In this document: one piece after another, positions 1 to 64,000 of the stretch
How the letters are laid out: each line of letters starts with the position of its first letter
How positions within the stretch are numbered: position 1 is the first letter of the stretch
From: Planctomycetaceae bacterium
GTDB lineage: Bacteria; Planctomycetota; Planctomycetia; Planctomycetales; Planctomycetaceae
Direction: 5' to 3'
Assembly (NCBI GenBank): GCA_021732845.1
Contig: JAKFUF010000018.1
Span: forward strand, 1-64,000
DNA length: 64,000 bases
Notes under the pieces: model-generated
The model's input: the letters and a program-made list of their open reading frames with translations, nothing else
What the model was told of the DNA's origin: nothing
The model's database searches: none
Made by a program: the position numbers and the translations under genes

Positions 1-136
1 GAGTTTAAAAGCCACTTTTTCTGCCGCTACCAAGCTTATACCCTGTGAGGGCTTCGTCGAAAGACACAGCCCTTTGCAGGTGACGCTGGTCAGAGCGTCG
101 ACTTCCTGAGAGGGGAGCGAAGGCGGACCAGCACAT
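1..136. other. leader region upstream of 5S rRNA
   Basis: No open frame is convincing here. It holds two small inverted repeats (around 49-75 and 83-100) of the kind seen in rRNA spacers, but it does not match the 3' end of 23S rRNA as I know it. It is probably spacer or processing leader for the 5S gene. Whether a 23S gene lies just outside the window cannot be seen. Confidence 0.3.
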
Positions 137-247
137 TTCCGGTGAGCATATCTGGAAGGTCACACTCGTTCCCATTCCGAACACGACCGTTAAGCTTCCA
201 GAGCCGATGATAGTGCCTACCAGTGCGAAAGTAGGTTATTGCCGGAA
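137..247 (+). rRNA. 5S ribosomal RNA
   Basis: The segment carries the 5S signature: loop B/C text cccattccgaacacg, the ttaagc and gccgatgata elements, and gaaagtagg near the 3' end. The ends ttccgg and ccggaa pair as helix I. Length is about 111 nt, normal for 5S. An intrinsic terminator follows at once, so this looks like the end of a transcription unit. Exact ends are approximate by a few bases. Confidence 0.9.
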
Positions 248-257
248 TCATTCACGA

Positions 258-296
258 AACCTCCTCGTTGACAACTGTCGGCGAGGGGGTTTTTGC
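258..296 (+). terminator. intrinsic terminator after 5S rRNA
   Basis: An inverted repeat (cctcctcg with cgaggggg) is followed by a run of T, 10 nt after the 5S 3' end. This is a standard rho-independent terminator arrangement. Confidence 0.75.
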
Positions 297-690
297 GTTT
301 GGCCGGGCTTGGCCGATGGCACAGCGGGTTGTGGGCGATACGGAATACTCACTGGCTCGGGCCGAGAGCTGGATGAGCAAGTCGTGTTGCTTCTGAAGCA
401 CCGCAGGACGGTGCGGCATGATCATGAACCGGAGGACCACCAGCGGAGATGGAACGAGCGCCAAATTTCCCCCTCTGGCCTCGTCCAAAAAGTTCCTGGA
501 AAGTCGCTTCCGGCTCGTTCGGGCACTTTCAGTTTCGGACGACGGACCTGTATGATCGAAAGGAGAGTGACCGGGCTGGATGCGAAGGCGGGGCGGCATC
601 CGTGGCACGGGGGATGGAATTGCGGCTGCCCACAAGTCCGCGCGGCGATTCGCGATTTGCCGCGTTGAGATACTCGGAGTGTGATGCGTC
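297..690. other. non-coding gap, nothing recognised
   Basis: About 390 bases between the 5S terminator and the next gene. Open frames exist on both strands but have no family resemblance and overlap the rRNA. The promoter of the next gene should lie here. I see no strong -35/-10 pair. Confidence 0.4.
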
Positions 691-2259
691 ATGCTGGATC
701 ATGCCGGTCTGCTGGCCCGCTATGTTGGACACCGGGTCTGCGTGACGCTCTATGGGCAGAACAAGGTCTGGGGCCGCGTGGCCAATGTGTGCCACGACAG
801 CATGCGGCTGGTCGACACCTCAGTGGTCAACGAACTGGACGAACAGGAGTGGATGAACCACAGCCTGTATGCCGACGACGGCGATTCGCCGCATGTCCGC
901 TACTCCGAGACGGTGGTCCAGCTCAACCATATTGTGTCGATCACCTGCGTTGACACCATTGCCGCCCCGAGCGAGTCGGAGTCGACCGAGACCGAGGTGC
1001 TGCTGACGGTGCCTGAGCCACGACGGCTGGAGACGAATGTGGCGTCGGTCCTGCGGGATCCTTCTCGCGAAACAGGCGATGGGTTTGAGCCCTACGCCGA
1101 GCAACTGGCGGGTCACGAACGGATCGTGCTGGAAGTGGATGTGGGCCTCTTGCCGTTGGTGCGGTCGGGCACGCGTTCCGGATCGGGGCCGCTGGGTGCC
1201 GAAGCCTCGGCGCTGTCGCTACGGCTGGAGCCGATTCGCCGTAGTCTGGCCCGCGACTTCGGTGTCTGGCTGCCGCCGATCCGCATTCAAGACTGTGTCA
1301 TGGCCCGCACCGGTGAATACCGCATCCTGCTGATGGGCAACGAAGTCCTGCGGTCGGTCATCCCACCCAAATGCAATTTGTGCTTCGACCTGAACTCGAC
1401 TCTGGCCGAGGCTCTGGGAGGCGATGCCCGCGCCGATGCCCATTGGGTGCCGGCGGAAGAGATCGAACCCGGCAGTGGCTTCCGCATGGCCATCGTGGAT
1501 GGACTGGAGGTGCTGATCCATCAGTTGACGACTGTCGTGCAGGCCCACGCGGATGAACTGCTCAGCCTGGAAGATGTGAGGCGGATGGTGGACCGCACGC
1601 GGTCAGTTGCCCCCACCGTGGTGGAAGAAATCTTCCCGCATGCGATGTCTCTGGGTGTGCTGCGCCGGATTCTGGGGCTTCTGCTGGCCGAGCGCGTGCC
1701 CATTCGGAACCTGATTCGGATCCTGGAAAGCCTCGCCTCCGCGTCGCGCCTGGCGACCCGCGAGGTCGAAGAGTTGACGAGCCGCGTCCGAGCCGACCTC
1801 GGGTGGGATCTGTGTGGCCCGTTCCTGCGCGTGCCGGGGAGAATGCCAGCCCTCGTGCTGGATGCGGCCGTCGAACAGACGCTCTGGCGCAGTGTCCGTG
1901 GCACACGCTTGATCGTGGCTCTGGATGTGCTGGAGGCGCTGAGCCAGCGGGTCCGCGCCGAATGGCGGCTGGCGAATACCGCCATTCCCCTCGTGGTCGA
2001 CCCCCTGCTCCGCCGCCCCCTCCGCGATGCCCTGGTCCGCTGCCTGCCCGAACTGACCGTGCTCGCCTACAACGAGATCCCCTCACAGGTGGCGATCGAA
2101 ACCCAGTCGGTACTCACCCTGAACACCGCTGAGCCAATGTCGCAAGACTCCGCGGGCTGGATGGGCCTGATGGCCCCGGAGACCATGGCCAGCTTCAAAG
2201 AGGTCCCCCACTTCGCCCACGGGCCGCGGGACCATTCGACGGAGACGGCGGCTTCATAA
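691..2259 (+). CDS. soluble FlhA C-domain-like protein with Sm-like N-terminus
   Basis: A protein of 522 aa. Residues about 145-500 read like the cytoplasmic domain of FlhA/SctV (FHIPEP), the export-gate protein of flagellar and type III secretion. GVWLPPIRIQD is followed by EYRILLMGNEV, then HADELLSLEDVRRMVD, VPIRNLIRILESLA and a C-terminal domain. The seven or eight N-terminal membrane helices of real FlhA are absent, so the protein should be soluble. Residues 5-90 (ARYVGHRVCVTLYG and following) have the beta pattern of an Sm-like fold. The ATG at 691 has GGAG 12 bases upstream. A function in secretion is not shown; it may be a repurposed domain. Confidence 0.75.
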   Translation: MLDHAGLLARYVGHRVCVTLYGQNKVWGRVANVCHDSMRLVDTSVVNELDEQEWMNHSLYADDGDSPHVRYSETVVQLNHIVSITCVDTIAAPSESESTETEVLLTVPEPRRLETNVASVLRDPSRETGDGFEPYAEQLAGHERIVLEVDVGLLPLVRSGTRSGSGPLGAEASALSLRLEPIRRSLARDFGVWLPPIRIQDCVMARTGEYRILLMGNEVLRSVIPPKCNLCFDLNSTLAEALGGDARADAHWVPAEEIEPGSGFRMAIVDGLEVLIHQLTTVVQAHADELLSLEDVRRMVDRTRSVAPTVVEEIFPHAMSLGVLRRILGLLLAERVPIRNLIRILESLASASRLATREVEELTSRVRADLGWDLCGPFLRVPGRMPALVLDAAVEQTLWRSVRGTRLIVALDVLEALSQRVRAEWRLANTAIPLVVDPLLRRPLRDALVRCLPELTVLAYNEIPSQVAIETQSVLTLNTAEPMSQDSAGWMGLMAPETMASFKEVPHFAHGPRDHSTETAAS

Positions 2260-2349
2260 CGGCTCCCCTTCCTACACATCAAGGTGAACTGATATCATCT
2301 TTGAGATTGAACGATTGGAACCGCCTTCGTAGCGCAGGGAGTTTGACTG

Positions 2350-3831
2350 ATGCCCGAAGCATTTGAAGCTCGTGACATCAGCCGCCGGCATCTCCTTCAA
2401 GCCGGTGCTGCAGGCGCGGGTGGACTTGCCCTGAACTGGGCGAACGGCACTCCCGTCCATGCTTCTGAAGCGGGCACAGCGTTCGGGCAGGCCAAAGCCT
2501 GCATCCTGCTGTTTCCGTTTGGCTCACCGCCGCAGCACGAGACGTTTGACCCCAAGCCCGATGCGCCCACCGAGATTCAGGGTGAACTGAAGTCGATCGA
2601 CAGCAGCCTGCCGGGCGTCCAGGTGGGCGAACTGATGCCCAAGACAGCCCGCGTGGTCGATCGGCTGACGATCGTCAGGTCGATGTCGCACCCCTACCCG
2701 CTGCATGGCGTGGCTTACGCCCTGACCGGGATGCCGACGTACACGCCCGAGATTGAAGCCCGCCCGCGCGATCCGCAGCACTGGCCGTATATCGGCTCGA
2801 TTGTGCAATACTTTGCCGACCAAAAGGCCGGCCGCGAGGCGGTTGTGCCACGGCATATCGGTCTTCCCTGGCCGCTGAATTCACGCGTGGAAGACAATTC
2901 GCTGCTGGCTGGTCCGTACGCGGCCTTCCTCGGCCAGTCGTATGACCCGGTCTGGGCCGATTTTGAAGGCAAGGCGACCACCATTGCCCCCAAGCTGAGC
3001 GATGGGCAGAGCAAGGAATTTCTTGACCCCTACTGTGGCGTGGAGCCCGAAAGCCTGTTCACCTTCCGCGGTGCGGGAACGCTCCTCGAGGCGATGACCC
3101 CCGACCGCATGCAGCGGCGGCAGTCGCTGTTGGGCCGGCTGGATGACGGCACAAATGTGCCTGCCAGCCTCGCCGCCCGTGTGCAGGCCTACTACCAGAA
3201 CCGCAGCACTGCGATGTCTCTGGTCTTGTCCGACGAAGTCCGTCAGGCACTCGACATCCGCCGCGAACCGACAGCCCTCCGCGAACGCTATGGGCAGACG
3301 TTGTTCGGCCAGTCGTGTCTGGCGGCCCGCCGCCTGGTCGAGGCCGGCAGCCAGTTCGTGACGGTGTTCTGGGATCCGTTCGGCCTCTTCGGCGGCGGCG
3401 CGTGGGACACCCACGCCAACCATTACCCGAGGCTCAAACAGGAACTGATGCCCGGCTTCGACCCGGCCTACGCCGCGTTGATCACCGACTTGGAAGACCG
3501 GGGGATGCTCGATTCCACACTCGTTGTCTGGATGAGCGAACACGGCCGAACGCCGCAAATCGACTCGAAGCCGAAGGGGGCCGGGCGGCATCACTGGTCG
3601 CGCGTGTATTCAGCGGCTCTGGCTGGCGGTGGCTCGCGCCGCGGCGCAGTGGTCGGCCGCAGCGACAAGAACGGCGGCGATGTGCTGGAGACGCCGGTCT
3701 CTCCCAAAGACCTGCAGGCGACGATGTACCACCTGCTGGGGATTTCGCCCGAAGCCACGGTTCCTGATCGGTTGGGTCGGCCGTACACGATCGCGGGTGA
3801 AGGCCGCGTGCGGTACGAATTAATTGGGTGA
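2350..3831 (+). CDS. DUF1501 family protein, Tat-exported
   Basis: A protein of 493 aa of the DUF1501 type, an alkaline-phosphatase/sulfatase-like fold abundant in planctomycetes. A twin-arginine signal is visible at residues 11-30 (SRRHLLQAGAAGAGG), so the product should be exported folded. Conserved family text includes the MPKTARVVDRLTIVRSMSHP region, GGAWDTHANH and VWMSEHGRTP, whose Asp and His residues resemble the metal-binding motifs of the superfamily. DUF1501 genes often sit beside cytochrome/DUF1549/DUF1553 genes; here the latter is at 8036. Substrate unknown. Confidence 0.9.
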   Translation: MPEAFEARDISRRHLLQAGAAGAGGLALNWANGTPVHASEAGTAFGQAKACILLFPFGSPPQHETFDPKPDAPTEIQGELKSIDSSLPGVQVGELMPKTARVVDRLTIVRSMSHPYPLHGVAYALTGMPTYTPEIEARPRDPQHWPYIGSIVQYFADQKAGREAVVPRHIGLPWPLNSRVEDNSLLAGPYAAFLGQSYDPVWADFEGKATTIAPKLSDGQSKEFLDPYCGVEPESLFTFRGAGTLLEAMTPDRMQRRQSLLGRLDDGTNVPASLAARVQAYYQNRSTAMSLVLSDEVRQALDIRREPTALRERYGQTLFGQSCLAARRLVEAGSQFVTVFWDPFGLFGGGAWDTHANHYPRLKQELMPGFDPAYAALITDLEDRGMLDSTLVVWMSEHGRTPQIDSKPKGAGRHHWSRVYSAALAGGGSRRGAVVGRSDKNGGDVLETPVSPKDLQATMYHLLGISPEATVPDRLGRPYTIAGEGRVRYELIG

Positions 3832-3869
3832 GAGTCGCTGGAGACTGGGGGCGCTGAAAGTTGCCGAGT

Positions 3870-3900
3870 CACTCCGTGACTCGACCCCGGTCACGGAGTG
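3870..3900. terminator. bidirectional hairpin between convergent genes
   Basis: A perfect 11-bp inverted repeat, cactccgtgac with gtcacggagtg, has a 9-nt loop in the 75-bp gap between the convergent genes ending at 3831 and 3907. There is no T-run, so terminator is the likely but not certain role. A smaller nested palindrome, gagtca/tgactc, could form instead. Confidence 0.5.
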
Positions 3901-3906
3901 GCCAGC

Positions 3907-4716
3907 CTACATCCAGTTCGGCCGTCGTTTCTCCAGAAACGCCTGCAGCCCTTCGCGTGCTTCGGCATGACCGCGTGCCGCTGCCGATTGCAGCGCGGCA
4001 GCCTCCAGCAGCGGTGGCAGGGCTGTACCCGCACTCGCCCGCCACTGCGCCTTGGTAATCTTTAACGCTTCGGGAGCACCCGTCCGCAGCGAAGCCCGTA
4101 TCGCTTCGACAGCGGTGGGCAACTCCTCGGGCGGCGTGACCTGATGACAGACGCCGCGTTGTGCGGCGGTTTGGGCATCCCACGACTGTCCCGACAACAG
4201 CAGATGCCCCGCCGCGCCGAAGCCGACACGTTGAACAAGCAGCGGCGTGACGATCGATGCGGTGATCCCCCGCTGTGGCTCAGGCAATGTGAACGTGGCC
4301 GCCGTGCTGGCGAGGACCATGTCACATGCCAGAACCAACCCCATACCTCCGGCGACCACCGGCCCCTGAACAGCGGCGACAGTGGGCACCGGCACCGACC
4401 AAATGGCGGAGACGACCTCGGCATAGAGCTTGGAGTCTGAGAGCCACAGCGACTCGGCGTGGGGGTCGGTCGCCGTGGCCTGCATTTCGCCCAGGTCCAT
4501 CCCGGCACAGAACACCGGACCTTCTGCGGCGATGAACAGCCCTCGTAGCCCCGGTTCATCGGCTACGGAAGCCAATGCCGCGCGAAGCTCCCGCAGCATT
4601 TCCCGCGTCAACGCATTCCGCTTGTGCCCCCGCGTTAATGTCAACGTGGCAAACACGTGCTGGTCATCCCAGTCGACACGAAGATCCGGCATGGTGCAAA
4701 TAATTCCATGACTCAA
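3907..4716 (-). CDS. enoyl-CoA hydratase/isomerase family protein
   Basis: About 260 aa, the usual crotonase length. Both oxyanion-hole segments are visible: EGPVFCAGMDLGEM around residue 66 and VQGPVVAGGMGLVLACD around 120, followed by LPEPQRGI at the position of the substrate-pocket loop. Crotonases hydrate, isomerise or cleave acyl-CoA thioesters in the cytoplasm. Neighbours give no pathway. The start may be the ATG at 4692 (MPDLRVD), since the first eight residues are not family-like. Confidence 0.85.
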   Translation of the reverse strand: MSHGIICTMPDLRVDWDDQHVFATLTLTRGHKRNALTREMLRELRAALASVADEPGLRGLFIAAEGPVFCAGMDLGEMQATATDPHAESLWLSDSKLYAEVVSAIWSVPVPTVAAVQGPVVAGGMGLVLACDMVLASTAATFTLPEPQRGITASIVTPLLVQRVGFGAAGHLLLSGQSWDAQTAAQRGVCHQVTPPEELPTAVEAIRASLRTGAPEALKITKAQWRASAGTALPPLLEAAALQSAAARGHAEAREGLQAFLEKRRPNWM

Positions 4717-4754
4717 CGAAGTGATGCCCCCCCGCTGTCAAGCCTGTGTTTTTG

Positions 4755-4860
4755 CCCCCCACCGAGTTCATCTCGGTGGTTGCCGGGCCTATGCACTACG
4801 GGCGCGTGGTTTTCGTAGTGCAAAGGCCCGACCCCACCCCGACAAGCGAGGTGGGGTCAA
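4755..4860. repeat. intergenic triple stem-loop repeat, copy 1
   Basis: Three successive inverted repeats: ccaccgag/ctcggtgg (4760-4780), gggcct..tgcactacg with cgtagtgca..aggccc (4787-4829), and gaccccacc/ggtggggtc (4831-4859). The core ccccaccgagtt.atctcg followed by gccgggcct.tgcac recurs at 6322-6365. This looks like a dispersed palindromic (REP-type) element between genes. It could also end transcription of the leftward gene upstream. Confidence 0.6.
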
Positions 4861-4867
4861 ATTCAGC

Positions 4868-6082
4868 TCATTGGGCATTCGCTTTCACCCACCGAGCCAG
4901 CACATCTGCCGCAGAGGATTTGTCATCCGCAGGCCGGTCGACAAGGTACAGGTGCTGCGCATGGACCAAGGTCCGGACCAACTCATCGCGCGGCCCCTTG
5001 GTCTCCGGGGCGGCCACCGCAGGATGGATCACCAGGCAATCCCATTCTTGATGCCCAAAGCTGAGTGACCAGTTCATGATCCACGAGTACGACTTCACAA
5101 ACGATTCGTCCCCCGCATCCGCGGCTTCGCGTGGCACCGAGATGACCACCAGATTCGGGGCCAGTTTGCGAACCTTGGCGTTGGCCTCCACCTCCAGTTC
5201 TTCCACCTTTTTCCCTGCCGTCTCCCAGACTGTCACCTCGACCTTGACGTCAGGATCAATCTGCTGCAACGCGGGAAGAATCAATTTGTCGTAGGGTGTC
5301 ATGGCCAGCACGCGGACGGGCTTCTTTTCTTTGAGGAGCGCCAACGTCTTCTTCAGAGCGGGTACGGGCGGCGGCACATCGGCCAGGGAGACGCTCTTGC
5401 CCGCAATGGTTTTGCAGAGTTCTTCGGCCATCAGCTTGTGGCCGGCCATGTTGGGATGAATCGCATCGCTCAGCGTCAGTCGCCACTTCCAGGCATCGCT
5501 TTTTCGCTGGGCTTCACCCGCCGCATACTGATCGCAGACCGGCGCGTTGAGTTCCTTGGCAACCTTTCGCAACCCCTCGCAGTACAACTCCAGCTTGGTG
5601 CGCGGACGATCACCGGTGTCGATCACCGCGTTGGGGGTGCATAGCACAACCTGGGCATTGATCGCCCGGCAGCGGGCAATGATCTCCGCCAGGTTCTTCT
5701 GGTACGTCTCCAGCGGAACACGTGTCATGTCATTGAGCCCGAAGCTCACGGTGACGAGGTTCGGCTTCTTCTCGAGCACATCCTTGTCGAGTCGATCAAG
5801 TCCATTCACGGTCGTATGCCCGCTGATGCCGGCGTTGATCACGGTCACATTGGCGTTGGGATGCAGCTTCTTGAGCCCGATTTCCAGCATCTCCGGATAG
5901 GCCCGCCATCCGCCGGTGTGGTAATAGACCCCAGTCACGCTGTCCCCGAGACAAACGATTGTCTGTGGCTTGGAGAAGTCGAGAAGAGCTTTTGCCGGCT
6001 CGTCCGCAGCCAGCGCCGCCGCCGAAAAAAATGCAACAAAAATTGCCACCAGACGACAGGATTGAAGCAACAGGCTGGACAT
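4868..6082 (-). CDS. secreted SGNH/GDSL hydrolase
   Basis: A GDSL-type hydrolase of 404 aa. The chosen start is the ATG at 6082, which gives a clean signal peptide (MSSLLLQSCRLVAIFVAFF then AAALAA). An upstream in-frame ATG at 6160 adds 26 unlikely residues. Block I is VCLGDSVTG with the catalytic Ser, block III is FGLNDM, and block V is SDAIHPNMAGH with the catalytic Asp/His. The N-terminal 230 residues are the hydrolase. The rest is a second alpha/beta domain, also periplasmic, of unknown role. SGNH enzymes cleave esters of lipids or carbohydrates. Confidence 0.85.
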   Translation of the reverse strand: MSSLLLQSCRLVAIFVAFFSAAALAADEPAKALLDFSKPQTIVCLGDSVTGVYYHTGGWRAYPEMLEIGLKKLHPNANVTVINAGISGHTTVNGLDRLDKDVLEKKPNLVTVSFGLNDMTRVPLETYQKNLAEIIARCRAINAQVVLCTPNAVIDTGDRPRTKLELYCEGLRKVAKELNAPVCDQYAAGEAQRKSDAWKWRLTLSDAIHPNMAGHKLMAEELCKTIAGKSVSLADVPPPVPALKKTLALLKEKKPVRVLAMTPYDKLILPALQQIDPDVKVEVTVWETAGKKVEELEVEANAKVRKLAPNLVVISVPREAADAGDESFVKSYSWIMNWSLSFGHQEWDCLVIHPAVAAPETKGPRDELVRTLVHAQHLYLVDRPADDKSSAADVLARWVKANAQ

Positions 6083-6285
6083 ATGTGACTCAGGGATACA
6101 GCTCAGGATGGGTGATTCCAATGTGCGTGCATTGTGCACCGCCGTAGGGCATTTTGCCATTGATCCAACGCGACAGTCTTGAAGTTGTGAATTTCCAAAA
6201 AATCAGCCGGAACGCGTTGGCCATTGTTTGCGTCCGGTTCCTGGATGTGGTGCACGGGAACTGTCGACCGAAACTGGACACGAAG

Positions 6286-6380
6286 GCGTGTGGTTTTCGT
6301 GGAGCGTCAGTTGTTCCTGCCTCCCCACCGAGTTTATCTCGCTGCTCGCCGGGCCTTTGCACCACGGACATCCGCGCCAC
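6286..6380. repeat. intergenic palindromic repeat, copy 2 (degenerate)
   Basis: Shares ccccaccgagtt.atctcg, gccgggcct.tgcac.acg and gtggttttcgt with the copy at 4755-4860, but the pieces are rearranged and the stems imperfect. It lies in the 440-bp gap between the hydrolase (starts 6082) and the next gene. That gap also holds an A/T-rich stretch (6415-6450) and a TTGACT hexamer at 6451 that may belong to the downstream promoter. Confidence 0.5.
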
Positions 6381-6526
6381 GCGGACAATCGCACCCAGTC
6401 TCCAGAATCCACTGTTTTGATATTTTTGCAGCAAAAATGTATTTTACATATTGACTGTCACGGATTGCAGCGGTACTGTGATGTACACATTTGTGTATTA
6501 TCCTGCTGTGCGTGCGGAGACAGGTC

Positions 6527-7939
6527 GTGAACGGTTGCAACCAGGATTCGGCGGCGGCGGTTTCGGAGGGGTTGGCGGGAGCGGGTGTGTCCCCGGAACA
6601 GCACGTGGCGGAGGGCCGTGCGCGGAAAGCGCGCAATGACTGCCAGGTCACGGATCTGCAGATCCATGTCTCGATCGTGTCGCACATGGGGGTGCTGACG
6701 CATGTGGCTCTGGCACTGGGAATCCGCCTGCCGGAGCTTTACAGGCGGATCGAGCGCGCTCCGCAACTGCGCGCGTGCCGGGACGCCGCACGGGCCAGCC
6801 TGGTCAGCGTCGCCTGGGACCAGCTCGGAAAAGCCATGGAGGCCAAGGCCCGCTGGGCGACCCTGTTTGTGCTGAGCCACCACTCGGGAACCGAACCCAA
6901 CGAGTCGTTCGCTCACGGCCCCCATGAGCCCCAGGAAGCCATCGATCCAGAAGAGTTTGAGCTGGCGGCCAGATATGCCGAACTGCGTCATGGCGTGCTG
7001 ACAGACAAGATCCAACTGCCGCCCGCGCCGCCTGTCTCGGAAGCGGAAGTCGCAGCGGAACCGGTCGCCGGCGAAGACGCACGGACCGAACTGGCCGCGC
7101 CGCCTGTCGTGGAATCGGAACCGCGGGCCGACGCACAATTCAAGATGACCAATCAGCCGGCGGACGTTAGTCCCCGGTTCCAAGAGATATTCGGGAATGG
7201 CCATGTCGATGAACCGGACGCTAAGGCGTGCCGGCTGAATTTGGGACGGGAAGCCCGTCCACCGGCCGCGCCGCCTGTCGTGGAATCGGAACCGCGGGCC
7301 GACGCACAATTCAAGATGACCAATCAGCCGGCGGACGTGAGTCCCCGGTTCCAAGAGATATTCGAGAATGGCCATGTCGACGAACCGGACGCTAAGGCGT
7401 GCCGGCTGATTTTGGAACGGGAAGCCCGTCCACCGGCCGCGCCGCCTGTCGTGGAATCGAAACCGCGAGCAAACGCACAATTCAAGATGACCAATCAGCC
7501 GGCGGACGTGAGTCCCCGGTTCCAAGAGATATTCGAGAATGGCCATGTTGACGAACCGGACGCTAAGGCGTGCCGGCTGATTTTGGAACGGGAAGCCCGT
7601 CCACTGGCCGCGCCGCCTGTCTCAGAAGACGGCCATGTCAACAAACCCGACGTTGATGAGTTCCGGCGGCTCCTGGACACGGAGAAGTGCCCGCCTGCCC
7701 GCCGCGCCGCCTGTCTCGGAAGCGGACCCAACGGGCAAGATGTCATCAGGCAACCCAAAGGCGTGCAGGAGAGAAGCGGTTCCAAGGCCCGGTGCCGGCA
7801 AGCGGCATCGATCGGTAAGCCACGCACCCCGGAGCTGACGCCACCGGGCTCGCTTGTGTTGATTTTGGAAATGCGCAACCTTAAAAGCGACGCACTGGGT
7901 TACTGCTCGATGGCTTCGCCCTCATCAAAAACTGGATAG
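6527..7939 (+). CDS. HTH/TerS-like protein with tandem repeats
   Basis: Unknown protein of 470 aa. The GTG at 6527 is chosen for GGAG 7 bases upstream; earlier GTG/TTG codons exist. Roughly residues 40-120 resemble the helix-turn-helix part of phage small terminases or HTH regulators: HMGVLTHVALALGIRLPELY, then RACRDAARASLVSVAWDQL. Residues about 190-360 are three near-identical 57-residue repeats (AAPPVVESEPRADAQFKMTN, then DVSPRFQEIFENGHVDEPDA). The tail loses repeat character. No phage genes surround it, so it may be a domesticated or stand-alone gene. Function unknown. Confidence 0.6.
   Translation: MNGCNQDSAAAVSEGLAGAGVSPEQHVAEGRARKARNDCQVTDLQIHVSIVSHMGVLTHVALALGIRLPELYRRIERAPQLRACRDAARASLVSVAWDQLGKAMEAKARWATLFVLSHHSGTEPNESFAHGPHEPQEAIDPEEFELAARYAELRHGVLTDKIQLPPAPPVSEAEVAAEPVAGEDARTELAAPPVVESEPRADAQFKMTNQPADVSPRFQEIFGNGHVDEPDAKACRLNLGREARPPAAPPVVESEPRADAQFKMTNQPADVSPRFQEIFENGHVDEPDAKACRLILEREARPPAAPPVVESKPRANAQFKMTNQPADVSPRFQEIFENGHVDEPDAKACRLILEREARPLAAPPVSEDGHVNKPDVDEFRRLLDTEKCPPARRAACLGSGPNGQDVIRQPKGVQERSGSKARCRQAASIGKPRTPELTPPGSLVLILEMRNLKSDALGYCSMASPSSKTG
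7093..7605 (+). repeat. three 171-bp tandem repeats inside the 6527 gene
   Basis: Units 7093-7263, 7264-7434 and 7435-7605 are almost identical, and a fourth begins at 7606 but diverges after about 16 bases. The period is 57 codons, so copy number can change without shifting frame. Synonymous and non-synonymous differences are few, which points to recent duplication. Confidence 0.9.
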
Positions 7940-8035
7940 CCCTGGATCGATTCCCCTTTTAGCGGCGCGTGATTTGCGGCAGTTCCCTATTGGGATACAC
8001 TCAAGGCTTGCGATCAGCAATCTTGGGAGAGCAGC

Positions 8036-11000
8036 ATGCGGCAGTGGATCACGACTTCGGCGATTGGCGGAATTGGCATCACGCTGCTGAGCATGGTGAT
8101 GCTCACGAACGCCAACGCGGAGATGTCCGCGGTCAAGTCGGCCGAAACGAAGGTCGATTTCAACCGCGACGTGCGGCCGATTCTGGCGAAAAATTGCTTC
8201 GCCTGTCACGGCCCCGATGCCGAACACCGGGAAGCCGGACTGCGGCTCGACCAGCGCGATCAGGCTCTCGCCGAGTTGAAAAGCTCCGCCCATGCCATCG
8301 TTCCCGGTCAACCCGGCAACAGTGAACTGGTGGCTCGCATCACCGAGACGGACGACTCCCTGAAGATGCCCCCCGCCGGCTCGGGCCGCACGCTCAAGCC
8401 CGCCGAAATCGAGACCCTGAAACTGTGGATCACCCAGGGGGCCGGTTATGCCGAGCACTGGTCGTTCGTGGCACCCAAACGGCCCGCTCCGCCCGTCGTT
8501 ACCGACAAGCACTGGGCGCGAAACGACCTCGACCTGTTCATTCTGGCCCGGTTGGAAGCCGCCGGGCTGAAGCCCGCCCCAGAGGCCGACCGCTACGCGC
8601 TGGTTCGCCGTGTGAGCCTCGACCTCCGCGGCTTGCCAGCCTCACCCGCCGAGATTGAGCAGTTCGTGAACGACAAGGACGCCAAAGCCTACGAAAACAT
8701 GGTCGACCGGATGCTGGCCGACCCCGCCTATGGCGAACGCTGGGCGCGGATGTGGCTCGATCAGGCCCGCTACGCCGACTCCATGGGCTATGGCTCCGAC
8801 CCGCTCCGCACCATCTGGCGGTATCGCGACTGGGTCATTGACGCCTTCAACCACAATCAGCCGTTTGACCAGTTCACAATCGATCAGATCGCGGGGGACC
8901 TGTTGCCCAATCCGACCCTTGAACAACGGATGGCAACGGCGTTTCATCGCAACACGATGACCAACACCGAAGGCGGCACCGACGACGAAGAGTTCCGCGT
9001 CGCCGCCATCAAGGACCGGGTTGATACCACGATGCAGGTCTGGATGGGCCTGACCATGGGGTGCGCCAAGTGCCACAACCACAAGTTCGACCCGATCACG
9101 CAGAAGGAATACTACCAGTTCTACGGCTTCTTCAATCAGACCGCCGATGCCGACCTGGGTGACGAAGGCCCGCGGCTGGAGGCCCCCAGCGCTGAACAGG
9201 TGGCTCAGATTCAAGAGATCAACGCCAAGATCGCCGCCTTGAAACAGCAACTGGACTCTCCCGCTCCGCCGGTGGCTGCCGCACTGGTCACGGAGCAGGC
9301 CGCATGGGAAGCGGGACTTGCCATCCAGGCTCCGTGGACTGTACTCAAGCCGGTGGAAGCCACGGCCTTGAACGGCTCGGCATTGTCGCTGGAACCCGAT
9401 GGTGCGGTCCTGCCCGGTGGTACGGCTCCTGAGCAGGAGACCTACACGGTCACTTATGCCGGCCTCTCGCAAGCCGACGCCAAAGGATGGACCGCCCTCA
9501 GGCTCGATGTTCTTCCCGACCCCACGCTGCCGGGTGTTGGCCGTTCCGCTCCTGGCAACTTTGTTTTGTCGCGGGCAACCGTCTCCACAAGGCCTGTTCA
9601 GGCCAATTCGCCAAGCGTCGCGGCGCGGTTCGTGCGTGTCGAAGTGCCCGGGGCTGACAAGCTGCTATCGTTGGCGGAAGTTCAAGTGTTCGCCGCTGCC
9701 GAGAATCTGGCGGTCAAAGGCAAGGCCTCACAGTCCAGCACCGACTATGACGGTCCGCCGCGATTGGCGATCGACGGGAACACCAACGGTCACTACTTCG
9801 AAGCCAAGTCCACCACACACACCGGCACCGAGAATACGCCCTGGTGGGAGGTCGATCTGGGAGCCGTGTCGAACCTCGACCGCATCGTGTTGTGGAACCG
9901 CACCGACGGAGGCACCGCCGCCCGGCTGGTGAACTTCCGCGTGCTGCTGCTCAATGGCGAGCATCAGCCGGTCTGGCAGCAGGATGTCGCGGACTATCCC
10001 AACCCGAGCCGAGAGTTCGCGCTGACGGGAGTAATGCCGATCGCCCTCTCGCAGGCCGTGGCGGACTTCGCGCAGGAAGGTTTCCCGGCATCGGCCGCCC
10101 TTGCGGGCGATGTGGCCAAGAACGGCTGGGCCGTCGGCCCCCAGTCCAAACAGCCCCATCACATCACTTTCGTCCCCAAAACGCCAATCGATGCCCGAGA
10201 TCGTTTGCTCACGGTCCAGTTGGATCAGAAGTTCAGCCAGCCTCAGCATCTGTTGGGAAGGTTTCGAGTTTCGGCCACCACCGATGCCGGCGTGCAGCGC
10301 CGTCTCGCCGTTCCAACCGAGATGCTGGCGATTGTCGACACTGCCGCCGCTCTACGAACAGGCGAGCAGTTGGCGAAGCTGGCTGCGTACTACAAGAGCA
10401 TCGCCCCGGCACTTCAGGCCACGCGCGATGAGATTGCCAAGCTGGAGAAGTCGCGGCCTGCCGCGGCCACCCTTCCGGTGATGGTCGAACTCGCCGCGGA
10501 CAAGCACCGCAAGACGTTCATCATGATGAAGGGCAACTTCCTCAGTCCGGGCACCGAGGTCACCGCAGCCACACCCGCTGCGTTTCATGCGCTGCCGCCA
10601 GACACTCCCATGAACCGACTCGGCGTCGCCCGCTGGCTCCTCGATCCGTCGAATCCATTGACCAGCCGCGTGGCTGCCAATCGCTTTTGGTCGCAACTGT
10701 TTGGCTCTGGCCTCGTCGAGACCGAAGAGGATTTCGGCACTCAGGGCGAATTGCCATCGCACCCGGAACTGCTGGACTGGCTGGCCGTCGAATTCCGTTC
10801 CCCCATGGCCAAGGGTGATGGCAGCGCCGCCGTTCCATGGGACATGAAAGCCTTCCTGCGAACCATTGTCACATCCGCCTCTTACCGGCAGTCGGCCAAG
10901 GTCTCTCCGCAAGCATTGGCCAAAGATCCCCGCAACCGACTGTTGTCACGGTCGCCTCGGTACCGGCTGGAAGCGGAGATGGTGCGGGACCAAGCCTTGG

Positions 11001-11584
11001 CGCTCAGCGGGCTCTTGAGCCACAAGATGCATGGGCCTTCGGTCTACCCACCGCAGCCGCCCGGCCTGTGGCAGGCCGCGTTCAACGGCCAGCGGACATG
11101 GGCCACGAGTGAGGGCGAAGACAAATACCGCCGTGGCTTGTACACCTTCTGGCGGCGGACGATCCCCTACCCTTCCATGGCGACATTCGACGCTCCCAGC
11201 CGCGAGATCTGTTCCATCCGCCGGATCCGCACCAACACGCCGCTGCAGGCCTTCGTGACCCTCAACGACCCGGTCTATGTCGAAGCCGCCCAGGCGCTGG
11301 CGCGGCGGATCGTCAAAGAAGGCGGAGCCACGCCGGAGGCCCAGGCAAAGTTCGCCCTGCAACTCTGCCTGGGACGCCCTGCAAATCCCGCGCAGATCAA
11401 CCAACTCGTGGCTCTCTGGACCAGCGAGAACTCCCACTTCCGCGCGGATCTGCCAGCGGCCACCGCCTTGGCCACCGAACCGCTCGGCCCGATCCCCGCC
11501 GGCATCGCCCCCGCCGACCTCGCCGCATGGACCGTCGTTGCCAACGTCCTGCTCAACCTAGATGGAGTTTTGACCCGCGGATAA
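8036..11584 (+). CDS. planctomycete cytochrome C / DUF1549 / DUF1553 protein
   Basis: A protein of 1182 aa typical of planctomycetes. Order: signal peptide (1-29); PSCyt1 domain with haem-binding CFACH at 54-58; DUF1549 (roughly 150-370) ending in the conserved [20 protein letters not shown]; an insert with a galactose-binding/discoidin-like domain ([17 protein letters not shown], then WWEVDLG); and C-terminal DUF1553 (from [20 protein letters not shown] on). Exported, membrane or periplasmic, and proposed in the literature to act in polysaccharide breakdown with DUF1501 partners. GGAG lies 6 bases before the ATG. Haem loading is inferred from the motif only. Confidence 0.9.
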
Positions 11585-11743
11585 GGACCCCATCCACAAC
11601 GACTCGACCGGCTCGCGGTGACCACAAGTCGAACGGTCAAGTTGCCGCAGTGTGAAGTGCCGACGACCGAACCGGCAAGGAGGCAACCGCAACCGGCAAC
11701 CGGGCAACCGAGCCACGAGCCCAAGAGCCAAGCGCTTGAGCTT

Positions 11744-13381
11744 TTACCGAATTGTCTGTAGTCTCTTCAATTGGAATCCAACGGATTCCGCGCTGAGGAG
11801 AGATGGCAGAGCGGCCGATTGCACCGGTCTTGAAAACCGGAGTAGGTGCAAGCCTACCCAGGGTTCGAATCCCTGTCTCTCCGCTCGAAAACCCTCGGAA
11901 ACACCGTGTTTTCCGGGGGTTTTCTCGTTTTTAGGCCGGTGGAAAGGGTGGCCATCCTCACCCTCCGAAAATGCCTCAGAATGACCTGAAATGACACCAG
12001 ATGTACCCAAAAACGGTCCATAAAGCGGACCACTTTTTTTGGTGTCGGAATTTTGTTTTTCTGTGATGGTTCGCAGGTCGGTCCCGGTAGCGCGCAGCAC
12101 CTCGGGAACTTGTTCGGCAGATTCCTCCAGTGCCGGCAACTTGGCCACTGCCCCCGCCAGGTCGACCAGATTCGCATGCGTGTAGCGGGTCAGGGTCAGC
12201 TCGACAGTGGAGTGCCGGGCCAGCATCTGCATCACCTTGGCCGGGGCTCCCGAACGACCCAGACGCGAGAGGTATGTGTGCCGGAGGGAATGGAAGTCCG
12301 CCACCTTCCCGTCATGGTCGAACTCCAGCAGGAAGTCGCTTTCGGTCCGCCGGGCCAATTCTTCCGGATGCCCCTCCGCTTCCAGCAGCCACGCCTTACG
12401 GGTGGCCTCCAGATCGGCCTTCATGAACTTCCCTGCCTGTTTGTACGCCGCCCACTTGCCGGGCCACAGCGGGCCTGCTGCGCACGTTGGGAGCCATTCG
12501 CGAAGCTTCGCCACGAGGTGAGCCGGAATTGGCAGGTCAGCACCGCGGCGGGCCTTCTCGTCGGACGCCCCGATGTTCACGGTGCATGGGTCGGAATTCA
12601 GGTCGAACGATCGGGCTGTGAGGCTGGCACACTCTTTCGCCCGCAAGCCGGTACCCAGAGCCACGGTGTACAACATGGCTCGTTGATCGCCCGTCAGATT
12701 CGAGCGGACTGGACGGGCTCGGGTTGTGAGCAACAGCAGCGTTATTTCTGCGCCAGTCAGTTCGCGGCGCTCCAGGCGTCGATCGGCTGCCGGGTTACCG
12801 CCGGCCAGCTCCTCAATGGGGTTCTCCGGGATGTATTTGTGCCGCTTCATCCACTTCGTGAACTGCTTGATCGCCCGAACGTAGTGGTTCACCGTCTGCT
12901 GCGACATGCCGGCGGTTTGCCATTGGCCCAGCTTGTTCTGGATCGCCTCTTCGTTGATGTCACGTGCGAAGCTGAACTTGCAGTCGTCCAAAATCCGGCC
13001 GATTCGCGTTTTCAGCAGCGAGCAGTGATCTTGTGACTTTTTCTGCGCGGTCAGATTCTTGATGAAGGCTTCCAGGCGGTCCACCAGCGGCTTGTCACGA
13101 GACAGCAGTTCTTCTGGCACCAGTGCCCATTCGGCGAGTTTGGCGAGAAGTTCCGCGTTCAGCACCGCCATCCAGTTCTGGAGCGTCACATCTGGTGTGC
13201 CGCCCAGCTTCCGCCAGGTAATCAGCTTCTCGATCCGCTCAGCCAGGGCCTTCGACTGCTGGCGATCGGTGAAGGCCACCAGCCGCCGAACCGTGTCGAG
13301 GTGATCGCGGAATTCGACCGAGTACTTTTCATCTTCACGGACTTTCCCGCCGGCTTTTCGCTTCCGCTTGTAGACGCGCAT
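11744..13381 (-). CDS. tyrosine recombinase (prophage integrase)
   Basis: Tyrosine integrase, 545 aa from the ATG at 13381, which has AGAGGAA 8 bases upstream; longer in-frame starts lack homology. Core-binding domain about residues 70-190; catalytic domain 200-420 with Arg in GTGLRAKE, His-Arg in FHSLRHTYL, His in LARHST and nucleophile Tyr in LTRYTH. It cuts and rejoins DNA at the tRNA-Ser att core. The last residues (after LHLLRFSRP) are encoded by the antisense strand of the tRNA and host DNA beyond it. In an excised circle that tail would be replaced by the frame at 49216-49027. Related to the integrase at 49214. Confidence 0.92.
   Translation of the reverse strand: MRVYKRKRKAGGKVREDEKYSVEFRDHLDTVRRLVAFTDRQQSKALAERIEKLITWRKLGGTPDVTLQNWMAVLNAELLAKLAEWALVPEELLSRDKPLVDRLEAFIKNLTAQKKSQDHCSLLKTRIGRILDDCKFSFARDINEEAIQNKLGQWQTAGMSQQTVNHYVRAIKQFTKWMKRHKYIPENPIEELAGGNPAADRRLERRELTGAEITLLLLTTRARPVRSNLTGDQRAMLYTVALGTGLRAKECASLTARSFDLNSDPCTVNIGASDEKARRGADLPIPAHLVAKLREWLPTCAAGPLWPGKWAAYKQAGKFMKADLEATRKAWLLEAEGHPEELARRTESDFLLEFDHDGKVADFHSLRHTYLSRLGRSGAPAKVMQMLARHSTVELTLTRYTHANLVDLAGAVAKLPALEESAEQVPEVLRATGTDLRTITEKQNSDTKKSGPLYGPFLGTSGVISGHSEAFSEGEDGHPFHRPKNEKTPGKHGVSEGFRAERQGFEPWVGLHLLRFSRPVQSAALPSLLSAESVGFQLKRLQTIR
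11797..11883 (+). tRNA. tRNA-Ser(UGA)
   Basis: An 87-nt class II tRNA: acceptor ggagaga/tctctcc with discriminator G, anticodon stem ccgg/ccgg around TGA (11831-11833), long variable arm gtaggtgcaagcctac, and T-arm cAGGG/ccctg. CCA is not encoded. It is the intact copy at the left end of the prophage; the 3' portion is repeated at 49,217. The prophage integrase gene is read antisense through it. Confidence 0.95.
11826..11894 (+). repeat. attL (tRNA-Ser 3' half)
   Basis: Sixty-nine bases match 49217-49285 with three differences: 11859 (C/T), 11875 (G/A) and 11886 (C/T). The first two face each other in the T-stem, so the difference is compensatory (C-G against T-A). The core starts in the anticodon stem. 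Confidence 0.9.
12008..12032. repeat. putative integrase arm site, copy 1
   Basis: A 25-bp sequence, 23 of 25 identical to 49133-49157, each containing ggtcc-7 nt-ggacc. It lies inside the integrase gene, about 115 bp from the att core; the partner lies 60 bp from the other core. The flank gaatgac..g.gatgac-like text is also shared. Position suggests an arm-type integrase or Xis binding site. Confidence 0.5.
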
Positions 13382-13410
13382 GCCCTGTTCCTCTGATGTG
13401 GAACCGGGCG

Positions 13411-13454
13411 GGAATGCAGGCGGGCGCATCAGAGGACGCCACAACCTGCATTCC
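13411..13454. promoter_or_regulatory. inverted repeat upstream of integrase
   Basis: Perfect 10-bp arms, ggaatgcagg and cctgcattcc, 24 nt apart, lie 30 bp upstream of the integrase start and between it and the divergent DUF2513 gene. This is a likely operator for control of integrase expression. No clear promoter boxes could be assigned. Confidence 0.4.
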
Positions 13455-13556
13455 GCGTTCTGTTGTGAAGGTGGCCACCCGCACTCCAACCCGGAAGGAA
13501 TGACGGTACACTGAAGGCGGATTTTGGGGCAAGTGAACATTTTCGGGGTGCTGAGC

Positions 13557-13930
13557 ATGAAGCGGGACATGGATTTAATCCGACAACTGGTGTTCTTGGT
13601 GGAGGAAGCTCCGGCGCAGTTTTATTCGCAGTCGATTGAACTCAGCGGCTTCACCGCAGGGCAGATTGGTTACACGGGCTGATCATTGCGGAGGACAACA
13701 CCAGAGACCCGAACAACCCGTCGCCTGTTTTTCTGATTCGTCGGCTCACCTGGTCTGGCCACGAGTTTGCCGACATGGCCAGAAGCAACACCATTTGGGA
13801 AAAGGTAAAGGCGCAGGTGAAGGAGCGGGCTGTAGCCGTGTCATTTACCGGCCTCACGATGCTGCTGCAGGACGCTGGAAAGTACGTGGTACAAAACGGG
13901 ATGGAGATGTTCAAAAGCTGGCAAGGATAA
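13557..13930 (+). pseudogene. DUF2513-like protein, frameshifted
   Basis: The ATG at 13557 opens MKRDMDLIRQLVFLVEEAP, the DUF2513 N-terminus, but the frame stops at 13680-13682. The rest of the family sequence continues in another frame from about 13660: HGLIIAED, then RRLTWSGHEFADMARS and NTIWEKVKAQVKE, to TAA at 13928. One lost base, or two gained, near 13660 explains it. DUF2513 proteins are small, common in prophages, and of unknown function. It is divergent from the integrase. A sequencing error is the alternative. Confidence 0.75.
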
Positions 13931-13978
13931 CCCGGCAGCACGATTGCCGCCGGGGCCTCGCACCAGCATGTCAGGTAA

Positions 13979-14344
13979 TCATCTTCTGTCGGGCAGGAAA
14001 CCATTGAGCCTGAAGGCACGATCCCTCGCCCGTGACAATGCGATCTCTGCCAGGGAACCAGGTTGCATGGCGACGGGTGAAGGGCCGCCGACGCAGTATC
14101 CGCAGGTGATGAACCTGCCTTCGAAATTTAACACGGCACACGTCGCATCCACGCGGGCGTTTTCAGGTGCGAGCCTGACGGACTTCCCGCAGTGGTGGCA
14201 CAGCGGAATCTGGGCGTGCAGGGTCTCCAGCATTTCCCGCCGGATCGGTCTTCTCGTGGCTCGCCTGCGTTGCTCCTGCCTGATGATGCGTTCGCGTTCC
14301 CGTGGGTCAAGTTCCGACATGGGGCGTTGGTGCAAAGTCTGCAT
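13979..14344 (-). CDS. small zinc-ribbon protein
   Basis: A protein of 121 aa; the ATG at 14344 has GGAG 6 bases upstream. The first half is very basic and helical (DPRERERIIRQEQRRRATRR). The second half has CHHCGKS and CGYCVGG, a four-cysteine zinc ribbon. It probably binds nucleic acid or a protein. It is in the leftward lysogeny block with the LexA-like gene upstream. No closer family recognised. Confidence 0.6.
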   Translation of the reverse strand: MQTLHQRPMSELDPRERERIIRQEQRRRATRRPIRREMLETLHAQIPLCHHCGKSVRLAPENARVDATCAVLNFEGRFITCGYCVGGPSPVAMQPGSLAEIALSRARDRAFRLNGFLPDRR

Positions 14345-14432
14345 GGTGGTCTCCGGTGGCGTTTTTGGTCGATGTGGATTGGATCGTGTGATGCGTTGTT
14401 TTGGATCCGGTCTTAGTTCGTGGCGAAGATGG

Positions 14433-14804
14433 TCATTCGACACGGACCAGGCACATGCCATCAGCTTTCAGGCAGTTGAGGAGCGCCGAGTCAACCGGGA
14501 TGGCGACCCCGCGAAGATTGTCACTACGGAAGGTCCGGCCGCCGATTGTCACGGTGTTGACGGACAGAGTGCGGGCCTTGTGTGACTCGCGGCTGATGGA
14601 TCCGTTGGCGTGCAGGGCATCCAGGCACGCTTGTGCCATCTGGGGAGAAGCCCACCCGAAGTGGGCACAGATCTCCCGAACGCTGGGGGCGGGTGATTTC
14701 TGCTGCAGTCGCTCTGTGACGAACGCCAGAACGTCGCTTTGGCGTTTTGCCATTCCGGGCTTGGCGGGTCGCGAAGTTCTGGGCGCAACGGTGGCGGTGT
14801 TCAT
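14433..14804 (-). CDS. LexA-type winged-helix protein without peptidase
   Basis: A protein of 123 aa. Residues about 20-85 match the LexA DNA-binding domain: RQSDVLAFVTERLQQK, SVREICAHFGWASPQMA and the ALHANGSISRESHKARTLSV wing. The Ser/Lys autoprotease domain is absent; a short beta tail follows (TVTIGGRTF). It could be the prophage repressor or a modulator of it. Without a peptidase it would not self-cleave. The inverted repeat at 14942-14972 is a candidate binding site. Confidence 0.65.
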   Translation of the reverse strand: MNTATVAPRTSRPAKPGMAKRQSDVLAFVTERLQQKSPAPSVREICAHFGWASPQMAQACLDALHANGSISRESHKARTLSVNTVTIGGRTFRSDNLRGVAIPVDSALLNCLKADGMCLVRVE

Positions 14805-14941
14805 GGTACAAGGCCTTCACTGCGGGTGATGATGGACCGGCAATGACAGGTGCCGGCGGAAGCTTCTGAATCCGGGCGCGGACCGTAGGCCACGCAAAAT
14901 GTCTCGAGGTGGATGCCGGGCCGGCGGGAAGAACTGGCCGA

Positions 14942-14972
14942 AATTCCCGGTTTTCTGTGAAAAGCGGGAATT
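14942..14972. promoter_or_regulatory. inverted repeat upstream of LexA-like gene
   Basis: Arms aattcccg and cgggaatt (8 bp, perfect) lie 15 nt apart in the 197-bp gap upstream of the wHTH gene. The repeated ttacag/ttacag next to it adds structure. Candidate operator. It has no T-run, so a terminator is less likely. Confidence 0.4.
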
Positions 14973-15001
14973 ACAGATTTACAGAATCTTGTAAGTGGGC
15001 C

Positions 15002-15541
15002 TTACCGTCGGTCGGGCGCGGCAACCACAGTGCGGATAACCCGCCAGACGCCAGAGCTGTCGCGTTCCTGCAGCACAACGCCGTCGAATCGAACCGTGTT
15101 GCCGAGTGAGCCCTCGGGGCGGCCTTGAATGAACGGCCGTGGCACTCGCCCGCTGTAGAACCAGCGATCCCCGAACAGCAGCCGCTCGGCGGTCTCCAGG
15201 GCGTTGAGCAGGGCTTGGATGGCAGGGTTGGCTGACCGTGGCTCATCTGCGGTCTGGCGGGGCGTCCACAGCTCCTGCCATGCGGTCAATGTCCTGCGGA
15301 TGTCATCGAGGGCCGCAGCGGGGGTCAGGCCGGTGTCGTGGGCCGTCTGGCGAATCATCCTGAGCAGCCGCTGGCGTTGCTCGGCCAGGTGCTGGATGTC
15401 ACCGGGCGGACCGTCGGGCGTGAGAGAGGGGAGCGCCGGCCGGGAATCGGCACGGCGCAGTGAGGCGGGGATTCGTCGTCTTCTGGGCTCGCGGACTTCA
15501 CTCGGGTTAAAGTGTCTTCTACGATAGGTCGCTGCGGTCAT
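15002..15541 (-). CDS. hypothetical prophage protein
   Basis: A protein of 179 aa with an Arg-rich N-terminus (residues 1-45), a helical middle (HLAEQRQRLLRMIRQTAHD, then ALDDIRRTLTAWQELW) and a short C-terminal beta segment. No family recognised. It has a Tyr/Phe-rich stretch, LLFGDRWFYSGRVPRPF. It is in line with the LexA-like and zinc-ribbon genes and may share their transcript. Confidence 0.5.
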   Translation of the reverse strand: MTAATYRRRHFNPSEVREPRRRRIPASLRRADSRPALPSLTPDGPPGDIQHLAEQRQRLLRMIRQTAHDTGLTPAAALDDIRRTLTAWQELWTPRQTADEPRSANPAIQALLNALETAERLLFGDRWFYSGRVPRPFIQGRPEGSLGNTVRFDGVVLQERDSSGVWRVIRTVVAAPDRR

Positions 15542-15638
15542 GTGCTTGCTCCTCTCTGGGTGATGCTGGGGTTGAACAACGCGTCGGCTGCATCGGGGCC
15601 GGTCAGGCTGTCACCTGAACCGGCCCGTTTCATTTGGC

Positions 15639-15803
15639 CTACTCGGCCTTGATCTCGACCACCTTGACCGCAGTCCCATCCTTCGCTGTCGACTCGGCTT
15701 CCTTCATCGCCTGTCGCTTCGTCAGGCTGGCGAAGGGTCCGACCCATTCCAGGCCATCGAACCAGCGGACTCCGTAGCGGGCTTGGGTCTTGGTGGCGGG
15801 CAT
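15639..15803 (-). CDS. small basic prophage protein
   Basis: A protein of 54 aa, start ATG 15803 with AGGAG 8 bases upstream. The sequence RYGVRWFDGLEWVGPFASL followed by a Lys/Glu-rich helix suggests a small beta-hairpin plus helix, as in small DNA-binding or antirestriction proteins. It is transcribed from the divergent promoter region 15826-15894 that it shares with the RHH gene. Confidence 0.55.
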   Translation of the reverse strand: MPATKTQARYGVRWFDGLEWVGPFASLTKRQAMKEAESTAKDGTAVKVVEIKAE

Positions 15804-15825
15804 CTTGAATCTCCTGAGTAGCGGT

Positions 15826-15894
15826 TTGCATGTGCGTCTGATGGATGATATCTTAAGTGCAATGCGACATTCGTCAATAGTGCAATGCGACATT
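15826..15894. promoter_or_regulatory. divergent promoters with two 16-bp operator repeats
   Basis: agtgcaatgcgacatt occurs at 15856-15871 and 15879-15894, 23 bp apart (about two helical turns). The leftward promoter TTGACG (15877-15872), 16 bp, TAAGAT (15855-15850) has the first repeat in its spacer and the second just upstream. A rightward pair TTGCAT (15826), 17 bp, TATCTT (15849) puts both repeats after its start point. The layout fits repression by the ribbon-helix-helix protein encoded at 15916. Confidence 0.6.
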
Positions 15895-15915
15895 TTTTGA
15901 AAAAAGGCTCAAGTC

Positions 15916-16218
15916 ATGGCGGTTCGACGGAAAACACGGCAGCAGTTCATCAGCCTGGGGGAACCGCTTGAGGCTGCAATTCGAGAGAAGATTGAGGGCA
16001 CGAACATTACGATCGCCGGGTTCATCCGCGGAGTTTTGGCGAATCACTTCGGGCGGCCGGATCTTGCGGACACCGTCGTCCAGGGCCGCCCCAAAAAGAC
16101 AGCCGCGAACGATGAACCTGCAGCCACGGCACCGCGGAAGCGGGCCGTCAAGAAAACTGGCCAGGTCGTGTCAGCACCGCGCAAGGTGGCCAGCCGGAAA
16201 CAGAAGGGTGTCAAATGA
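15916..16218 (+). CDS. ribbon-helix-helix DNA-binding protein
   Basis: A protein of 100 aa. Residues 8-48 fit a ribbon-helix-helix fold: strand RQQFISLG, helix EPLEAAIREKIEG, then ITIAGFIRGVLANHF. The remainder is a Lys/Arg/Ala-rich tail (KKTAANDE, APRKRAVKK), presumably disordered and DNA-contacting. Likely autoregulator of the divergent promoter carrying the 16-bp repeats. It overlaps the next gene by ATGA, so it is translationally coupled to the DUF4238 gene. Confidence 0.65.
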   Translation: MAVRRKTRQQFISLGEPLEAAIREKIEGTNITIAGFIRGVLANHFGRPDLADTVVQGRPKKTAANDEPAATAPRKRAVKKTGQVVSAPRKVASRKQKGVK

Positions 16219-17126
16219 GGCCGAAAAAGGACGCAGATGGGAAAATCACCATAGAGCAGCATTTTGTGGCACGGTTTCACCTGAAGCTATTCTGTGAGTC
16301 CCCGGGGGCTGAAACCATTTCGGTCTTCAGGTTCATTGATGCGAAGTGGCGAGCAGGGCGATCAACCGCCTCTGTTGGTTTTCGTCCTCACAACTGTTCA
16401 GCGATTGGACCTGACGGAAAACTAAATGACTCATTCGACAAGTTTCTTCAGATCACCATTGAAAACTACGCGGTTGAGCCAATGAAAGAGTTGGCCGCTG
16501 GGTCGAAGTTGACGAACGCAATAAAAATGCGGATCGCCAAATACGCTGCATTAACCGCTGCCCGCACACCGTCAATGCTGACAGAGCCATTAAACTCGTT
16601 CATTGATGGCTTCGACGAAGATATGACGGCAACGACTCAAGCGATGGCAGACCAATTGTTCTCTCACATCCACCCAGACAATCCGAGAGCTCGGGTCGTC
16701 GAACTCTTAACGGACTATAACCACGCAAAAGTGTGTGAGATTATCGACAAATTATACCATTTGCTGATGAACTCAGAGTGGCACCCTGTAGCAACATCGC
16801 TAGATGAGCCATTCATAATCAGCGACAGCCCGGTTTATGGCCAGAAGTTTGAAGACGGCTCTGGATGCTTCTTTTTCTTTCCAGTAAGCAGTCAACTCGC
16901 CTTTTTCATGGTCAACGCCACACGCTCTGGATTGAATCTCCCAAGTAGCCATGAGGTTGTAACAGCTGCCAATCGATACACGATGAATAGCGCCAAGGAG
17001 TTCGTCGTGTCGTGCCGCCAAGACTTCCCTGGGTGCGAACACTTGAGCAATCGCCTTAAGATTCTGAGGCTTCCGCGCCGAGACTACCCGCGGTCCGGAT
17101 CACCTCGCGATGTCGCATCGGGTTGA
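16215..17126 (+). CDS. DUF4238 family protein
   Basis: A protein of 303 aa with the DUF4238 pattern: ITIEQHFVARFHLKLFC at the N-terminus, an all-helical middle, and PFIISDSPVYG near residue 200 followed by FFFPVSSQLAFF. The family has no established function; it is often found on mobile DNA. Start overlaps the RHH gene and its stop overlaps the TTG start of the PDZ gene, so the three form one operon under a controlled promoter. Base use is less GC-rich than the virion genes, suggesting later acquisition. A phage-exclusion role is possible but unproven. Confidence 0.7.
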   Translation: MRPKKDADGKITIEQHFVARFHLKLFCESPGAETISVFRFIDAKWRAGRSTASVGFRPHNCSAIGPDGKLNDSFDKFLQITIENYAVEPMKELAAGSKLTNAIKMRIAKYAALTAARTPSMLTEPLNSFIDGFDEDMTATTQAMADQLFSHIHPDNPRARVVELLTDYNHAKVCEIIDKLYHLLMNSEWHPVATSLDEPFIISDSPVYGQKFEDGSGCFFFFPVSSQLAFFMVNATRSGLNLPSSHEVVTAANRYTMNSAKEFVVSCRQDFPGCEHLSNRLKILRLPRRDYPRSGSPRDVASG

Positions 17127-18058
17127 CTTTCAACATGCAGGCGTGGCACAGTGGCGAGGTTCTACTTGATCGAGACCCCGCCACTGCATGGACCAACGCC
17201 ATGAACGCCATCTTGCTCGCCGCCGCCCTCCTGGCCGACCCAAACTTTGATGCCGTTTCGGTTGGCGTTCTGCCGTGTCCGGTTGAGGCAGCGAAGCAGG
17301 CCAACCCCGATGTTAAATTTCCGCCACGCGGCATGTTTGTGGTTGACGTTGAAGCCTACAGTTCGGCCCATGCTGGCGGCGTGATCCAAAGTGACGTGAT
17401 CACAAAAATCATGAACAAGCCTGTCTCTACGTCCGATGACTTTAGTGCCGTGATTGACTCATTGTCGGCCGGGCAGGAAGTGCCGGTCGAGCTGTACCGC
17501 CCCAAGGAAGTCCGCGGGAAACTTGTGTACCCTGCGACAGCAAAGCGGGCAAAAATCAAAATGCTGTCGCGCCGGCAGTTCCTCCAGGCGGCCGTGAAGA
17601 AACACCGCGACGAAATTGAGGCGATCGATTTTTGGGAGCATGTCGACACCCCTAGCCCCCGCAAGGCTAGTTCACTCGTGGCCTACTTTGGCGAGAAGGA
17701 TGGCAAGGTTCAGCCGCTACGGATCCGGGTGAGCTACATTGCGGAAGACTGGGTTCACGCCACGAAGTGGGTCGTTCGCGCGGGGGAGCAGCGATTCGAG
17801 TTCACTGCTCCGACTCTGGCGGATGTGACGCGTGAGGTTCAAACCGACCCTGTTCACATCGCCGAATGGTACGACTTCCCGGCGTCGCCCGATGATATTG
17901 AGATGCTGAAGGCCATTGGCAGCAGCGCCAAAGAATGCCCCATGCGGTACGAGGGGTCGAAGGTCGCTGGTGACCGGAACATGGAGTCTGCGGAGCGTCG
18001 CCGGATTCAGGCCGTTCTGGATGCCTATGTAATGCGTGGCGGGGAGCTGCCGAAATAG
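17123..18058 (+). CDS. PDZ-domain protein in prophage accessory operon
   Basis: A protein of 311 aa; start TTG at 17123 overlaps the upstream stop (TTGA), with an ATG at 17135 as alternative. Residues about 70-125 look like a PDZ domain: GMFVVDVEAYSSAHAGGVIQ, SDVITKIMNKPV, then PVELYRPKE. Upstream is an Ala/Leu-rich helix but no convincing signal peptide. The C-terminal half is beta-rich (DWVHATKWVVRAGEQRFEF) and unknown. PDZ domains bind peptide C-termini and are rare in phages. No protease catalytic triad seen. Confidence 0.6.
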   Translation: MTFNMQAWHSGEVLLDRDPATAWTNAMNAILLAAALLADPNFDAVSVGVLPCPVEAAKQANPDVKFPPRGMFVVDVEAYSSAHAGGVIQSDVITKIMNKPVSTSDDFSAVIDSLSAGQEVPVELYRPKEVRGKLVYPATAKRAKIKMLSRRQFLQAAVKKHRDEIEAIDFWEHVDTPSPRKASSLVAYFGEKDGKVQPLRIRVSYIAEDWVHATKWVVRAGEQRFEFTAPTLADVTREVQTDPVHIAEWYDFPASPDDIEMLKAIGSSAKECPMRYEGSKVAGDRNMESAERRRIQAVLDAYVMRGGELPK

Positions 18059-18087
18059 GTCAAGCGAGGCGGTTGCACAGTCAACGG

Positions 18088-18115
18088 AAGGCCAGCGAGT
18101 TGAATCGCTGGCCTT
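18088..18115. terminator. bidirectional terminator
   Basis: An 11-bp perfect stem, aaggccagcga with tcgctggcctt, has loop gttgaa and is followed by T-rich text. It sits in the 70-bp gap between convergent genes (17123-18058 rightward, 18129-19073 leftward). Confidence 0.75.
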
Positions 18116-18128
18116 TGCTATTTGGCCG

Positions 18129-19073
18129 TCACGGTTGTCGTTCAATCGCCTTCGCCGTAAGGGCTTCGACTAAGAGTTGTCCACGTCCAGGGAGAAAATC
18201 GCCGATCTTCACCTTGCGGTCCACATACTGCGGGAAATAGGTCGGGATGTACGCGACGTAGATCCACTCGCGGAACGCCCCCAGGGCAGCATTTGGGTAA
18301 ATGTAGGCCTCCTGCGGATTGGACGCCGACTGCGGGAATGACTCTGGGTAGTAGTGTTCGTGCTTCTTGCGCAGCCCGTAAGTTCCGTCGAAACCTGATT
18401 CCACCCAGTGCTTTGACCAACGTTGCCCAACGCTGATATCAGGTACCGTATGGTGATCGATTGGACAGCCACCTTGGATCATGTGAATCACCAGGTCCGC
18501 CATCTCCCGGAAAACGAGAAAATAGCCGATGGGCACCTGGTCATTGGACAGGATTCGTTCGCGGTAGTTGTTCCACGCCGCCGGAATTGCGTTGTGAGGG
18601 TCGTAACCGCAGCGGTTGTAGATGAACGAGCGAAGCGAACTCCTCGCCAGGATGCGGTAGTTCCTGAGTGCTGTCAGTCCAGAGCTCTGGTCTGCCTCGA
18701 ATGCGTAGTATTCCAGAAGCGACATGCAAACCGCGTCGGTGAAGACGTGGGTTTCTGCGACCTTTGCAGCGGCCTTGAAGTGCAGCGCGTCTGCCGGGTG
18801 TCCATGCTCCAGCAGCAGTTTCGTAACTTTTTGCCCTCTTGGCTTCGACTTCTCTTTGTCCCATTCGTTGGCCAGCCTGATGAGCATCCCGTGATCCACG
18901 CCGCACAGACGTGCAAGGCCTCGGCCGGTTAGATACGGGGTTCCATCTTGAAGAACCCCCATTTGAATCCCATCTGCCTCCACCTCGACTACTGAAAACA
19001 ACGCCCCCTGTTGCATTTTTGAGCGTGGCCCGGATGACAGGGAAATCTCGTTTTTCACTGGTTTTTTCGACAT
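18129..19073 (-). CDS. BRO-N/antirepressor-like protein, possibly BstA-like
   Basis: A protein of 314 aa from ATG 19073 (MSKKPVKN). Residues 30-80 (GIQMGVLQDGTPYLTGRGLA, RLCGVDHGMLIRLANEW) look like a phage antirepressor/BRO-N or KilA-N type DNA-binding module. A helical middle follows (SLLEYYAFEADQ, LRNYRILARSSLRSFI) and a C-terminal region with YFPQYVDRKVKIGDFL. The architecture recalls the prophage abortive-infection protein BstA, but I cannot confirm homology. It lies just beyond the structural-operon terminator, a typical moron position. Confidence 0.5.
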   Translation of the reverse strand: MSKKPVKNEISLSSGPRSKMQQGALFSVVEVEADGIQMGVLQDGTPYLTGRGLARLCGVDHGMLIRLANEWDKEKSKPRGQKVTKLLLEHGHPADALHFKAAAKVAETHVFTDAVCMSLLEYYAFEADQSSGLTALRNYRILARSSLRSFIYNRCGYDPHNAIPAAWNNYRERILSNDQVPIGYFLVFREMADLVIHMIQGGCPIDHHTVPDISVGQRWSKHWVESGFDGTYGLRKKHEHYYPESFPQSASNPQEAYIYPNAALGAFREWIYVAYIPTYFPQYVDRKVKIGDFLPGRGQLLVEALTAKAIERQP

Positions 19074-19103
19074 TTTCCGTGTGGCCCGGACATGTTGGCC
19101 AAA

Positions 19104-19144
19104 GCAAAAACCGCCCGTGATGTCTGCCAAGAACAGTCGGGCGG
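19104..19144 (-). terminator. terminator of the prophage structural operon
   Basis: On the leftward strand, ccgcccg (19144-19138) pairs with cgggcgg (19117-19111) and is followed directly by TTTTTGC. It lies 93 bp beyond the last tail gene (stop 19237), so it ends the long late transcript. Confidence 0.75.
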
Positions 19145-19236
19145 CTCTGCTCCGGCGAACCGGATATTTCGTATTTGAGAATGCGAGTTCTTGGCGATGG
19201 GAATTGTCGCCAGTGGACATACGTCACGTCAAGCCG

Positions 19237-20631
19237 TCAATCTTCCTCCTCAATCCACGGTCGAACAACCGCTTCGCACTTACCCCGCCTCAGCGTCACT
19301 GTCCGCGGCCCGGTCCACCTAGCCACCAGATCGAACTCCCAGTCGCTAACATCAAGGTCGATCGTCTTGGCGGCCGTCAGTTCAACATCGACTTGCTGGT
19401 CGACCCCCGCGGCGGTGACAATCTCGCCTGTTGCGGTGATCTTGATCGGCTCCCCGTCCACATCTCGCCAAATGGTCAGCGTCACCGTGGCTCCTGCCAG
19501 GTCAGGCCAGTTGCCCAGAGGATTGGGAAACGGCAACTGCCGGTCATCATCCTCCAGGTAATCGTCACCCTGCACGAGTTTAATTCTCGTGTTGCTGATG
19601 ACCGGGCCGACAGTCGTGATCGTCTTGAAGGCAGAGAGTTGATTGAGCGCGGATACGTCGAAGCTCGCAACATTGACGCTGGCCCCGCCTTCGCCGCCAG
19701 GTCCCATTTCCAAGCTGTTTTCCGTGAACCGGTACACAGCCGCGTCTAGCTCGATCATCGTCAGGAACCGAGTCCCGGCCGTCGCCGCGTCGCCGGTGAC
19801 GATCACTTCCGGCCGGCCCCCGGTGGCAGTCGCAGCCGAGCCATTGAAATCCCGCACGTCGGCCTTCATGTTGCCATTGGCCCCCAGCGCGGCGGGAACG
19901 CGGTTCTGCAGGTCCGCCACGCCCGCCACGATGTTCGCCACTTCCGTGTCGATGTACCCGGCAATCGTGTTGTTGCTGGTCTGGCTGGCTCGCGAAGCCA
20001 CCGATGCGTCAATCCGAGCGAGTTCGACTGCCAATTCAGTCCGCACCGCCGACGCGATCCCTGCCAGGGTCAGATCGTCCAGCGACGGGTTGACCGACGC
20101 GATCTTGTCCGTGATCGCGGTTAGCACCTTCTCGCTGTCCGTGTCGTCGATGATTTGGGCCTCAACCTCATTGGCAATGCTGGTCCGCTCGCCGGACGTG
20201 AGCGCATAGCCCGTTTTGTCGTTGTTGGTCCCGACAGTCACGGAGAAGCTAAATGCGGTCAGGGTGCGCGTTCCCGACGCCCAAACGGCAGTTCCCACCG
20301 CGGACCGCTCGCCGCTGGTCAGGGTCATGGCATCGCCAGCAATGGCCCGACTGGCCACCGTGGCGTCCGGATAGACCTGCAGCGTCTGCGTGATGGCTCC
20401 CGCGCCCACGAACGTGAAGGCAATCAGGTCGTAATTCGTTTCGGCCTGCGCGGGTGCATACGTGTGATACCCGTTTCCCTCGTGTGCGCAGGCCCCGGCC
20501 CCCACAGAGCCGATGGCCTGCGTGCCGGCGTCCCCGGTGATGTAGACAGTTACGGATCCAGTGAAGGCGCTCCCGTCCGAAGCGGAGACAAGTTGGCAGC
20601 CGATTTTTTGTCCGGCGACGTTCTTTTGCAT
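19237..20631 (-). CDS. phage virion protein, probable tail/baseplate fibre part
   Basis: A protein of 464 aa, last gene of the late operon. Ser/Thr/Ala/Val-rich, beta-type composition, with the repeated phrase LTSGERSA/LTSGERTS and a helical segment (VRTELAVELARIDASVASRA) typical of fibre-shaft stutters. The C-terminus has a small beta domain (WEFDLVARWTGPRTVTLRRG). No cysteine cluster or enzymatic motif. Position after tape measure and distal tail genes supports a tail-tip or fibre role. Confidence 0.6.
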   Translation of the reverse strand: MQKNVAGQKIGCQLVSASDGSAFTGSVTVYITGDAGTQAIGSVGAGACAHEGNGYHTYAPAQAETNYDLIAFTFVGAGAITQTLQVYPDATVASRAIAGDAMTLTSGERSAVGTAVWASGTRTLTAFSFSVTVGTNNDKTGYALTSGERTSIANEVEAQIIDDTDSEKVLTAITDKIASVNPSLDDLTLAGIASAVRTELAVELARIDASVASRASQTSNNTIAGYIDTEVANIVAGVADLQNRVPAALGANGNMKADVRDFNGSAATATGGRPEVIVTGDAATAGTRFLTMIELDAAVYRFTENSLEMGPGGEGGASVNVASFDVSALNQLSAFKTITTVGPVISNTRIKLVQGDDYLEDDDRQLPFPNPLGNWPDLAGATVTLTIWRDVDGEPIKITATGEIVTAAGVDQQVDVELTAAKTIDLDVSDWEFDLVARWTGPRTVTLRRGKCEAVVRPWIEEED

Positions 20632-20634
20632 GGC

Positions 20635-21459
20635 TCAAAACACCCCCGGTTGAATGATTCGCGAGTTCGCCGCCCATGCGGGATTGAAGGTTGCTGGATT
20701 CGGGTACCAGCCCCGCGTTGCCGTGGCGTAAGGCAACAGCCAGCCCCGGCCGCCGGCATAGAGCTGGAAGATTTCACCGGGAGTCAGAGCCCGGTTGTAG
20801 ACCCGCAGTTCGTGGATTGATCCAGCGTAGGCCGATCCACCGGTTTCGTCGGTTCCACACATCATGCGACCATTCGAATACAGCATGGCCCCAGAGAAAG
20901 ATCCGGACGCCTCTTGAATGCCGTTGACGTAGGTTCGCGCGGTCGCCCCGTCGTAGGTTCCAGCGAGAAATACCGTCACGCCAGCCGCTGGGCTTGTGGT
21001 GCCCAAAACCTGCTTGATCGGTGCGGAGCCGGCAGCAAACTCAAACTTGTACTTTTGCGAACCGGACACCCCGAGTTTGTAGGAGCAAAACGGTGAACCA
21101 CGCGGGTTGCTGTATTCCTTGACCGCGATCGATGCGTCAGTCGCCTGCGTCGTCACGCTCGGTGTGATCCAGGCACAAATGCTGACGTGCTTCTCTGGCT
21201 CCAGAATCGGCAGGTCACCCATGATGATTTGGTCATTGGATCCATCCAGCAGCACACCATACCGGCCGTTGGTGAGCGCCCAGGCACTGGCCAGCGTTGT
21301 GTTGGTCAACACGCCCCGCGAGCCGTTGCCGGTCAAATCGAACAAATGCGCCCCAGTCGGGCCAAGGCACGGTGCCCACGCGCCAATGCAGCCCGCCCAG
21401 AATTGCGGGTAGCGTGGCCGGCGGCCGATGCGACGAAAATATTCAGGCACTGCCGGCAT
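20635..21459 (-). CDS. LamG/concanavalin-like tail protein
   Basis: A protein of 274 aa dominated by a LamG-type jelly roll: FDLTGNGSRGVL, GRYGVLLDGSNDQIIMG, ISICAWITP-like strand at about residue 90, FLAGTYDGATARTYVNG, and the closing GSIHELRVYNRALTPGEI. These domains bind carbohydrate or glycoprotein, so it is a good candidate for host adhesion at the tail tip. It ends in a proline/asparagine-rich tail. Tightly packed between its neighbours (1-4 bp gaps). Confidence 0.75.
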   Translation of the reverse strand: MPAVPEYFRRIGRRPRYPQFWAGCIGAWAPCLGPTGAHLFDLTGNGSRGVLTNTTLASAWALTNGRYGVLLDGSNDQIIMGDLPILEPEKHVSICAWITPSVTTQATDASIAVKEYSNPRGSPFCSYKLGVSGSQKYKFEFAAGSAPIKQVLGTTSPAAGVTVFLAGTYDGATARTYVNGIQEASGSFSGAMLYSNGRMMCGTDETGGSAYAGSIHELRVYNRALTPGEIFQLYAGGRGWLLPYATATRGWYPNPATFNPAWAANSRIIQPGVF

Positions 21460-21460
21460 G

Positions 21461-22012
21461 TCACGGTTCCGTGTCGCTGAAGTAGAACTTCGCCGGAACC
21501 ATCACGATGCCGGAATTGTTGTTCGAATCGGTCCCCTCGTCTCGGAAGGCTTGCCCCAGTGCGTTGTAGGCCACGGGAGCCACGTAGCGGGCCAGGGGGA
21601 CGTAGATTGACCCCTGCTGCTGCAGCACAGTGTTGCCATCGTTTGAAGCCACCAGTGAGCAGACAGGCGCGCCGAGCTGCTTCAGGTTGTCCACGACAGT
21701 TGTCGGGTAGGCCGCATCCGCCCCGGTCACCTTCCCAGGAAAATTGGTTCCGTCCAGGGATTCGGCCAGGAACGCAAACGCCGCGTTGCCGGCGGTCGGT
21801 GCCGTGCCCGTCTCGACCAGCAGAATGACAACCCACTCTTGGTGCCAGTCGGCCCCCAGATCGGCGTAGACGCCCATCCTGGCGGATCCGTTGGCCAGTG
21901 CGTCCAGACTCAGGGCTTTGGTCTGAGCCAGCCCCATGATCATTGCCGAGGCCACTCCCCAGACGATGGCCCCGGTCGTGTTGACGATCCTTCCGGCATA
22001 ATTTGTCGGCAT
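21461..22012 (-). CDS. phage structural protein, unknown
   Basis: A protein of 183 aa, beta-rich, with SARMGVYADLGADWHQEWVV and AFLAESLDGTNFPG. It resembles in style the 135-aa capsid-cement-like protein at 35087 (pattern of a small virion decoration or tail-tip protein). Located between the LamG protein and a helical accessory protein. No named family. Confidence 0.5.
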   Translation of the reverse strand: MPTNYAGRIVNTTGAIVWGVASAMIMGLAQTKALSLDALANGSARMGVYADLGADWHQEWVVILLVETGTAPTAGNAAFAFLAESLDGTNFPGKVTGADAAYPTTVVDNLKQLGAPVCSLVASNDGNTVLQQQGSIYVPLARYVAPVAYNALGQAFRDEGTDSNNNSGIVMVPAKFYFSDTEP

Positions 22013-22013
22013 C

Positions 22014-22493
22014 TCAGTCCCCCTGCCAGTACTTCTGTGTGGCCTTGCCTTCTTTCCGCAGTGGTAGCAGCGCGGCGGAAACGTCCGCGGTCGACACCGT
22101 CACCTGCCGTTCGCCGGCCCGCTTGAGGGTGGCGTGTTGCTCCTCTGTGAACACGCTGGCGTCTCGGAGCATGTCCAACATCAGCCGCGTGTTTGCCTTA
22201 CCAATGTCGATGCCCTCCGCGTTCGGCTGCATCGACTTCAACGCCCGCTTGACGACGGCCGCCAGCGGGGAGTCGGACACCGCCGCGGACTCCAGGGCCT
22301 GCATCGCCGCTTCCCCTTCCAGTGGATTGGGAAACAGGTCCAGAACGCCGAGTTCGCCGATCTTGCGGGAAGTTGGCTCCCACGGCATCAGCGGACCGAT
22401 CAGCGCGGCGCATTCTTCGTCGCGGCCGTCGATCGCCAAAGCCTTGGCATCGGAGTTGGTCAGGATTAGTGTTCGCAGTTCATCGCTGGTCAT
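22014..22493 (-). CDS. hypothetical tail-module protein
   Basis: A protein of 159 aa, predicted mostly helical, opening MTSDELRTLILTNSDAKALA, followed by LGVLDLFPNPLEGEAAMQAL and a Gln/Lys-rich end. No motif recognised. It lies 2 bp from each neighbour inside the tail-tip cluster, so it may be a chaperone or minor tail component. Confidence 0.5.
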   Translation of the reverse strand: MTSDELRTLILTNSDAKALAIDGRDEECAALIGPLMPWEPTSRKIGELGVLDLFPNPLEGEAAMQALESAAVSDSPLAAVVKRALKSMQPNAEGIDIGKANTRLMLDMLRDASVFTEEQHATLKRAGERQVTVSTADVSAALLPLRKEGKATQKYWQGD

Positions 22494-22495
22494 GG

Positions 22496-24109
22496 TCAGA
22501 TTGGCTCCAACTGCACGCGGGTGAGCAGCGACTTTGTGCCGCAGATGTAGAGATGTCCATCGTGAAGCACCATCCCATAGGTGTCCTCGCCGTGATCCAA
22601 CGCCCAGACCAAATTGCCGCTGATGTCGTATTTGCGAGTCGTGGAAATTGTGGTGTCAGAGTTGCCGCCAGGCGAGCCGGTGAATGGAGTGTTGTTCATC
22701 GTTCGCAGGCAGGTGACGTAGTAGCCATCGTTCCCGTCACAGGCGACTGCATAAACGTACCCGCCCAGATGGTCATGATCCCCGTGGTATGCACTCCACA
22801 GAAGGTTTCCGCTGCTGTCCAACAGCCGGATGCTGTAAAAGTCGGTCCCAAATGGTGGCAAACCAACGACAGAATTATTGCCACCCATCAACACATTGCC
22901 GTTTGTCGGATCAACATCCACGGCCAGCACATTGGCACCGTGTTCGAAGTCCCAAACCAGCGAACCGCCAGTGGTGTAGCACCGCAGTTCCTTGCCGCTG
23001 CTCTGGTCCAGGCCGACGTAGATATTGCTACCATCGAACGCGATGGCTCGAAGCGAGTCCGTGACGCTCGAAATGTCCATAACGGGGGTCGAGTTTCCGA
23101 TCGTATAGGACCGGATGGCGCTGGTGTTTTGGGTGTAAATCAGGCCATCTGGACCGATTTTCGAGCAGGGGCCGGGAGTGAATGACCAAGCAACATCGCC
23201 GTTGTGGTCAAAAACATAACCTCCGTGCGCGATGATGTAGTCGTCGTTGCCGTGAATTCGCGGCCGATTGGGAAGGGTGGAAACGCCAGACATCGCGATG
23301 CGTTTGGTGATCTTCCCGTCTTCTGGATCCAGTGCGATAACCTGCGTGCGGTCCGCCGAGTTCGCACCACTGGCACCGCAAAACGCCTCCGATGTGATCA
23401 CATAGACAGTTTCATTCGCGACAACGATGTCAGACATTTTGACATTCAGGAAGCTGGACGCTGTGGGCCAAAGCGAGAAGTCCGCCCCCCAAACTTGCTC
23501 GCCGTCCAGCGTCAATTTGCGGACCATCGCCGGCCCGACGTGCTTCGCCGCCGCCGGGGCTCGATTGCCGAGCCGCACGAGTGCCAGGCAGCCTTCGCCA
23601 CCTGCGTTGTTATCGCCAGCGTCGACATAAAGGATTTGCGCGGCCCCGCTGGATCCGCTCTTCAGTTGCGTGCAGTCGCCCGGCTTCGCGTCAGCGAATT
23701 CATCCCCTGGCGTGTAGTCAATGCGGCAGATCGTCAGTCCGTGAACGACGGCTTTCGGCAGGTCGCCCACATCCTTTTTGACCGGCTCCTGCAGAACCGC
23801 GAACTTGCCGACATGGCCATCTTCGACCGCCACGCCCTTGAGTGCCGGATAGGCCTTAAATTCATCCTCATTATCCGCGGGAGTGATCAGGATGTCGTCA
23901 ATCCCCAGGATGTCGTACTGGTCGCGATCCTCGCCGCTGTCGTTTTTGATCGGCAGCCGTAGCGGGTTCTTCCGCTCCGTGTTGAGCCCGCCGCCTTTGG
24001 ACTTCAGTTGCTTGATAAAATCCAGCGCGTCCAGCATGGCGTTCCACGCGGCCGCCGTTGGCTCACAAGCCTGGCCGGCTGCAACGCGGCGGAATGGGTC
24101 ACCTGACAT
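22496..24109 (-). CDS. PQQ-like beta-propeller tail protein
   Basis: A protein of 537 aa. The N-terminal 120 residues are a short helical plus beta module (GEDRDQYDILGIDDILITP). From about 190 on, seven or so blades repeat the motif D.NG.V.W: FDHNGDVAWSF, YTTGGSLVWDFEHG, DSSGNLLWSAYHGDHDH, YDISGNLVWALDHGEDTYG. This is the PQQ/quinoprotein-like propeller, used in virions as a binding platform. No PQQ-enzyme active site is evident. Probably a receptor-binding or tail-tip protein. Confidence 0.75.
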   Translation of the reverse strand: MSGDPFRRVAAGQACEPTAAAWNAMLDALDFIKQLKSKGGGLNTERKNPLRLPIKNDSGEDRDQYDILGIDDILITPADNEDEFKAYPALKGVAVEDGHVGKFAVLQEPVKKDVGDLPKAVVHGLTICRIDYTPGDEFADAKPGDCTQLKSGSSGAAQILYVDAGDNNAGGEGCLALVRLGNRAPAAAKHVGPAMVRKLTLDGEQVWGADFSLWPTASSFLNVKMSDIVVANETVYVITSEAFCGASGANSADRTQVIALDPEDGKITKRIAMSGVSTLPNRPRIHGNDDYIIAHGGYVFDHNGDVAWSFTPGPCSKIGPDGLIYTQNTSAIRSYTIGNSTPVMDISSVTDSLRAIAFDGSNIYVGLDQSSGKELRCYTTGGSLVWDFEHGANVLAVDVDPTNGNVLMGGNNSVVGLPPFGTDFYSIRLLDSSGNLLWSAYHGDHDHLGGYVYAVACDGNDGYYVTCLRTMNNTPFTGSPGGNSDTTISTTRKYDISGNLVWALDHGEDTYGMVLHDGHLYICGTKSLLTRVQLEPI

Positions 24110-24119
24110 AAATCACCTG

Positions 24120-25031
24120 TTATCGACGCGAATAAGTGCCCAAAACGCTGCTGGGCTTGATATGGCTTGTGATCGTCGCCCCCAGACCGCAGACAACGTT
24201 CCCGTTGTAGTGGTTCAGAACTGCGACCGTGGCTATGGATCCGCCGATTTGACCGATTCCCAGGCTGACGGCATCCCCGGTCACATTGACGACATTGCTG
24301 GCATGTGTGCCGCGCCACTGAAGGGCCTGCAGCCCCTGCTCTTTCGTCTCGCCGGATTGGTTGAAGGTGGCTGCAGTTTGCACGCTGCCGTTGTTGATCC
24401 GAAACAGCCGAATTTTGTCCGTATCGACCTGCAACAGTGTTGCGCCGACCGTCAGTTCACGCGTGCGGTATTCGTTGTATCCGCTCGCGTTGTATCCAAC
24501 CCGCCCGATGTCCCCGCTGTAGCCGTTCAGCACGTAAAGGCCCGCCAGGGTGACGGCATTGAGCGCCGACAGGCCTTGATTCGCAGAGACATTGGACACA
24601 GACCCATCAAAATACAATGTGTCCCCATTGGCAGGCAGTGCCCCGCCGCTGTAGTTCGCGGCCACGCTGATGTCAGTCGGTGAACTGTTCGCCACCGTGG
24701 TGGCCATCGTCAGCGTCTGCGTGTTGCTGGCGTTGCCGTCAGTTGTGGAGGAAGTGACCTCGAAGTCGTTGCCTGCGGTGTCGGCCGTCAACAGGACGTG
24801 CGTCGTCATGTCCGTCGCCGTGACCTCCATGAACTCAGCAATCGTCGAAGTGTTCCAGGCAGTTGTCAGGCCTGCGGTCACATTAGCCACCGTCGCGGCC
24901 GCCGCCGTGAAGCTGACCGACTTGCCGTTGATCGTTAGCGTGAAAATGTCGCCCACGCCAACGTTGGCCGGCGTGGCAGTTTTTTGCTTGGCGACGCTGG
25001 GAGCGGAGCCCAGGAAGGTAATGCTGGACAT
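24120..25031 (-). CDS. phage tail structural protein
   Basis: A protein of 303 aa, Thr/Ser/Val/Asn-rich. The N-terminal 130 residues form a repeat-like beta region (GDIFTLTINGKSVSFTAA, TVANVTAGLTTAWNTS), and the rest looks like a right-handed beta solenoid. Low Cys/Trp, as usual for fibre proteins. Lies between distal tail protein and propeller protein. Function inferred from context only. Confidence 0.55.
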   Translation of the reverse strand: MSSITFLGSAPSVAKQKTATPANVGVGDIFTLTINGKSVSFTAAAATVANVTAGLTTAWNTSTIAEFMEVTATDMTTHVLLTADTAGNDFEVTSSTTDGNASNTQTLTMATTVANSSPTDISVAANYSGGALPANGDTLYFDGSVSNVSANQGLSALNAVTLAGLYVLNGYSGDIGRVGYNASGYNEYRTRELTVGATLLQVDTDKIRLFRINNGSVQTAATFNQSGETKEQGLQALQWRGTHASNVVNVTGDAVSLGIGQIGGSIATVAVLNHYNGNVVCGLGATITSHIKPSSVLGTYSRR

Positions 25032-25898
25032 TTATGTTCCAATTCCGATCAGCGCGAAGTTGGTTGTTAAATGAACACGCTCGACGTGTGCGGATCGGGG
25101 ACGACGAACGATAGTTTTGGATTTCGGGTCAAGCTCTTCGTTGTATCGCACCCACAGGTATTCGTTCCCCTTTTTAGAGATGCCTGTGATCTTTCCAACC
25201 GTGAGATTTTCGATGTTCTCTTCGGCCTTGAACTTGAACGAGATCTCCAAGTCTTCCGCGCCACGTTGTGAACCCGAAGCACCTAAGAACTGGACTTCGT
25301 TTGGCTGAAATCCCTTGAATGGTGCGTTGTTCCATTTTCCGGCCATGCGTGCCAGATTCTTCTTCCAAGCCCCAGTGATTTTGTATCGCGGGATGTAGCG
25401 GGTTTCGCTGAAATCAAGCGTTGGCACAAGGATGTCGCAGCCGTCAATTCCGTCGTTTGTAACGCCGATCGCACCTTCGAAGTCTTCAACAATTACTTCG
25501 TCAGAATTTCCGAACTTGTTGTAACGCTTTACGGTCTCCAGACTCTGCGTGATGTGCGCCGTAGTGGTGCCAATTTCGAAACTAAAAATCGGCGGACTAT
25601 CCTCCTGTCGCTCAATCTTCGCCGCGATGCCATATCGAACCGTGGCCTTGTACCAGTAGTCAGTCACTCGTGTGCTGCTGATGCCGGCCTTCACCAGCGT
25701 CACACCCGAAGATAGCTGCCAAGCCGCCGGAGCCTCGAAGTTGACGGCAGCAAAGACGCTACCTTCGCTGTCGGTGCCTGTGACGATGTACACAACGTCG
25801 ATGCTGGAACTGTCCGCGTCGACAGATGCGTCGCGAGACTCTTGAGCCTCGAACACAGTCACCGCCTGACCATTGATGTTCCAGATGCTCATTTCCAA
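25032..25898 (-). CDS. distal tail/baseplate-type protein
   Basis: A protein of 288 aa directly after the tape measure gene, with which it overlaps by 10 bp. This is the usual place of distal tail or hub proteins. Sequence is a beta sandwich type with YWYKATVRYGI, FDYSETRY-like segment (LDFSETRYIPRYKITGAW) and a central KWNNAPFKGF. No enzyme motif. Assigned by position and composition. Confidence 0.55.
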   Translation of the reverse strand: MEMSIWNINGQAVTVFEAQESRDASVDADSSSIDVVYIVTGTDSEGSVFAAVNFEAPAAWQLSSGVTLVKAGISSTRVTDYWYKATVRYGIAAKIERQEDSPPIFSFEIGTTTAHITQSLETVKRYNKFGNSDEVIVEDFEGAIGVTNDGIDGCDILVPTLDFSETRYIPRYKITGAWKKNLARMAGKWNNAPFKGFQPNEVQFLGASGSQRGAEDLEISFKFKAEENIENLTVGKITGISKKGNEYLWVRYNEELDPKSKTIVRRPRSAHVERVHLTTNFALIGIGT

Positions 25899-27793
25899 GT
25901 CGGTCCCGTGTTTTGTGTGAGCAGCTTGCCAGTGTTCTTCGCCGTCTTTTCACTGGCCGCCGCAATGCGATCCTGTACCGTTCCACCGCCAAACAGCCCG
26001 CGAACGGCTGCCCCACTGAATGTTCCAACGCTGGAAGCGCGTTGACGCAGGTTCTCCAAGCTCGGGACCGCCGTAGCGTTCGGCCCCGTGCCAAACTTGC
26101 GGTTCGCCCGCACTTCTTCAGCCTTCTTGGCGGCCGTCGCTCTCGCGTCCGCGAATTCCTTCCCGGCCTCTTCCGCCGCCTTCCGTGTCGACCGGAGCGA
26201 TTCGTTATTCGTCCGCTCCCGCTCATCCCGGTCGCGCTGGTTCTGCTCGACGATCTCCTGCCGAGCCCCCTGGCGTTCCTGCTCGATCTCCTGCCGGCGC
26301 TCCGTGTGTTTGCTGGAGGCCTTCGCCTGCTCTCGCTGAAAATCTTCGTCCAGAATTTGCGAAGCCCCTTCAACGTCGATGCTCTTGTCGAAGTATTGCA
26401 GCACCCGCAACACGCCCTTGCTGATCGCGTTCTGCGTGCTATACCACGTCCGCTGGAAGGTGTTCATCAGATCCAGCCAGCCCGTTTGAATGCCAGCCCA
26501 TGCGTCGGTGAACATCAACGCCAGGCCCGACACGGCATCGGCCCATGTCGACAGGAAGAACTCTTTCGCCCCGGTCCAGACTTCATTGACCTGGTGGACG
26601 CCTTCGGTCCAAACGACCATCAGTGCGGACCATGCCACTTTGCCAGCCAGTGCCAGGTCACCCGCGGCCAGTGCGTCAGAGATTCCACCAAACACCTCCG
26701 TGGCGAACGCGGCCAGCTTTCCGAACTCTGTCATCAGCACCTTGACCGTCTCGGACCCAGCCCCGGAAAAGTACAGCACCGCCGCCGTCACGCCCGTCAC
26801 CGCCACCAGCACCAGCCCAAGGGGAGAAATCAGGAACGTGAACGCCCCGGCCAGCAGCCCGCAGACCGATGCCGCCGCCGCCAGGATGGTGCCGAATGCC
26901 CCAATAACCGCCCCGGCCCCGAGGATCGCCGCCCCGATCGCCGTGACAGCCACGCCCGCCGCCGCCACGGCCGCCGCAATCTTGGCAATCGTGACGATCG
27001 TTTCACGGTTCGCCTTCGCAAATTGAATGATCTCAGCGGTAATTTCCGTCGCCGCGCTCACGATCTCCGTGAAGGTCGGTGCCATTGCCGCCCCGATCAC
27101 GTTCACGACGCCCATTGCGGTCTGAGTGAGCGTTGACCATGCGCTGGACAGCTTTTGAGCCGATGCAGCATCCTCCCCCGACATGACGATTCCGAGTCGC
27201 TTGGCTTCCGCCCGCATTTCCTTCAGGCCGGCAGAACCCCGGCTGAGCATCGGCAGCAACTGCTGGGCAGATCCCCCGAGTAGCTTGGTTGCCGCCGCCG
27301 CCCGCTGTGCTGGGTTGCTGATCTTGGCCAGCCCGTCCGCGATTGACTCCAGCTTCTGCTCTGGCGTCATCTTCTGAACTTCAGTCCAGGACAAGCCCAC
27401 CTTGCGGAATGCCAGCTCCGCTTCCAGTGATCCCTGTGCCGCGTCCAGCATCACGTTATTGACGTTGCCCAGTGCCCCTTCGACTGTTTCAAGACTTGCG
27501 CCCGACACTTGCGCGGCGTGGCTCAGTTCCGAGAGGGATTCCACGGCAATGCCGGTTCGCTGCGACATGAGCTGCAGCGCGGTGCCGTTCTGGGCGAACA
27601 GCGTCGCCGCAGTGGCCAGGCCGGTGAGAACGGATCCGCCAATCGCCTGCAGCCCGGCCCCGGCTGCCGCCACACGCTTGCCCCAGGCGTTGACCTCCTT
27701 TTCGGCAGACCGCATGCCGCGCACGAGGGGACTGGTTTCTGCGAAGAACTCGTAGAACGCTCGCCCCGCCTTGATTGCGCCAGTTGTCGCCAC
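25889..27793 (-). CDS. tail tape measure protein
   Basis: A protein of 634 aa. N-terminus GRAFYEFFAETSPLVRGMRS followed by long coiled-coil and the AAAATKLLGGSAQQLLPML-type motif (residues about 170-190) common to tape measures. Central hydrophobic segments at about 285-350 (VAAAGVAVTAIGAAILGAGA, LISPLGLVLVAVTGVTAAVL) are predicted membrane-inserting. An Arg/Glu-rich helix at 480-590 follows. It sets tail length and helps DNA entry. Tail-chaperone genes lie directly upstream. Confidence 0.85.
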   Translation of the reverse strand: MATTGAIKAGRAFYEFFAETSPLVRGMRSAEKEVNAWGKRVAAAGAGLQAIGGSVLTGLATAATLFAQNGTALQLMSQRTGIAVESLSELSHAAQVSGASLETVEGALGNVNNVMLDAAQGSLEAELAFRKVGLSWTEVQKMTPEQKLESIADGLAKISNPAQRAAAATKLLGGSAQQLLPMLSRGSAGLKEMRAEAKRLGIVMSGEDAASAQKLSSAWSTLTQTAMGVVNVIGAAMAPTFTEIVSAATEITAEIIQFAKANRETIVTIAKIAAAVAAAGVAVTAIGAAILGAGAVIGAFGTILAAAASVCGLLAGAFTFLISPLGLVLVAVTGVTAAVLYFSGAGSETVKVLMTEFGKLAAFATEVFGGISDALAAGDLALAGKVAWSALMVVWTEGVHQVNEVWTGAKEFFLSTWADAVSGLALMFTDAWAGIQTGWLDLMNTFQRTWYSTQNAISKGVLRVLQYFDKSIDVEGASQILDEDFQREQAKASSKHTERRQEIEQERQGARQEIVEQNQRDRDERERTNNESLRSTRKAAEEAGKEFADARATAAKKAEEVRANRKFGTGPNATAVPSLENLRQRASSVGTFSGAAVRGLFGGGTVQDRIAAASEKTAKNTGKLLTQNTGPTWK

Positions 27794-27796
27794 GCC

Positions 27797-28063
27797 TCAC
27801 ACTCCCACAGCACCAGGTTCCAAAAACACCTTCAACGGCTGCGCCCCGCCCTTCTTTGCCACGGGAGCCACGCCCGCCGGCTTCGCCTTCTTCTCCAGCG
27901 GGTAGGGATGGAAGCTGGCTCGCGTCGTCTCATCCTTGCTGACGTGTGTGTTGAACAGCATCGACAGCAGATCGGCGGTTTGGTTCCACTGGTGCCGGAG
28001 TCGCCAGATCGCCGCTTCCTCCAGTTGCCGCCAGGTCCACTCCCAAGGCAGCACCCCCAGCAC
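27797..28063 (-). CDS. tail assembly chaperone, downstream frame
   Basis: Eighty-eight residues from GTG 28063, but the open frame continues upstream to about 28100 in the -1 frame of the preceding gene. It is Trp-rich (LPWEWTWRQLEEAAIWRLRH), ending in a flexible Lys/Pro tail. The arrangement matches gpG/gpGT tail chaperones, where the second frame is made only as a frameshift fusion. The fused residues ELIWQYSGVLGVL join this frame smoothly. Confidence 0.65.
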   Translation of the reverse strand: MLGVLPWEWTWRQLEEAAIWRLRHQWNQTADLLSMLFNTHVSKDETTRASFHPYPLEKKAKPAGVAPVAKKGGAQPLKVFLEPGAVGV

Positions 28064-28080
28064 ACCCGAGTACTGCCAGA

Positions 28081-28093
28081 TCAGTTCCCAACC
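28081..28093 (-). promoter_or_regulatory. candidate -1 ribosomal frameshift site
   Basis: On the leftward strand the last codons read gtt ggg aac tga. The heptamer tgggaac directly before the stop permits a -1 slip to tgg gaa ctg, which opens the downstream chaperone frame. It is not a textbook X XXY YYZ site. A pseudoknot was not identified. Confidence 0.4.
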
Positions 28094-28524
28094 GGTGGCA
28101 ATCGCTTCCTCAGTTCCTCCACGGGATCCACCGCTGCCACCCGCGATGTCGCTTCCTTGACCACGGCTTCCGCCAGTTCCTGTCCCTTCTCGATCACGAC
28201 CGCCACTTCCTCGCGTCCCTGCTGGCGGAAAAAATCCCGGAGTTCATCCCAGAATGCCTTCGTGGCTCCCTGAACCTCCGTGCCGCCCAGCGACCGGCCA
28301 AACTGCTCTGGGGTCACCTCGAACTTCTTCGCCTGATCTTCAACGCACACCCAGATAACACCGATCAACAGAATCATGTCGACGTGAAGGCGGGACACTA
28401 GCGGCGTTTCGCCAGTGTTCATGTCCATCAAGTCAATCTTCAATTCCTCGCGGACGCGCTGCACATCCCAAACGGTGATGCGAAGCTGCCACTCCCGGCC
28501 GGTGATGTCTCGAAAGGTCCTCAT
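28081..28524 (-). CDS. tail assembly chaperone, upstream frame
   Basis: A protein of 147 aa, ATG 28524, helical, beginning MRTFRDITGREWQLRITVWD, with ALKIDLMD-type text and EVTPEQFGRSLGG as in phage tail-chaperone (gpG-like) proteins. It coats the tape measure during tail assembly. Lies between the tail-tube genes and the tape measure, as expected, and ends at the probable frameshift site. Confidence 0.65.
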   Translation of the reverse strand: MRTFRDITGREWQLRITVWDVQRVREELKIDLMDMNTGETPLVSRLHVDMILLIGVIWVCVEDQAKKFEVTPEQFGRSLGGTEVQGATKAFWDELRDFFRQQGREEVAVVIEKGQELAEAVVKEATSRVAAVDPVEELRKRLPPVGN

Positions 28525-28569
28525 GATTCCCCATTGCGACAGATGTTATGAACCTCGGAGCTTCCGGCC

Positions 28570-29037
28570 TCACGCCGTGACGGACACCAGCGCCCCTTCG
28601 GAGTCGACCGCCACATACTCTGGCGGGTGAGCGGACGGGTAAGGCTTCATGCTGACGCTGGTGATGCAGCCGGTCGTGAGCGTTTGCGGCGTGTTGAACT
28701 TGCCGACGCCCATCATCGCGCGAAGGCCTTCCGTCCCCTCCGTCTCCACATCGCCGTCGCCCACGAACATCGGCAGCGGTGTGTTGTTCAGGAACGCATC
28801 CCGAATGGCTTGGAACTTGGTGTCGGTCGGGTCATAGACCATGTCGAATTCGATGGACGCCTTGGCCAGCGTAAACACGACCTCTTCGTAACCGCCGCCG
28901 CCCCGACGCGACATGTCCGCTTCGGTCCGTTCGATATTCAGCGTCAGGTCACGGCAGTTTTCCACCTGCTCGAACGTGGGATCGGCGTAGTCATCGTCCA
29001 CGTCGATGTACAGGATGCAGTTCATGCCGATTTTCAT
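28570..29037 (-). CDS. major tail tube-like protein, paralogue A
   Basis: A protein of 155 aa sharing a long common core with the gene at 29150: IGMNC.LY, RDLTLNIERTEADMSRRGGG, TLAKASIEFDMVYDPTD, FLNNTPLPMFVGDGD, RAMMGVGKFN and SMKPYPSAHPPEYV. Position between tail chaperones and connector genes fits a tail-tube subunit. Its ATG overlaps the stop of the 38-aa micro-gene (ATGA). Two paralogues may form a mixed tube or a tube plus terminator. Confidence 0.7.
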   Translation of the reverse strand: MKIGMNCILYIDVDDDYADPTFEQVENCRDLTLNIERTEADMSRRGGGGYEEVVFTLAKASIEFDMVYDPTDTKFQAIRDAFLNNTPLPMFVGDGDVETEGTEGLRAMMGVGKFNTPQTLTTGCITSVSMKPYPSAHPPEYVAVDSEGALVSVTA

Positions 29038-29150
29038 TGTCGCCGCCTCGCTTTCCGAACAGCCTTTACTGCATTAACGAATGCCGCGACAAACAGCGTG
29101 CCAGCCACTGCCAGCACGCCGAGCCCGGCGACAACTGCGAGCGCGAACAT
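29034..29150 (-). CDS. 38-aa membrane microprotein between tail tube paralogues
   Basis: A 38-codon frame from ATG 29150: MFALAVVAGLGVLAVAGTLF, then VAAFVNAVKAV and a basic end (RKARRRQ). One hydrophobic helix plus positive C-terminus. Its ATG shares one base with the upstream stop (TGATG), and its own stop overlaps the next start (ATGA), so it is translationally locked between two virion genes. Function unknown; candidates are a pinholin/antiholin-like or virion membrane peptide. Confidence 0.6.
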   Translation of the reverse strand: MFALAVVAGLGVLAVAGTLFVAAFVNAVKAVRKARRRQ

Positions 29151-29584
29151 CAGATCGTCACCCAGGCCGGGTTATTGGCGCTGGGGTAGGGCTTCAGGCT
29201 GATCGCCGCCGCCGCGATCCCGGCCAGCGGTTCCGCCCGGTTGAACTTGCCGACGCCCATCGTCGCCCGGACACCCTGCGAACCGCTCGAATTGGCACCG
29301 TCCAGTGCCATGAACTCGATCGGCGTGTTGGCGAAGAACGCCGCGCGGATCGCCGCGAAACCAGCGTCGGCGGTGTCCCAGACCATGTCCGCTTCGACGT
29401 TGATTTTCATCAGCGTCCACATGACGTTCTCGAACCCGCCGCCGCCACGGTAGGACGCATCCGCTTCTGTTCGCTCGCAGCTCAGCGTGGCATCGCGCAC
29501 GGTTGGCACTTCCACCCAGGTAGGCGAGCCGTATGAGCCAGTGTTGCGGAACAACTTGCAGTTCATCCCGATTTTTTGCGACAT
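29150..29584 (-). CDS. major tail tube-like protein, paralogue B
   Basis: A protein of 144 aa from ATG 29584 (an adjacent ATG at 29587 is equally possible; AAAGGTGG precedes). Homologous along its length to the gene at 28570: KIGMNCKLFRN, DATLSCERTEADASYRGGG, FANTPIEFMALDG, RATMGVGKFN, SLKPYPSANNPAWV. Tail-tube subunit by context. Stop overlaps the start of the membrane microprotein. Confidence 0.7.
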   Translation of the reverse strand: MSQKIGMNCKLFRNTGSYGSPTWVEVPTVRDATLSCERTEADASYRGGGGFENVMWTLMKINVEADMVWDTADAGFAAIRAAFFANTPIEFMALDGANSSGSQGVRATMGVGKFNRAEPLAGIAAAAISLKPYPSANNPAWVTI

Positions 29585-29594
29585 CATCCACCTT

Positions 29595-30035
29595 TCAGAC
29601 TGAACCCCAAATTTCGTCCCGCTTCTTCTCACCCGCTTTCGCCGCCGGCCCCATGTAGGGTCGCGCGGCAATCGTGACTGTCACCCATCGCCCGCCCTTG
29701 CGGACACGCATCGTCCCGCCCTCTTCCAGGGTTCGCGGGATGTCCGGCCCCGACTTCGCGTTCAGCTTCTCCGGACCAATGACTACTGAGCGAGCCCCCA
29801 TGTCGTAGGCATAGTAAATCCGATCCTTCAGCAGCCCTGTTCGCGACTTTGGCGGATCTCCCGGACTGCTTGGGGGCTCTCCCGGCTTGGCCCGCTTGAT
29901 GCTGTTCCTGGCAGACTTCCGGATGTACCCGCCGTAGTAACCGAGAACCTTTCGTAACTTTTGGTCAAGTTGTTTGATGACCGCCGTGCGGTCGAAGAAG
30001 TTCGCCTTCATCGCACTTTGGCGGATTGCGATCAT
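29595..30035 (-). CDS. HK97 gp10-like head-tail protein
   Basis: A protein of 146 aa with the gp10 (tail component) pattern: N-terminal helix FFDRTAVIKQLDQKLRKVLG, KSARNSIKRAKPGEPPSSPG, and a C-terminal beta part (GGRWVTVTIAARPYMGPA) ending in a helix. Such proteins join tail to head. It overlaps the upstream gene by ATGA. Confidence 0.7.
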   Translation of the reverse strand: MIAIRQSAMKANFFDRTAVIKQLDQKLRKVLGYYGGYIRKSARNSIKRAKPGEPPSSPGDPPKSRTGLLKDRIYYAYDMGARSVVIGPEKLNAKSGPDIPRTLEEGGTMRVRKGGRWVTVTIAARPYMGPAAKAGEKKRDEIWGSV

Positions 30036-30526
30036 TTCGTATAAACCGCCAAGAAATTGAGCCTGACAATTCCCACATACATGCCCTTCGCCATGTCCTG
30101 CGGGCTCCAGGGGGTTCGAATATCAATTCCCGTCAACGTGTCGGACACTCCGGTCAATGCAATGCCGTGAAAGTACTCGGCAAACTCTTCCAACAAATTG
30201 GCATAGGGGTCGACCAGTTCCGGGTCGGTGCCGTTCACTCGCACATGCACGCCGATGTCGATTTTGCTGTCGGATTGCAGGTACTTTGTTCGTGCCGCCT
30301 GACTCAGTTCCTTCTCGGCGGAAACAACCGAAACTTTCATTTCGGTCAACTCCTCCACCTCGAAGCGTGGCAAATAGCGACGAACGGCCACGAACGGCAG
30401 ACTGAACTGGCTGGCCAGTGCCGCCGTATTCAGGTCCTTCGTAACTGCATCTGCAACCTCGCTGAGTCTCGACACGCTGCACCCCTCATAATCAAACCCG
30501 ACCGGTGCGGCTGAATGCCGCTGCAT
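30032..30526 (-). CDS. tail completion-type protein
   Basis: A protein of 164 aa from ATG 30526; a GTG at 30475 (VSRLSEVADAV) with GAGGGG in front is a good alternative. Fold appears alpha/beta: VTKDLNTAALASQFSLPF, VRRYLPRFEVEELTEMKVSV, VHVRVNGTD, FLAVYTK. The length and place between connector and tail-tube genes match the tail-terminator/minor-tail class. No strict family call. Confidence 0.55.
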   Translation of the reverse strand: MQRHSAAPVGFDYEGCSVSRLSEVADAVTKDLNTAALASQFSLPFVAVRRYLPRFEVEELTEMKVSVVSAEKELSQAARTKYLQSDSKIDIGVHVRVNGTDPELVDPYANLLEEFAEYFHGIALTGVSDTLTGIDIRTPWSPQDMAKGMYVGIVRLNFLAVYTK

Positions 30527-30566
30527 GGTCTTCCGTCTCCGGCATGCCCGGTCGGGCTTCCGAGTC

Positions 30567-30794
30567 TCACTTGGCCAGATCGGCGGCCGTGAAATCGACG
30601 TAGAACTCTTTTCCGGGAATGAACTGTTCCGCAGCGGCTTTGTTGACCGTCGCCAGTTCGATCTTGCCCCCCGGCGTGTACTTGTAGAACTCTTTGTTCT
30701 CGGTCGATTCTCCAGTCACCGGGAACAGAGTGATCGACGCGCCACTGACGTTGTGTGTGACGGCTTCGACTTTGAACTTCGCGCGAACTGCCAT
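30567..30794 (-). CDS. small phage protein (75 aa)
   Basis: A short beta-rich protein, MAVRAKFKVEAVTHNVSGAS, then ITLFPVTGESTENKEFYKY and a C-terminal KEFYVDFTAADLAK. AAGGTGG lies before the ATG. The SVTL.PV.G.S.EN..F.K.TP.G pattern is common in small phage virion-associated proteins of unknown function. It precedes the tail completion gene in the transcript. Confidence 0.6.
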   Translation of the reverse strand: MAVRAKFKVEAVTHNVSGASITLFPVTGESTENKEFYKYTPGGKIELATVNKAAAEQFIPGKEFYVDFTAADLAK

Positions 30795-30815
30795 TGGTAC
30801 CCACCTTGTGAAAAG

Positions 30816-31547
30816 TTACGAACGCCCGACCAACTGCCACTGCAGCCGGCCGTTGTGCAGGTCACTATGTGCGGCCAGCAGTTGCGGCCAACTCAGGCTG
30901 TTGAGCCACTGCCAACCAAACCCGCCGTGTTCCGCGTACAGGTGCCAGATGATCCGGCGGCGGCTTGGCGGATCGACGGTGTATTCAGTGCCCACGAACG
31001 TCGACGGGTATCCGCCCCGCTGTGCCGTCTGCTGCGGCTGCACCTGGCGGGCCGCTGCCTGAGCCACGGCCTTCGCTGGTGTGTTGTACGCAGCCACGAT
31101 GTCTTCCGCTGTCGGCAGCTTCGGGTTCTGCTCTGTCCACTGGAGGACTGCGATCGGCTTGCCCAGGTCCAGAACGACGACGGCCGGAATCTTGGTGACG
31201 CCGTACTGGTCGCAAAGCTTGTCGAAGGCTTCCTTGTCGCTGTCCCCGATGTGGTGGATGTGATCGCGCGGCCCGGTCCCGAACTTCCATTTCCAGGCCA
31301 GCAGCTTCGGCTTCTCCACCCGATCGAAGGTTTTGCAGCCCGCACACCATGTCGTCGACAGCAGCAGGACTTTCCGCCGCCACGGACGGACAGGCACCGC
31401 TGCGACTTCCGCCGCGCCATGGTCTGTTACGATCAATGGCGTCGCCTGTGCGGCTCCGTGGTCTGTGACGACCAGTTCTGCCCGCGCGATGCACGCCAGC
31501 CCCATGGCGCTGAGTGTCGCCAGTCCGAATTCCCGCCGGTTGATCAC
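30816..31547 (-). CDS. exported thioredoxin-fold protein
   Basis: A protein of 243 aa, GTG 31547 overlapping the upstream stop (GTGA). The N-terminus NRREFGLATLSAMGLACIA is a Tat-like signal. Two copies of VTDHGAA follow. The Trx fold is at about 55-155: KVLLLSTTWCAGCKTFDR with a redox WCAGC and the cis-Pro segment VTKIPAVVVLD. A 90-residue C-terminal region ends with IIWHLYAEHGGFGWQWLNSL, unknown. It would act on disulfides outside the cytoplasm. An unusual gene in a phage late operon, directly coupled to a papain-like peptidase. Confidence 0.75.
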   Translation of the reverse strand: MINRREFGLATLSAMGLACIARAELVVTDHGAAQATPLIVTDHGAAEVAAVPVRPWRRKVLLLSTTWCAGCKTFDRVEKPKLLAWKWKFGTGPRDHIHHIGDSDKEAFDKLCDQYGVTKIPAVVVLDLGKPIAVLQWTEQNPKLPTAEDIVAAYNTPAKAVAQAAARQVQPQQTAQRGGYPSTFVGTEYTVDPPSRRRIIWHLYAEHGGFGWQWLNSLSWPQLLAAHSDLHNGRLQWQLVGRS

Positions 31548-32344
31548 AGTGCCTCCCCGATTGCCGACACGGACCGGGGGAACACCCAGTCATCGGCCAA
31601 GAGCATGTTGCCCCGCATCACCACCCATTCTGCCTGCCCTGGCCATTGGTTGCGGGTGCGAATTGCAACCTGGCCGTCCAGCCAGATCGCTTCCACATCG
31701 GCAGTCTCGTGTTCCCAGGCCATGCGGCCCCCGCCACCGGGAATCCGCCGCAGCAGCAGGGAGACGGCTTGATCCAAATTGCGGGGCTGGCACTCCGTCC
31801 AGTTCTCGACACGGACCTGCAGGGCCCGCTCTTTGTTGGCAGCCGTGGCGTACTTCCGGTTCAGTGCGTTTTCCGGCCAGTACTTGTCCGCCACGACACC
31901 ATTCGCTGCGATCCAGCGGACAGCGTCACGGCCCCAGCCGCCCACATTGCGGAACCCGGTCACCTGCGCGGCCACGCTGGTGGCGGACAGGCTGACCAGC
32001 TTGTTGTGCAATTGCGCGTACAGGATCTCAATGGGGTGGACGATGCCGAACGACCAGCAGAAATTCACCTCGATTTGCTTCTTCGGTGGCAGCTTCACCG
32101 CCGCGATCCGGTCCGACAGCCGGGTTTTGGTTTGCTCCGCGTCCTTGATCCAGTATTCCCACTCGCTCCGCGGAATGAGCAGTTCCGGGTCAAACGGATC
32201 CGCACTTACCCCGTAGGCATAGGGAGCGTTGCCGCGCAGATTCAGGTCCAGGCCGCGGGACACACCTTCCGGGTTCAAGATGTGCGATGGCGAGTCATCA
32301 TCGACGATGATTTCGCCCTTCAGCAGTTGAGAGGTGAAGCTCAT
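31544..32344 (-). CDS. papain-like (C1) cysteine peptidase-fold phage protein
   Basis: A protein of 266 aa. I read a papain-type core: catalytic Cys96 in VNFCWSFGIVHPIE, the SLSATSVAAQ...VGGWGRDAVRWIAANGVV segment like LS.Q..GG..A..Y....G, His212 in AWEHETADVEAIW, and Asn232 in RNQWPGQAEW. The first 60 residues may be a pro-peptide or virion anchor. No signal peptide. Coupled by ATGA to the secreted Ig-like gene upstream and by GTGA to the thioredoxin gene downstream. Peptidase activity is inferred from three motif positions only. Confidence 0.6.
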   Translation of the reverse strand: MSFTSQLLKGEIIVDDDSPSHILNPEGVSRGLDLNLRGNAPYAYGVSADPFDPELLIPRSEWEYWIKDAEQTKTRLSDRIAAVKLPPKKQIEVNFCWSFGIVHPIEILYAQLHNKLVSLSATSVAAQVTGFRNVGGWGRDAVRWIAANGVVADKYWPENALNRKYATAANKERALQVRVENWTECQPRNLDQAVSLLLRRIPGGGGRMAWEHETADVEAIWLDGQVAIRTRNQWPGQAEWVVMRGNMLLADDWVFPRSVSAIGEAL

Positions 32345-33108
32345 TTGCCACCCGCTTTCAGCAATGCGATCGTTGCGGCCTCAGTGGCTGGCAAGGGAAA
32401 CAGCGACACGGCATCCCCACGCTGGATGAACACACACGGTAGCTTCGTTGCCGCATCCGGCTTGGCCAGCGATGCCTTCGCAGCGGTCCACAACTCCCGC
32501 CACGCTGGCGTCTCGTTCTTCAACTGGTCGCGCTTGTCAATGTCCCGATCCCACTTCCGCCACTCGGCCCGCCCGGTACCAGACTTCGCGCAGACTTCAT
32601 CCAGCACAGCGTTGACTGCCCCGGAATTCAGAATGGTCAACTGCTCCCGTGTGGCCGTCGGCGGATAGATGAACAGCACCCGCAAGCCAGTTGCCGGCGT
32701 CACGTCCGTCGGACCTGGCGGAACCAGGGGAGGGTCGACCGGTGGAACCAATGGCTCAACTGGCGTTGGCGCTGGAGGCGGACGAGCACCCTTCAGTTCC
32801 GTCGTCATCCGCATCACGACCAGCTTCCCGTTGTCGTGCTGTGCCGCTGCGATGATCTCATAAGGCCCATTGACCGGCGGCCAGATCAGCAGGCCGGTCG
32901 GTGTGACCTCGTGGCCGTCGTCATTGTCCAGGGACGCAGGGACGGACCATGTGGGCTCCACTCCCGCCGGCAGCCCGACGACAGTGAACTTGGCCTTCTG
33001 CCCCAGACGCAGTTCCGCCGGCCCCTCGATGTGAGGGACGACGGGCACCGGCTCGGGCTCGAACGGTGACTGCGGGAGGCAGAGCAGCAGTAGCAACAGG
33101 GCTTGCAC
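32341..33108 (-). CDS. secreted Ig-like / thioredoxin-like protein
   Basis: A protein of 255 aa, GTG 33108. Signal peptide MQALLLLLLCLPQ, an Ig-like beta domain (PAELRLGQKAKFTVVGLPAG, then YEIIAAAQHDNGKLVVMRM), a Pro-rich linker (about 105-135), and a C-terminal alpha/beta domain (GLRVLFIYPPTATREQLTIL, LPCVFIQRGDAVSLFPLP) that resembles a thioredoxin fold lacking CxxC. Partner of the two genes downstream by overlap. Role unknown. Confidence 0.6.
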   Translation of the reverse strand: MQALLLLLLCLPQSPFEPEPVPVVPHIEGPAELRLGQKAKFTVVGLPAGVEPTWSVPASLDNDDGHEVTPTGLLIWPPVNGPYEIIAAAQHDNGKLVVMRMTTELKGARPPPAPTPVEPLVPPVDPPLVPPGPTDVTPATGLRVLFIYPPTATREQLTILNSGAVNAVLDEVCAKSGTGRAEWRKWDRDIDKRDQLKNETPAWRELWTAAKASLAKPDAATKLPCVFIQRGDAVSLFPLPATEAATIALLKAGGK

Positions 33109-33111
33109 GGA

Positions 33112-33504
33112 TCACGCTCCGAGTTCAGCAACACACGAACCGACGACTTCCCGCTGCGACAAACGAACGTGGTCCAGAATGCCAGTTGCGGTCGCCAAAG
33201 CCTGCTGCTTGGCAAACCGCTTCTTGGTTCCCCGTGACTCTTCCATGACCTCTTTTGAGACATGGTTGAGAAGTCCAGGCTTGTAGCCCTTCACTGGATC
33301 CCACTTTGAGGCAACAGCCTCAACCACCTCGTCAGGCGTGTCCGGCTTCAGGCACCCGAACAGCCTTTGCAGAACCGGCGTGACGATCGCGAGAATCGAA
33401 ACGAAGTCGATCCCCACCATCGCGGGGGCCGCGCACAGCGCTGTCGCGATCGCGTTCGCCTGAGCGTCAAACTGCGGAGTTGGCTTCCGTCGTTTCTTGG
33501 CCAT
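33112..33504 (-). CDS. small prophage protein with hydrophobic segment
   Basis: A protein of 130 aa from ATG 33504 (GAGG 8 bases upstream); longer in-frame readings run into the tRNA-like sequence and are rejected. Basic start (MAKKRRKPTP), a hydrophobic stretch VGIDFVSILAIVTPVLQRLF (one TM or amphipathic helix), then a helical Lys-rich tail. Between the holin-like gene and the secreted Ig-like gene. May be part of a lysis set. Confidence 0.5.
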   Translation of the reverse strand: MAKKRRKPTPQFDAQANAIATALCAAPAMVGIDFVSILAIVTPVLQRLFGCLKPDTPDEVVEAVASKWDPVKGYKPGLLNHVSKEVMEESRGTKKRFAKQQALATATGILDHVRLSQREVVGSCVAELGA

Positions 33505-33533
33505 GATGCATGCCTCGAGAAAAATTGACCGAT

Positions 33534-33602
33534 TGGGGAGTGTGGGGGTTGAACCCACTCGTCCAGGCTTATGAGACCCGGATGCATACCGACGCACTCC
33601 CG
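33534..33602 (-). tRNA. tRNA-Met(CAU)-like gene in late operon
   Basis: On the leftward strand: T-arm GTGGG-TTCAACC-CCCAC is perfect; anticodon arm CGGGT-CTCATAA-GCCTG contains CAT; acceptor CGGGAGT/ACTCCCC pairs at six of seven with a C:C mismatch at 1:72, then A. The D-arm is short (GCG/TGC around TCGGTA). About 69 nt, no encoded CCA. The unpaired 1:72 and GGG in the anticodon stem recall initiator tRNA. The weak D-arm means it may be degenerate or atypical. Confidence 0.55.
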
Positions 33603-33607
33603 ACACT

Positions 33608-34432
33608 TCACGCATGTGCTGGGCGAAATCCTTGGTGCGACTCTTTGCACGCCGCCTGATGTTCCGCCTGCTTCTTCGCCAGTTCCTCCAGGGCCCGCTG
33701 CACCTCCGGCGTTGGCTTTGTGTTGTCCCGGATCTCTTCGAGCAGCCCCGGAATGACGGCCAGAGACTTGGACTGTGCCGCCATCTCGATTGCCATCGTC
33801 TTGCTGGTTGCGACCTCCGCAGCCAGGTATTCCCGGTGTGCCTTGACGATCGGGTTGGCGACGTGGAACCACGCGACGTACAGCATGGAGAACACGAGGA
33901 ACCATTGCGGCCCCCAGTCAGCCACGCGTTCCCAGTTCATGTCGGCCAGCAACAGAAGCGGAAAAGCGAAACAAGCCATCACCGCGGGAGGGGTTGGCGG
34001 CCCCGGTGGAAGTGGCAGGTCTGGTCGGTTGTCCCTCACGAGTTTCAGCAGCGCGTCACCCGCCAGTTTGAGCGACACCGCAACGGCCGCACTGGCCACC
34101 CCAAGGTCAAGGTGGCTGACGTATTGCTGCACCCCCGGCAGGTAGACCAGCGCCATCGCCGAGAGGGAATAGGTTGCATTCCGCCACGCGGCCCGCTTGT
34201 CCTCCAGGCTGAGCGGCCAGCCCGCCCTGGCCCGCAGTGCCACATCTCCCAGGATCAGACCGACAGCCGTGACCAGTGGGGCATAGATCCCCACGTCCGG
34301 TTCGCCCAGCGTAATGAGCCACGCGGACACGAAAGCGGCCAGGGCAATCACGCCTTTGGCAGCCAGTGACCGCAGGTCGGTCCAGTCGAGTTGAAAGGCC
34401 CGAGAATCGTAAGATTCAATCTTCATTTTCAC
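33608..34432 (-). CDS. multi-TM membrane protein, holin-like
   Basis: A protein of 274 aa with about five hydrophobic helices: GVIALAAFVSAWLITLG, APLVTAVGLILGDVA, TYSLSAMALVYLPG, VMACFAFPLLLLADM and WFLVFSMLYVAWFHV, followed by a cytoplasmic coiled coil (residues 205-260). Located just upstream of the Trx/peptidase cluster in the transcript, so holin is a reasonable guess, although larger than most holins. Overlaps the upstream gene by ATGA. Confidence 0.55.
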   Translation of the reverse strand: MKMKIESYDSRAFQLDWTDLRSLAAKGVIALAAFVSAWLITLGEPDVGIYAPLVTAVGLILGDVALRARAGWPLSLEDKRAAWRNATYSLSAMALVYLPGVQQYVSHLDLGVASAAVAVSLKLAGDALLKLVRDNRPDLPLPPGPPTPPAVMACFAFPLLLLADMNWERVADWGPQWFLVFSMLYVAWFHVANPIVKAHREYLAAEVATSKTMAIEMAAQSKSLAVIPGLLEEIRDNTKPTPEVQRALEELAKKQAEHQAACKESHQGFRPAHA

Positions 34433-34782
34433 TGCACCTGCACGGTGTGGATGCGATACTCAAAATTGGCTGTGCCCGACCGCTCGAACTCGCGGTTCGC
34501 CACGGGCTGCACCTCGTAGACTTCGGTTCCATCTGTGATTCGGTCGAACTGCTGCGGCTCGTGCGGCTGCCCTGCCAGGACGAGATCCGCCACGAGGATC
34601 AGGTAGTCCCGTTGCCGCTGCGTGACGACGAATCCTTCGACCGTGGCGTTCTCCACCACTGTCTGCCCGACCACTGCCCGGACCGTCGCCGACTTCGAAC
34701 CGCTGGCGTACAGGACACTGCGGCCGGCCAGTTGATTGACCGTCGTCAGTGCCCCCTGCAATGCCAGCTCGAACGGGTCCAC
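34429..34782 (-). CDS. head-tail joining-type protein
   Basis: A protein of 117 aa: helix MDPFELALQGALTTVNQLAG, then beta strands RSVLYASGSKSATVRAVVG, ADLVLAG, DRITDGTEVYEVQPV. This pattern (polar strands around a PxxxDxI..G..Y.V) is that of phage head-tail joining or stopper proteins. Position after the capsid genes in transcription order agrees. Confidence 0.6.
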   Translation of the reverse strand: MDPFELALQGALTTVNQLAGRSVLYASGSKSATVRAVVGQTVVENATVEGFVVTQRQRDYLILVADLVLAGQPHEPQQFDRITDGTEVYEVQPVANREFERSGTANFEYRIHTVQVQ

Positions 34783-34785
34783 GGC

Positions 34786-35043
34786 TCACTCCGCGACGAT
34801 GGCGACCAGCCCGTTTGGCTGGGTCTCGACCTGCTGAACATGGAACGTGCGTTCCTGGCCGTCGATCACCTCGCGGATTTCGTCGCCAGCCTGCGGAACG
34901 ACAGGCTTGCTGTCCAGTTCCAGGCCGGCAGGGTCGACGGTGTATTCCCGTAGATCCCCCGCCGGTTCCACGGTTGCCGCCACGCGAACACTGTGGTTCC
35001 CGCGGCCGAAATAGATGCTTGTATTCATGGCGTGATTCATCAA
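34786..35043 (-). CDS. small head completion-type protein
   Basis: A protein of 85 aa from ATG 35043 (or 80 aa from 35028). All-beta, with GRGNHSVRVAATVEPAG, EYTVDPAGLELDS and EVIDGQERTFHVQQVE. Sits 3 bp from the next gene. Likely a small head-tail connector or decoration protein. No family named with confidence. Confidence 0.5.
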   Translation of the reverse strand: MMNHAMNTSIYFGRGNHSVRVAATVEPAGDLREYTVDPAGLELDSKPVVPQAGDEIREVIDGQERTFHVQQVETQPNGLVAIVAE

Positions 35044-35086
35044 AGAGGCGAACAGGCCGGGCCCACAGCGAACCCGGCGGGTTGGA

Positions 35087-35494
35087 TCAGAACAGGAGTT
35101 CGGCGGTCATGGACTTGGCGGCCGCACTGTCCGAAGCGGAGTTCGTCGCCCGGACACGGATGTACCGTTCCACGTCGACCGGCAGCCGGACTTGGATCGT
35201 TGCCGCAGCCGCTCCGACACCGCCGGCCCCGGTCTGAACGATCACGTCCGGATAGATGACCGTGGGCGAGCCGAACGCCACATCGTCATCCATCTGAACG
35301 CTGTATTTCATCGTGCTGGCGTTGGCCAACTCGCCCACAGCCAGCAGCGGAGCGCTGATCTTCAGTTCGACATTGGCCAGATGGTCACCCTTGGTGCCAT
35401 GCCCCAGGTCGAATCCGTCTGTGTAGACGGACGACGCCCCGGCCGGCAGCGCCTTGGTGGCGATCAACTGTGCGTCTTTGAGCAGAAAACCCAT
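35087..35494 (-). CDS. Bbp16-like capsid cement protein
   Basis: A protein of 135 aa: MGFLLKDAQLIATKALPAGA, FDLGHGTKGDHLANVELKIS, then a beta sandwich ending YIRVRATNSASDSA. The order (small cement protein directly before the major capsid gene in the genome map, after it in transcription) and the opening LLKDAQ resemble Bbp16-family capsid cement proteins. It would stabilise the capsid lattice. Confidence 0.6.
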   Translation of the reverse strand: MGFLLKDAQLIATKALPAGASSVYTDGFDLGHGTKGDHLANVELKISAPLLAVGELANASTMKYSVQMDDDVAFGSPTVIYPDVIVQTGAGGVGAAAATIQVRLPVDVERYIRVRATNSASDSAAAKSMTAELLF

Positions 35495-35569
35495 GATTGA
35501 ATCCCCGTGGGGTTGAGGTCTTTTGAAGCAACGGGAGCCTGATCAGCCTCTACCCGCCGCCGTCACCGA

Positions 35570-36484
35570 TCACGCAATCGCTTCGGTGTCCAGGATGCTG
35601 TCCGTGGGATGGATCGGGATCCCAAACGACTCCGTGGGGATCGGTGCGGGAGCGCCAGTCACGTTGGTTGCCGTGCGGGACTGCTGAAGTTGCTTCAGCG
35701 ACCGGCGGGAACAGAGCAGGAATTCCGGCTTCTGACCGACCGGGAACAGGGCCAGCAGTTCGCTGATCTTGGCGTCCGTCAGGCCCTTGCCGCTGTCTGC
35801 TGTCAGGTTCTTGATCCGGCCGCACGCGTATTTGCTGCCAACCTGCAATCCGATCCGGCAAAGGATTTCCTGCATGTAGGCGGTGTACTTGTTACCGCTG
35901 CCGTCAGTCACGGGGATCTTCGCCACGTCCTCCATCTGCAGATTGCCGTTGTTGCCAGCAACCCAGATGGTCTGCTGCACGCCAACCCGCACACCCCAGC
36001 ATGAACTGCCCGTGTTGGCAGTCGTGCCAGTGGCGTCGTAGACCATGGTGGAGTGAACAGAATCCACCAGTCCGGGATTGCCCTTCGCATCGCCACCGGT
36101 GCCACGCCCGTAATAGAACGTGCTGCCCAGCAGGATCATGGAGGCTTCGAGCTGAGCCGCCGCCTCCAGGGCGATCCAGGCCGCCGCCCCGTCCTCGTAG
36201 GCGTCAGCGACTGCCACGTCGCATTCCCACCGAGGGTTCAGAATGAACGCCTCGATCAGGCGTTCCTCAAAGGTCGACTTGGTTGCCGCGGCTCCTTCGT
36301 TCGCACTGCGGAATGCGACCGTGGGGAGCGTGGTCCGGACGAGGGTTTTGTAATTGATGCCCTTGATGGGGCGCATGGGCACCATCTGCACTTCCGGGTG
36401 CGCCCGCTGAACTTCCTCGATGATGCCGGCAATCGCGTCATGGCCGTTGGCCTTTGCGATGTCGAGCAGTGTGGTAACAGCCAT
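35570..36484 (-). CDS. major capsid protein
   Basis: A protein of 304 aa with N-terminal MAVTTLLDIAKANGHDAIAG and a predicted HK97-type fold: EVQMVPMRPIKGINYKTLVR, FEERLIEAFILNPRWECDV, then KPEFLLCSRRSLKQLQQSRT, PTESFGIPIHPTDSILDTE at the C-terminus. This is the Bbp17-like class of capsid proteins. Gene order cement-capsid-scaffold-portal supports the call. Confidence 0.85.
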   Translation of the reverse strand: MAVTTLLDIAKANGHDAIAGIIEEVQRAHPEVQMVPMRPIKGINYKTLVRTTLPTVAFRSANEGAAATKSTFEERLIEAFILNPRWECDVAVADAYEDGAAAWIALEAAAQLEASMILLGSTFYYGRGTGGDAKGNPGLVDSVHSTMVYDATGTTANTGSSCWGVRVGVQQTIWVAGNNGNLQMEDVAKIPVTDGSGNKYTAYMQEILCRIGLQVGSKYACGRIKNLTADSGKGLTDAKISELLALFPVGQKPEFLLCSRRSLKQLQQSRTATNVTGAPAPIPTESFGIPIHPTDSILDTEAIA

Positions 36485-36555
36485 GATTGACCCTTCGTTG
36501 AAACTGGCGTTGGAGAAAACCCGTCACTTCAAACCCGAGGGGTTGCCCCCGTCGC

Positions 36556-37623
36556 TCACTTCTTTGGAATCTTGATCCCCGCCGCGAATTTGGCCTGGCC
36601 GTCTGACAGCCCGGCAAACTTGATCGGCTCCGGTGGCTTCACGCCGCCCGACACAGCCGTCATCTCGCCGCGCGGCTTCTTGTTGGCCTTCGCCGACAAC
36701 TCCGCGTTCTCGGCCTTCAGGCGTTCGTTCTTCGCCTTCAACCGATCGGCATACTTGGACTGCGCCTGCTCGAACGTGAGCCCCTGCGCGAACCACTTCC
36801 CGCCGATCGTGCCGAAGGCCTTCAGGAACTTCTGGCCGTCCTCAGGCTTCGCCGCAGACTTCTCGGCCTTCTTCCCGCCCTGTGTGAAGGTGACGGGAAC
36901 GCCCTTTTCCTTCGTGCTGAACTGGACCATCGTGCCCCCGTCCTGGCCGTAGGGGCACAGAGCCACGCCACGCAGCGGCCATTCGCGGATGACAGTCAGA
37001 GGCCCGGAGAACTGGCGGCCGTTGACTTCCGTGACGTACCCTTCGGGGATCTCTTCGACCTTGATCCCGTCGCCGCCGAAGAAGATGCTGGCTTGGTAGG
37101 GGATGCCCTCCTTCCCCTTGGCAAACACTTCCGCGGCCCGGTCGGATGGCTTCAGGCTGACCAGGTTCCCCGCGATCGAAAGACCATCGGCCCCGACGTT
37201 GAACTTGTCCGCTTTGCCGATGATTTCGTTGCTGTTATGGCAGTAGTCCAGTGGGATCGACGGCCCCACCTTCATGCCGCTGAAGTCGTGGATTACATTC
37301 CCCCACCAGAAATGTTCCGTGGGATTGGCGGTGCGAGCCAGGATGCTGACGGGTGCGTTGAACTCTTTGTCGCTGTCCTTCGCCTTGGATTCGTCGTCAT
37401 CCATTTCAGCGTCGGACTTCTCGCCGTCGGCCTTGTCTTTGTCCGCGCCGTCTTCGTCATCGTCGTCCAGTTCGTCTTTGGACGCGTCGTCATCGTCCAT
37501 TTCATCCGTGTCGGACTTCTCGCCGTCCGCGAATTTGGCAGCCTTTTTGGGTGGACGGCCGAAGGTGCAGGCTGCGAAGAACGAGAGCGCAGCCGCGGGA
37601 ATGTTCTTTGTTTTGGTGCTCAT
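36556..37623 (-). CDS. prohead protease-scaffold fusion
   Basis: A protein of 355 aa. Residues 35-90 are strongly acidic and low-complexity (DDDDASKDELDDDDEDGADK). Residues 95-245 fit a phage prohead protease: SIPLDYCHNSNEIIGKADKF with the likely catalytic His, IPYQASIFFGGDG with the likely Ser, and TVIREWPLRGVALCPYGQDG. Residues 290-330 are a coiled coil (FEQAQSKYADRLKAKNERLK) as in scaffolds. It would organise and mature the capsid. Overlaps the portal gene by ATGA. Confidence 0.75.
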   Translation of the reverse strand: MSTKTKNIPAAALSFFAACTFGRPPKKAAKFADGEKSDTDEMDDDDASKDELDDDDEDGADKDKADGEKSDAEMDDDESKAKDSDKEFNAPVSILARTANPTEHFWWGNVIHDFSGMKVGPSIPLDYCHNSNEIIGKADKFNVGADGLSIAGNLVSLKPSDRAAEVFAKGKEGIPYQASIFFGGDGIKVEEIPEGYVTEVNGRQFSGPLTVIREWPLRGVALCPYGQDGGTMVQFSTKEKGVPVTFTQGGKKAEKSAAKPEDGQKFLKAFGTIGGKWFAQGLTFEQAQSKYADRLKAKNERLKAENAELSAKANKKPRGEMTAVSGGVKPPEPIKFAGLSDGQAKFAAGIKIPKK

Positions 37624-39101
37624 TTCGCTGCGACTCCAGGAATCAATGCGTTCAGTGGGTTTGCCGACAGTGGCAGCCCGGCGGCTTCGAAAACCTTCTT
37701 CTCCTGCGCCTGCTCGCGCACAACATCGCGCCAGTCAATGCCCTGTTCACGCAGAATACGCGTGCGGCTTGTGAGCCCCGCCCCGAGTGCGGCAATGCCG
37801 GCCTGCACCTCATTCAGAGGGTCGATCCACGGCAGCCCGGTCGGGATCCACTCGAAGCGGATGTCTTCCGGCTTAACGTCGATCTCGCCGTCTTCGATCG
37901 CGATCATCAACCGCCAGAACGTCAGTTCGTCCAGCAAATCGTTGTTGTCGGACCGCTTGTCCTGAGCCGACATTTCGTACTGCAACAGAGCCTGACGCGC
38001 CCCTGAATAGTTCGCGTAATTCTCTGCATAAAAACTGAACGGCAGATCCAGCGCCTTCATGCTGACGCTGATCATAATTTGGCTGAAGTTCTGGAACTGA
38101 TCAGACGGCGATGACGACTCCAGAAACTCGGCCCGGTCATTTGGGTCCAGGTCCAGAATCTGCGGACCGGCCCCCAGGTCGATCTTGTATCGCGGGCCCT
38201 CGTCCTCAGTGGTCGCCTCTTCGTCCTCTTCCTCTTCGTCGTCTTCAACCTCGCTTTCAGCGTTCAGATCGCTGAGGGTCCCCAGGCTGTCCGACGATTC
38301 GCGGAAGATGGACAAGGCAAACATCTGCTGGACCTTGGCCTTGGCCAGTGCCAGGTCAAAGCCCTCGTAGGTATCCCGCAACGTGTTCAGCGCTGGTGCG
38401 AACGGACTGATTCCCCGCGTCTGGTCAACACGGTCAAAGTATCCATGCAGGATCATGTTCTCGGCGGGCACCATCCGCTCGAAAATCATGGCGGACGAAC
38501 CGCCGATTTGGTCGTACTGCTTCAGCCGCTTGCAAACGCAGTAGGCAATCGCCTTGTTTGCGTCGTCCGTCTGCACGCCATGCAGTAGCGGCATTGGACC
38601 GGTAAACCCCGGAATGCCCCCGTCCGGCGTGCGGATCCGGTCCCCCTCGATCGCCTGCAGCCGCCCGTCGTTCAGCTTGATAATCCCTATGTCACCGTCG
38701 ACCGTGCGGCGACACTCGGCCAGCCGAATCAGCCGCCGCAGCGGATGTCGCCCCGCCACGTCGCAGTTCTTCGCCTTCGACCAGTTGCGGATAAAGGCTT
38801 CGACAATGTTGTCTACCCGGTCCGAACCGGAGCATGACCGAAACGTGAACGTGCTGACATAGTCCAGATGCTTCCGGATCATCCACGCTGCGAGCGAGAA
38901 GTTACGCGGGATGTCCCGAGCCGCGCTGAGCAGCTTCCGCCGCTCGATGTTCGTAAGCTCGGCGTCCTCGCTGCGGAGAATGCCGTCCGGAGCTTTCCGT
39001 TTGTTCTTCGACGTTGTGGCGTCGTATTTGAATTGTGCCCGGCGGTTCCCGGACAGCTCCCGCCACGCGGCCTTCATCGCATTGAGCACTCGGGAGGTCA
39101 T
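37620..39101 (-). CDS. portal protein (lambda type)
   Basis: A protein of 493 aa from ATG 39101, preceded by GGGGGGA; an in-frame ATG at 39173 is less likely. Portal features: RDIPRNFSLAAWMIRKHLDY, VVDGD-type DGDIGIIKLNDGRLQAIEGD, ERMVPAENMILHGYFDRVD, TRGISPFAPALNTLRDTYEG, ALDLPFSFYAENYANYSGAR. An acidic insert (EVEDDEEEEDEEATTEDE) lies mid-protein. Forms the dodecameric DNA gate. The start overlaps gpW (ATGA). Confidence 0.85.
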   Translation of the reverse strand: MTSRVLNAMKAAWRELSGNRRAQFKYDATTSKNKRKAPDGILRSEDAELTNIERRKLLSAARDIPRNFSLAAWMIRKHLDYVSTFTFRSCSGSDRVDNIVEAFIRNWSKAKNCDVAGRHPLRRLIRLAECRRTVDGDIGIIKLNDGRLQAIEGDRIRTPDGGIPGFTGPMPLLHGVQTDDANKAIAYCVCKRLKQYDQIGGSSAMIFERMVPAENMILHGYFDRVDQTRGISPFAPALNTLRDTYEGFDLALAKAKVQQMFALSIFRESSDSLGTLSDLNAESEVEDDEEEEDEEATTEDEGPRYKIDLGAGPQILDLDPNDRAEFLESSSPSDQFQNFSQIMISVSMKALDLPFSFYAENYANYSGARQALLQYEMSAQDKRSDNNDLLDELTFWRLMIAIEDGEIDVKPEDIRFEWIPTGLPWIDPLNEVQAGIAALGAGLTSRTRILREQGIDWRDVVREQAQEKKVFEAAGLPLSANPLNALIPGVAAK

Positions 39102-39304
39102 ACATCCCCCCGAATGTAAACTTGAGCCACGCGCGGCCGGCTGCCGTTTGACCTGGCCAGCTTTCGCTTCCAATAGTCGTACTGCTTGGTGAGATCGGCG
39201 TAGGAAACCGAACGCCCGTCAACGGTCACGGACTGGACACCGACGTTTGCCGCAAGCAACGTCTCCAGTTTCGTAACCATCGTCTGAGCGAACGCGTCAG
39301 CCAT
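39098..39304 (-). CDS. gpW-like head-tail joining protein
   Basis: A protein of 68 aa: ADAFAQTMVTKLETLLAANV, VTVDGRSVSYADLTKQYDYW, KRKLARS. The helix-hairpin-helix pattern with VSYADL..R.. is that of lambda gpW. It joins the filled head to the tail. Directly coupled to the portal gene. Confidence 0.8.
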   Translation of the reverse strand: MADAFAQTMVTKLETLLAANVGVQSVTVDGRSVSYADLTKQYDYWKRKLARSNGSRPRVAQVYIRGDV

Positions 39305-39311
39305 GAAAACC

Positions 39312-39352
39312 AGAAGCCCATGCAGAGGATTGCGGCCCCCGCATGGGCTTCT
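39312..39352. terminator. 12-bp hairpin before gpW gene
   Basis: Perfect arms agaagcccatgc and gcatgggcttct have a 17-nt loop, with T-rich text on both strands (tattttta rightward, ggttttc leftward). On the leftward strand it precedes gpW and follows a possible promoter, so it may be a late-gene attenuator or antitermination site rather than a plain terminator. Confidence 0.6.
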
Positions 39353-39385
39353 TATTTTTAGGCTGATCAGGCCGTTATGTGGTCG

Positions 39386-39413
39386 ATTCTAAATCGCTGC
39401 GGTGGGTGATCAA
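39386..39413 (-). promoter_or_regulatory. candidate late promoter, leftward
   Basis: TTGATC (39413-39408), 16-bp spacer, TAGAAT (39391-39386) in the only sizeable gap of the late operon (39305-39456), upstream of gpW/portal. The nearby palindrome aattcgg-atc-ccgaatt at 39442-39458 could be an operator or end the terminase transcript. Confidence 0.35.
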
Positions 39414-39456
39414 GCCCTTTACGCAGCACGCGACCAGAATAAATTCGGATCCCGAA

Positions 39457-39714
39457 TTATTTTTCGTAGGTCCGGTCAATTCGCGCCTGCCCACAGGCCT
39501 TGCAACAGGTCCTGCGCCGGACGATCTTCGTAAACGCGATCTCTCTCCCGGTCGCTGGGTCGGTTCGTGTGCCCTGGCACTCCTGTTGAGTTGTGCCCTC
39601 ATAAGGCGTCCGGTCCGTGCTTCCGCAGTTCTGGCAGCGGGACAGTTCAACCGTCACGTCGATTTTGCTCACAGTAGATTTTCCTGGCGGTCTCCCGCGT
39701 TGCTTGGTACTCAT
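39457..39714 (-). CDS. zinc-finger protein next to terminase
   Basis: A protein of 85 aa: basic AT-hook-like start (MSTKQRGRPPGKSTVSK), then CQNCGSTD and later CCKACGQARID, a four-cysteine zinc binding site, with CQG between. RGRPPGK is an AT-hook core, so DNA binding is likely. Overlaps the terminase stop by ATGA; might act as a DNA-recognition factor for packaging. No separate small terminase was found. Confidence 0.6.
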   Translation of the reverse strand: MSTKQRGRPPGKSTVSKIDVTVELSRCQNCGSTDRTPYEGTTQQECQGTRTDPATGREIAFTKIVRRRTCCKACGQARIDRTYEK

Positions 39715-41906
39715 TCCGCCCCCATCGTATATGCGCCGCCGCGACGTGTTTTAGGCTTCCGCTTCTTCTTGGATTTCTTCGCCGTCGTCTGGCCGACATG
39801 AACCTTGAGCCCAATTAAAGCCCCAGCCACGCACGCCCCAGTAGCTCCGTCCAGCCAGTGATTGTCCGGCTTGTTCGGCGGGTGAACCCACTCCTCCAGC
39901 GTGCGGCCGTTGCCGGCGGTCTGGATCGGAACTTCGGCCGTCAGATGCTGGGCGAACAGCTTGTGTTCGATCGGCTTGTCACCGTACAGGGACAGGCAAC
40001 CAGAGTCGCCGATCGCCGCGCGGAGTCGGTTCATCAGGAATGTCTTCCAGGCGTTGGCGTCATAGTTGACGTGGCGGCCGGCAGTACTCGGCGGGCTCAC
40101 GATCACGTTCGGGATAATGATCATGCCAGGCTTCGGGTCGTATTCGTGCAGCGGCTTGTTCCTCGCTCCGACGTACTTGCCGTGGCTCGGCATCAGGATT
40201 GCCTTGAACTTCGACCGACGGCAGAACTCGTAAATCTCCTTCGTCCACTTGCCGGCGTCGACCAGCGCCCGGGACACCGACATTTCTCCGCCACCTTCAT
40301 GCTCCAGGGGAGTCCCCAGCACTTCCTCAGTGCAGGCCTGCAGCGCGGCGATGATCCGGGCCTCGACGCCACCGGTCTTGATCACGGACGAAATCGGCAC
40401 CGGTGGATCACGCTGCAGGAAGTGGGAGCGCTTCTGGTCGGGCCATGTGCCGTAGTCCGTGAAGACACCGGTGAACCCGTCCACGAGGGCCATCCGGACC
40501 CAAAAAATGATCTCCTGATGCACGTCGAAGAATGCCGTCAGGTGTGTGGCCCAAACGGGCACCAGGCTGCGCGGGATACCGCTGACCTTGTTCATCACCT
40601 GGCTTTCAGTCAGCGGCGGGCTTTCCGTGAGCAGAAGCTTCTTCTCGACAGGCTTGCCTTGGGCCTCCGTGGAGAACACTTCTTCGCCCTTGTCAAACAG
40701 ATAGTTGTACGCGTGCTGCACCGCCGACACTTCAACCTTCGGATTGAAGCAGCTCTGCCAGGACACTTCGCAACCGGCGTCCATCACCTGGCGGTTCGCG
40801 ACGTACAGTTCGTGAGCCTTCTTCCACGCGCGCTGCCGGTCCCCGACCTTCTCTTTGTCGTAGGACATGAAGATGCGTTCGTATTCCCGCCACAGCGTCT
40901 CGTGAGCATCAGCCCACCGCTTGACCATCGGGATGACACGACCCTCCCAACCGGGGCTCTTCTCCGGATCCAGGAGCGAATGCATCACGCAGCCGTTGTT
41001 CATCACGGTGCCGTTGCAGATGATCGCCAGTGAGCTGCGGTGTCCCCCGAGGTTGCCGATGCTGGCGTTGATCACCTTCAGTCGCTTGGCGGTCTGCAGG
41101 GGTTGCTCCGCGCTCATTGGCGTCTGCGGGTCGTCGATCAGGATTGCATCCGGACGCTGGTTCACCCCGTCGCAGTGCCGCTTGTATTTCATCCCCAACA
41201 GTGCCGCCAGGATGCCACGGGTCTCGATCTTGGCTTCGCTGCAGAGGGTATAGCCTTGATCGTCAATCGGGATGTGCTTCGCCGCGGCCTCATCCTTGCC
41301 CAGCCGGATCGCCGGGAACACGACAGACCCGGAAAGCCACCTGATGTGTGTCAACTCTTCGTTGTGGCTCTGGCTGTGGGCTCCCTGATGGTTGCCGGCC
41401 AGCAGGCGGAATGCGTGGCAGACCTCCGGGAAATCCTCCATCAGCAGATCGTTGTCGATCAGGTCGTTCTGGATGCTGGCGATGCTGTCCTTGGCCAGCG
41501 GTCCGGTGGCAGCGAACAGCGGGAAGTATCGCTTGTGGGCATAGACCGTGGACCAGATCACGGTGTTTTCGGCCGCCGAACTCTTGCCGGCCCCGCGATA
41601 GAACACGTTGGCAAACTTGCCCCCGCTCCCGCCGGTCAGGATGTTCTGCGTGCGGGTGATGAACTCGATGTGGTCGTCGCCGAACGGGCTCAGGCCGGTG
41701 GAGTTCGGGAAATAGATCTGCAGGAACAGCGGAAGATCCAGCCGGCACGCCTCGCGCCGGTCCGGATCCACCACGGCCGGAATCTCGCCGATGTCCGCCG
41801 CCTTCCGGTGGATCTCACGCGAACGCTTCGCCATCCGCACACGATGGGCGTCGCCAGGATCAACAAGCGCAACCTGCGGAGTTTCGTCGAAGGATTCGAG
41901 TTTCAT
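39711..41906 (-). CDS. terminase large subunit
   Basis: A protein of 731 aa. ATPase domain with Walker A YRGAGKSS (103-110) and Walker B DAILIDDPQTP (253-263), and coupling text NLGGHRSSLAIICNGTVMN. The C-terminal nuclease half contains VDGFTGVFTDYGTWPD, RRSKFKAILMPSHGKYVGAR and the end motif NHWLDGATGACVAGAL. Packages phage DNA by cutting and translocating into the prohead via the portal. Longer than many terminases, similar to GpA-type proteins. Confidence 0.85.
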   Translation of the reverse strand: MKLESFDETPQVALVDPGDAHRVRMAKRSREIHRKAADIGEIPAVVDPDRREACRLDLPLFLQIYFPNSTGLSPFGDDHIEFITRTQNILTGGSGGKFANVFYRGAGKSSAAENTVIWSTVYAHKRYFPLFAATGPLAKDSIASIQNDLIDNDLLMEDFPEVCHAFRLLAGNHQGAHSQSHNEELTHIRWLSGSVVFPAIRLGKDEAAAKHIPIDDQGYTLCSEAKIETRGILAALLGMKYKRHCDGVNQRPDAILIDDPQTPMSAEQPLQTAKRLKVINASIGNLGGHRSSLAIICNGTVMNNGCVMHSLLDPEKSPGWEGRVIPMVKRWADAHETLWREYERIFMSYDKEKVGDRQRAWKKAHELYVANRQVMDAGCEVSWQSCFNPKVEVSAVQHAYNYLFDKGEEVFSTEAQGKPVEKKLLLTESPPLTESQVMNKVSGIPRSLVPVWATHLTAFFDVHQEIIFWVRMALVDGFTGVFTDYGTWPDQKRSHFLQRDPPVPISSVIKTGGVEARIIAALQACTEEVLGTPLEHEGGGEMSVSRALVDAGKWTKEIYEFCRRSKFKAILMPSHGKYVGARNKPLHEYDPKPGMIIIPNVIVSPPSTAGRHVNYDANAWKTFLMNRLRAAIGDSGCLSLYGDKPIEHKLFAQHLTAEVPIQTAGNGRTLEEWVHPPNKPDNHWLDGATGACVAGALIGLKVHVGQTTAKKSKKKRKPKTRRGGAYTMGAE

Positions 41907-41989
41907 TCACCACCGAAAGAAAGACACACGCAATTTGCGACTGTTCCCTGTGTACTCAAAAAGATGTCAACTCGCCGGGAGGACCCAAT

Positions 41990-42712
41990 TCAAGTTGATT
42001 CGCCGATTTCTCCGCTTGCGTCCTGGCCGGAAAATGGCGGGTGAGCAAAGCCCTCATAAACCAATCTGTGTTCTGGGTGCCGTGTGAGCCATCCGCACTC
42101 CACCAGCATGTCCACGAATTCCGCTGGGCTTGGAGGCTCGATCGCTTCACCAGGGCAGCCCATGTCCCTGAGGTCGCAGGCCCTTGCGATGTCCTTGTCT
42201 GTCCACTTCCCGATACGACCGTCAGGCGCGTACGTTCGTTGAAAGTTCTCCAGCAGCATCAGAATCCCGATGGCATGACCCGTAGCGATGCTCAGCCTGT
42301 CGGCAAGGTTGTCAGTTGCTGGATGGTGGATGAAGCGGCAGCGGTTCATTTGGCCTTGCTGCTGGCACTCTTCGTCTGGCCCGTCCCAGTCGTCGCTGTA
42401 GTAGTTTTCGCCACCGTCAATCATGAAGTGCCCGAGCGTGTTCTTCCCGACTTCGACCACCTTCTGGTGCGCTGCGTCGTCTTTGACCACAGTTGAGTTC
42501 AGCACCACGTTGATGATGCAGGCCTTCGAATCGAAGAACGCCTCTGTGACATAGCCGTTCACGCCGGCCTTGGCCGAAGCTTCCGCGAACGCCAGCAGCC
42601 TGATCATCTCGTCGCACTGGCTGTATCTGGAAAAGCAGCTAATGCCGAATGCCTTGACAGTCGCCGGAACGATCTGTTCGGACTTCTCTGCGAACCAATT
42701 CTGTTGCGTCAT
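41990..42712 (-). CDS. hypothetical phage protein
   Basis: A protein of 240 aa with a mixed alpha/beta fold: VTEAFFDSKACIINVVLNST, DDWDGPDEECQQQGQMNRCR, and a C-terminal HTH-like segment (ARACDLRDMGCPGEAIE). Cys/His distribution is irregular. No family recognised. It lies between terminase and the HTH regulator in the same strand. Confidence 0.45.
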   Translation of the reverse strand: MTQQNWFAEKSEQIVPATVKAFGISCFSRYSQCDEMIRLLAFAEASAKAGVNGYVTEAFFDSKACIINVVLNSTVVKDDAAHQKVVEVGKNTLGHFMIDGGENYYSDDWDGPDEECQQQGQMNRCRFIHHPATDNLADRLSIATGHAIGILMLLENFQRTYAPDGRIGKWTDKDIARACDLRDMGCPGEAIEPPSPAEFVDMLVECGWLTRHPEHRLVYEGFAHPPFSGQDASGEIGEST

Positions 42713-42772
42713 GCTGTTTCCTTTGATGGAGTTGCGTTTATCAGGCAGCCAGCTTGCGTTGACTCTCGTAGG

Positions 42773-43231
42773 CTACCCGTGAATCCTTGGGGTTCCGATC
42801 AGCATCAAAAGCTGGTTGATGTGCCTGCCTGTCACCCATCGCTTTTCTGTGAGGTGTAGTAACCACTCCAGAATGCGGCCTTTGGTTCTCAGTTCCCGCT
42901 TCTCGAACGTGTATTCGGTATCTGAAAAGCGGTCCGACATGATGATCTCGCCATTCTCTTCCCGCGCCAGAGGGGCTTCATCAAATGGGATGGCACACAA
43001 CTCCGCAGAGTTGATGAACTCAAGACGGGGCTGAATCACGTGCAGCGCCTCACTGTGGCTCATCCCAAGCAAAACCAGCATGCCGTATCGCTCGGCGTAC
43101 CCAACGTTGTCCCGTTCGACCTCGATGTCTTCATACCGGCCAACTCCCATGTTGAGCTTTTTCGCGGCATCGTGGATCGTCAAACCGGAAACCTCGCGAT
43201 GGATCTTCAGCCACTGTGCGAATCGCTTCAT
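42773..43231 (-). CDS. XRE-type HTH protein
   Basis: A protein of 152 aa from ATG 43231 (GGAGA 7 bases upstream). The N-terminus FAQWLKIHREVSGLTIHDAA, KKLNMGVGRYEDIEVERDN is a Cro/C1-type helix-turn-helix with the expected spacing. A C-terminal 90 residues of unknown role follow (FEKRELRTKGRILEWLLHLT). Between the helicase and terminase groups; probably a late-gene regulator. Confidence 0.65.
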   Translation of the reverse strand: MKRFAQWLKIHREVSGLTIHDAAKKLNMGVGRYEDIEVERDNVGYAERYGMLVLLGMSHSEALHVIQPRLEFINSAELCAIPFDEAPLAREENGEIIMSDRFSDTEYTFEKRELRTKGRILEWLLHLTEKRWVTGRHINQLLMLIGTPRIHG

Positions 43232-43256
43232 GTGATTTCTCCGAATAGAAGTTGCT

Positions 43257-44639
43257 TCAAAGGAACCTTTCCAGGTTTCCCATACCCTCCAACGGCATAA
43301 ATGGGGATTCCCATTCCTTCGGGGAGTAGCTGGAGGTCTCTGGCGTCCACAAGAGACTGACCTCCCCCAGCATCCCGTTACGCTGCTTGGCCACCTGAAG
43401 CCTTCCCACATTCTCCGCGGCGGACTGGTCGGTCCTCCATGGCTGATCAAGCAGCATGATCAAATCGCCGTCCTGCTCAATCGCGCCGCTTTCGCGCAGG
43501 TCGCTAAGCTTCGGCTTCTTGTCTTTGTCGCCACGCCTTTCCACCTCGCGGTTAAGCTGCACGAGGCACAGGATTGCAATGTCCAGATCCTTCGCAATCT
43601 GCTTCAGCCCGTAGGTCGTCTTGGCAACTTGCCGCTCCCGACTATCCCTGTCGCCTTTCTCTGGCTGAATAAAACCCAAATAGTCGACAATTACCAGCTT
43701 GATTTTTGATCGGCGCTTGTGAATCCGGCATGACGCTGCGATCTTCGCAAGCGTGTTAGCTCGATCGTCAATCAGGGCGGGAATCGTGTTCAACTCAGTT
43801 AGTGAATCCGAAACCATTTGGTGCTGCTCGTTCGTCAGAGCCCGCTTGCGAATGTCCATCAGAGGAACTTTCGACACGAACGACACGAACCGGCGGAACA
43901 GCGACTTGCGGTTCATTTCAATGGAAATGAACAGGTTTGGATGCCCCATGCGTGCCGCAAAAACCGAAAACGCCACGGCCAGCGACGTTTTTCCAACACT
44001 TGTTCGAGCCCCAAGTAGCGCCAAGTCCGTTGGCTGCCACCCGTGGGTCAAGTCATCCAGGTCACGGAACCCGGTTGGAATGCCGATCGGGTCAGTTGAA
44101 TTCAGTTCGGCATAAAACTCCGCAGCATCGTCAACGCAAGTTTTCAACTCCGCGTTGCTCATCTGGGACAGAATTCCCATCAGCGCGGAATCAGTCTCTT
44201 GAATGATCTCCGCTGGGTCTGCACGCTTCCTGATGCAGCCTTTGGCGTTGCTCGTCGCCAGGTCGATCATCCGCAGTGCGGCCGTCCTGCGGATTTCCTT
44301 TGCGTAGTGCGTCCAATGCTCCGTGTAGCCAACACACTCGACCAATTCACGGAGATAGTCGATCCCACCCACTTCCCTGAGTTCATTCGTGGTCTCAAGT
44401 TCAGTTGCAATCAGGCTGGCATCATAGGCGTTCTCGGAGTGCCGGGCCCGGACACGCCGCATAGCCTTGTAGATCCGCCGGTGAGCATCGTGATAAAAAT
44501 ACTCATCCTGCATCTCCGCATCGACCAGGTCCATCAAGTCGTTGAGGATAAAAATGCACCCAAGCAGCGCGCGCTCGGAATCCATTGACCGCGGCGGGTA
44601 CTCTTCGGGGTCAGGTTGAACTGGCAGTTCATCCCGCAT
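43257..44639 (-). CDS. DnaB-like replicative helicase
   Basis: A protein of 460 aa. N-terminal DnaB helical domain (residues 20-130) with SMDSERALLGCIF and EYFYHDAHRRIYKAM; RecA-type core with Walker A GARTSVGKTS (210-219), LVIVDYLGFIQPEKG as Walker B, and SDLRESGAIEQDGDLIMLLD with the arginine finger region near the end. It unwinds DNA at the phage origin. Overlaps the loader gene by 11 bases. Confidence 0.9.
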   Translation of the reverse strand: MRDELPVQPDPEEYPPRSMDSERALLGCIFILNDLMDLVDAEMQDEYFYHDAHRRIYKAMRRVRARHSENAYDASLIATELETTNELREVGGIDYLRELVECVGYTEHWTHYAKEIRRTAALRMIDLATSNAKGCIRKRADPAEIIQETDSALMGILSQMSNAELKTCVDDAAEFYAELNSTDPIGIPTGFRDLDDLTHGWQPTDLALLGARTSVGKTSLAVAFSVFAARMGHPNLFISIEMNRKSLFRRFVSFVSKVPLMDIRKRALTNEQHQMVSDSLTELNTIPALIDDRANTLAKIAASCRIHKRRSKIKLVIVDYLGFIQPEKGDRDSRERQVAKTTYGLKQIAKDLDIAILCLVQLNREVERRGDKDKKPKLSDLRESGAIEQDGDLIMLLDQPWRTDQSAAENVGRLQVAKQRNGMLGEVSLLWTPETSSYSPKEWESPFMPLEGMGNLERFL

Positions 44640-45285
44640 CGTGACCGGCCTCCTTCAACATATTTCGGTACGACTCCCATTTGCAGGTGATGAACTTGCA
44701 CCGCTCACGCAGTCGGTCCGCAATCGGCTCCCCCAGGATGCCGCGAACCGTTTGATCGCCGACCGCGTTCAGCGTGACGATCGTAGACAGGCGGTGTCGG
44801 TACCGCTGATCCACGATGTAGAACAACGCCGAAGCCAGCACTGGCGTCAGCTCTGTCCCCGAGGGGCACGGATCGCTGATACCCAGGATTCCACGGCCGC
44901 AGTAGGCCTGCAGCATGCGCTCCTGGCTCTCCTGTCGCGACCACAACTTGCTCGACAGCGCGGCCCCATCGACCCACGCCACGGGAATGTCTCGAGCCAC
45001 GGCTGCGCGCATTGTGGCGACCAGCAAGTGATCCTTCCCGGTGCCGACGCTTCCAACCAGCACGAGGCCACGGCCGACTTTTGCCATCGCTTCAATGTTG
45101 TCCGCGAAGACGCTGGACGCCTTCATGGCAGCTTCCTGCTTTTGGCAGTGAACCCGGTAGTTCGCGAAGTTGCAGCCGGCGTAGGCAATTCCGATGTGGC
45201 CAACCAAATCGCGCCATGCAACACCGCGCCGCATTGCTTTTCGTCGCTCGGCGGCTGCGATGGACTCTTCGGCGGTGATGATCAT
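44629..45285 (-). CDS. DnaC/IstB-like ATPase, helicase loader
   Basis: A protein of 218 aa. AAA+ core with Walker A LVGSVGTGKDHLLVA, GILGISDPCPSG as Walker B-like segment, and sensor region STIVTLNAVGDQTVRGILG. Length and gene order (initiator, loader, helicase) match phage loaders (DnaC/P type). It would place the DnaB-like helicase at the iteron origin 45751-45898. Confidence 0.85.
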   Translation of the reverse strand: MIITAEESIAAAERRKAMRRGVAWRDLVGHIGIAYAGCNFANYRVHCQKQEAAMKASSVFADNIEAMAKVGRGLVLVGSVGTGKDHLLVATMRAAVARDIPVAWVDGAALSSKLWSRQESQERMLQAYCGRGILGISDPCPSGTELTPVLASALFYIVDQRYRHRLSTIVTLNAVGDQTVRGILGEPIADRLRERCKFITCKWESYRNMLKEAGHDAG

Positions 45286-45288
45286 GAT

Positions 45289-46254
45289 TCAAAACTCCAC
45301 GTCTGCGGTGTCGTTCGGGTCGAAGGCACCAGGTTTCAGGCCCGATTTCTTGGCACCACGCGGAACGACGAAGTAATTTGCGTCCACCACGCCATCAACG
45401 AATTTCTTGCCAATGAATGTTCCGATCGGCACTACATCCGAGTCGAAACCCTTCAAGGGGAATTTGCGAAGGCATTCCCCCCATCGCCAGTTCGGGTCAT
45501 TCAAGCGGTCAACGAGTGCGTCCCATGAAGTTTTGCCGAGCCGACTGAATGGCTTTGCGCCAGGTGTCGAATTCCAAATCTTGCACCACTCGGCCAGTTG
45601 CCCGGATGGCGGTATCGAGAGATCCGCCGGCATACCTTGGAGGTTGAATTGTTTGGCTGGCAACCCATGGTCTCCGATTTCGAAGGCGACCCCCTCTGCG
45701 CGCGTATGGGTAGTAGGTATGGTATAGGAAGAAGGTTCCCCCCGATCTTCCCCCCGATCTTCACCGTTTTTCGGATATGATAGGGGGGATGATCCGTCGC
45801 TGACCTTCCCCCCTATCTCCCCCCCGACCTTATCCGTTTTTCGGATATGATCATCTGTGTTATCTTCCCCCCGATCTTCACCGTTTTTCGGATATGATTC
45901 TTCGTCAGGTGCTTCGTCGAATGGCTCATCCGGGATCCGCTCCAGTCCAGCCGGAATGCAGGCCCAGTACTTGCCTGGCGCGCGTCGATCCTTGCCGTCT
46001 TGATAGGTCAGCCAGCCAGCCGAAACAGCCTTGTCCCTGGCCTTGTTTAGGGTTTCCCATTTAGAGACCCCAAGCATGCCCATGATGACGACATTAAAGA
46101 ATGTCGCTGGCCCCTTGTGCCGCTTCACGTCTTGGTAGGCGGCAACAATGCAGCACAACGCCATCGCGACCGGTCCGATATCCTCGCCGGCCCCGGACTT
46201 TGCCAAGAGCCGCGTGTAGCGGAGCGCGTAGATTCCCCCTCGCTTATCAGCCAC
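45289..46254 (-). CDS. replication initiator-like protein (wHTH) containing iterons
   Basis: A protein of 321 aa, GTG 46254. N-terminal about 105 residues resemble the winged-helix of phage replisome organisers (YALRYTRLLAKSGAGEDIG, MLGVSKWETLNKARDKAVSA, GWLTYQDGKDRRAPGKYW). The middle is disordered and encoded by DNA repeats: SYPKNGEDRGED occurs twice, the third repeat is read in another frame. C-terminal domain LAEWCKIWNSTPGAKPFSRL, VDRLNDPNWRWGECLRKFP. By position the functional match of lambda O. Confidence 0.7.
   Translation of the reverse strand: MADKRGGIYALRYTRLLAKSGAGEDIGPVAMALCCIVAAYQDVKRHKGPATFFNVVIMGMLGVSKWETLNKARDKAVSAGWLTYQDGKDRRAPGKYWACIPAGLERIPDEPFDEAPDEESYPKNGEDRGEDNTDDHIRKTDKVGGEIGGKVSDGSSPLSYPKNGEDRGEDRGEPSSYTIPTTHTRAEGVAFEIGDHGLPAKQFNLQGMPADLSIPPSGQLAEWCKIWNSTPGAKPFSRLGKTSWDALVDRLNDPNWRWGECLRKFPLKGFDSDVVPIGTFIGKKFVDGVVDANYFVVPRGAKKSGLKPGAFDPNDTADVEF
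45751..45898. repeat. three iteron-like repeats, putative phage origin
   Basis: The 17-mer ccgtttttcggatatga is perfect at 45764-45780, 45834-45850 and 45881-45897, within longer repeats beginning ccccccga.ctt. The spacing of copies 1 and 2 (70) shifts the reading frame, so conservation is at DNA level. Copy 2 also forms tatccg-ttttt-cggata. They lie inside the initiator gene, like ori-lambda. Confidence 0.75.
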
Positions 46255-46320
46255 TGCAGCCCGTCCTCAAGGCCCTGACAGGCCGGACAGCCCGATGCTG
46301 GCCGGCGGTTCCGTCCCACC

Positions 46321-47682
46321 TCAGACTGCACCCTGCTTGGCTTCGCGCTTGGTGCGGAAGTAGTGCATCACGGCGTCCACGAACACATCGTTGATGTGGT
46401 GTTTGGGCTTGTGGCGACCGACGTACGCAGCCACAAACGGCATGTCAGGCGACTTCGGTTGCGTCCCGAGCTTGTAGAACGCGAAGATCTCGCGCAGCAC
46501 CCCGTGTTCGATGTCTGCGGGCTCGATCGCCTGAACAACCCGTTCGCGGTAGTGAGCGACTCTCAGGATGATGTGCAGAAGGTCCCGTTCGAAGATGTTC
46601 TGAATCGTGACCGGGCCGCTGAAGATCGAATCCTCGTCGTCTGGATGTGGTGCCGACACCCTCTTGCGGTGAAACTCAGTGGCGGCCCGCAGTCGCTCTT
46701 TGGCATCGCCGTTTGGTTTGAGCGAATCGATGGTCTTTCTGGCCCACGCCGCATTCTTCGCCTTGTTTTTGGCGATACTCTGTTCCACCGAGTCAATTAG
46801 CCCCTGATCGCGGTTGGGGCTGTCGGGGTCGATCCGTTGGAGGAAAATTTCCAGCACTTGCTGCAGCCATCTGTTCGGGGCGCGCTTCAGTTCCTCTATG
46901 ATGGTGGCGACGTGGATCAGGTCCGCTAAGGCCCACGGCCAGTACATGCACACCGGAATTTTGACGCCCACAGCTTTCGCCGAGCCCATGGTGTTCTCCA
47001 GCAGGCCGTTGAAGGCCTTGACCTGCTCACGCGTCGCACCATTGTCAGCATCGGGCCTGGAGGGACCGGGCATCGCGATGAAGTCGAAGGCGGCCTTCAG
47101 ATTTGCCTTTGCCAGGATCTCTTTATTGGACTCGCTCGCCGGCTCTGGTGCTGGCTTATCCCGCCCTTCCACCGCGATGTAGCAGTGGTTATTCACCTTG
47201 AGTTTGTTCGCAGTTGACGTGGAGGCCACGAAGGTTGCGTCGTGGCAACCCAGCTCCACCATCCGCAGATTGACGTGTGTGCCGTTGACGTTGAGGCGAA
47301 TATTCCCGCCGACTCTCACGGTAAACTTGTTTTCTTCAGCCTTCCGGCGACGCTCGAAAAAACTGGTCACATGCCGCACGAGGTCATCGGTGATGTGAAC
47401 GCTTCCGGCGTAATCAACGCAGTATCTGGCCAGATCCTTTAGCGGTTCGTCATTGATCTCGACCAGCACGTTTTCCAGGCTCACCGGAATGTGTCGCTCG
47501 TGAATGTCGCCGATGATCTCCCGCAGGGCCCGCAGGTGTTTGTTCCGCGTTTCGACCGGCGGAATTTCGGAAAGCGTCGTTGTCGTGGCGTTCGGGTCCG
47601 TCAGCTCGATCGCCACCAAATCGCGCTCAGCGCGGTCATCAGCAGTCGGACTCTTCGGGAAATAGGCCGGACTATCCATCAT
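46321..47682 (-). CDS. phage replication protein with DnaB-N-like segments
   Basis: A protein of 453 aa. Residues 40-115 look like the DnaB N-terminal helical domain (RNKHLRALREIIGDIHERHI, PVSLENVLVEINDEPLKDLA). Another such segment is near 365-425 (IFERDLLHIILRVAHYRERV). Between them is a region with a beta patch (FTVRVGGNIRLNVNGTHVNL) and helices. No ATPase or primase motifs seen. It lies in the early replication group and may dock with DnaB. Confidence 0.5.
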   Translation of the reverse strand: MMDSPAYFPKSPTADDRAERDLVAIELTDPNATTTTLSEIPPVETRNKHLRALREIIGDIHERHIPVSLENVLVEINDEPLKDLARYCVDYAGSVHITDDLVRHVTSFFERRRKAEENKFTVRVGGNIRLNVNGTHVNLRMVELGCHDATFVASTSTANKLKVNNHCYIAVEGRDKPAPEPASESNKEILAKANLKAAFDFIAMPGPSRPDADNGATREQVKAFNGLLENTMGSAKAVGVKIPVCMYWPWALADLIHVATIIEELKRAPNRWLQQVLEIFLQRIDPDSPNRDQGLIDSVEQSIAKNKAKNAAWARKTIDSLKPNGDAKERLRAATEFHRKRVSAPHPDDEDSIFSGPVTIQNIFERDLLHIILRVAHYRERVVQAIEPADIEHGVLREIFAFYKLGTQPKSPDMPFVAAYVGRHKPKHHINDVFVDAVMHYFRTKREAKQGAV

Positions 47683-47765
47683 GAGTTTTCCACCTTCGTT
47701 GAGGCTTGAGTAAGCGCACCAGTACCACAGAATGGATCGATAACTTCAGAAGTGCCTGGCGGTCG

Positions 47766-48011
47766 CTAACGTGCGACGCGCAGTTTCGGGCCGCCAGATT
47801 TGATGACTTCCCACTTCGACCGCGGCGGGCATCCGGCTGTCACCCAATCGCGGATTTCCTGCACAACCCACCGCTTGCACCTGCCCAGTTTCAAGCCCAT
47901 CGGCAACTTGCCGGCCACGTCCAGGCGCGCCGCGTGGCGTTTGCTGCACGCCAGCATCACGGCCAGGCCATCCATGTCGACAAGTTCAGCGGATGGCGTC
48001 GCGGTGGTCAT
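47766..48011 (-). CDS. AlpA/excisionase-like HTH protein
   Basis: A protein of 81 aa from ATG 48011 (GTG 48026 also possible). MerR-type helix-turn-helix: DMDGLAVMLACSKRHAARLD, MGLKLGRCKRWVVQEIRDWV. Such small proteins act as excisionases or early regulators. Near the start of the early operon, followed 82 bp further on by the replication protein. Confidence 0.65.
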   Translation of the reverse strand: MTTATPSAELVDMDGLAVMLACSKRHAARLDVAGKLPMGLKLGRCKRWVVQEIRDWVTAGCPPRSKWEVIKSGGPKLRVAR

Positions 48012-48044
48012 GGCGTGGATAGTCACTGGTGGCGGAACGCTTGA

Positions 48045-48263
48045 TCAGACGACGGCGGGCTTGTTCTTGGCGTTGCGGCGGACCCGTGGGCCCGAGAAGT
48101 ACGAAACGATCTTCTCGACGTGTTCGCTGGAAAATTCGAACACCCGCATCCCGTTTAGTGGTGGCCTAGGGATTCTCCCCGTGCCGATGGCGTAGCGGAT
48201 TTGGTTCGGGTCAATCTTCACGCCTCTTGACTCGGCTTCCCGAATTACTTCATGCATGACCAT
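48045..48263 (-). CDS. small MerR-like HTH protein
   Basis: A protein of 72 aa, ATG 48263 with GGAG 7 bases upstream. HTH-like text KIDPNQIRYAIGTGRIPRPP, NGMRVFEFSSEHVEKIVSYF. Likely binds DNA; partner of the preceding-type regulator at 47766. First clear gene of the long leftward operon. Confidence 0.6.
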   Translation of the reverse strand: MVMHEVIREAESRGVKIDPNQIRYAIGTGRIPRPPLNGMRVFEFSSEHVEKIVSYFSGPRVRRNAKNKPAVV

Positions 48264-48464
48264 CTTTCTGCTCCATCATGGTTATGAAACTAACTTCTGG
48301 GTTGATCACATAATCGCAATGCGCAGCGGACTGTCAAACCCGCCACTGTCCACAACTGTTCGCCAGCGTTCACTATGCAACATGCTGCAACACGCAACTT
48401 GACATAGATTAACACTAGTGGAAGAGTCGCATTTCAAATCTCTGACAGGACTTAGCTGCGGAAC
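48264..48464. promoter_or_regulatory. probable early-operon control region
   Basis: An AT-richer 200 bp upstream of the leftward early genes. Contains three gcaac boxes (tatGCAACatgctGCAACacGCAACttgaca, 48378-48403) and a rightward TTGACA at 48399. No complete promoter could be fixed on the leftward strand. Repressor binding here is a reasonable expectation. Confidence 0.35.
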
Positions 48465-48662
48465 TCACTGTTTGCCACAATAAAGTTGTGGAATTTTTGA
48501 TGGATTGTCTGTTCCGTTTTTCCCGCTTAGTTCTGCTTGGTTTCGCTTGTTTCTTATTCTCTCTGTTTCTTCCTGTATTTCCCGGTCCTTTAGCGTGCTG
48601 TGGTGCCCTTTAATGCCCGTTAGTGCCCCCTGAGGCGCAGCGCGATCAACGTATTCGGCCAA
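48465..48662 (-). CDS. small hypothetical protein, purine-rich frame
   Basis: Sixty-five codons from TTG 48662. It is Lys/Glu/Asn/Arg-rich (REIQEETERIRNKRNQAELS) with codons (AGA, ATA, CTA) unlike its neighbours. The DNA strand is strongly purine-biased, so this may be a transcribed leader rather than a gene. No RBS is evident. Confidence 0.25.
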   Translation of the reverse strand: MAEYVDRAAPQGALTGIKGHHSTLKDREIQEETERIRNKRNQAELSGKNGTDNPSKIPQLYCGKQ

Positions 48663-48704
48663 GAGGTGTTGGCCGTGGGTCGAGAGGTGTTGGCCGTGGG
48701 TCGA
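48663..48704. repeat. two 21-bp tandem repeats
   Basis: gaggtgttggccgtgggtcg(a) occurs twice head-to-tail (48663-48683, 48684-48704), with a third partial start. Near the attR end of the prophage; could be a regulatory or slippage feature. Confidence 0.7.
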
Positions 48705-48726
48705 GAGGCGGCTTGGCGATGGTCAT

Positions 48727-48823
48727 GAAAAAAGCCCGTCGTGGGAACAACCGACGTGAGCGGGCAATGCAGCCATTTCTGGGCGCACGGACCCCGCACA
48801 TATCAGTCGGTCTCACGACGGGC
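48727..48823 (-). ncRNA. long-arm hairpin with T-run, candidate small RNA/terminator
   Basis: On the leftward strand gcccgtcgtg (48823-48814) pairs with cacgacgggc (48743-48734), with inner ccgac/gtcgg, and TTTTTT follows. The 50-nt inner region could fold further. It has no open frame. Either a small RNA with its own terminator or the terminator of a transcript coming from the integrase-2 side. Confidence 0.45.
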
Positions 48824-49026
48824 CTTTGAGGACCACTCATGCCGATGAGAAGCGACTAGCCACCAGAAGCGACTTCCGACAGGCCTGCAAGGACCTTCAA
48901 CGCCAGACAGCTCGATGCTTCAGTGGAGCAACCTACGGTTATCGCATTGCGATACGAACAGGCGCTTGGATAGTGCAGGCATTTTGCATTGCCGTGATTG
49001 AAACGTCAAGAACCGTGGCGCGGATT

Positions 49027-49216
49027 TCACTCCGTTTGGATCAACGCCATAACCGCACGGCGGATCGCCGGTGGCAGATCGGGCCACACACCCATGACCT
49101 GTTGCAGGTCTGGGAATGACTGGAGATGACGGCAAAAACGGTCCATAGAACGGACCATGTCTTCGTCAGTCGTCGTAACCTGCTGACCGGTAATGCTGTT
49201 GGGAGGAATGTCGTCA
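49027..49216 (-). other. alternative 3' tail of prophage integrase gene
   Basis: A 62-codon frame that joins the common att sequence LHLLRFSRP and reads DDIPPNSITGQQ, MVRSMDRFCRHLQSFP, then VWPDLPPAIRRAVMALIQTE and stop. It is in the frame that integrase 1 would enter in an excised circle (attP). The LPPAIRRAVMALI ending looks like a genuine C-terminus. The remaining 48824-49026 holds no convincing gene. Confidence 0.6.
49133..49157. repeat. putative integrase arm site, copy 2
   Basis: A 25-bp sequence with 23 of 25 bases shared with 12008-12032, containing ggtcc-7 nt-ggacc, 60 bp from the attR core, in the same orientation. Confidence 0.5.
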
Positions 49217-50527
49217 GGTCTTGAAAACCGGAGTAGGTGCAAGCCTACCTAGGGTTCGAATCCCTATCTCTCCGCTTGAAAACCCACGAGAAACACCGTG
49301 TTTCCCGTGGGGTTTCTCGTTTTTTGCGGGTTGCATTCCCGCCTTTGCCCCCGCATTCCCGTTGCCATCCGGTGACGCTTTGGGACATGAAATGCCACCA
49401 GTTTGTCCCAAATCGCGCCCCAGGTTGAGCCCTGGCAGCTTCTCCACTTCCTTGTGCTGATCCGCGAGTTCAATGTGCGTGTAGCGGGCGGCGGTCAAAA
49501 CTGGGGTCGAGTGCCGGGCCAGTTTTTGGGCGTTGATCAGCGGCACGCCGTTCCGGCTCAGGTTCGTGATATATGTGTGCCTGAGGGCATGGAAGTCGGC
49601 GAAAAGCCCGTCTGCATCCATGTACTCGACCCCGGCGGCTTTCAGGTCGACCTGCAGCATCTTCCCGGCGACCCGGTTAGCAGCCCATCGCCCCGGCCAG
49701 AGGTCACCCTTTTTCCCGCTCAGCCACGCCCGCGAAGCTTCGAGGATGTCAGAGGGAAGCGGCAGTACGTCCAGGCGCCGCCGCTTTGAGTACCCGGCCT
49801 TCACCTTCACTGTCGGCGGGTTGGTCTCCAGCGACATGCTTCGGTCATTCATGGACGCGAGTTCCGACGCCCGCAGTCCCGTCGACAGGGCCATCACGTA
49901 GAGCATGTGCCGGTCCTCGGCTGGCATGCCCAGAACGCTCCCACCCGAAAGCGTGGCCTTCAGCAACTTCGCCACCTCGTTATCCGACAGTGCCCGCCGG
50001 TCGTGCCGGCGGTCGACCGCGACGTTCAGCATTTCCAGATGGACGAGTTTGTCCTCGCGAATGTGCTTGTGCCGAGCTGCCCACCGGCTGAACTGCTTGA
50101 TCGCCCGCAAGTAGTGGTTCGACGTCTGGACGCTGATCCCCCTCTTGTTTTTCTTCTTCCCCTTCGGTTCTTTCCGCTGCTTGGCGAGCCATTCCTCGAC
50201 CTTCACTGGGTCGATGTCATTGGCGTAGTCGAACCCGCAGCCTTTGCAAAGCCGTTCGCACCGCCCGGCCACAAGGCCGACCTGTTCGTCGCTCACGTCC
50301 TTGTTTGTCAGGGCGGAGCGGAAGGCTTTCAGATCTTCTTCGATCGCCCTCTCAACCTTGGGCGCTTCGGCAAGCCCCCTGCGGATCAGGTCGGCTTCAT
50401 ACTCCCGCTTGGTAGCCAGTTGGAGAGTTGCGGCCTTGTCGGTGAATCCCGCTTCCTTCTGCCACTTTCCTTCCGGGTTCTTGAAGCGTGCGTACCAGAT
50501 TTTGCCGCGACGAAAGACGTTCGCCAT
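49214..50527 (-). CDS. tyrosine recombinase of second element
   Basis: A protein of 437 aa from ATG 50527 (AAAGG 7 bases upstream; longer start rejected). N-terminal arm domain (MANVFRRGKIWYARFKNPEG), core-binding domain with KQFSRWAARHKHI, catalytic domain with Arg in LSTGLRASEL, His-Arg in FHALRHTYI, His in LARHSTP and Tyr in ARYTH. Related to the prophage integrase. The tail GEIGIRTLGRLAPTPVFKT is the tRNA fragment read antisense, and its TGA (49214-49216) belongs to prophage DNA. Confidence 0.9.
   Translation of the reverse strand: MANVFRRGKIWYARFKNPEGKWQKEAGFTDKAATLQLATKREYEADLIRRGLAEAPKVERAIEEDLKAFRSALTNKDVSDEQVGLVAGRCERLCKGCGFDYANDIDPVKVEEWLAKQRKEPKGKKKNKRGISVQTSNHYLRAIKQFSRWAARHKHIREDKLVHLEMLNVAVDRRHDRRALSDNEVAKLLKATLSGGSVLGMPAEDRHMLYVMALSTGLRASELASMNDRSMSLETNPPTVKVKAGYSKRRRLDVLPLPSDILEASRAWLSGKKGDLWPGRWAANRVAGKMLQVDLKAAGVEYMDADGLFADFHALRHTYITNLSRNGVPLINAQKLARHSTPVLTAARYTHIELADQHKEVEKLPGLNLGRDLGQTGGISCPKASPDGNGNAGAKAGMQPAKNEKPHGKHGVSRGFSSGEIGIRTLGRLAPTPVFKT
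49217..49285 (+). repeat. attR / tRNA-Ser fragment
   Basis: Duplicate of the tRNA-Ser 3' half without a 5' half, so not a working tRNA. Differs by a compensatory T-stem pair and one base outside the tRNA. It separates the prophage from the second element and is the 3' end of the second integrase gene. Confidence 0.9.
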
Positions 50528-50588
50528 GATTCTGCCTTTGAAAAGAAGTTGCATGATTATACGCGATGTCCACCGGCGCGCCAGGTTG

Positions 50589-50789
50589 TCATCTGCGTTT
50601 CGATTTGTCCGGGCACCCCGCCGCGATCCAATCCCGGACGGTATCCTCATTCCAGCGGATCGAGCCGCCGATCTCCACCGGCTTGGGGAGTCTGCCCGCC
50701 GAGCGGAGCCGCCAGACCGTGCGAACTGAGACCCTGAGCAGGGCCGCCAGATCATTCACATTGAGCATCACCGGCATGTCTGAGATCAT
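50589..50789 (-). CDS. excisionase-like HTH protein
   Basis: A protein of 66 aa, ATG 50789 with GGAG 5 bases upstream. MerR/AlpA-type HTH: LNVNDLAALLRVSVRTVWRL, GRLPKPVEIGGSIRWNEDTV. Sixty bases upstream of the integrase start, so probably the recombination directionality factor of the second element. Confidence 0.75.
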   Translation of the reverse strand: MISDMPVMLNVNDLAALLRVSVRTVWRLRSAGRLPKPVEIGGSIRWNEDTVRDWIAAGCPDKSKRR

Positions 50790-50825
50790 GACTTCTCCTC
50801 GGAAGGAATTGGGCGTGAGAGAGAT

Positions 50826-51008
50826 TCAGTTTCGGCCTAGAAAACGAATGGGGCCGCCCTTGCTGCGCCGGAGAATGATCTTGGCATTTCGCGGCGACCA
50901 GAATTCGTAGCGGCATTTCAGGCAGGTCAGGTGCGGGCGGATTAATTCCGCGGTAAAGCGATATTTTTGACCGCAACGTGGGCAGAACGCCAATTTGTAG
51001 AACATCAT
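50826..51008 (-). CDS. small zinc-ribbon protein
   Basis: A protein of 60 aa (M1 51008 or M2 51005; GGAG upstream). CPRCGQKY and CLKCRYEF form a rubredoxin-like zinc knuckle (MJ0042-type pattern), followed by a basic tail (AKIILRRSKGG). Function unknown. In line with the excisionase gene. Confidence 0.65.
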   Translation of the reverse strand: MMFYKLAFCPRCGQKYRFTAELIRPHLTCLKCRYEFWSPRNAKIILRRSKGGPIRFLGRN

Positions 51009-51078
51009 GAACTCCTCTTTAGCAGGACACGTTGCCCGTCAGTCGAAGGTCTGCTGATTTGGGATGACCACGGAACTC

Positions 51079-51372
51079 CTACCGCTCCAGCCCTCGATCA
51101 CGCTCGTCGCGGTTCTGCGTGCGGGTCTCTGCCTGGCGTAGAGACTGCTGCAAAGGCGAAGCGTCTTTCTCTTCCTCGAATGCCGGTGCGACGGACTGGC
51201 GCCGGGACTCAGCAATCTCGCCGGGAGTCATTGTTCCATAGAGGCCTAACTCAGGCTGTTGAGCCACATTAGAATCGTTATAGAGCGCCCCGCGCACTTC
51301 GCGGAGCCCTTGCCTGAGCATGGCTTGTGCATGTCCTTCTCCGATCTTTCCGCCTTGCTGTTCGTTGGCCAT
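51079..51372 (-). CDS. hypothetical protein, Gln/Glu-rich
   Basis: A protein of 97 aa from ATG 51372 (GGAG 9 bases upstream); an in-frame ATG at 51492 would overlap the membrane-protein gene. Helical, charged, rich in Gln (MANEQQGGKIGEGHAQAMLR, SPLQQSLRQAETRTQNRDER). Probably the partner of the upstream membrane protein. No family seen. Confidence 0.45.
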   Translation of the reverse strand: MANEQQGGKIGEGHAQAMLRQGLREVRGALYNDSNVAQQPELGLYGTMTPGEIAESRRQSVAPAFEEEKDASPLQQSLRQAETRTQNRDERDRGLER

Positions 51373-51451
51373 GATGTTCTGCTCCGGGATGGGGAAGTGA
51401 AGCCTGACGAGCACAGGTTGAATGCCCGACGGGAGAACGCTTGGATTGGGT

Positions 51452-52015
51452 TTAGCGACGTAGGTGGTGCCGGAGGTTGTCGCCATGATCATGGTTCATT
51501 GCGCGAACCTGCGAGCCCCGGTGCATCTGATCGAACATGGCGTCCTGCATGTCCAAAAGCTTGATCCTGTCCAGCTGGTTCATCATGCGGCCTTTGATAT
51601 AAAGAGCGAATCCCGCGGCCAGGATGAACGTGCCGAGGGCTCGGTCCTGGGAGATAAACACAGCACCCCCGAGCATGACCAGGAATGGTTCAATCCAGAT
51701 TTTGAAACAGGATTCGTCAAAGCGTGTGTTTCCGGTGGCAAGGATTGGGAACCCGCTATAAAAGGAGTGTCTGGCCACCCCCTTCCAGCGACGCCGAATT
51801 ATTCCGATTCGCTGAAGCACGCAGGCGATCAGATACGCCCCGAGGAACCGGAACAGTTGGCGCGGGTCGTAATCACGCAGCAGGTACGAATGGAACGGGA
51901 CCAACAGAAAGACGAGAGCTGCCTGCGATCCGAGATAGCGTTCACCGAACCCACGATGGAGGAACACCTCAACAGAGGTGGCATATGCTTGGATGACGAG
52001 CATCGTCAGGTTCAT
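51452..52015 (-). CDS. integral membrane protein of mobile element
   Basis: A protein of 187 aa from ATG 52015 (AGGGG 4-5 bases upstream), overlapping the end of the methylase gene only if longer starts are used. Hydrophobic segments: LGSQAALVFLLVPFHSYLL, LFRFLGAYLIACVLQRIGII, FLVMLGGAVFI, ALGTFILAAGFALYI, then a polar helix. Could be a conjugation-associated membrane protein; not recognised. Confidence 0.5.
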   Translation of the reverse strand: MNLTMLVIQAYATSVEVFLHRGFGERYLGSQAALVFLLVPFHSYLLRDYDPRQLFRFLGAYLIACVLQRIGIIRRRWKGVARHSFYSGFPILATGNTRFDESCFKIWIEPFLVMLGGAVFISQDRALGTFILAAGFALYIKGRMMNQLDRIKLLDMQDAMFDQMHRGSQVRAMNHDHGDNLRHHLRR

Positions 52016-52022
52016 CGTGCCC

Positions 52023-54539
52023 CTAGCGTTGTCCCCGTTCGGGTTTGTAGCTTGCGGATGTTCCATGTGTATTCCTCATGCCCGGAAACTCGAGGTGCGA
52101 ACCATCGAACAGCCGGGGACGCAGATTGTTGTACGTGTCGTTATAGATCCGGACCAGCCGTTCGCTGCGATCGGGATCGGCGAACACCCAAGAGCGGAAC
52201 CGTTCCTTGATCAGTTTCTGCTTCTCACGGGCGGCGAGTGTCGCCTCCTGGTTCACCACCCGTTCCTCCCGTCGCCCGCTTTGGACGGTGTCATAGATCA
52301 GCGGGGTTTTCATGTTGAGCGCCAGCTCCAGCAAATGCGCTCCGTTCGCCCGGTCCGTGCCAAATTCCGACATTGCCGCAACCGAGTGCTCTGCCATGTA
52401 GTCGGCTTCAATGCTCCAAACGGCGTCTTTCTTGAGATGTCCCACCTGGACCGACGAGCGGGCAACCTGAAACAACTGGGCGGCAAAGGCCTGGATGTCG
52501 GATTCCGGGATCCACGGAGCCCCGAGATTGGCATCAATGTCGCCAGGCAGGACATCCTCGGGTTGCAACGCCAGGAGGGCGTCCGTGTTGCGGGCGTAGG
52601 CCGGACCGGCCGACTGGGCGGTCGCGAGCTTCGCCCGCACGTTCCCCGACAAATAGGCATCTGCCGTCTGCCAGCTTCTGGAATCAGGGTCATGAAAGAT
52701 CAGATCGCCCAGTTCGGTAATCACCTGCTCTTCCGACTTGCCGTAGAGTTCTGCGATGAAGGGAAGTTCGATGGCCCCGCGCTTGTCCAGCGAGACCAGC
52801 AGCCCCTCCTCTGCCGATCCCACGGCAGTGACCTCCGGGGTCTTCCCGACGACATCCTTTTGCAGGATGGGGGCTTTTGCGGCTTTTCCCGTCACTTCGT
52901 CATAGTCCTCAAGCGACATCACCAGCATTGCATCGGGATCTTCCCGGAACTTCACGAGGTTCGGCATCCTCCGAATCACCTCGCCGACTTTGGTTTCGCT
53001 AAACGTCGTCTTGTTGATGGGGCCATAAGCGGTAACGAAATGGTCGTAGGCACGATTCAATTCACGACGGGCCGAATCCCGGTGCGTCTCTCGCCACCCC
53101 TCATTTTGCGATTGCAGGACGAGTCGGGAGCGGTCACGCAGGCCGACCAGGGCCGCAAGCCGCCTGCCCGTCATGGTGCGATCGGACGTGAGCGCGGTGC
53201 CCCCGAATGTCACCGGCAGGCTTTGCCCACCTGCCACCTGGCGGATGCTGCGGTCGCTGGCGACAAAGAAGCTGCCTTCGCCGATATGTTTTAGGGGCGG
53301 CGGCGGTGTGAAGACAGCCGTGGCCGGCGGTTCAGCGGCAACAGAAGAGATGCCTGCCTCGGGGAATTCCGGCAAATGGCCGATGGCACCCTGAAGCTGC
53401 GATGGCAGCTCTCCATTTCCAAGCAGGCTGTAGCCGGTCTCCGCTCCGTAGAGCCGGTCCTTGCGACTCCATGTTCCCAGAACCATCTCGGGATGACGCA
53501 GGAAGTACCGATTGATCGGCACATCAACACCCTCAATGGACAGCGGCGTGACGCCGAACCATTCATCATCCACATGCCAGACCGGTTCCCCAGGAACCCG
53601 TTTGCGAAGAAAGACGATATCCGTGACGACCGCCGTCCCTTCACGCTTGAAGGCATCGGACGGAAGGCGGATGGCACCGAGGAAATCGGCCTTTGCCCCC
53701 AGATGCTCACGCATGGCGGCATTTTGCTTGTCCAGGGTGAAATGCGAAGTGACCAGCGCGGCAACCCCGCCCGCCTTCAGCCCATCAATGGATTTGGCGA
53801 AAAAATAATCGTGCAGCGAGAGCTTCTGTCCCTGGTAATCGAGTTTGAGATCGGCGAACGGCACATTCCCGATGACCGCGTCGATGCGGTTTTCCGGGAG
53901 TTTTGTGTCGCGGAAATTTTCGATGCGGATGTCCTGGCCGGGATGGATTGCCCGCGCGATCCGTCCAGAAATGCTGTCCAGCTCGATGCCGATGAATCGC
54001 ATCCCCTCCGGGCCACATCCCATGAAGTTGCCGATCCCACAACCGGGCTCAAGCACGGTCGCCCGCGGGGAGACACCGAGCCTGGCAAGTGCAGCATGCA
54101 TCGCTTCCATCACCACCGGTGAAGTGTAAAATGCATTAAAGGTGGTCCGCTTGGCGCTGTCATACTCATCGGGTGACAGCAATGCCTCCAACTCCTCGCC
54201 CAGAACCTTCCAGCTCGCATCTTTGTAGCGACCAGTAACCGGGTCCGGAAAAAGCGACAGGGCGACGGCACCGAAGCCGGCGAACCGCCTCAGGGCCTGC
54301 TGTTCGTCGGCGGTCGCCGGACGGCGCTCATCCTCTGTTCCCTTTAGGATGCGAATGGCGGCGAGCAGGTCGCGGGCCTTGGATTTTTCGCCGCTGGCGA
54401 CGGTCGAAGTCGGTTGCAGCCGTTCACCGGCCGACTCGGGAGGTCGAGCTGTTGCCGAGGTTGTCTGTTCAACAGGCGAGACCGAGATCGGTCGATCGAC
54501 AGTCTGGGGAGTGTTCGGCAACGTGCCAAAGAACGGCAA
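52023..54539 (-). CDS. DNA N6-methylase-like protein lacking its helicase half
   Basis: About 838 aa if started at TTG 54539 (the frame is open to 54986 but overlaps a real gene there). Methylase motif I VLEPGCGIGNFMG and motif IV AVIGNVPF (NPPF class), with FNAFYTSPVVMEAMHAAL before. It matches large plasmid/ICE proteins in which this domain is followed by an SNF2-type helicase. Here, directly after RLFDGSHLEFPGM, the frame ends in 17 unrelated residues, so the helicase half is missing. Start uncertain. Confidence 0.7.
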   Translation of the reverse strand: MPFFGTLPNTPQTVDRPISVSPVEQTTSATARPPESAGERLQPTSTVASGEKSKARDLLAAIRILKGTEDERRPATADEQQALRRFAGFGAVALSLFPDPVTGRYKDASWKVLGEELEALLSPDEYDSAKRTTFNAFYTSPVVMEAMHAALARLGVSPRATVLEPGCGIGNFMGCGPEGMRFIGIELDSISGRIARAIHPGQDIRIENFRDTKLPENRIDAVIGNVPFADLKLDYQGQKLSLHDYFFAKSIDGLKAGGVAALVTSHFTLDKQNAAMREHLGAKADFLGAIRLPSDAFKREGTAVVTDIVFLRKRVPGEPVWHVDDEWFGVTPLSIEGVDVPINRYFLRHPEMVLGTWSRKDRLYGAETGYSLLGNGELPSQLQGAIGHLPEFPEAGISSVAAEPPATAVFTPPPPLKHIGEGSFFVASDRSIRQVAGGQSLPVTFGGTALTSDRTMTGRRLAALVGLRDRSRLVLQSQNEGWRETHRDSARRELNRAYDHFVTAYGPINKTTFSETKVGEVIRRMPNLVKFREDPDAMLVMSLEDYDEVTGKAAKAPILQKDVVGKTPEVTAVGSAEEGLLVSLDKRGAIELPFIAELYGKSEEQVITELGDLIFHDPDSRSWQTADAYLSGNVRAKLATAQSAGPAYARNTDALLALQPEDVLPGDIDANLGAPWIPESDIQAFAAQLFQVARSSVQVGHLKKDAVWSIEADYMAEHSVAAMSEFGTDRANGAHLLELALNMKTPLIYDTVQSGRREERVVNQEATLAAREKQKLIKERFRSWVFADPDRSERLVRIYNDTYNNLRPRLFDGSHLEFPGMRNTHGTSASYKPERGQR

Positions 54540-54562
54540 CGGTCGCTGGCCCCGTGATCCCC

Positions 54563-54874
54563 TTATTCGTGAGGAGAATGACGATCGGAAGATTTCGTCA
54601 TTTCCTGGGAGGGCAGGTCGGTTCGCCCTTCCTGACGTGAGAACAAATGGTTCCTCACTTCCTCCAGCGCCAGTTCCATCGCCTCGCTCGAAATCTGGCT
54701 CGCGTCGCTGTCCGGCTTCGTCGGTATCAATCGCAGCGCCCACGCCTCGTGGCTTGCTTTCAGCTTCACAGACCATTGCTCCAGCGTCGCGAGCAGCATC
54801 TTCTCGCTCTTGAGCCGCTCCAACAGGGCCGGTTGTAGCTCCAGCAGTTCCAACATGATCGTCTTGTATTGCAT
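54563..54874 (-). CDS. small helical protein upstream of methylase
   Basis: A protein of 103 aa, ATG 54874 with AAGGAAG upstream. Heptad-rich: MQYKTIMLELLELQPALLER, LLATLEQWSVKLKASHEAW, ALEEVRNHLFSRQEGR. Similar small coiled-coil genes accompany large methylase-helicase genes in mobile elements. Its stop lies 24 bases from the proposed TTG start of the methylase gene. Confidence 0.6.
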   Translation of the reverse strand: MQYKTIMLELLELQPALLERLKSEKMLLATLEQWSVKLKASHEAWALRLIPTKPDSDASQISSEAMELALEEVRNHLFSRQEGRTDLPSQEMTKSSDRHSPHE

Positions 54875-55133
54875 GCAGGCTTCCTTCGCGTTCGATGGAG
54901 AGATTGTCAAAAGATTTCGGCCGGTCGACTCCGTCCTGGGGGAATACCAGCAGACGTTGCAGGCGGTCAGGCAGCTTTTGTTTCATGGCAGGAACATGGA
55001 TTGATCATGATTCCCACCCTTAATTCAAATCTGATTTACGCGCAATATTTATCTATTCCTTCACTTCCGGTTGCCAAGAGCGTCAATACGCGCTATGTCG
55101 ATTCTGCCAAACAACCTGAGAAGGAGTACACAT

Positions 55134-55532
55134 ATGGGCAGATCACGGAAAACAGGGGTTCCATCCGAGCCAGCCACAGAAGTGGCTGACGGGGACAAAC
55201 CGGCCACCAATGAAACGCCAGCGGAAAGCAAGCTCACCCTGGCCGAGGCCAAGCTGCAGCGCATGCAGGAGACGAACAAGCTTTGTTTTCGCCACCAGAA
55301 CGATTTTGCCAAAATTCAGCAGGAACTGACGGAGCGTTTCAAATTCTCCGAAGCTGAGTTGGAGCACATCCTTGAACCGAAGGGGCAGCGGTTGATTCCC
55401 GGCTTCGGCTATGCCGAAATGGAACGCCAGAAGCAGTATGTGGCATTCCTGAAGAAGAATGCCGAGCAGCGAGGATCGCTGGCAGAGCGGGTTCAGCAAA
55501 GCCGAGAGATCGATCAGGAACCTACACTTTAA
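55134..55532 (+). CDS. hypothetical helical protein
   Basis: A protein of 132 aa, ATG 55134 with AAGGAG 7 bases upstream. Flexible Pro/Ala/Thr-rich start, then a long helix (LTLAEAKLQRMQETNKLCFR) and QKQYVAFLKKNAEQRGSLAE. No catalytic motif. Divergent from the methylase group; may be a plasmid-type accessory protein. Confidence 0.5.
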   Translation: MGRSRKTGVPSEPATEVADGDKPATNETPAESKLTLAEAKLQRMQETNKLCFRHQNDFAKIQQELTERFKFSEAELEHILEPKGQRLIPGFGYAEMERQKQYVAFLKKNAEQRGSLAERVQQSREIDQEPTL

Positions 55533-55641
55533 TCGGCAATGCCTGCGAATCGCCGCAATGCCGCAGACCGAAGGCAAAACGGATCTTCCTTCGGCGCCAT
55601 CAGTTTGAGATCGAAAACACTGAAGAACTTGCACACACTGC

Positions 55642-55670
55642 TTGGAATGAATTATTCACGGTGGTAAAAT
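55642..55670 (+). promoter_or_regulatory. candidate promoter
   Basis: TTGGAA (55642-55647), 17-bp spacer, TAAAAT (55665-55670) at the start of an AT-richer stretch. It could drive the short gene at 55806. Confidence 0.35.
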
Positions 55671-55805
55671 CGACAGCACCTTGCCAACGGTGGACCGGGG
55701 AATTCGAAACCACCTAAATGTCGCAAACTCTATATGCTCCCCAGTGAAGGAATCAATCCGACGGTGCTGGCGGCGACAAGAATCAGTCTACGAACTGGAG
55801 CACAC

Positions 55806-56051
55806 ATGTTAACGGTATTGCGTGAGTTTCTAGTGCGTACTGACGACGGACTTCAAGAGATGATGCTGTGTGAATGCTTAGTCGAGACCGACACAACGAC
55901 GAATCACAACATTGGACCTCGAACTACATACAGAGATCGATATTTCAGGCAAGTCGATGGGGGTATGCATGCCATGCGTGCCGAAAAGATTGAACCGAAC
56001 GTGTTCAAACTTGATAACGGACTCATTGTTCGCGAAGTGACCCAAGACTAG
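55806..56051 (+). CDS. small hypothetical protein
   Basis: An 81-aa product from ATG 55806 with GGAG 5 bases upstream. Pattern LTVLREFLVRTDDGLQEMML, TTYRDRYFRQVDGG, FKLDNGLIVREVTQ is a beta-barrel-like small domain. AT-richer than the flanks. Function unknown. Confidence 0.45.
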   Translation: MLTVLREFLVRTDDGLQEMMLCECLVETDTTTNHNIGPRTTYRDRYFRQVDGGMHAMRAEKIEPNVFKLDNGLIVREVTQD

Positions 56052-56283
56052 ATTGCAAGGCTCGCTTGGCAACGTTTGTCACTAATCGTCCCAGTTCCTT
56101 TGCGAGGTCAGGAATTGACCCCAGCAGCCGAGCTTCCTGTTCAGAATCAGCTCCAGGTTGCCGGTTCCCTTGACTTCCTGAAAGATGATTTGCACCAGGA
56201 CGGTGCCGACAACGGTCAGCGAAGCATTCTCGTCCAATTCTGAACGGGCGGTTTTCTTGGGGCAAAAGCGGAGCACGTTGACA

Positions 56284-56886
56284 ATGCAGTTCCATCCGAT
56301 CATTTCCACTTATTGTGAGACTCAAGCGGCTAGTTTCCCCCTAATTCTATGCGTGGGCCGTGAGCCAAACGCCGAGCGATCAATTAAAAACTGCCTTGGC
56401 CACTATGACTTCAAGTGCGTTCCACGTTGCGGATTCTGGAACCTTTCCTACTCACTGGTAGGTTCGTCAGTAGGGCTTAGTGCGAAAGAATTCAAAAGAG
56501 TATGCCATGCTCAAGGGGCATCGCCGCTAGTGTACGCTGATGCCCTACCGATTGCAATTCGGGATTCGACCAAGAACAAGCGGGCAATTCGTGCAGAAGT
56601 TCCGGCCGAGACATGGCAACAACACATCGACGATCTATTTTCACATCGAGACATACTTGACCGCGTCGCAGTCGTGCTACTTTCCGGGTTGAACCGGAAT
56701 GTATTCGCTGAGCCAGCAAAACTCATCCGGCAAAACTGCAACCGTAGACAGATATTTGCCAGAGACGTTCCGTTCTTCCACGGTTGCAACGCGAAAGTGC
56801 TTCGCACAGCGCTCGATGCGCAATCCCTAGAAATGATCGCCTCGATTGCGACCAAGTTTCTCCACGCAGACTTGGCGCACGCGTGA
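56284..56886 (+). CDS. unknown protein, glycosylase-like fold suspected
   Basis: A protein of 200 aa from ATG 56284 (GGAG 10 bases upstream). Strand-loop text LILCVGREPNAERSI, CGFWNLSYSLVGSS, ASPLVYADALPIAI, VAVVLLSGLN, FARDVPFFHGCNAKV gives an alpha/beta order reminiscent of the uracil-DNA-glycosylase superfamily (REPN for GE.PG, final H-containing loop FFHG). This is a weak fold guess. Clearly AT-richer and different in codon use from neighbours; a solitary cargo gene. Confidence 0.4.
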   Translation: MQFHPIISTYCETQAASFPLILCVGREPNAERSIKNCLGHYDFKCVPRCGFWNLSYSLVGSSVGLSAKEFKRVCHAQGASPLVYADALPIAIRDSTKNKRAIRAEVPAETWQQHIDDLFSHRDILDRVAVVLLSGLNRNVFAEPAKLIRQNCNRRQIFARDVPFFHGCNAKVLRTALDAQSLEMIASIATKFLHADLAHA

Positions 56887-57105
56887 GAGCAGGAATGGAA
56901 GAGAATTGACTGGAGCCAAACAGCTCCAATACATGCGTTTCCGCGGCTCGACTTTCCCGCGAAAGCCCCCACGAGACGGCTCGAACTTTTCCGGCCCATT
57001 GTCATGCGCGGCGAATTTCAGACTTCGGATGTGCCCCATTGACCTATGGGTGTTGGGGCCGGAGGTTGCGTCGGATCGCTCGCCTAAGCCACGTCGCCTA
57101 ATGCG
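56887..57105. other. gap, nothing recognised
   Basis: About 220 bases after the cargo gene. No convincing frame, repeat or terminator; composition returns to GC-rich toward 57,060. Confidence 0.3.
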
Positions 57106-57516
57106 TCACCATTCGATACGCTCGATGAGCGGGGTACCGTCGACCGCATTCATCACCGCCGCCTCGTCGGCTTCCTGAATCCACGGAATGCGGTGCCGGG
57201 TGATACCCTGGAATAGTCGGAGATTCGGACGAAGTTCCGCATTGAGATTGCGTCCGACAATCCGGATTTTCTGGCCCGCAACAAACAAGCTGATTCCCTG
57301 TGAGGGATCGAACTCGACACGCTCCAGCCAGGCGTAGCCGATCGCCCTGACATTGCCGGTTTTCTTGCGCAGTTCCAGCATGATTGCCCGGTCGCGGGCT
57401 CCACGCAGGAATCCGAAGGCTTGCAGATCGACCAAGTCTTCCTCGTGGTCGGCATCAATGTCGGTCGCAACCTCCGCCTTCCGACTGACGTATTTGTCAA
57501 GAATGCTATCGTTCAT
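57106..57516 (-). CDS. hypothetical protein coupled to relaxase
   Basis: A protein of 136 aa from ATG 57516, which overlaps the end of the relaxase gene by about 11 bases. Predicted beta-rich with PSQGISLFVAGQKIRIVGRN, RLFQGITRHRIPWIQEADEA. No family recognised. Coupling suggests a partner in DNA transfer. Confidence 0.55.
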   Translation of the reverse strand: MNDSILDKYVSRKAEVATDIDADHEEDLVDLQAFGFLRGARDRAIMLELRKKTGNVRAIGYAWLERVEFDPSQGISLFVAGQKIRIVGRNLNAELRPNLRLFQGITRHRIPWIQEADEAAVMNAVDGTPLIERIEW

Positions 57517-60145
57517 AGGCCAGTTCCTTCTCTTCCCAGTTACGGTATTCCCGGATGGGCATTGCAGCCTGAATCGCCAGTCGCCGAACCATCTGGGCTC
57601 GGTCCCGATAACCTTCTGAAACGAGTTCCGTCGCACTCAAGTTTTCGTCCGTCTGGCTGATTGCCTCAAGAAGTTCCTGTTTACTGTCGGTATACACGGT
57701 CGCCTGGCGTTGTCCTCGCGAGACGGAGACGTAAAACTGCTCGCGCGATGAGGCCGGGAAAGACTCAGCGGACTGGCCGATCAAGACGCGCTGCACGTCG
57801 GTTCCCTGGCTGGCCATTGAAGTCACCGCATAGCCATAGGCCAGGAAGCCGTAATCCTTCGGGATCGTCCAGCCCTTGTCCGTTACCAGATTGCCATCCG
57901 CGTCGAATGCTTCCACTTTCACGATGTCCCCATTGTTCAGACGGTGCTTTCCATCTGCTGTTTTTCCATTGCGAGTGACTCGCAGTGTGTCGCCACTGGC
58001 GACCTCCAGCGAGTCCTGATGGAACAGGTGGAACCTGGCTGCCTCGCTTGTTGGTGGTGACTCTTTCTCGACGATGAGCCGCTCACCCTTAACATGTCCC
58101 TTGGCATTCTGGTGGAAGACCAGCACATCACCGGGAAGGAAATTCGCCGCATCGGCACGCTCGGCTTCGGTGAGATTGGCATTCTTGAGTGTCAGCAAGC
58201 GACGGTCCTCGGTGCCGAGCAGGCCCGATTGACGTAGGCCCTTGCGGACCTCATTGGTGATTCGCTCGGCTTCAAGGTGCGTCGGAGTGACCACGAGCGC
58301 CGTCTCTCCGGCCTTGACGGTCTCCAGATAATCCGATGCGAGCATCTGGTAGCGCTCGGCTTCCGGCACCTCCCGAATCCATCCCATGCCATCCAACTGT
58401 TGGAACCCGTCGACCGTCCGTCCTTCACTCAGGGCCAGTACCGCCTGTTTATATTCCTGCTTTTGACGCTGGATCTCCTTGATCTCGGCCGGCACCAGCC
58501 CGGCCTGTTCCTCCAACAGCCGCAGGGCGGCTCCGCGTTCGACGGATCCATGCTGATAGCGGTCTCCCGATAGAATGACGCGGGCGTCGCGCCTTTCGGC
58601 CAGGTCGAAGACCTTTGCCATCGTCCGGCTGCCGATCAGGCCGGCTTCATCGAGCCAGATGACGTTGCCCTGGATTTGCTCCTGAAGTTTTTCGTCCTGC
58701 AGCAGCCGCGCGACGGTATCGGCAGTCTCGAATCCCTTGTCACGGAGAACGCCCCGACTCGCCCGCGCGGTCGGAGCAAATGCGAACACCTGGTGACCGT
58801 TGGCTTCAATGCCTTCGACGGCTTCCTGCATCATCGACGTTTTTCCGACGCCGGCTGCCCCGCGGATCACCATGACCCGGTCACGAGAATCCAGAACGTG
58901 GTTGACGGCGTCGCGCTGGCCCTGATTGAGCCAGGTGCGGATGATCTGGTGTGGCCTGAATGCAAGCGGTCGACGGCTGCCCCTTCCCTCGCGGGCAAAC
59001 CCGATCATGGCCTGTTCCTCGGCCAGGACGCTGCAACTAGTCACCATCCGGCGTCCACGGTGGTTCCTGTGAATAAACGGCTCTTCGTGGAATTGCCGTT
59101 CGACGGTTTCAACGGATGCCTTTCCAACAGACCGCTTGAGCGACTCTGCCAGCAATGTCCGCTCAGGGACGACGGATCTGCGCTCGAAGCAATGCTCCGC
59201 CGCATTGCGAACGCCCTCCCTGCCCTTCGATGGAACTTCACCAAGCGGCCCAGTACCGACTCTCTCGATCACCCGCTGCAGGTCGTTCCGCTCGTCGTCG
59301 TTGAGCCGTGCAAGCCATTCCTGGCGCAGCTCAGTGAGCGGCAAGTCTTTCTGCTTCCGCTCCCGCGTTTTGGCTCCCAACTCTGACTTCAGTTCAGGGT
59401 TGGTGATCCCTTTCTTTCGGGCCAACTCTTCAATCTGCTCAGTGCGCCGCGAGAATTTGTCGATGGTCTCCTTTGAAATCCCGGCAATTTCCCATCCGGT
59501 CTTCGTCCGCTCGACTTCAATGCCCAAATCAGCCAGCTTACGGCCGAGCCGGGAATGAAACTTTGCTTCAAAATAAGGAGCATCCCGCTTCAGATTGCCG
59601 AATTGACCGGCCTTCCAAGCATTCTCGCTGGCATCCCATGTTGTATTGAATACGTAGCAGTGGGCATGAAGATGCGGATCGGGAAGGCCATCGACCGGGC
59701 GGGAAGTGAAATGCACGAATTCGCCCCAGGCCATGTTGCCCGTGGTCCGGTCCTCGTTCCGGTTTTGCTTGCGAATCCTGGTCTGCATCTCGGCTTCCAT
59801 GTCGTCCATGGTTTCCCGGACGGAATCACGGAAGGCATCGAGCAACCGTTCATCTTCGGTGATCGCATGCAGTACCGACAGACTCTTGGGCACATGGAAA
59901 TTGAAGTCGTAGCCCACCCTGCGATAGTCCTTTGTCCGCAATGTCAGCGGCTCGGCCGTCTGCGGATGGCGATTGTCGCAGAGCGACTCCCAGGCCCTGG
60001 CGTCGACTTCCCCCGAAAGCCCGAGGCGCTCTGCGCCTTTGCCGCGCCATTGCCCGACCAGTTCCTGGCCTTCGGTGTAATAGTCGGCCGTGCTGTAATA
60101 GCTCTTTGCCTGGGCCGAGGATGTGCTCTCGATGATGCGCAACAT
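57506..60145 (-). CDS. MobF-family conjugative relaxase-helicase
   Basis: A protein of 879 aa. N-terminal relaxase (TrwC/TraI type): tyrosines in KSYYSTADYYTEGQ, the motif YDFNFHVPKSLSVL, and the metal-binding histidines in DPHLHAHCYVFN. C-terminal superfamily-1 helicase: Walker A VIRGAAGVGKTSMMQE, WLDEAGLIGSRTM, LSGDRYQHGS, VSRGQRQATVYTD. It nicks oriT and leads the strand into the recipient. TraI is usually larger; this is TrwC-sized. oriT was not pinpointed. Confidence 0.9.
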   Translation of the reverse strand: MLRIIESTSSAQAKSYYSTADYYTEGQELVGQWRGKGAERLGLSGEVDARAWESLCDNRHPQTAEPLTLRTKDYRRVGYDFNFHVPKSLSVLHAITEDERLLDAFRDSVRETMDDMEAEMQTRIRKQNRNEDRTTGNMAWGEFVHFTSRPVDGLPDPHLHAHCYVFNTTWDASENAWKAGQFGNLKRDAPYFEAKFHSRLGRKLADLGIEVERTKTGWEIAGISKETIDKFSRRTEQIEELARKKGITNPELKSELGAKTRERKQKDLPLTELRQEWLARLNDDERNDLQRVIERVGTGPLGEVPSKGREGVRNAAEHCFERRSVVPERTLLAESLKRSVGKASVETVERQFHEEPFIHRNHRGRRMVTSCSVLAEEQAMIGFAREGRGSRRPLAFRPHQIIRTWLNQGQRDAVNHVLDSRDRVMVIRGAAGVGKTSMMQEAVEGIEANGHQVFAFAPTARASRGVLRDKGFETADTVARLLQDEKLQEQIQGNVIWLDEAGLIGSRTMAKVFDLAERRDARVILSGDRYQHGSVERGAALRLLEEQAGLVPAEIKEIQRQKQEYKQAVLALSEGRTVDGFQQLDGMGWIREVPEAERYQMLASDYLETVKAGETALVVTPTHLEAERITNEVRKGLRQSGLLGTEDRRLLTLKNANLTEAERADAANFLPGDVLVFHQNAKGHVKGERLIVEKESPPTSEAARFHLFHQDSLEVASGDTLRVTRNGKTADGKHRLNNGDIVKVEAFDADGNLVTDKGWTIPKDYGFLAYGYAVTSMASQGTDVQRVLIGQSAESFPASSREQFYVSVSRGQRQATVYTDSKQELLEAISQTDENLSATELVSEGYRDRAQMVRRLAIQAAMPIREYRNWEEKELAYER

Positions 60146-60326
60146 GCCGCATTGTAGGCGCGCAATGGTTGCAGAATGATGAACGATGCTCGCTTGTCAC
60201 AAGCAGTCAGCGAATGGCAACTATTGACGGTGCCGCCGGATGAAACGGTGGAAATCCGCAACCAAGCTGCCAAATGTCCACATCGCGTGCCTTAACGAGA
60301 TGCGTGCATGGCGAGTGACCGATAAT
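60146..60326. other. gap upstream of relaxase, possible oriT region
   Basis: About 180 bases between the relaxase start and the aminotransferase stop. Contains short inverted text (ccgccgg..aacggtgg) but no clear nic site. Listed because oriT often lies here. Confidence 0.25.
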
Positions 60327-61553
60327 TCAGGCCACGCTGCTCAGTGCGTTATGGAGCACGTCCTTTTCTGGAACCTTCCATGCCGAATCGAGCATCGACA
60401 GCCGGACTACTCCTGCCTCATAGGCCGTCAGGGCCACTCCTTCGAGGGCGAAACGGTGCCGCAACTCCTGAGGGGTCAGTTCCCTCAGTTGCTTTCGCTC
60501 CGCCTGCAGCAGCAGGATGCCTGACTGAAAGTGAGCGGCAGGCAGCAGCGGATGCCATCCCGCAGCCTGTGCCCATTCCGCCGCCTGCATCGCATTTTGT
60601 TTGCGTGCCCGTAGCCCCCCCAGCGTGAGCGAGTCTTTCTGCAGGGCGTCGCTAACCGCCCCCTGGCAGGTAAAAAGCGGAATCAGGTTGACCGTTTCTG
60701 ACTCACCATCCAGTGCCGCCGTTTCCAGCTGGGCAGTGAAACGCAGCAGCGGATCGTCCAGCTCGCGCGTTGCGATGAGATGATTCAGGAGCGTTTCGAT
60801 CAGACCCCTTGAACTTCGCCTGCCGTAAAATCCGAGTCCCATCGGATGAAACCCACGCAGCCATTTGTGGCTCCCTGCCAGATACAGGTCACACGCCCCG
60901 GTGCGGAGGTCGCCGAAGGTATGGCAGAAATCCTGCGCGCCGTCGACGGCTGCGAACCGGACTTCCCGTGTGGTTTCGATGGACCGGACGATCCGCTCGA
61001 CGGGCAGTTGGACGCCAAGGTGACTGACAGCCGTCAGGAACAGGCCGTCGCAACCGGACTGCTGGTAGGCTTCCCTGATAAAGCGGATGACCGCGTCCGC
61101 CGTCAACTGCGGGTCAGAAATCAAGGACGTGAGGGCAACCGATGTGACCTTGCGACCGCTACGGAGCGCTTCACGTTCGAGGATCTCGCGATAGGGCGGC
61201 CATCCCAGGTCAGTGACCAGCACATTCCTGCAGCGCTGGAACAAGAGCCTGGCCGCGAAGCTCATCAGCTGCGATGAGCGATTCACCATGAGGACCGGCA
61301 AGTCCGCTTCGGCACCGGTAAGCGTTCGCAGATCCTCCTTGAGCGCCGCCAGTCCTCGCCAGCAGGTCAGGCCGGGGAAGGCGCAGCGCATCGAGTGCGA
61401 CCATTCGTCTGTCCCTTCCCGCAAGAATCGCTCATAGAACAGAGATCCCCCCTCCTCGCCAGCGAGGCGGGTGAAATCCATATGGGCTAGTTGAGCCTGG
61501 GGGGACATCTGTCCGAGACGGGCGGTATCAAGGTAGAGCTGGGTCGCTTGCAC
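60327..61553 (-). CDS. PLP-dependent aminotransferase class V-fold protein
   Basis: A protein of 408 aa, GTG 61553 with GGAG 8 bases upstream. Fold-type I PLP enzyme: FAAVDGAQDFCH (Asp contacting PLP) and LYLAGSHKWLRGFHPMG with the Schiff-base Lys; also LFLTAVSHLGVQLPVERIV. Cysteine desulfurase-like in class, but the substrate Cys loop of IscS is not evident. Adjacent to a 2-TM protein in the same direction; both look like cargo of the mobile element. Confidence 0.75.
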   Translation of the reverse strand: MQATQLYLDTARLGQMSPQAQLAHMDFTRLAGEEGGSLFYERFLREGTDEWSHSMRCAFPGLTCWRGLAALKEDLRTLTGAEADLPVLMVNRSSQLMSFAARLLFQRCRNVLVTDLGWPPYREILEREALRSGRKVTSVALTSLISDPQLTADAVIRFIREAYQQSGCDGLFLTAVSHLGVQLPVERIVRSIETTREVRFAAVDGAQDFCHTFGDLRTGACDLYLAGSHKWLRGFHPMGLGFYGRRSSRGLIETLLNHLIATRELDDPLLRFTAQLETAALDGESETVNLIPLFTCQGAVSDALQKDSLTLGGLRARKQNAMQAAEWAQAAGWHPLLPAAHFQSGILLLQAERKQLRELTPQELRHRFALEGVALTAYEAGVVRLSMLDSAWKVPEKDVLHNALSSVA

Positions 61554-61575
61554 AGCAGGGGCTCCTGAGGAGGCC

Positions 61576-62496
61576 TCAGTCTATGCTTTCAGGCGGCGAT
61601 TGGTCCAGAAGATTTTTGAAAGACTTGGCGTAAAGCTGGAGCCGCTTCCAGCGTTCGTTGAAGATCTGTACGGACTGCGGATCGAGATCGAGTGTAAAGC
61701 GAAGCGTCCGACAGTTCTCATCGAGTTCCTGAATTCCCACGGCGCGATCGCCATAGATGCCAAAATCCATGAGCAGGTCAGACTCATGTTTCAGGTCTGA
61801 TTCACGGACGAGGGCGACCCAGATTCCATGATTGTGCTGCTCCTCGATCCAGGGCAGGATCTCCGATGATGGCAGCAATTGCCCGGTAGGCCAAAGGTGC
61901 GACTTCAAGAGGACGATTCGCTCGATCAGGATCCCACGATTGACCGCACCGAAGTTGAGCCGCATGCTCTGCCGGCCCGGTTCGTCCTGCCAGTATTTTG
62001 ACGTGCAGACATGGGCGACCGACCGGTATTGGCGGATGTCAGGGCTGTTGAGCAGATCGCCATAGACGGTCCGCCAGGCCTCTGTCATCGCGAAGACGAT
62101 CTTGCCGTCAGCCAGTCCATTGATCTGATCGGCGACCGAAGCGAATTTCAGCAGCGCGATGCGCCGCAGGATCGGATCCTTGCGCTTTGAGAGCGCGGCC
62201 AGTCCCTCGGAGACTTCCAGGTACAGGTCGAAGAATTCCTTGTCCGCCGCCAGTGAGAGTGGCACAGACAGGCTTTCAATGGTCTTGGCACGATCCTTCT
62301 CCCGTTGCTCTTCCTGCCCCAGGTAGCTCAAGAACAGTCCACCTAGGATGCTGACAAAGGCACCGATGATGGCAAGCTGCGCGGGAAAGGAGCCAAAGGT
62401 CGAAACCAGCACCATCACGACCGAGCCGGTCACGGCGGTGAGCAGGAAGCGGTAGCTGAAAAACGCCGATCGGCGCTGCGGTTCTACGGGCGACAT
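61576..62496 (-). CDS. two-TM protein paired with PLP enzyme
   Basis: A protein of 306 aa. Two membrane helices at 15-60 (FLLTAVTGSVVMVLVSTFG, LAIIGAFVSILGGLFLSYL), then a long cytoplasmic helical region (KTIESLSVPLSLAADKEFFD) and an alpha/beta C-terminus (GIWVALVRESDLKHESDLLM, DFGIYGDRAVGIQELDENC). The gene ends 23 bp before the PLP gene starts. No named family; the membrane-anchored sensor architecture is common among defence and signalling effectors. Confidence 0.55.
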   Translation of the reverse strand: MSPVEPQRRSAFFSYRFLLTAVTGSVVMVLVSTFGSFPAQLAIIGAFVSILGGLFLSYLGQEEQREKDRAKTIESLSVPLSLAADKEFFDLYLEVSEGLAALSKRKDPILRRIALLKFASVADQINGLADGKIVFAMTEAWRTVYGDLLNSPDIRQYRSVAHVCTSKYWQDEPGRQSMRLNFGAVNRGILIERIVLLKSHLWPTGQLLPSSEILPWIEEQHNHGIWVALVRESDLKHESDLLMDFGIYGDRAVGIQELDENCRTLRFTLDLDPQSVQIFNERWKRLQLYAKSFKNLLDQSPPESID

Positions 62497-62901
62497 GGCC
62501 GCACGTTACGCCAGAATCCCGACAAAGGCAAGAAACCTTGCGCGTCCTCTCCCCTCGATCGACTGTGCCATTTTGGGGCACCCAACTCCTGGCGAGCCCT
62601 CGCTCCCCTCCTCGCTCGAACGACTGGCATCGCGAAGGAATGGCTGCAACCGAAAGTCGTTGGCAATGTGCGTCATTGTCCCGTTCGCCCTTTTCGTTCC
62701 GATCCGCCCCCTCGACCTCTTTGATGGGCACGCTAAAGCCGCCGCCGGGCCGGTAAAGCTGCCAAGACGGTTTCCGCTTTGCGGACCCTCCGTCTTTCGC
62801 TTGACCGGTGCGCTCCGCAGACTGCGCCTCGGCTAACGCGGCTTTGATCCACGTGCCATCAGGTCGCGATGGTCGCGGTCGGAAACAAAAGGAGAATTAC
62901 C
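62497..62901. other. 405-bp gap, nothing recognised
   Basis: GC-rich, with short frames on both strands lacking any family resemblance. It must hold the promoter for the rightward gene at 62902, which has a strong RBS. Confidence 0.4.
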
Positions 62902-63111
62902 ATGACTGACACCACAACCAATACCAGTTCGAATGCACCCACCCATTTCGCGTATCACGTTCGAGACGGACAGGGGAGCAAAAAGGGTTTCTGGACCCGG
63001 GTTGGGGCCGCATGGCCTCATGCCGATGGGCAGGGGTTCAGTGTCCATGTTGATTGTCTGCCGCTGGATGGCCGACTCACGATTCGCGTCGCCACTGAAT
63101 CGAAAGAATAA
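62902..63111 (+). CDS. small conserved-type protein
   Basis: A protein of 69 aa, ATG 62902 with AAGGAG 7 bases upstream. Thr/Asn-rich start, then a single beta domain: HFAYHVRDGQGSKKGFWTRV, ADGQGFSVHVDCLPLDGRLT. Such short proteins are frequent on proteobacterial and planctomycete mobile elements; role unknown. Confidence 0.65.
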   Translation: MTDTTTNTSSNAPTHFAYHVRDGQGSKKGFWTRVGAAWPHADGQGFSVHVDCLPLDGRLTIRVATESKE

Positions 63112-63163
63112 CTAATCACCGGGCGGGCACCGATGCCCGCCCGCTTCACTTAGGAGACGTGCC

Positions 63164-63511
63164 ATGACTGAACGATTGATTGAACTTTCCGAAGATGAAT
63201 TCGACAGGCTCTACCCGCTGGTTCCGAACCAGCTCAACCCGAATGCAAGCTGGGCATTCGGCGACGGTCCCGGCTGCCTTTTCGAGACGTACGGCGAAGA
63301 ATTAGACTTCGTACGGAGCCAGGATCCACTCACGGTCTGGACGCTCTTAGACGGCGATGACGGTGACATGTATCTCATCAGCGGACCGCATTTCGTCAAC
63401 CGCGTTGGCTACCTCATCAGCACCATTCCGATTGATGAAGATGCAACGGTCGAAGTCCACATCAAAATGGACCGAGACGAATCGGCGGATGACGAGATCG
63501 AAGCTCCGTGA
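63164..63511 (+). CDS. small acidic protein (KlcB/DUF-type context)
   Basis: A protein of 115 aa with GGAG 7 bases upstream of the ATG. Acidic: MTERLIELSEDEFDRLYPLV, SWAFGDGPGCLFETYGEELD, FVNRVGYLISTIPIDEDATV. Typical of small plasmid-borne accessory proteins (stability/antirestriction neighbourhoods). No firm family. Confidence 0.55.
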   Translation: MTERLIELSEDEFDRLYPLVPNQLNPNASWAFGDGPGCLFETYGEELDFVRSQDPLTVWTLLDGDDGDMYLISGPHFVNRVGYLISTIPIDEDATVEVHIKMDRDESADDEIEAP

Positions 63512-63533
63512 ACGGCTGCGGCGCAGAAGAACG

Positions 63534-63992
63534 CTACGATGGCGTCTGACCGGCAACAATGTCCGCTGGCGTGAACACGCTGATTCCAGCGAAGCGGGTG
63601 AAATCCGGTTTGTTGAACGTAAGCAGGTTCAAGAGGCCGTGCCGCTGCATGGCGGCCACCAGTCGCGCGTCGTGTGCCGTTTTGCCTTTGACGGCATGAT
63701 CAACGACGAGCGACTGCCAGTATGCAAAGATGCCACGTTCGTCCTTGAGCAACTGGTAATCATGAATGATTCCAAGGATCGAATGCTCCGCCGCGGCAAC
63801 ATCCATCCCTAGTCCATTGACATTCAGTGGGCGCGTCGCCGCGACCCAGAATTCGTAAATGACCTGTGGCACAATGCACAATGTGGCATCGGCCTGGACC
63901 AGCGAAAGGATCGCCGCTTTTGCGGTCTGATGGTCTGGACTGGCGACTTGAGCGATCCGCAACAAGAGGTTGGTATCGATCAGGACGTTCAT
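63534..63992 (-). CDS. PIN-domain protein (VapC-like toxin)
   Basis: A protein of 152 aa. PIN fold with the first acidic residue in VLIDTNLLLR, Glu in QVIYEFWVAATRP, and Asp in KTAHDARLVAAMQRHG, ending LLTFNKPDFTRFAGISV. VapC toxins are RNases. The gene ends 8 bases before the window edge, so the expected upstream antitoxin is not visible. Confidence 0.85.
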   Translation of the reverse strand: MNVLIDTNLLLRIAQVASPDHQTAKAAILSLVQADATLCIVPQVIYEFWVAATRPLNVNGLGMDVAAAEHSILGIIHDYQLLKDERGIFAYWQSLVVDHAVKGKTAHDARLVAAMQRHGLLNLLTFNKPDFTRFAGISVFTPADIVAGQTPS

Positions 63993-64000
63993 TCACGACC

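Follow-up and report, generated by a model that had tools for sequence, protein, structure and literature searches.

A cassette of late genes in a planctomycete prophage, in which a papain-family (C1A) cysteine peptidase (C1) is coupled to an exported partner protein (T) and an exported thioredoxin, is probably a phage lysis module, with the peptidase in the endolysin role and the thioredoxin keeping the peptidase, or envelope disulfides, reduced. We class C1 as a C1A family member; the cassette we place with lysis cassettes by its presumed working, without assigning it to the holin-endolysin class.

Cassette layout in the prophage

The window, that is, the whole stretch of 64,000 nucleotides that was analysed, is from a planctomycete contig (host genome, 9.25 Mb) and bears an integrated tailed phage. 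The prophage has an integrase and a LexA-like domain, a lambda-type portal, a gpA-type terminase, a GP7-type capsid protein, a Bbp16-like protein and a DnaB helicase, as well as head-tail joining proteins and a tail completion protein. The cassette occupies a slot with the head-tail joining genes (34429-35043) on its upstream side and the tail completion gene (29595-30035) on its downstream side, so late phage genes lie on both sides, as expected of a holin-endolysin cassette. In phage P2, the lysis genes are found at the corresponding position. The features are as follows:

34429-35043, minus strand: head-tail joining proteins, two ORFs (PF25138), upstream bound of the cassette
33608-34432, minus strand: membrane protein, candidate holin; 3-5 hydrophobic segments, coiled-coil-like C-terminal part
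33112-33501, minus strand: 129-aa protein directly upstream of T, with one hydrophobic segment and no assigned function
32341-33108, minus strand: T, exported partner, 255 aa, with an N-terminal hydrophobic segment, an Ig-like domain, a Pro-rich linker and a C-terminal beta-alpha domain
31544-32344, minus strand: C1, papain-family (C1A) cysteine peptidase, 266 aa, without a signal peptide (Pfam, alignment, AlphaFold model)
30816-31547, minus strand: exported thioredoxin with WCAGC, 243 aa (motifs, group profile, N-terminal export signal)
29595-30794, minus strand: three ORFs forming the downstream bound, for a phrog_6978-like protein (75 aa), a 164-aa protein and a tail completion/Neck1 protein (146 aa)

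An earlier sequence-only reading of this DNA had proposed that the last three cassette genes, coupled by 4-base overlaps just after a holin-like membrane gene, form a lysis or entry set. The overlaps are present at both junctions (ATGA and GTGA, all on the minus strand), and the membrane gene with its hydrophobic segments is also there, but the ORF for the 129-aa protein intervenes before T.

As a side observation, the same prophage encodes a BstA homologue at 18129-19220 (minus strand; 46% identical over 82%); BstA is known from Salmonella phage BTP1 as an abortive-infection protein.

C1 belongs to the papain family

By sequence, conserved catalytic residues and predicted fold, C1 is a papain-family (C1A) peptidase. 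It matches Pfam Peptidase_C1 (PF00112) above the cut-off (E 3.4e-4), and its alignment profile matches solved C1A enzymes at E 2e-11. Cys96 and His212 are invariant among 15 aligned relatives, and Gln90 and Asn232 are found in 14/15. The AlphaFold model (pLDDT 88.4) has the papain fold (Foldseek E 3e-9), with a VIA Z of ~20 over 210-222 residues to triticain-alpha, xylellain and procathepsin K; xylellain is among the best structural matches. The sequence profile, the Gln-Cys-His-Asn residues and the papain fold thus all place C1 in C1A, and the papain-like contexts that had been noticed around Cys96, His212 and Asn232 are confirmed by PF00112, residue conservation and the C1 geometry of the model. 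A profile made without the window protein recovered the window C1 at E 1e-49, against E 0.15 for the best of 1000 shuffles, which rules out a chance motif as the source of the match.

The structural alignment begins at residue 16 and extends across the C-terminal portion of the propeptides of zymogens, which would put the N-terminal arm of C1 in the propeptide position of C1A zymogens. No wall-binding domain was found in C1.

The exported partner T

The Ig-like domain of T spans residues 24-107 (structure comparison, Z 8-9 to PKD/Ig domains), and the structure search with T was filled by matches to this domain. The C-terminal domain (142-254) is a confidently predicted beta-alpha domain with the strand and helix order of thioredoxin, without CxxC. 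Its profile gave no match to the real thioredoxins, so homology of T to the exported thioredoxins is unsupported by profile comparison. The description of T as a secreted Ig-like plus thioredoxin-like protein therefore holds for the Ig-like part, and the thioredoxin-like part, for which only the order fits, is not proven.

One contig (L078:1830-3515, plus strand) encodes a natural 561-aa fusion of membrane-anchored T and C1 with an N-terminal membrane segment. The fusion would place C1 outside the cytoplasm and argues that T and C1 work together there.

The thioredoxin and other exported cysteine proteins

The protein encoded at 30816-31547 has WCAGC and KIPAVVV motifs; its match to Pfam Thioredoxin_2 (E 1e-3) is below the cut-off, and a profile of seven such exported thioredoxins matches solved thioredoxins at E 1e-10 to 1e-14. 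The WCxxC motif, the cis-Pro motif and the thioredoxin profile were thus all found, and together with the N-terminal export signal (NRREFGLA.., Tat-like by eye) they support the earlier call of an exported thioredoxin-fold protein. Its 78-aa C-terminal tail has no relative among the loci compared. Loci in which C1 is followed by an exported CxxC protein, or by a fusion of trypsin and thioredoxin, are the window, L003, L023/L024, L027, L051, L056, L059, L062 and L076/L077. A CxxC thioredoxin is found in a minority of C1 loci only.

Downstream of C1, the loci L019, L041, L054, L055, L057, L063, L065 and L160 encode small exported proteins that combine a CxNGxC-type motif with a strongly basic tail (e.g., RRGLFGRRR or RRLLGRLRRR). 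These proteins are possibly an outer-membrane disrupting or spanin-like component.

Distribution of the T-C1 pair

A single-sequence search with C1 gave one relative among 392 genomes of the phylum, which sits in a different prophage from the same family and shows the order T, C1, trypsin-thioredoxin fusion. The single-sequence scan of viral contigs gave nothing, and a two-sequence profile was required; this profile detected C1 in 12/397 genomes of the class and in three viral contigs. Profiles of closer subsets yielded 36 and 6 loci on viral contigs and seven in genomes, almost all from planctomycetes. Back-translated patterns could not be used with the 15-row C1 alignment because of its divergence. 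By tblastn, neither the window C1 nor one relative matched annotated phages, and no match was found in plasmids.

T lies directly upstream of C1 or is fused to it in 55 of 59 cases, counting distinct C1 sequences of planctomycete genomes and of IMG/VR contigs. T was detected in 13/397 genomes, ten of which also have C1 by profile; of the remaining three, two have a divergent C1 after T. The cluster that the sequence-only reading had suggested looking for in other planctomycete prophages is thus present as the T-C1 pair, with the thioredoxin in a minority. The position of the pair within the late region varies between phages.

Membrane neighbours

Genes directly upstream of T have hydrophobic segments in 22/27 cases, compared with 73/413 among background genes (Fisher p 9e-12), the background being small genes from six contigs of the same type; hydropathy measures this only crudely, and several of the loci are related. 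By hydropathy, an N-terminal hydrophobic segment is present in 33/36 T proteins and absent from 48/49 C1 proteins. This combination of membrane-type neighbours, exported T and non-exported C1 is the usual holin-plus-endolysin pattern and so counts for the lysis reading. The membrane proteins beside T gave no holin family match, the best being phrog_3427 holin (E 0.026). Homology of the window membrane protein and the 129-aa protein to their G194 counterparts was unsupported.

Membrane-anchored proteins resembling staphylococcal nuclease by eye were observed shortly upstream of T in two loci (L019:8628-9182 and L160:3-761), and genes of similar size in L063 and L064 cluster with the nuclease-like gene of L019.

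Search for conventional lysins

Amidase_2, Phage_lysozyme, SLT, M15_4 and Amidase_3 were absent from 24 C1-bearing viral contigs (possibly fragments), with control genomes positive; the count covers C1-bearing contigs only. The window prophage has none of these five families, and the proteins scanned contain no Pfam lysin, in agreement with the earlier observation that lysozymes, amidases and transglycosylases are not visible. The complete Pfam list of the 78-kb G754 phage is also free of lysins. For G749, and for G751 with G755, no lysin was among the best 25 families listed, and the same holds for the best matches listed in the PHROG scans, which is weaker evidence. A known muralytic domain, expected of a holin-endolysin cassette, was found in neither the cassette nor the phage. 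The sequence-only reading had named a fold without C1 geometry, a conventional endolysin or a role as tail parts as grounds for abandoning it; C1 geometry is present, the searches gave no such endolysin, and there is no sign that the proteins are tail parts.

In prophages with a related capsid protein, the slot is often empty (e.g., L135 and L128), and several of these show no lysin within 20 kb. In the slot of L133 and L134, a membrane-anchored protein bearing papain-like motifs is accompanied by an exported protein and an exported thioredoxin. The L137 slot contains membrane proteins together with one protein bearing papain-like motifs and another that is thioredoxin-like, and L140 has a comparable set placed after the tail genes. 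Pfam backs the thioredoxins of L140 and L133, the C1 of L140 is below the cut-off (E 0.0018), and the other peptidase assignments in this comparison were made by eye from motifs only. Read with caution, these related prophages may represent the same solution built from different papain-like enzymes.

The host genome gave a single match to Amidase_2 and none to SLT, Amidase_3, Phage_lysozyme or M15_4; judged from these profiles, the host set of these wall-hydrolase families is unusually small.

Proposed lysis mechanism

Gene order, the predicted fold, the catalytic residues, the export signals on T and the thioredoxin, their absence from C1 and the conservation of the T-C1 pair are the observed basis for the following scheme, whose steps we infer. 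Late in infection, T would be exported and sit in the inner membrane or periplasm, while C1 would build up in the cytoplasm in a zymogen-like form, the cleft covered by its N-terminal arm. Once the holin-like membrane protein had opened the inner membrane, C1 would enter the periplasm, dock on T and become activated. The exported thioredoxin would keep the catalytic cysteine reduced and may also reduce disulfide-linked envelope proteins, and C1 would cut envelope proteins or peptide cross-links until the cell bursts. A reducing partner is sensible because a cysteine enzyme loses activity in an oxidising compartment, and the cysteine endolysins Pal and Skl, which are activated by a reducing agent (PMC8586454), provide a precedent.

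We favour lysis because C1 has the C1A fold and catalytic residues, the T-C1 pairing is nearly constant and includes the L078 fusion, no lysin was found in the 24 C1-bearing contigs or in G754, the window slot corresponds to that of the P2 lysis genes, and related prophages hold other cassettes of papain-like enzymes (mostly by motif) and thioredoxins. Counting against it, C1A enzymes usually cut proteins, and planctomycete cells have lysozyme-sensitive peptidoglycan (PMC4432640); in addition, there is no holin family match, the CxxC thioredoxin is in a minority of loci, and several related prophages have an empty slot with no lysin seen.

Alternative explanations

The substrate of C1 is the point on which versions of the lysis reading differ. 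In a version we regard as rather doubtful, lysis occurs by proteolysis and reduction: the T-docked C1A peptidase, maintained by the thioredoxin, would dismantle a cross-linked envelope protein layer, with no enzyme that cuts peptidoglycan. Its protein-wall premise comes from older work on a disulfide-bonded protein sacculus, as cited in PMC2754498. According to later work, planctomycetes have peptidoglycan that lysozyme attacks (PMC4432640), and the host genome has Mur ligases, so this premise is optional; the role of the thioredoxin could be no more than to hold the catalytic cysteine in its reduced state. The same peptidoglycan would suit an ordinary lysin on a papain fold, which needs no protein wall; C1 would then cut stem peptides like CHAP or NlpC/P60, which share the fold (PMC10318531), and some BFVD matches of the C1 fold are named peptidoglycan-binding or muramidase proteins. 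However, C1 groups by sequence and structure with the true C1A proteases, which are known to act on L-peptides, and it lacks a recognisable wall-binding domain, so we consider this version unlikely, a grade that concerns this substrate and overlaps with the main lysis reading.

Roles other than lysis were also weighed. Ig-like domains are common on virions, and the window genes sit among head-tail and tail genes, which would fit an entry enzyme, i.e., C1, with or without T and the thioredoxin, packaged or attached to the tail to open the envelope for DNA entry. However, the export or anchor sequences of T would be needless for a virion part assembled in the cytoplasm, the late-region position is mobile, and no fusion to tail proteins was seen, the sole fusion being that of C1 with membrane-anchored T. 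The sequence-only reading had left lysis and entry side by side; because of the holin-like neighbours, the export of T but not C1 and the varying position, lysis is better supported, and entry appears very improbable. It is also quite unlikely that the T-C1 pair is a host-takeover, exclusion or anti-competitor module that remodels the host or keeps out other phages by cleaving receptors or envelope proteins, with T perhaps restraining C1. The zymogen-like C1, the surface roles suited to Ig-like and exported proteins, and the two T-C1 pairs of L058 and L070 would fit such a module, but it leaves the lack of other lysins and the holin-like neighbours unexplained, and the window prophage already has a BstA-like exclusion gene elsewhere.

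Comparison with known systems

For the lysis reading, the closest known enzymes are the short bacterial C1A peptidases of the xylellain type, which resemble C1 in fold, catalytic residues and an N-terminal arm at the propeptide position, and whose genes have already been reported as acquired by tailed phages (PMC10380794). In contrast to that type, C1 is tied to an exported T, in a cassette of late genes that also has holin-like genes and, in some cases, a thioredoxin; its aligned relatives are only 18-31% identical to it. The cassette resembles holin-endolysin cassettes of the P2 layout in its place and in having small membrane proteins beside an enzyme without an export signal, but it differs in that its enzyme is a C1A protease without a muralytic domain and that T and the thioredoxin, both exported, stand in place of recognised spanins. 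Endolysins commonly have papain-like folds (PMC10318531), and Pal and Skl (CHAP, Amidase_5) and the pseudomurein endoisopeptidases PeiW/PeiP are likewise viral papain-like cysteine enzymes that open hosts (PMC8586454; PMC10318531). They differ from C1 in belonging to other families and in their bond specificity for wall peptides. We know of no thioredoxin or T gene in those systems.

Our literature search found no report of a T-C1 pair or a C1A lysis module, which does not prove that none exists, and no paper on how phages leave planctomycetes. If the lysis reading holds, the muralytic enzyme of a whole phage group has given way to a true protease of the papain type, which would inform on what holds the planctomycete envelope together, and T and C1 would be markers for recognising these phages in metagenomes.

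Unusual C1 loci

Several C1 loci have additional features. L058 and L070 each have two T-C1 pairs in one phage, the second C1 being divergent and resembling that of L029. By eye, possible cysteine peptidases resembling YiiX/NlpC-type proteins lie beside C1 in L081 (3832-4452, minus strand) and upstream of the fusion in L078 (a 191-aa ORF); their PHROG match was unrelated. In L062:3915-5753 (plus strand), the C1 ORF is broken by a probable intein exactly at the catalytic cysteine (..GY, then CHTADTEVLTTSG...TTLVSSN, then CWAYS..). A PDB sequence search with this intein gave no match, and the assignment is based on the junction motifs; placed at the catalytic cysteine, the intein would mean that the peptidase could be active only after splicing.
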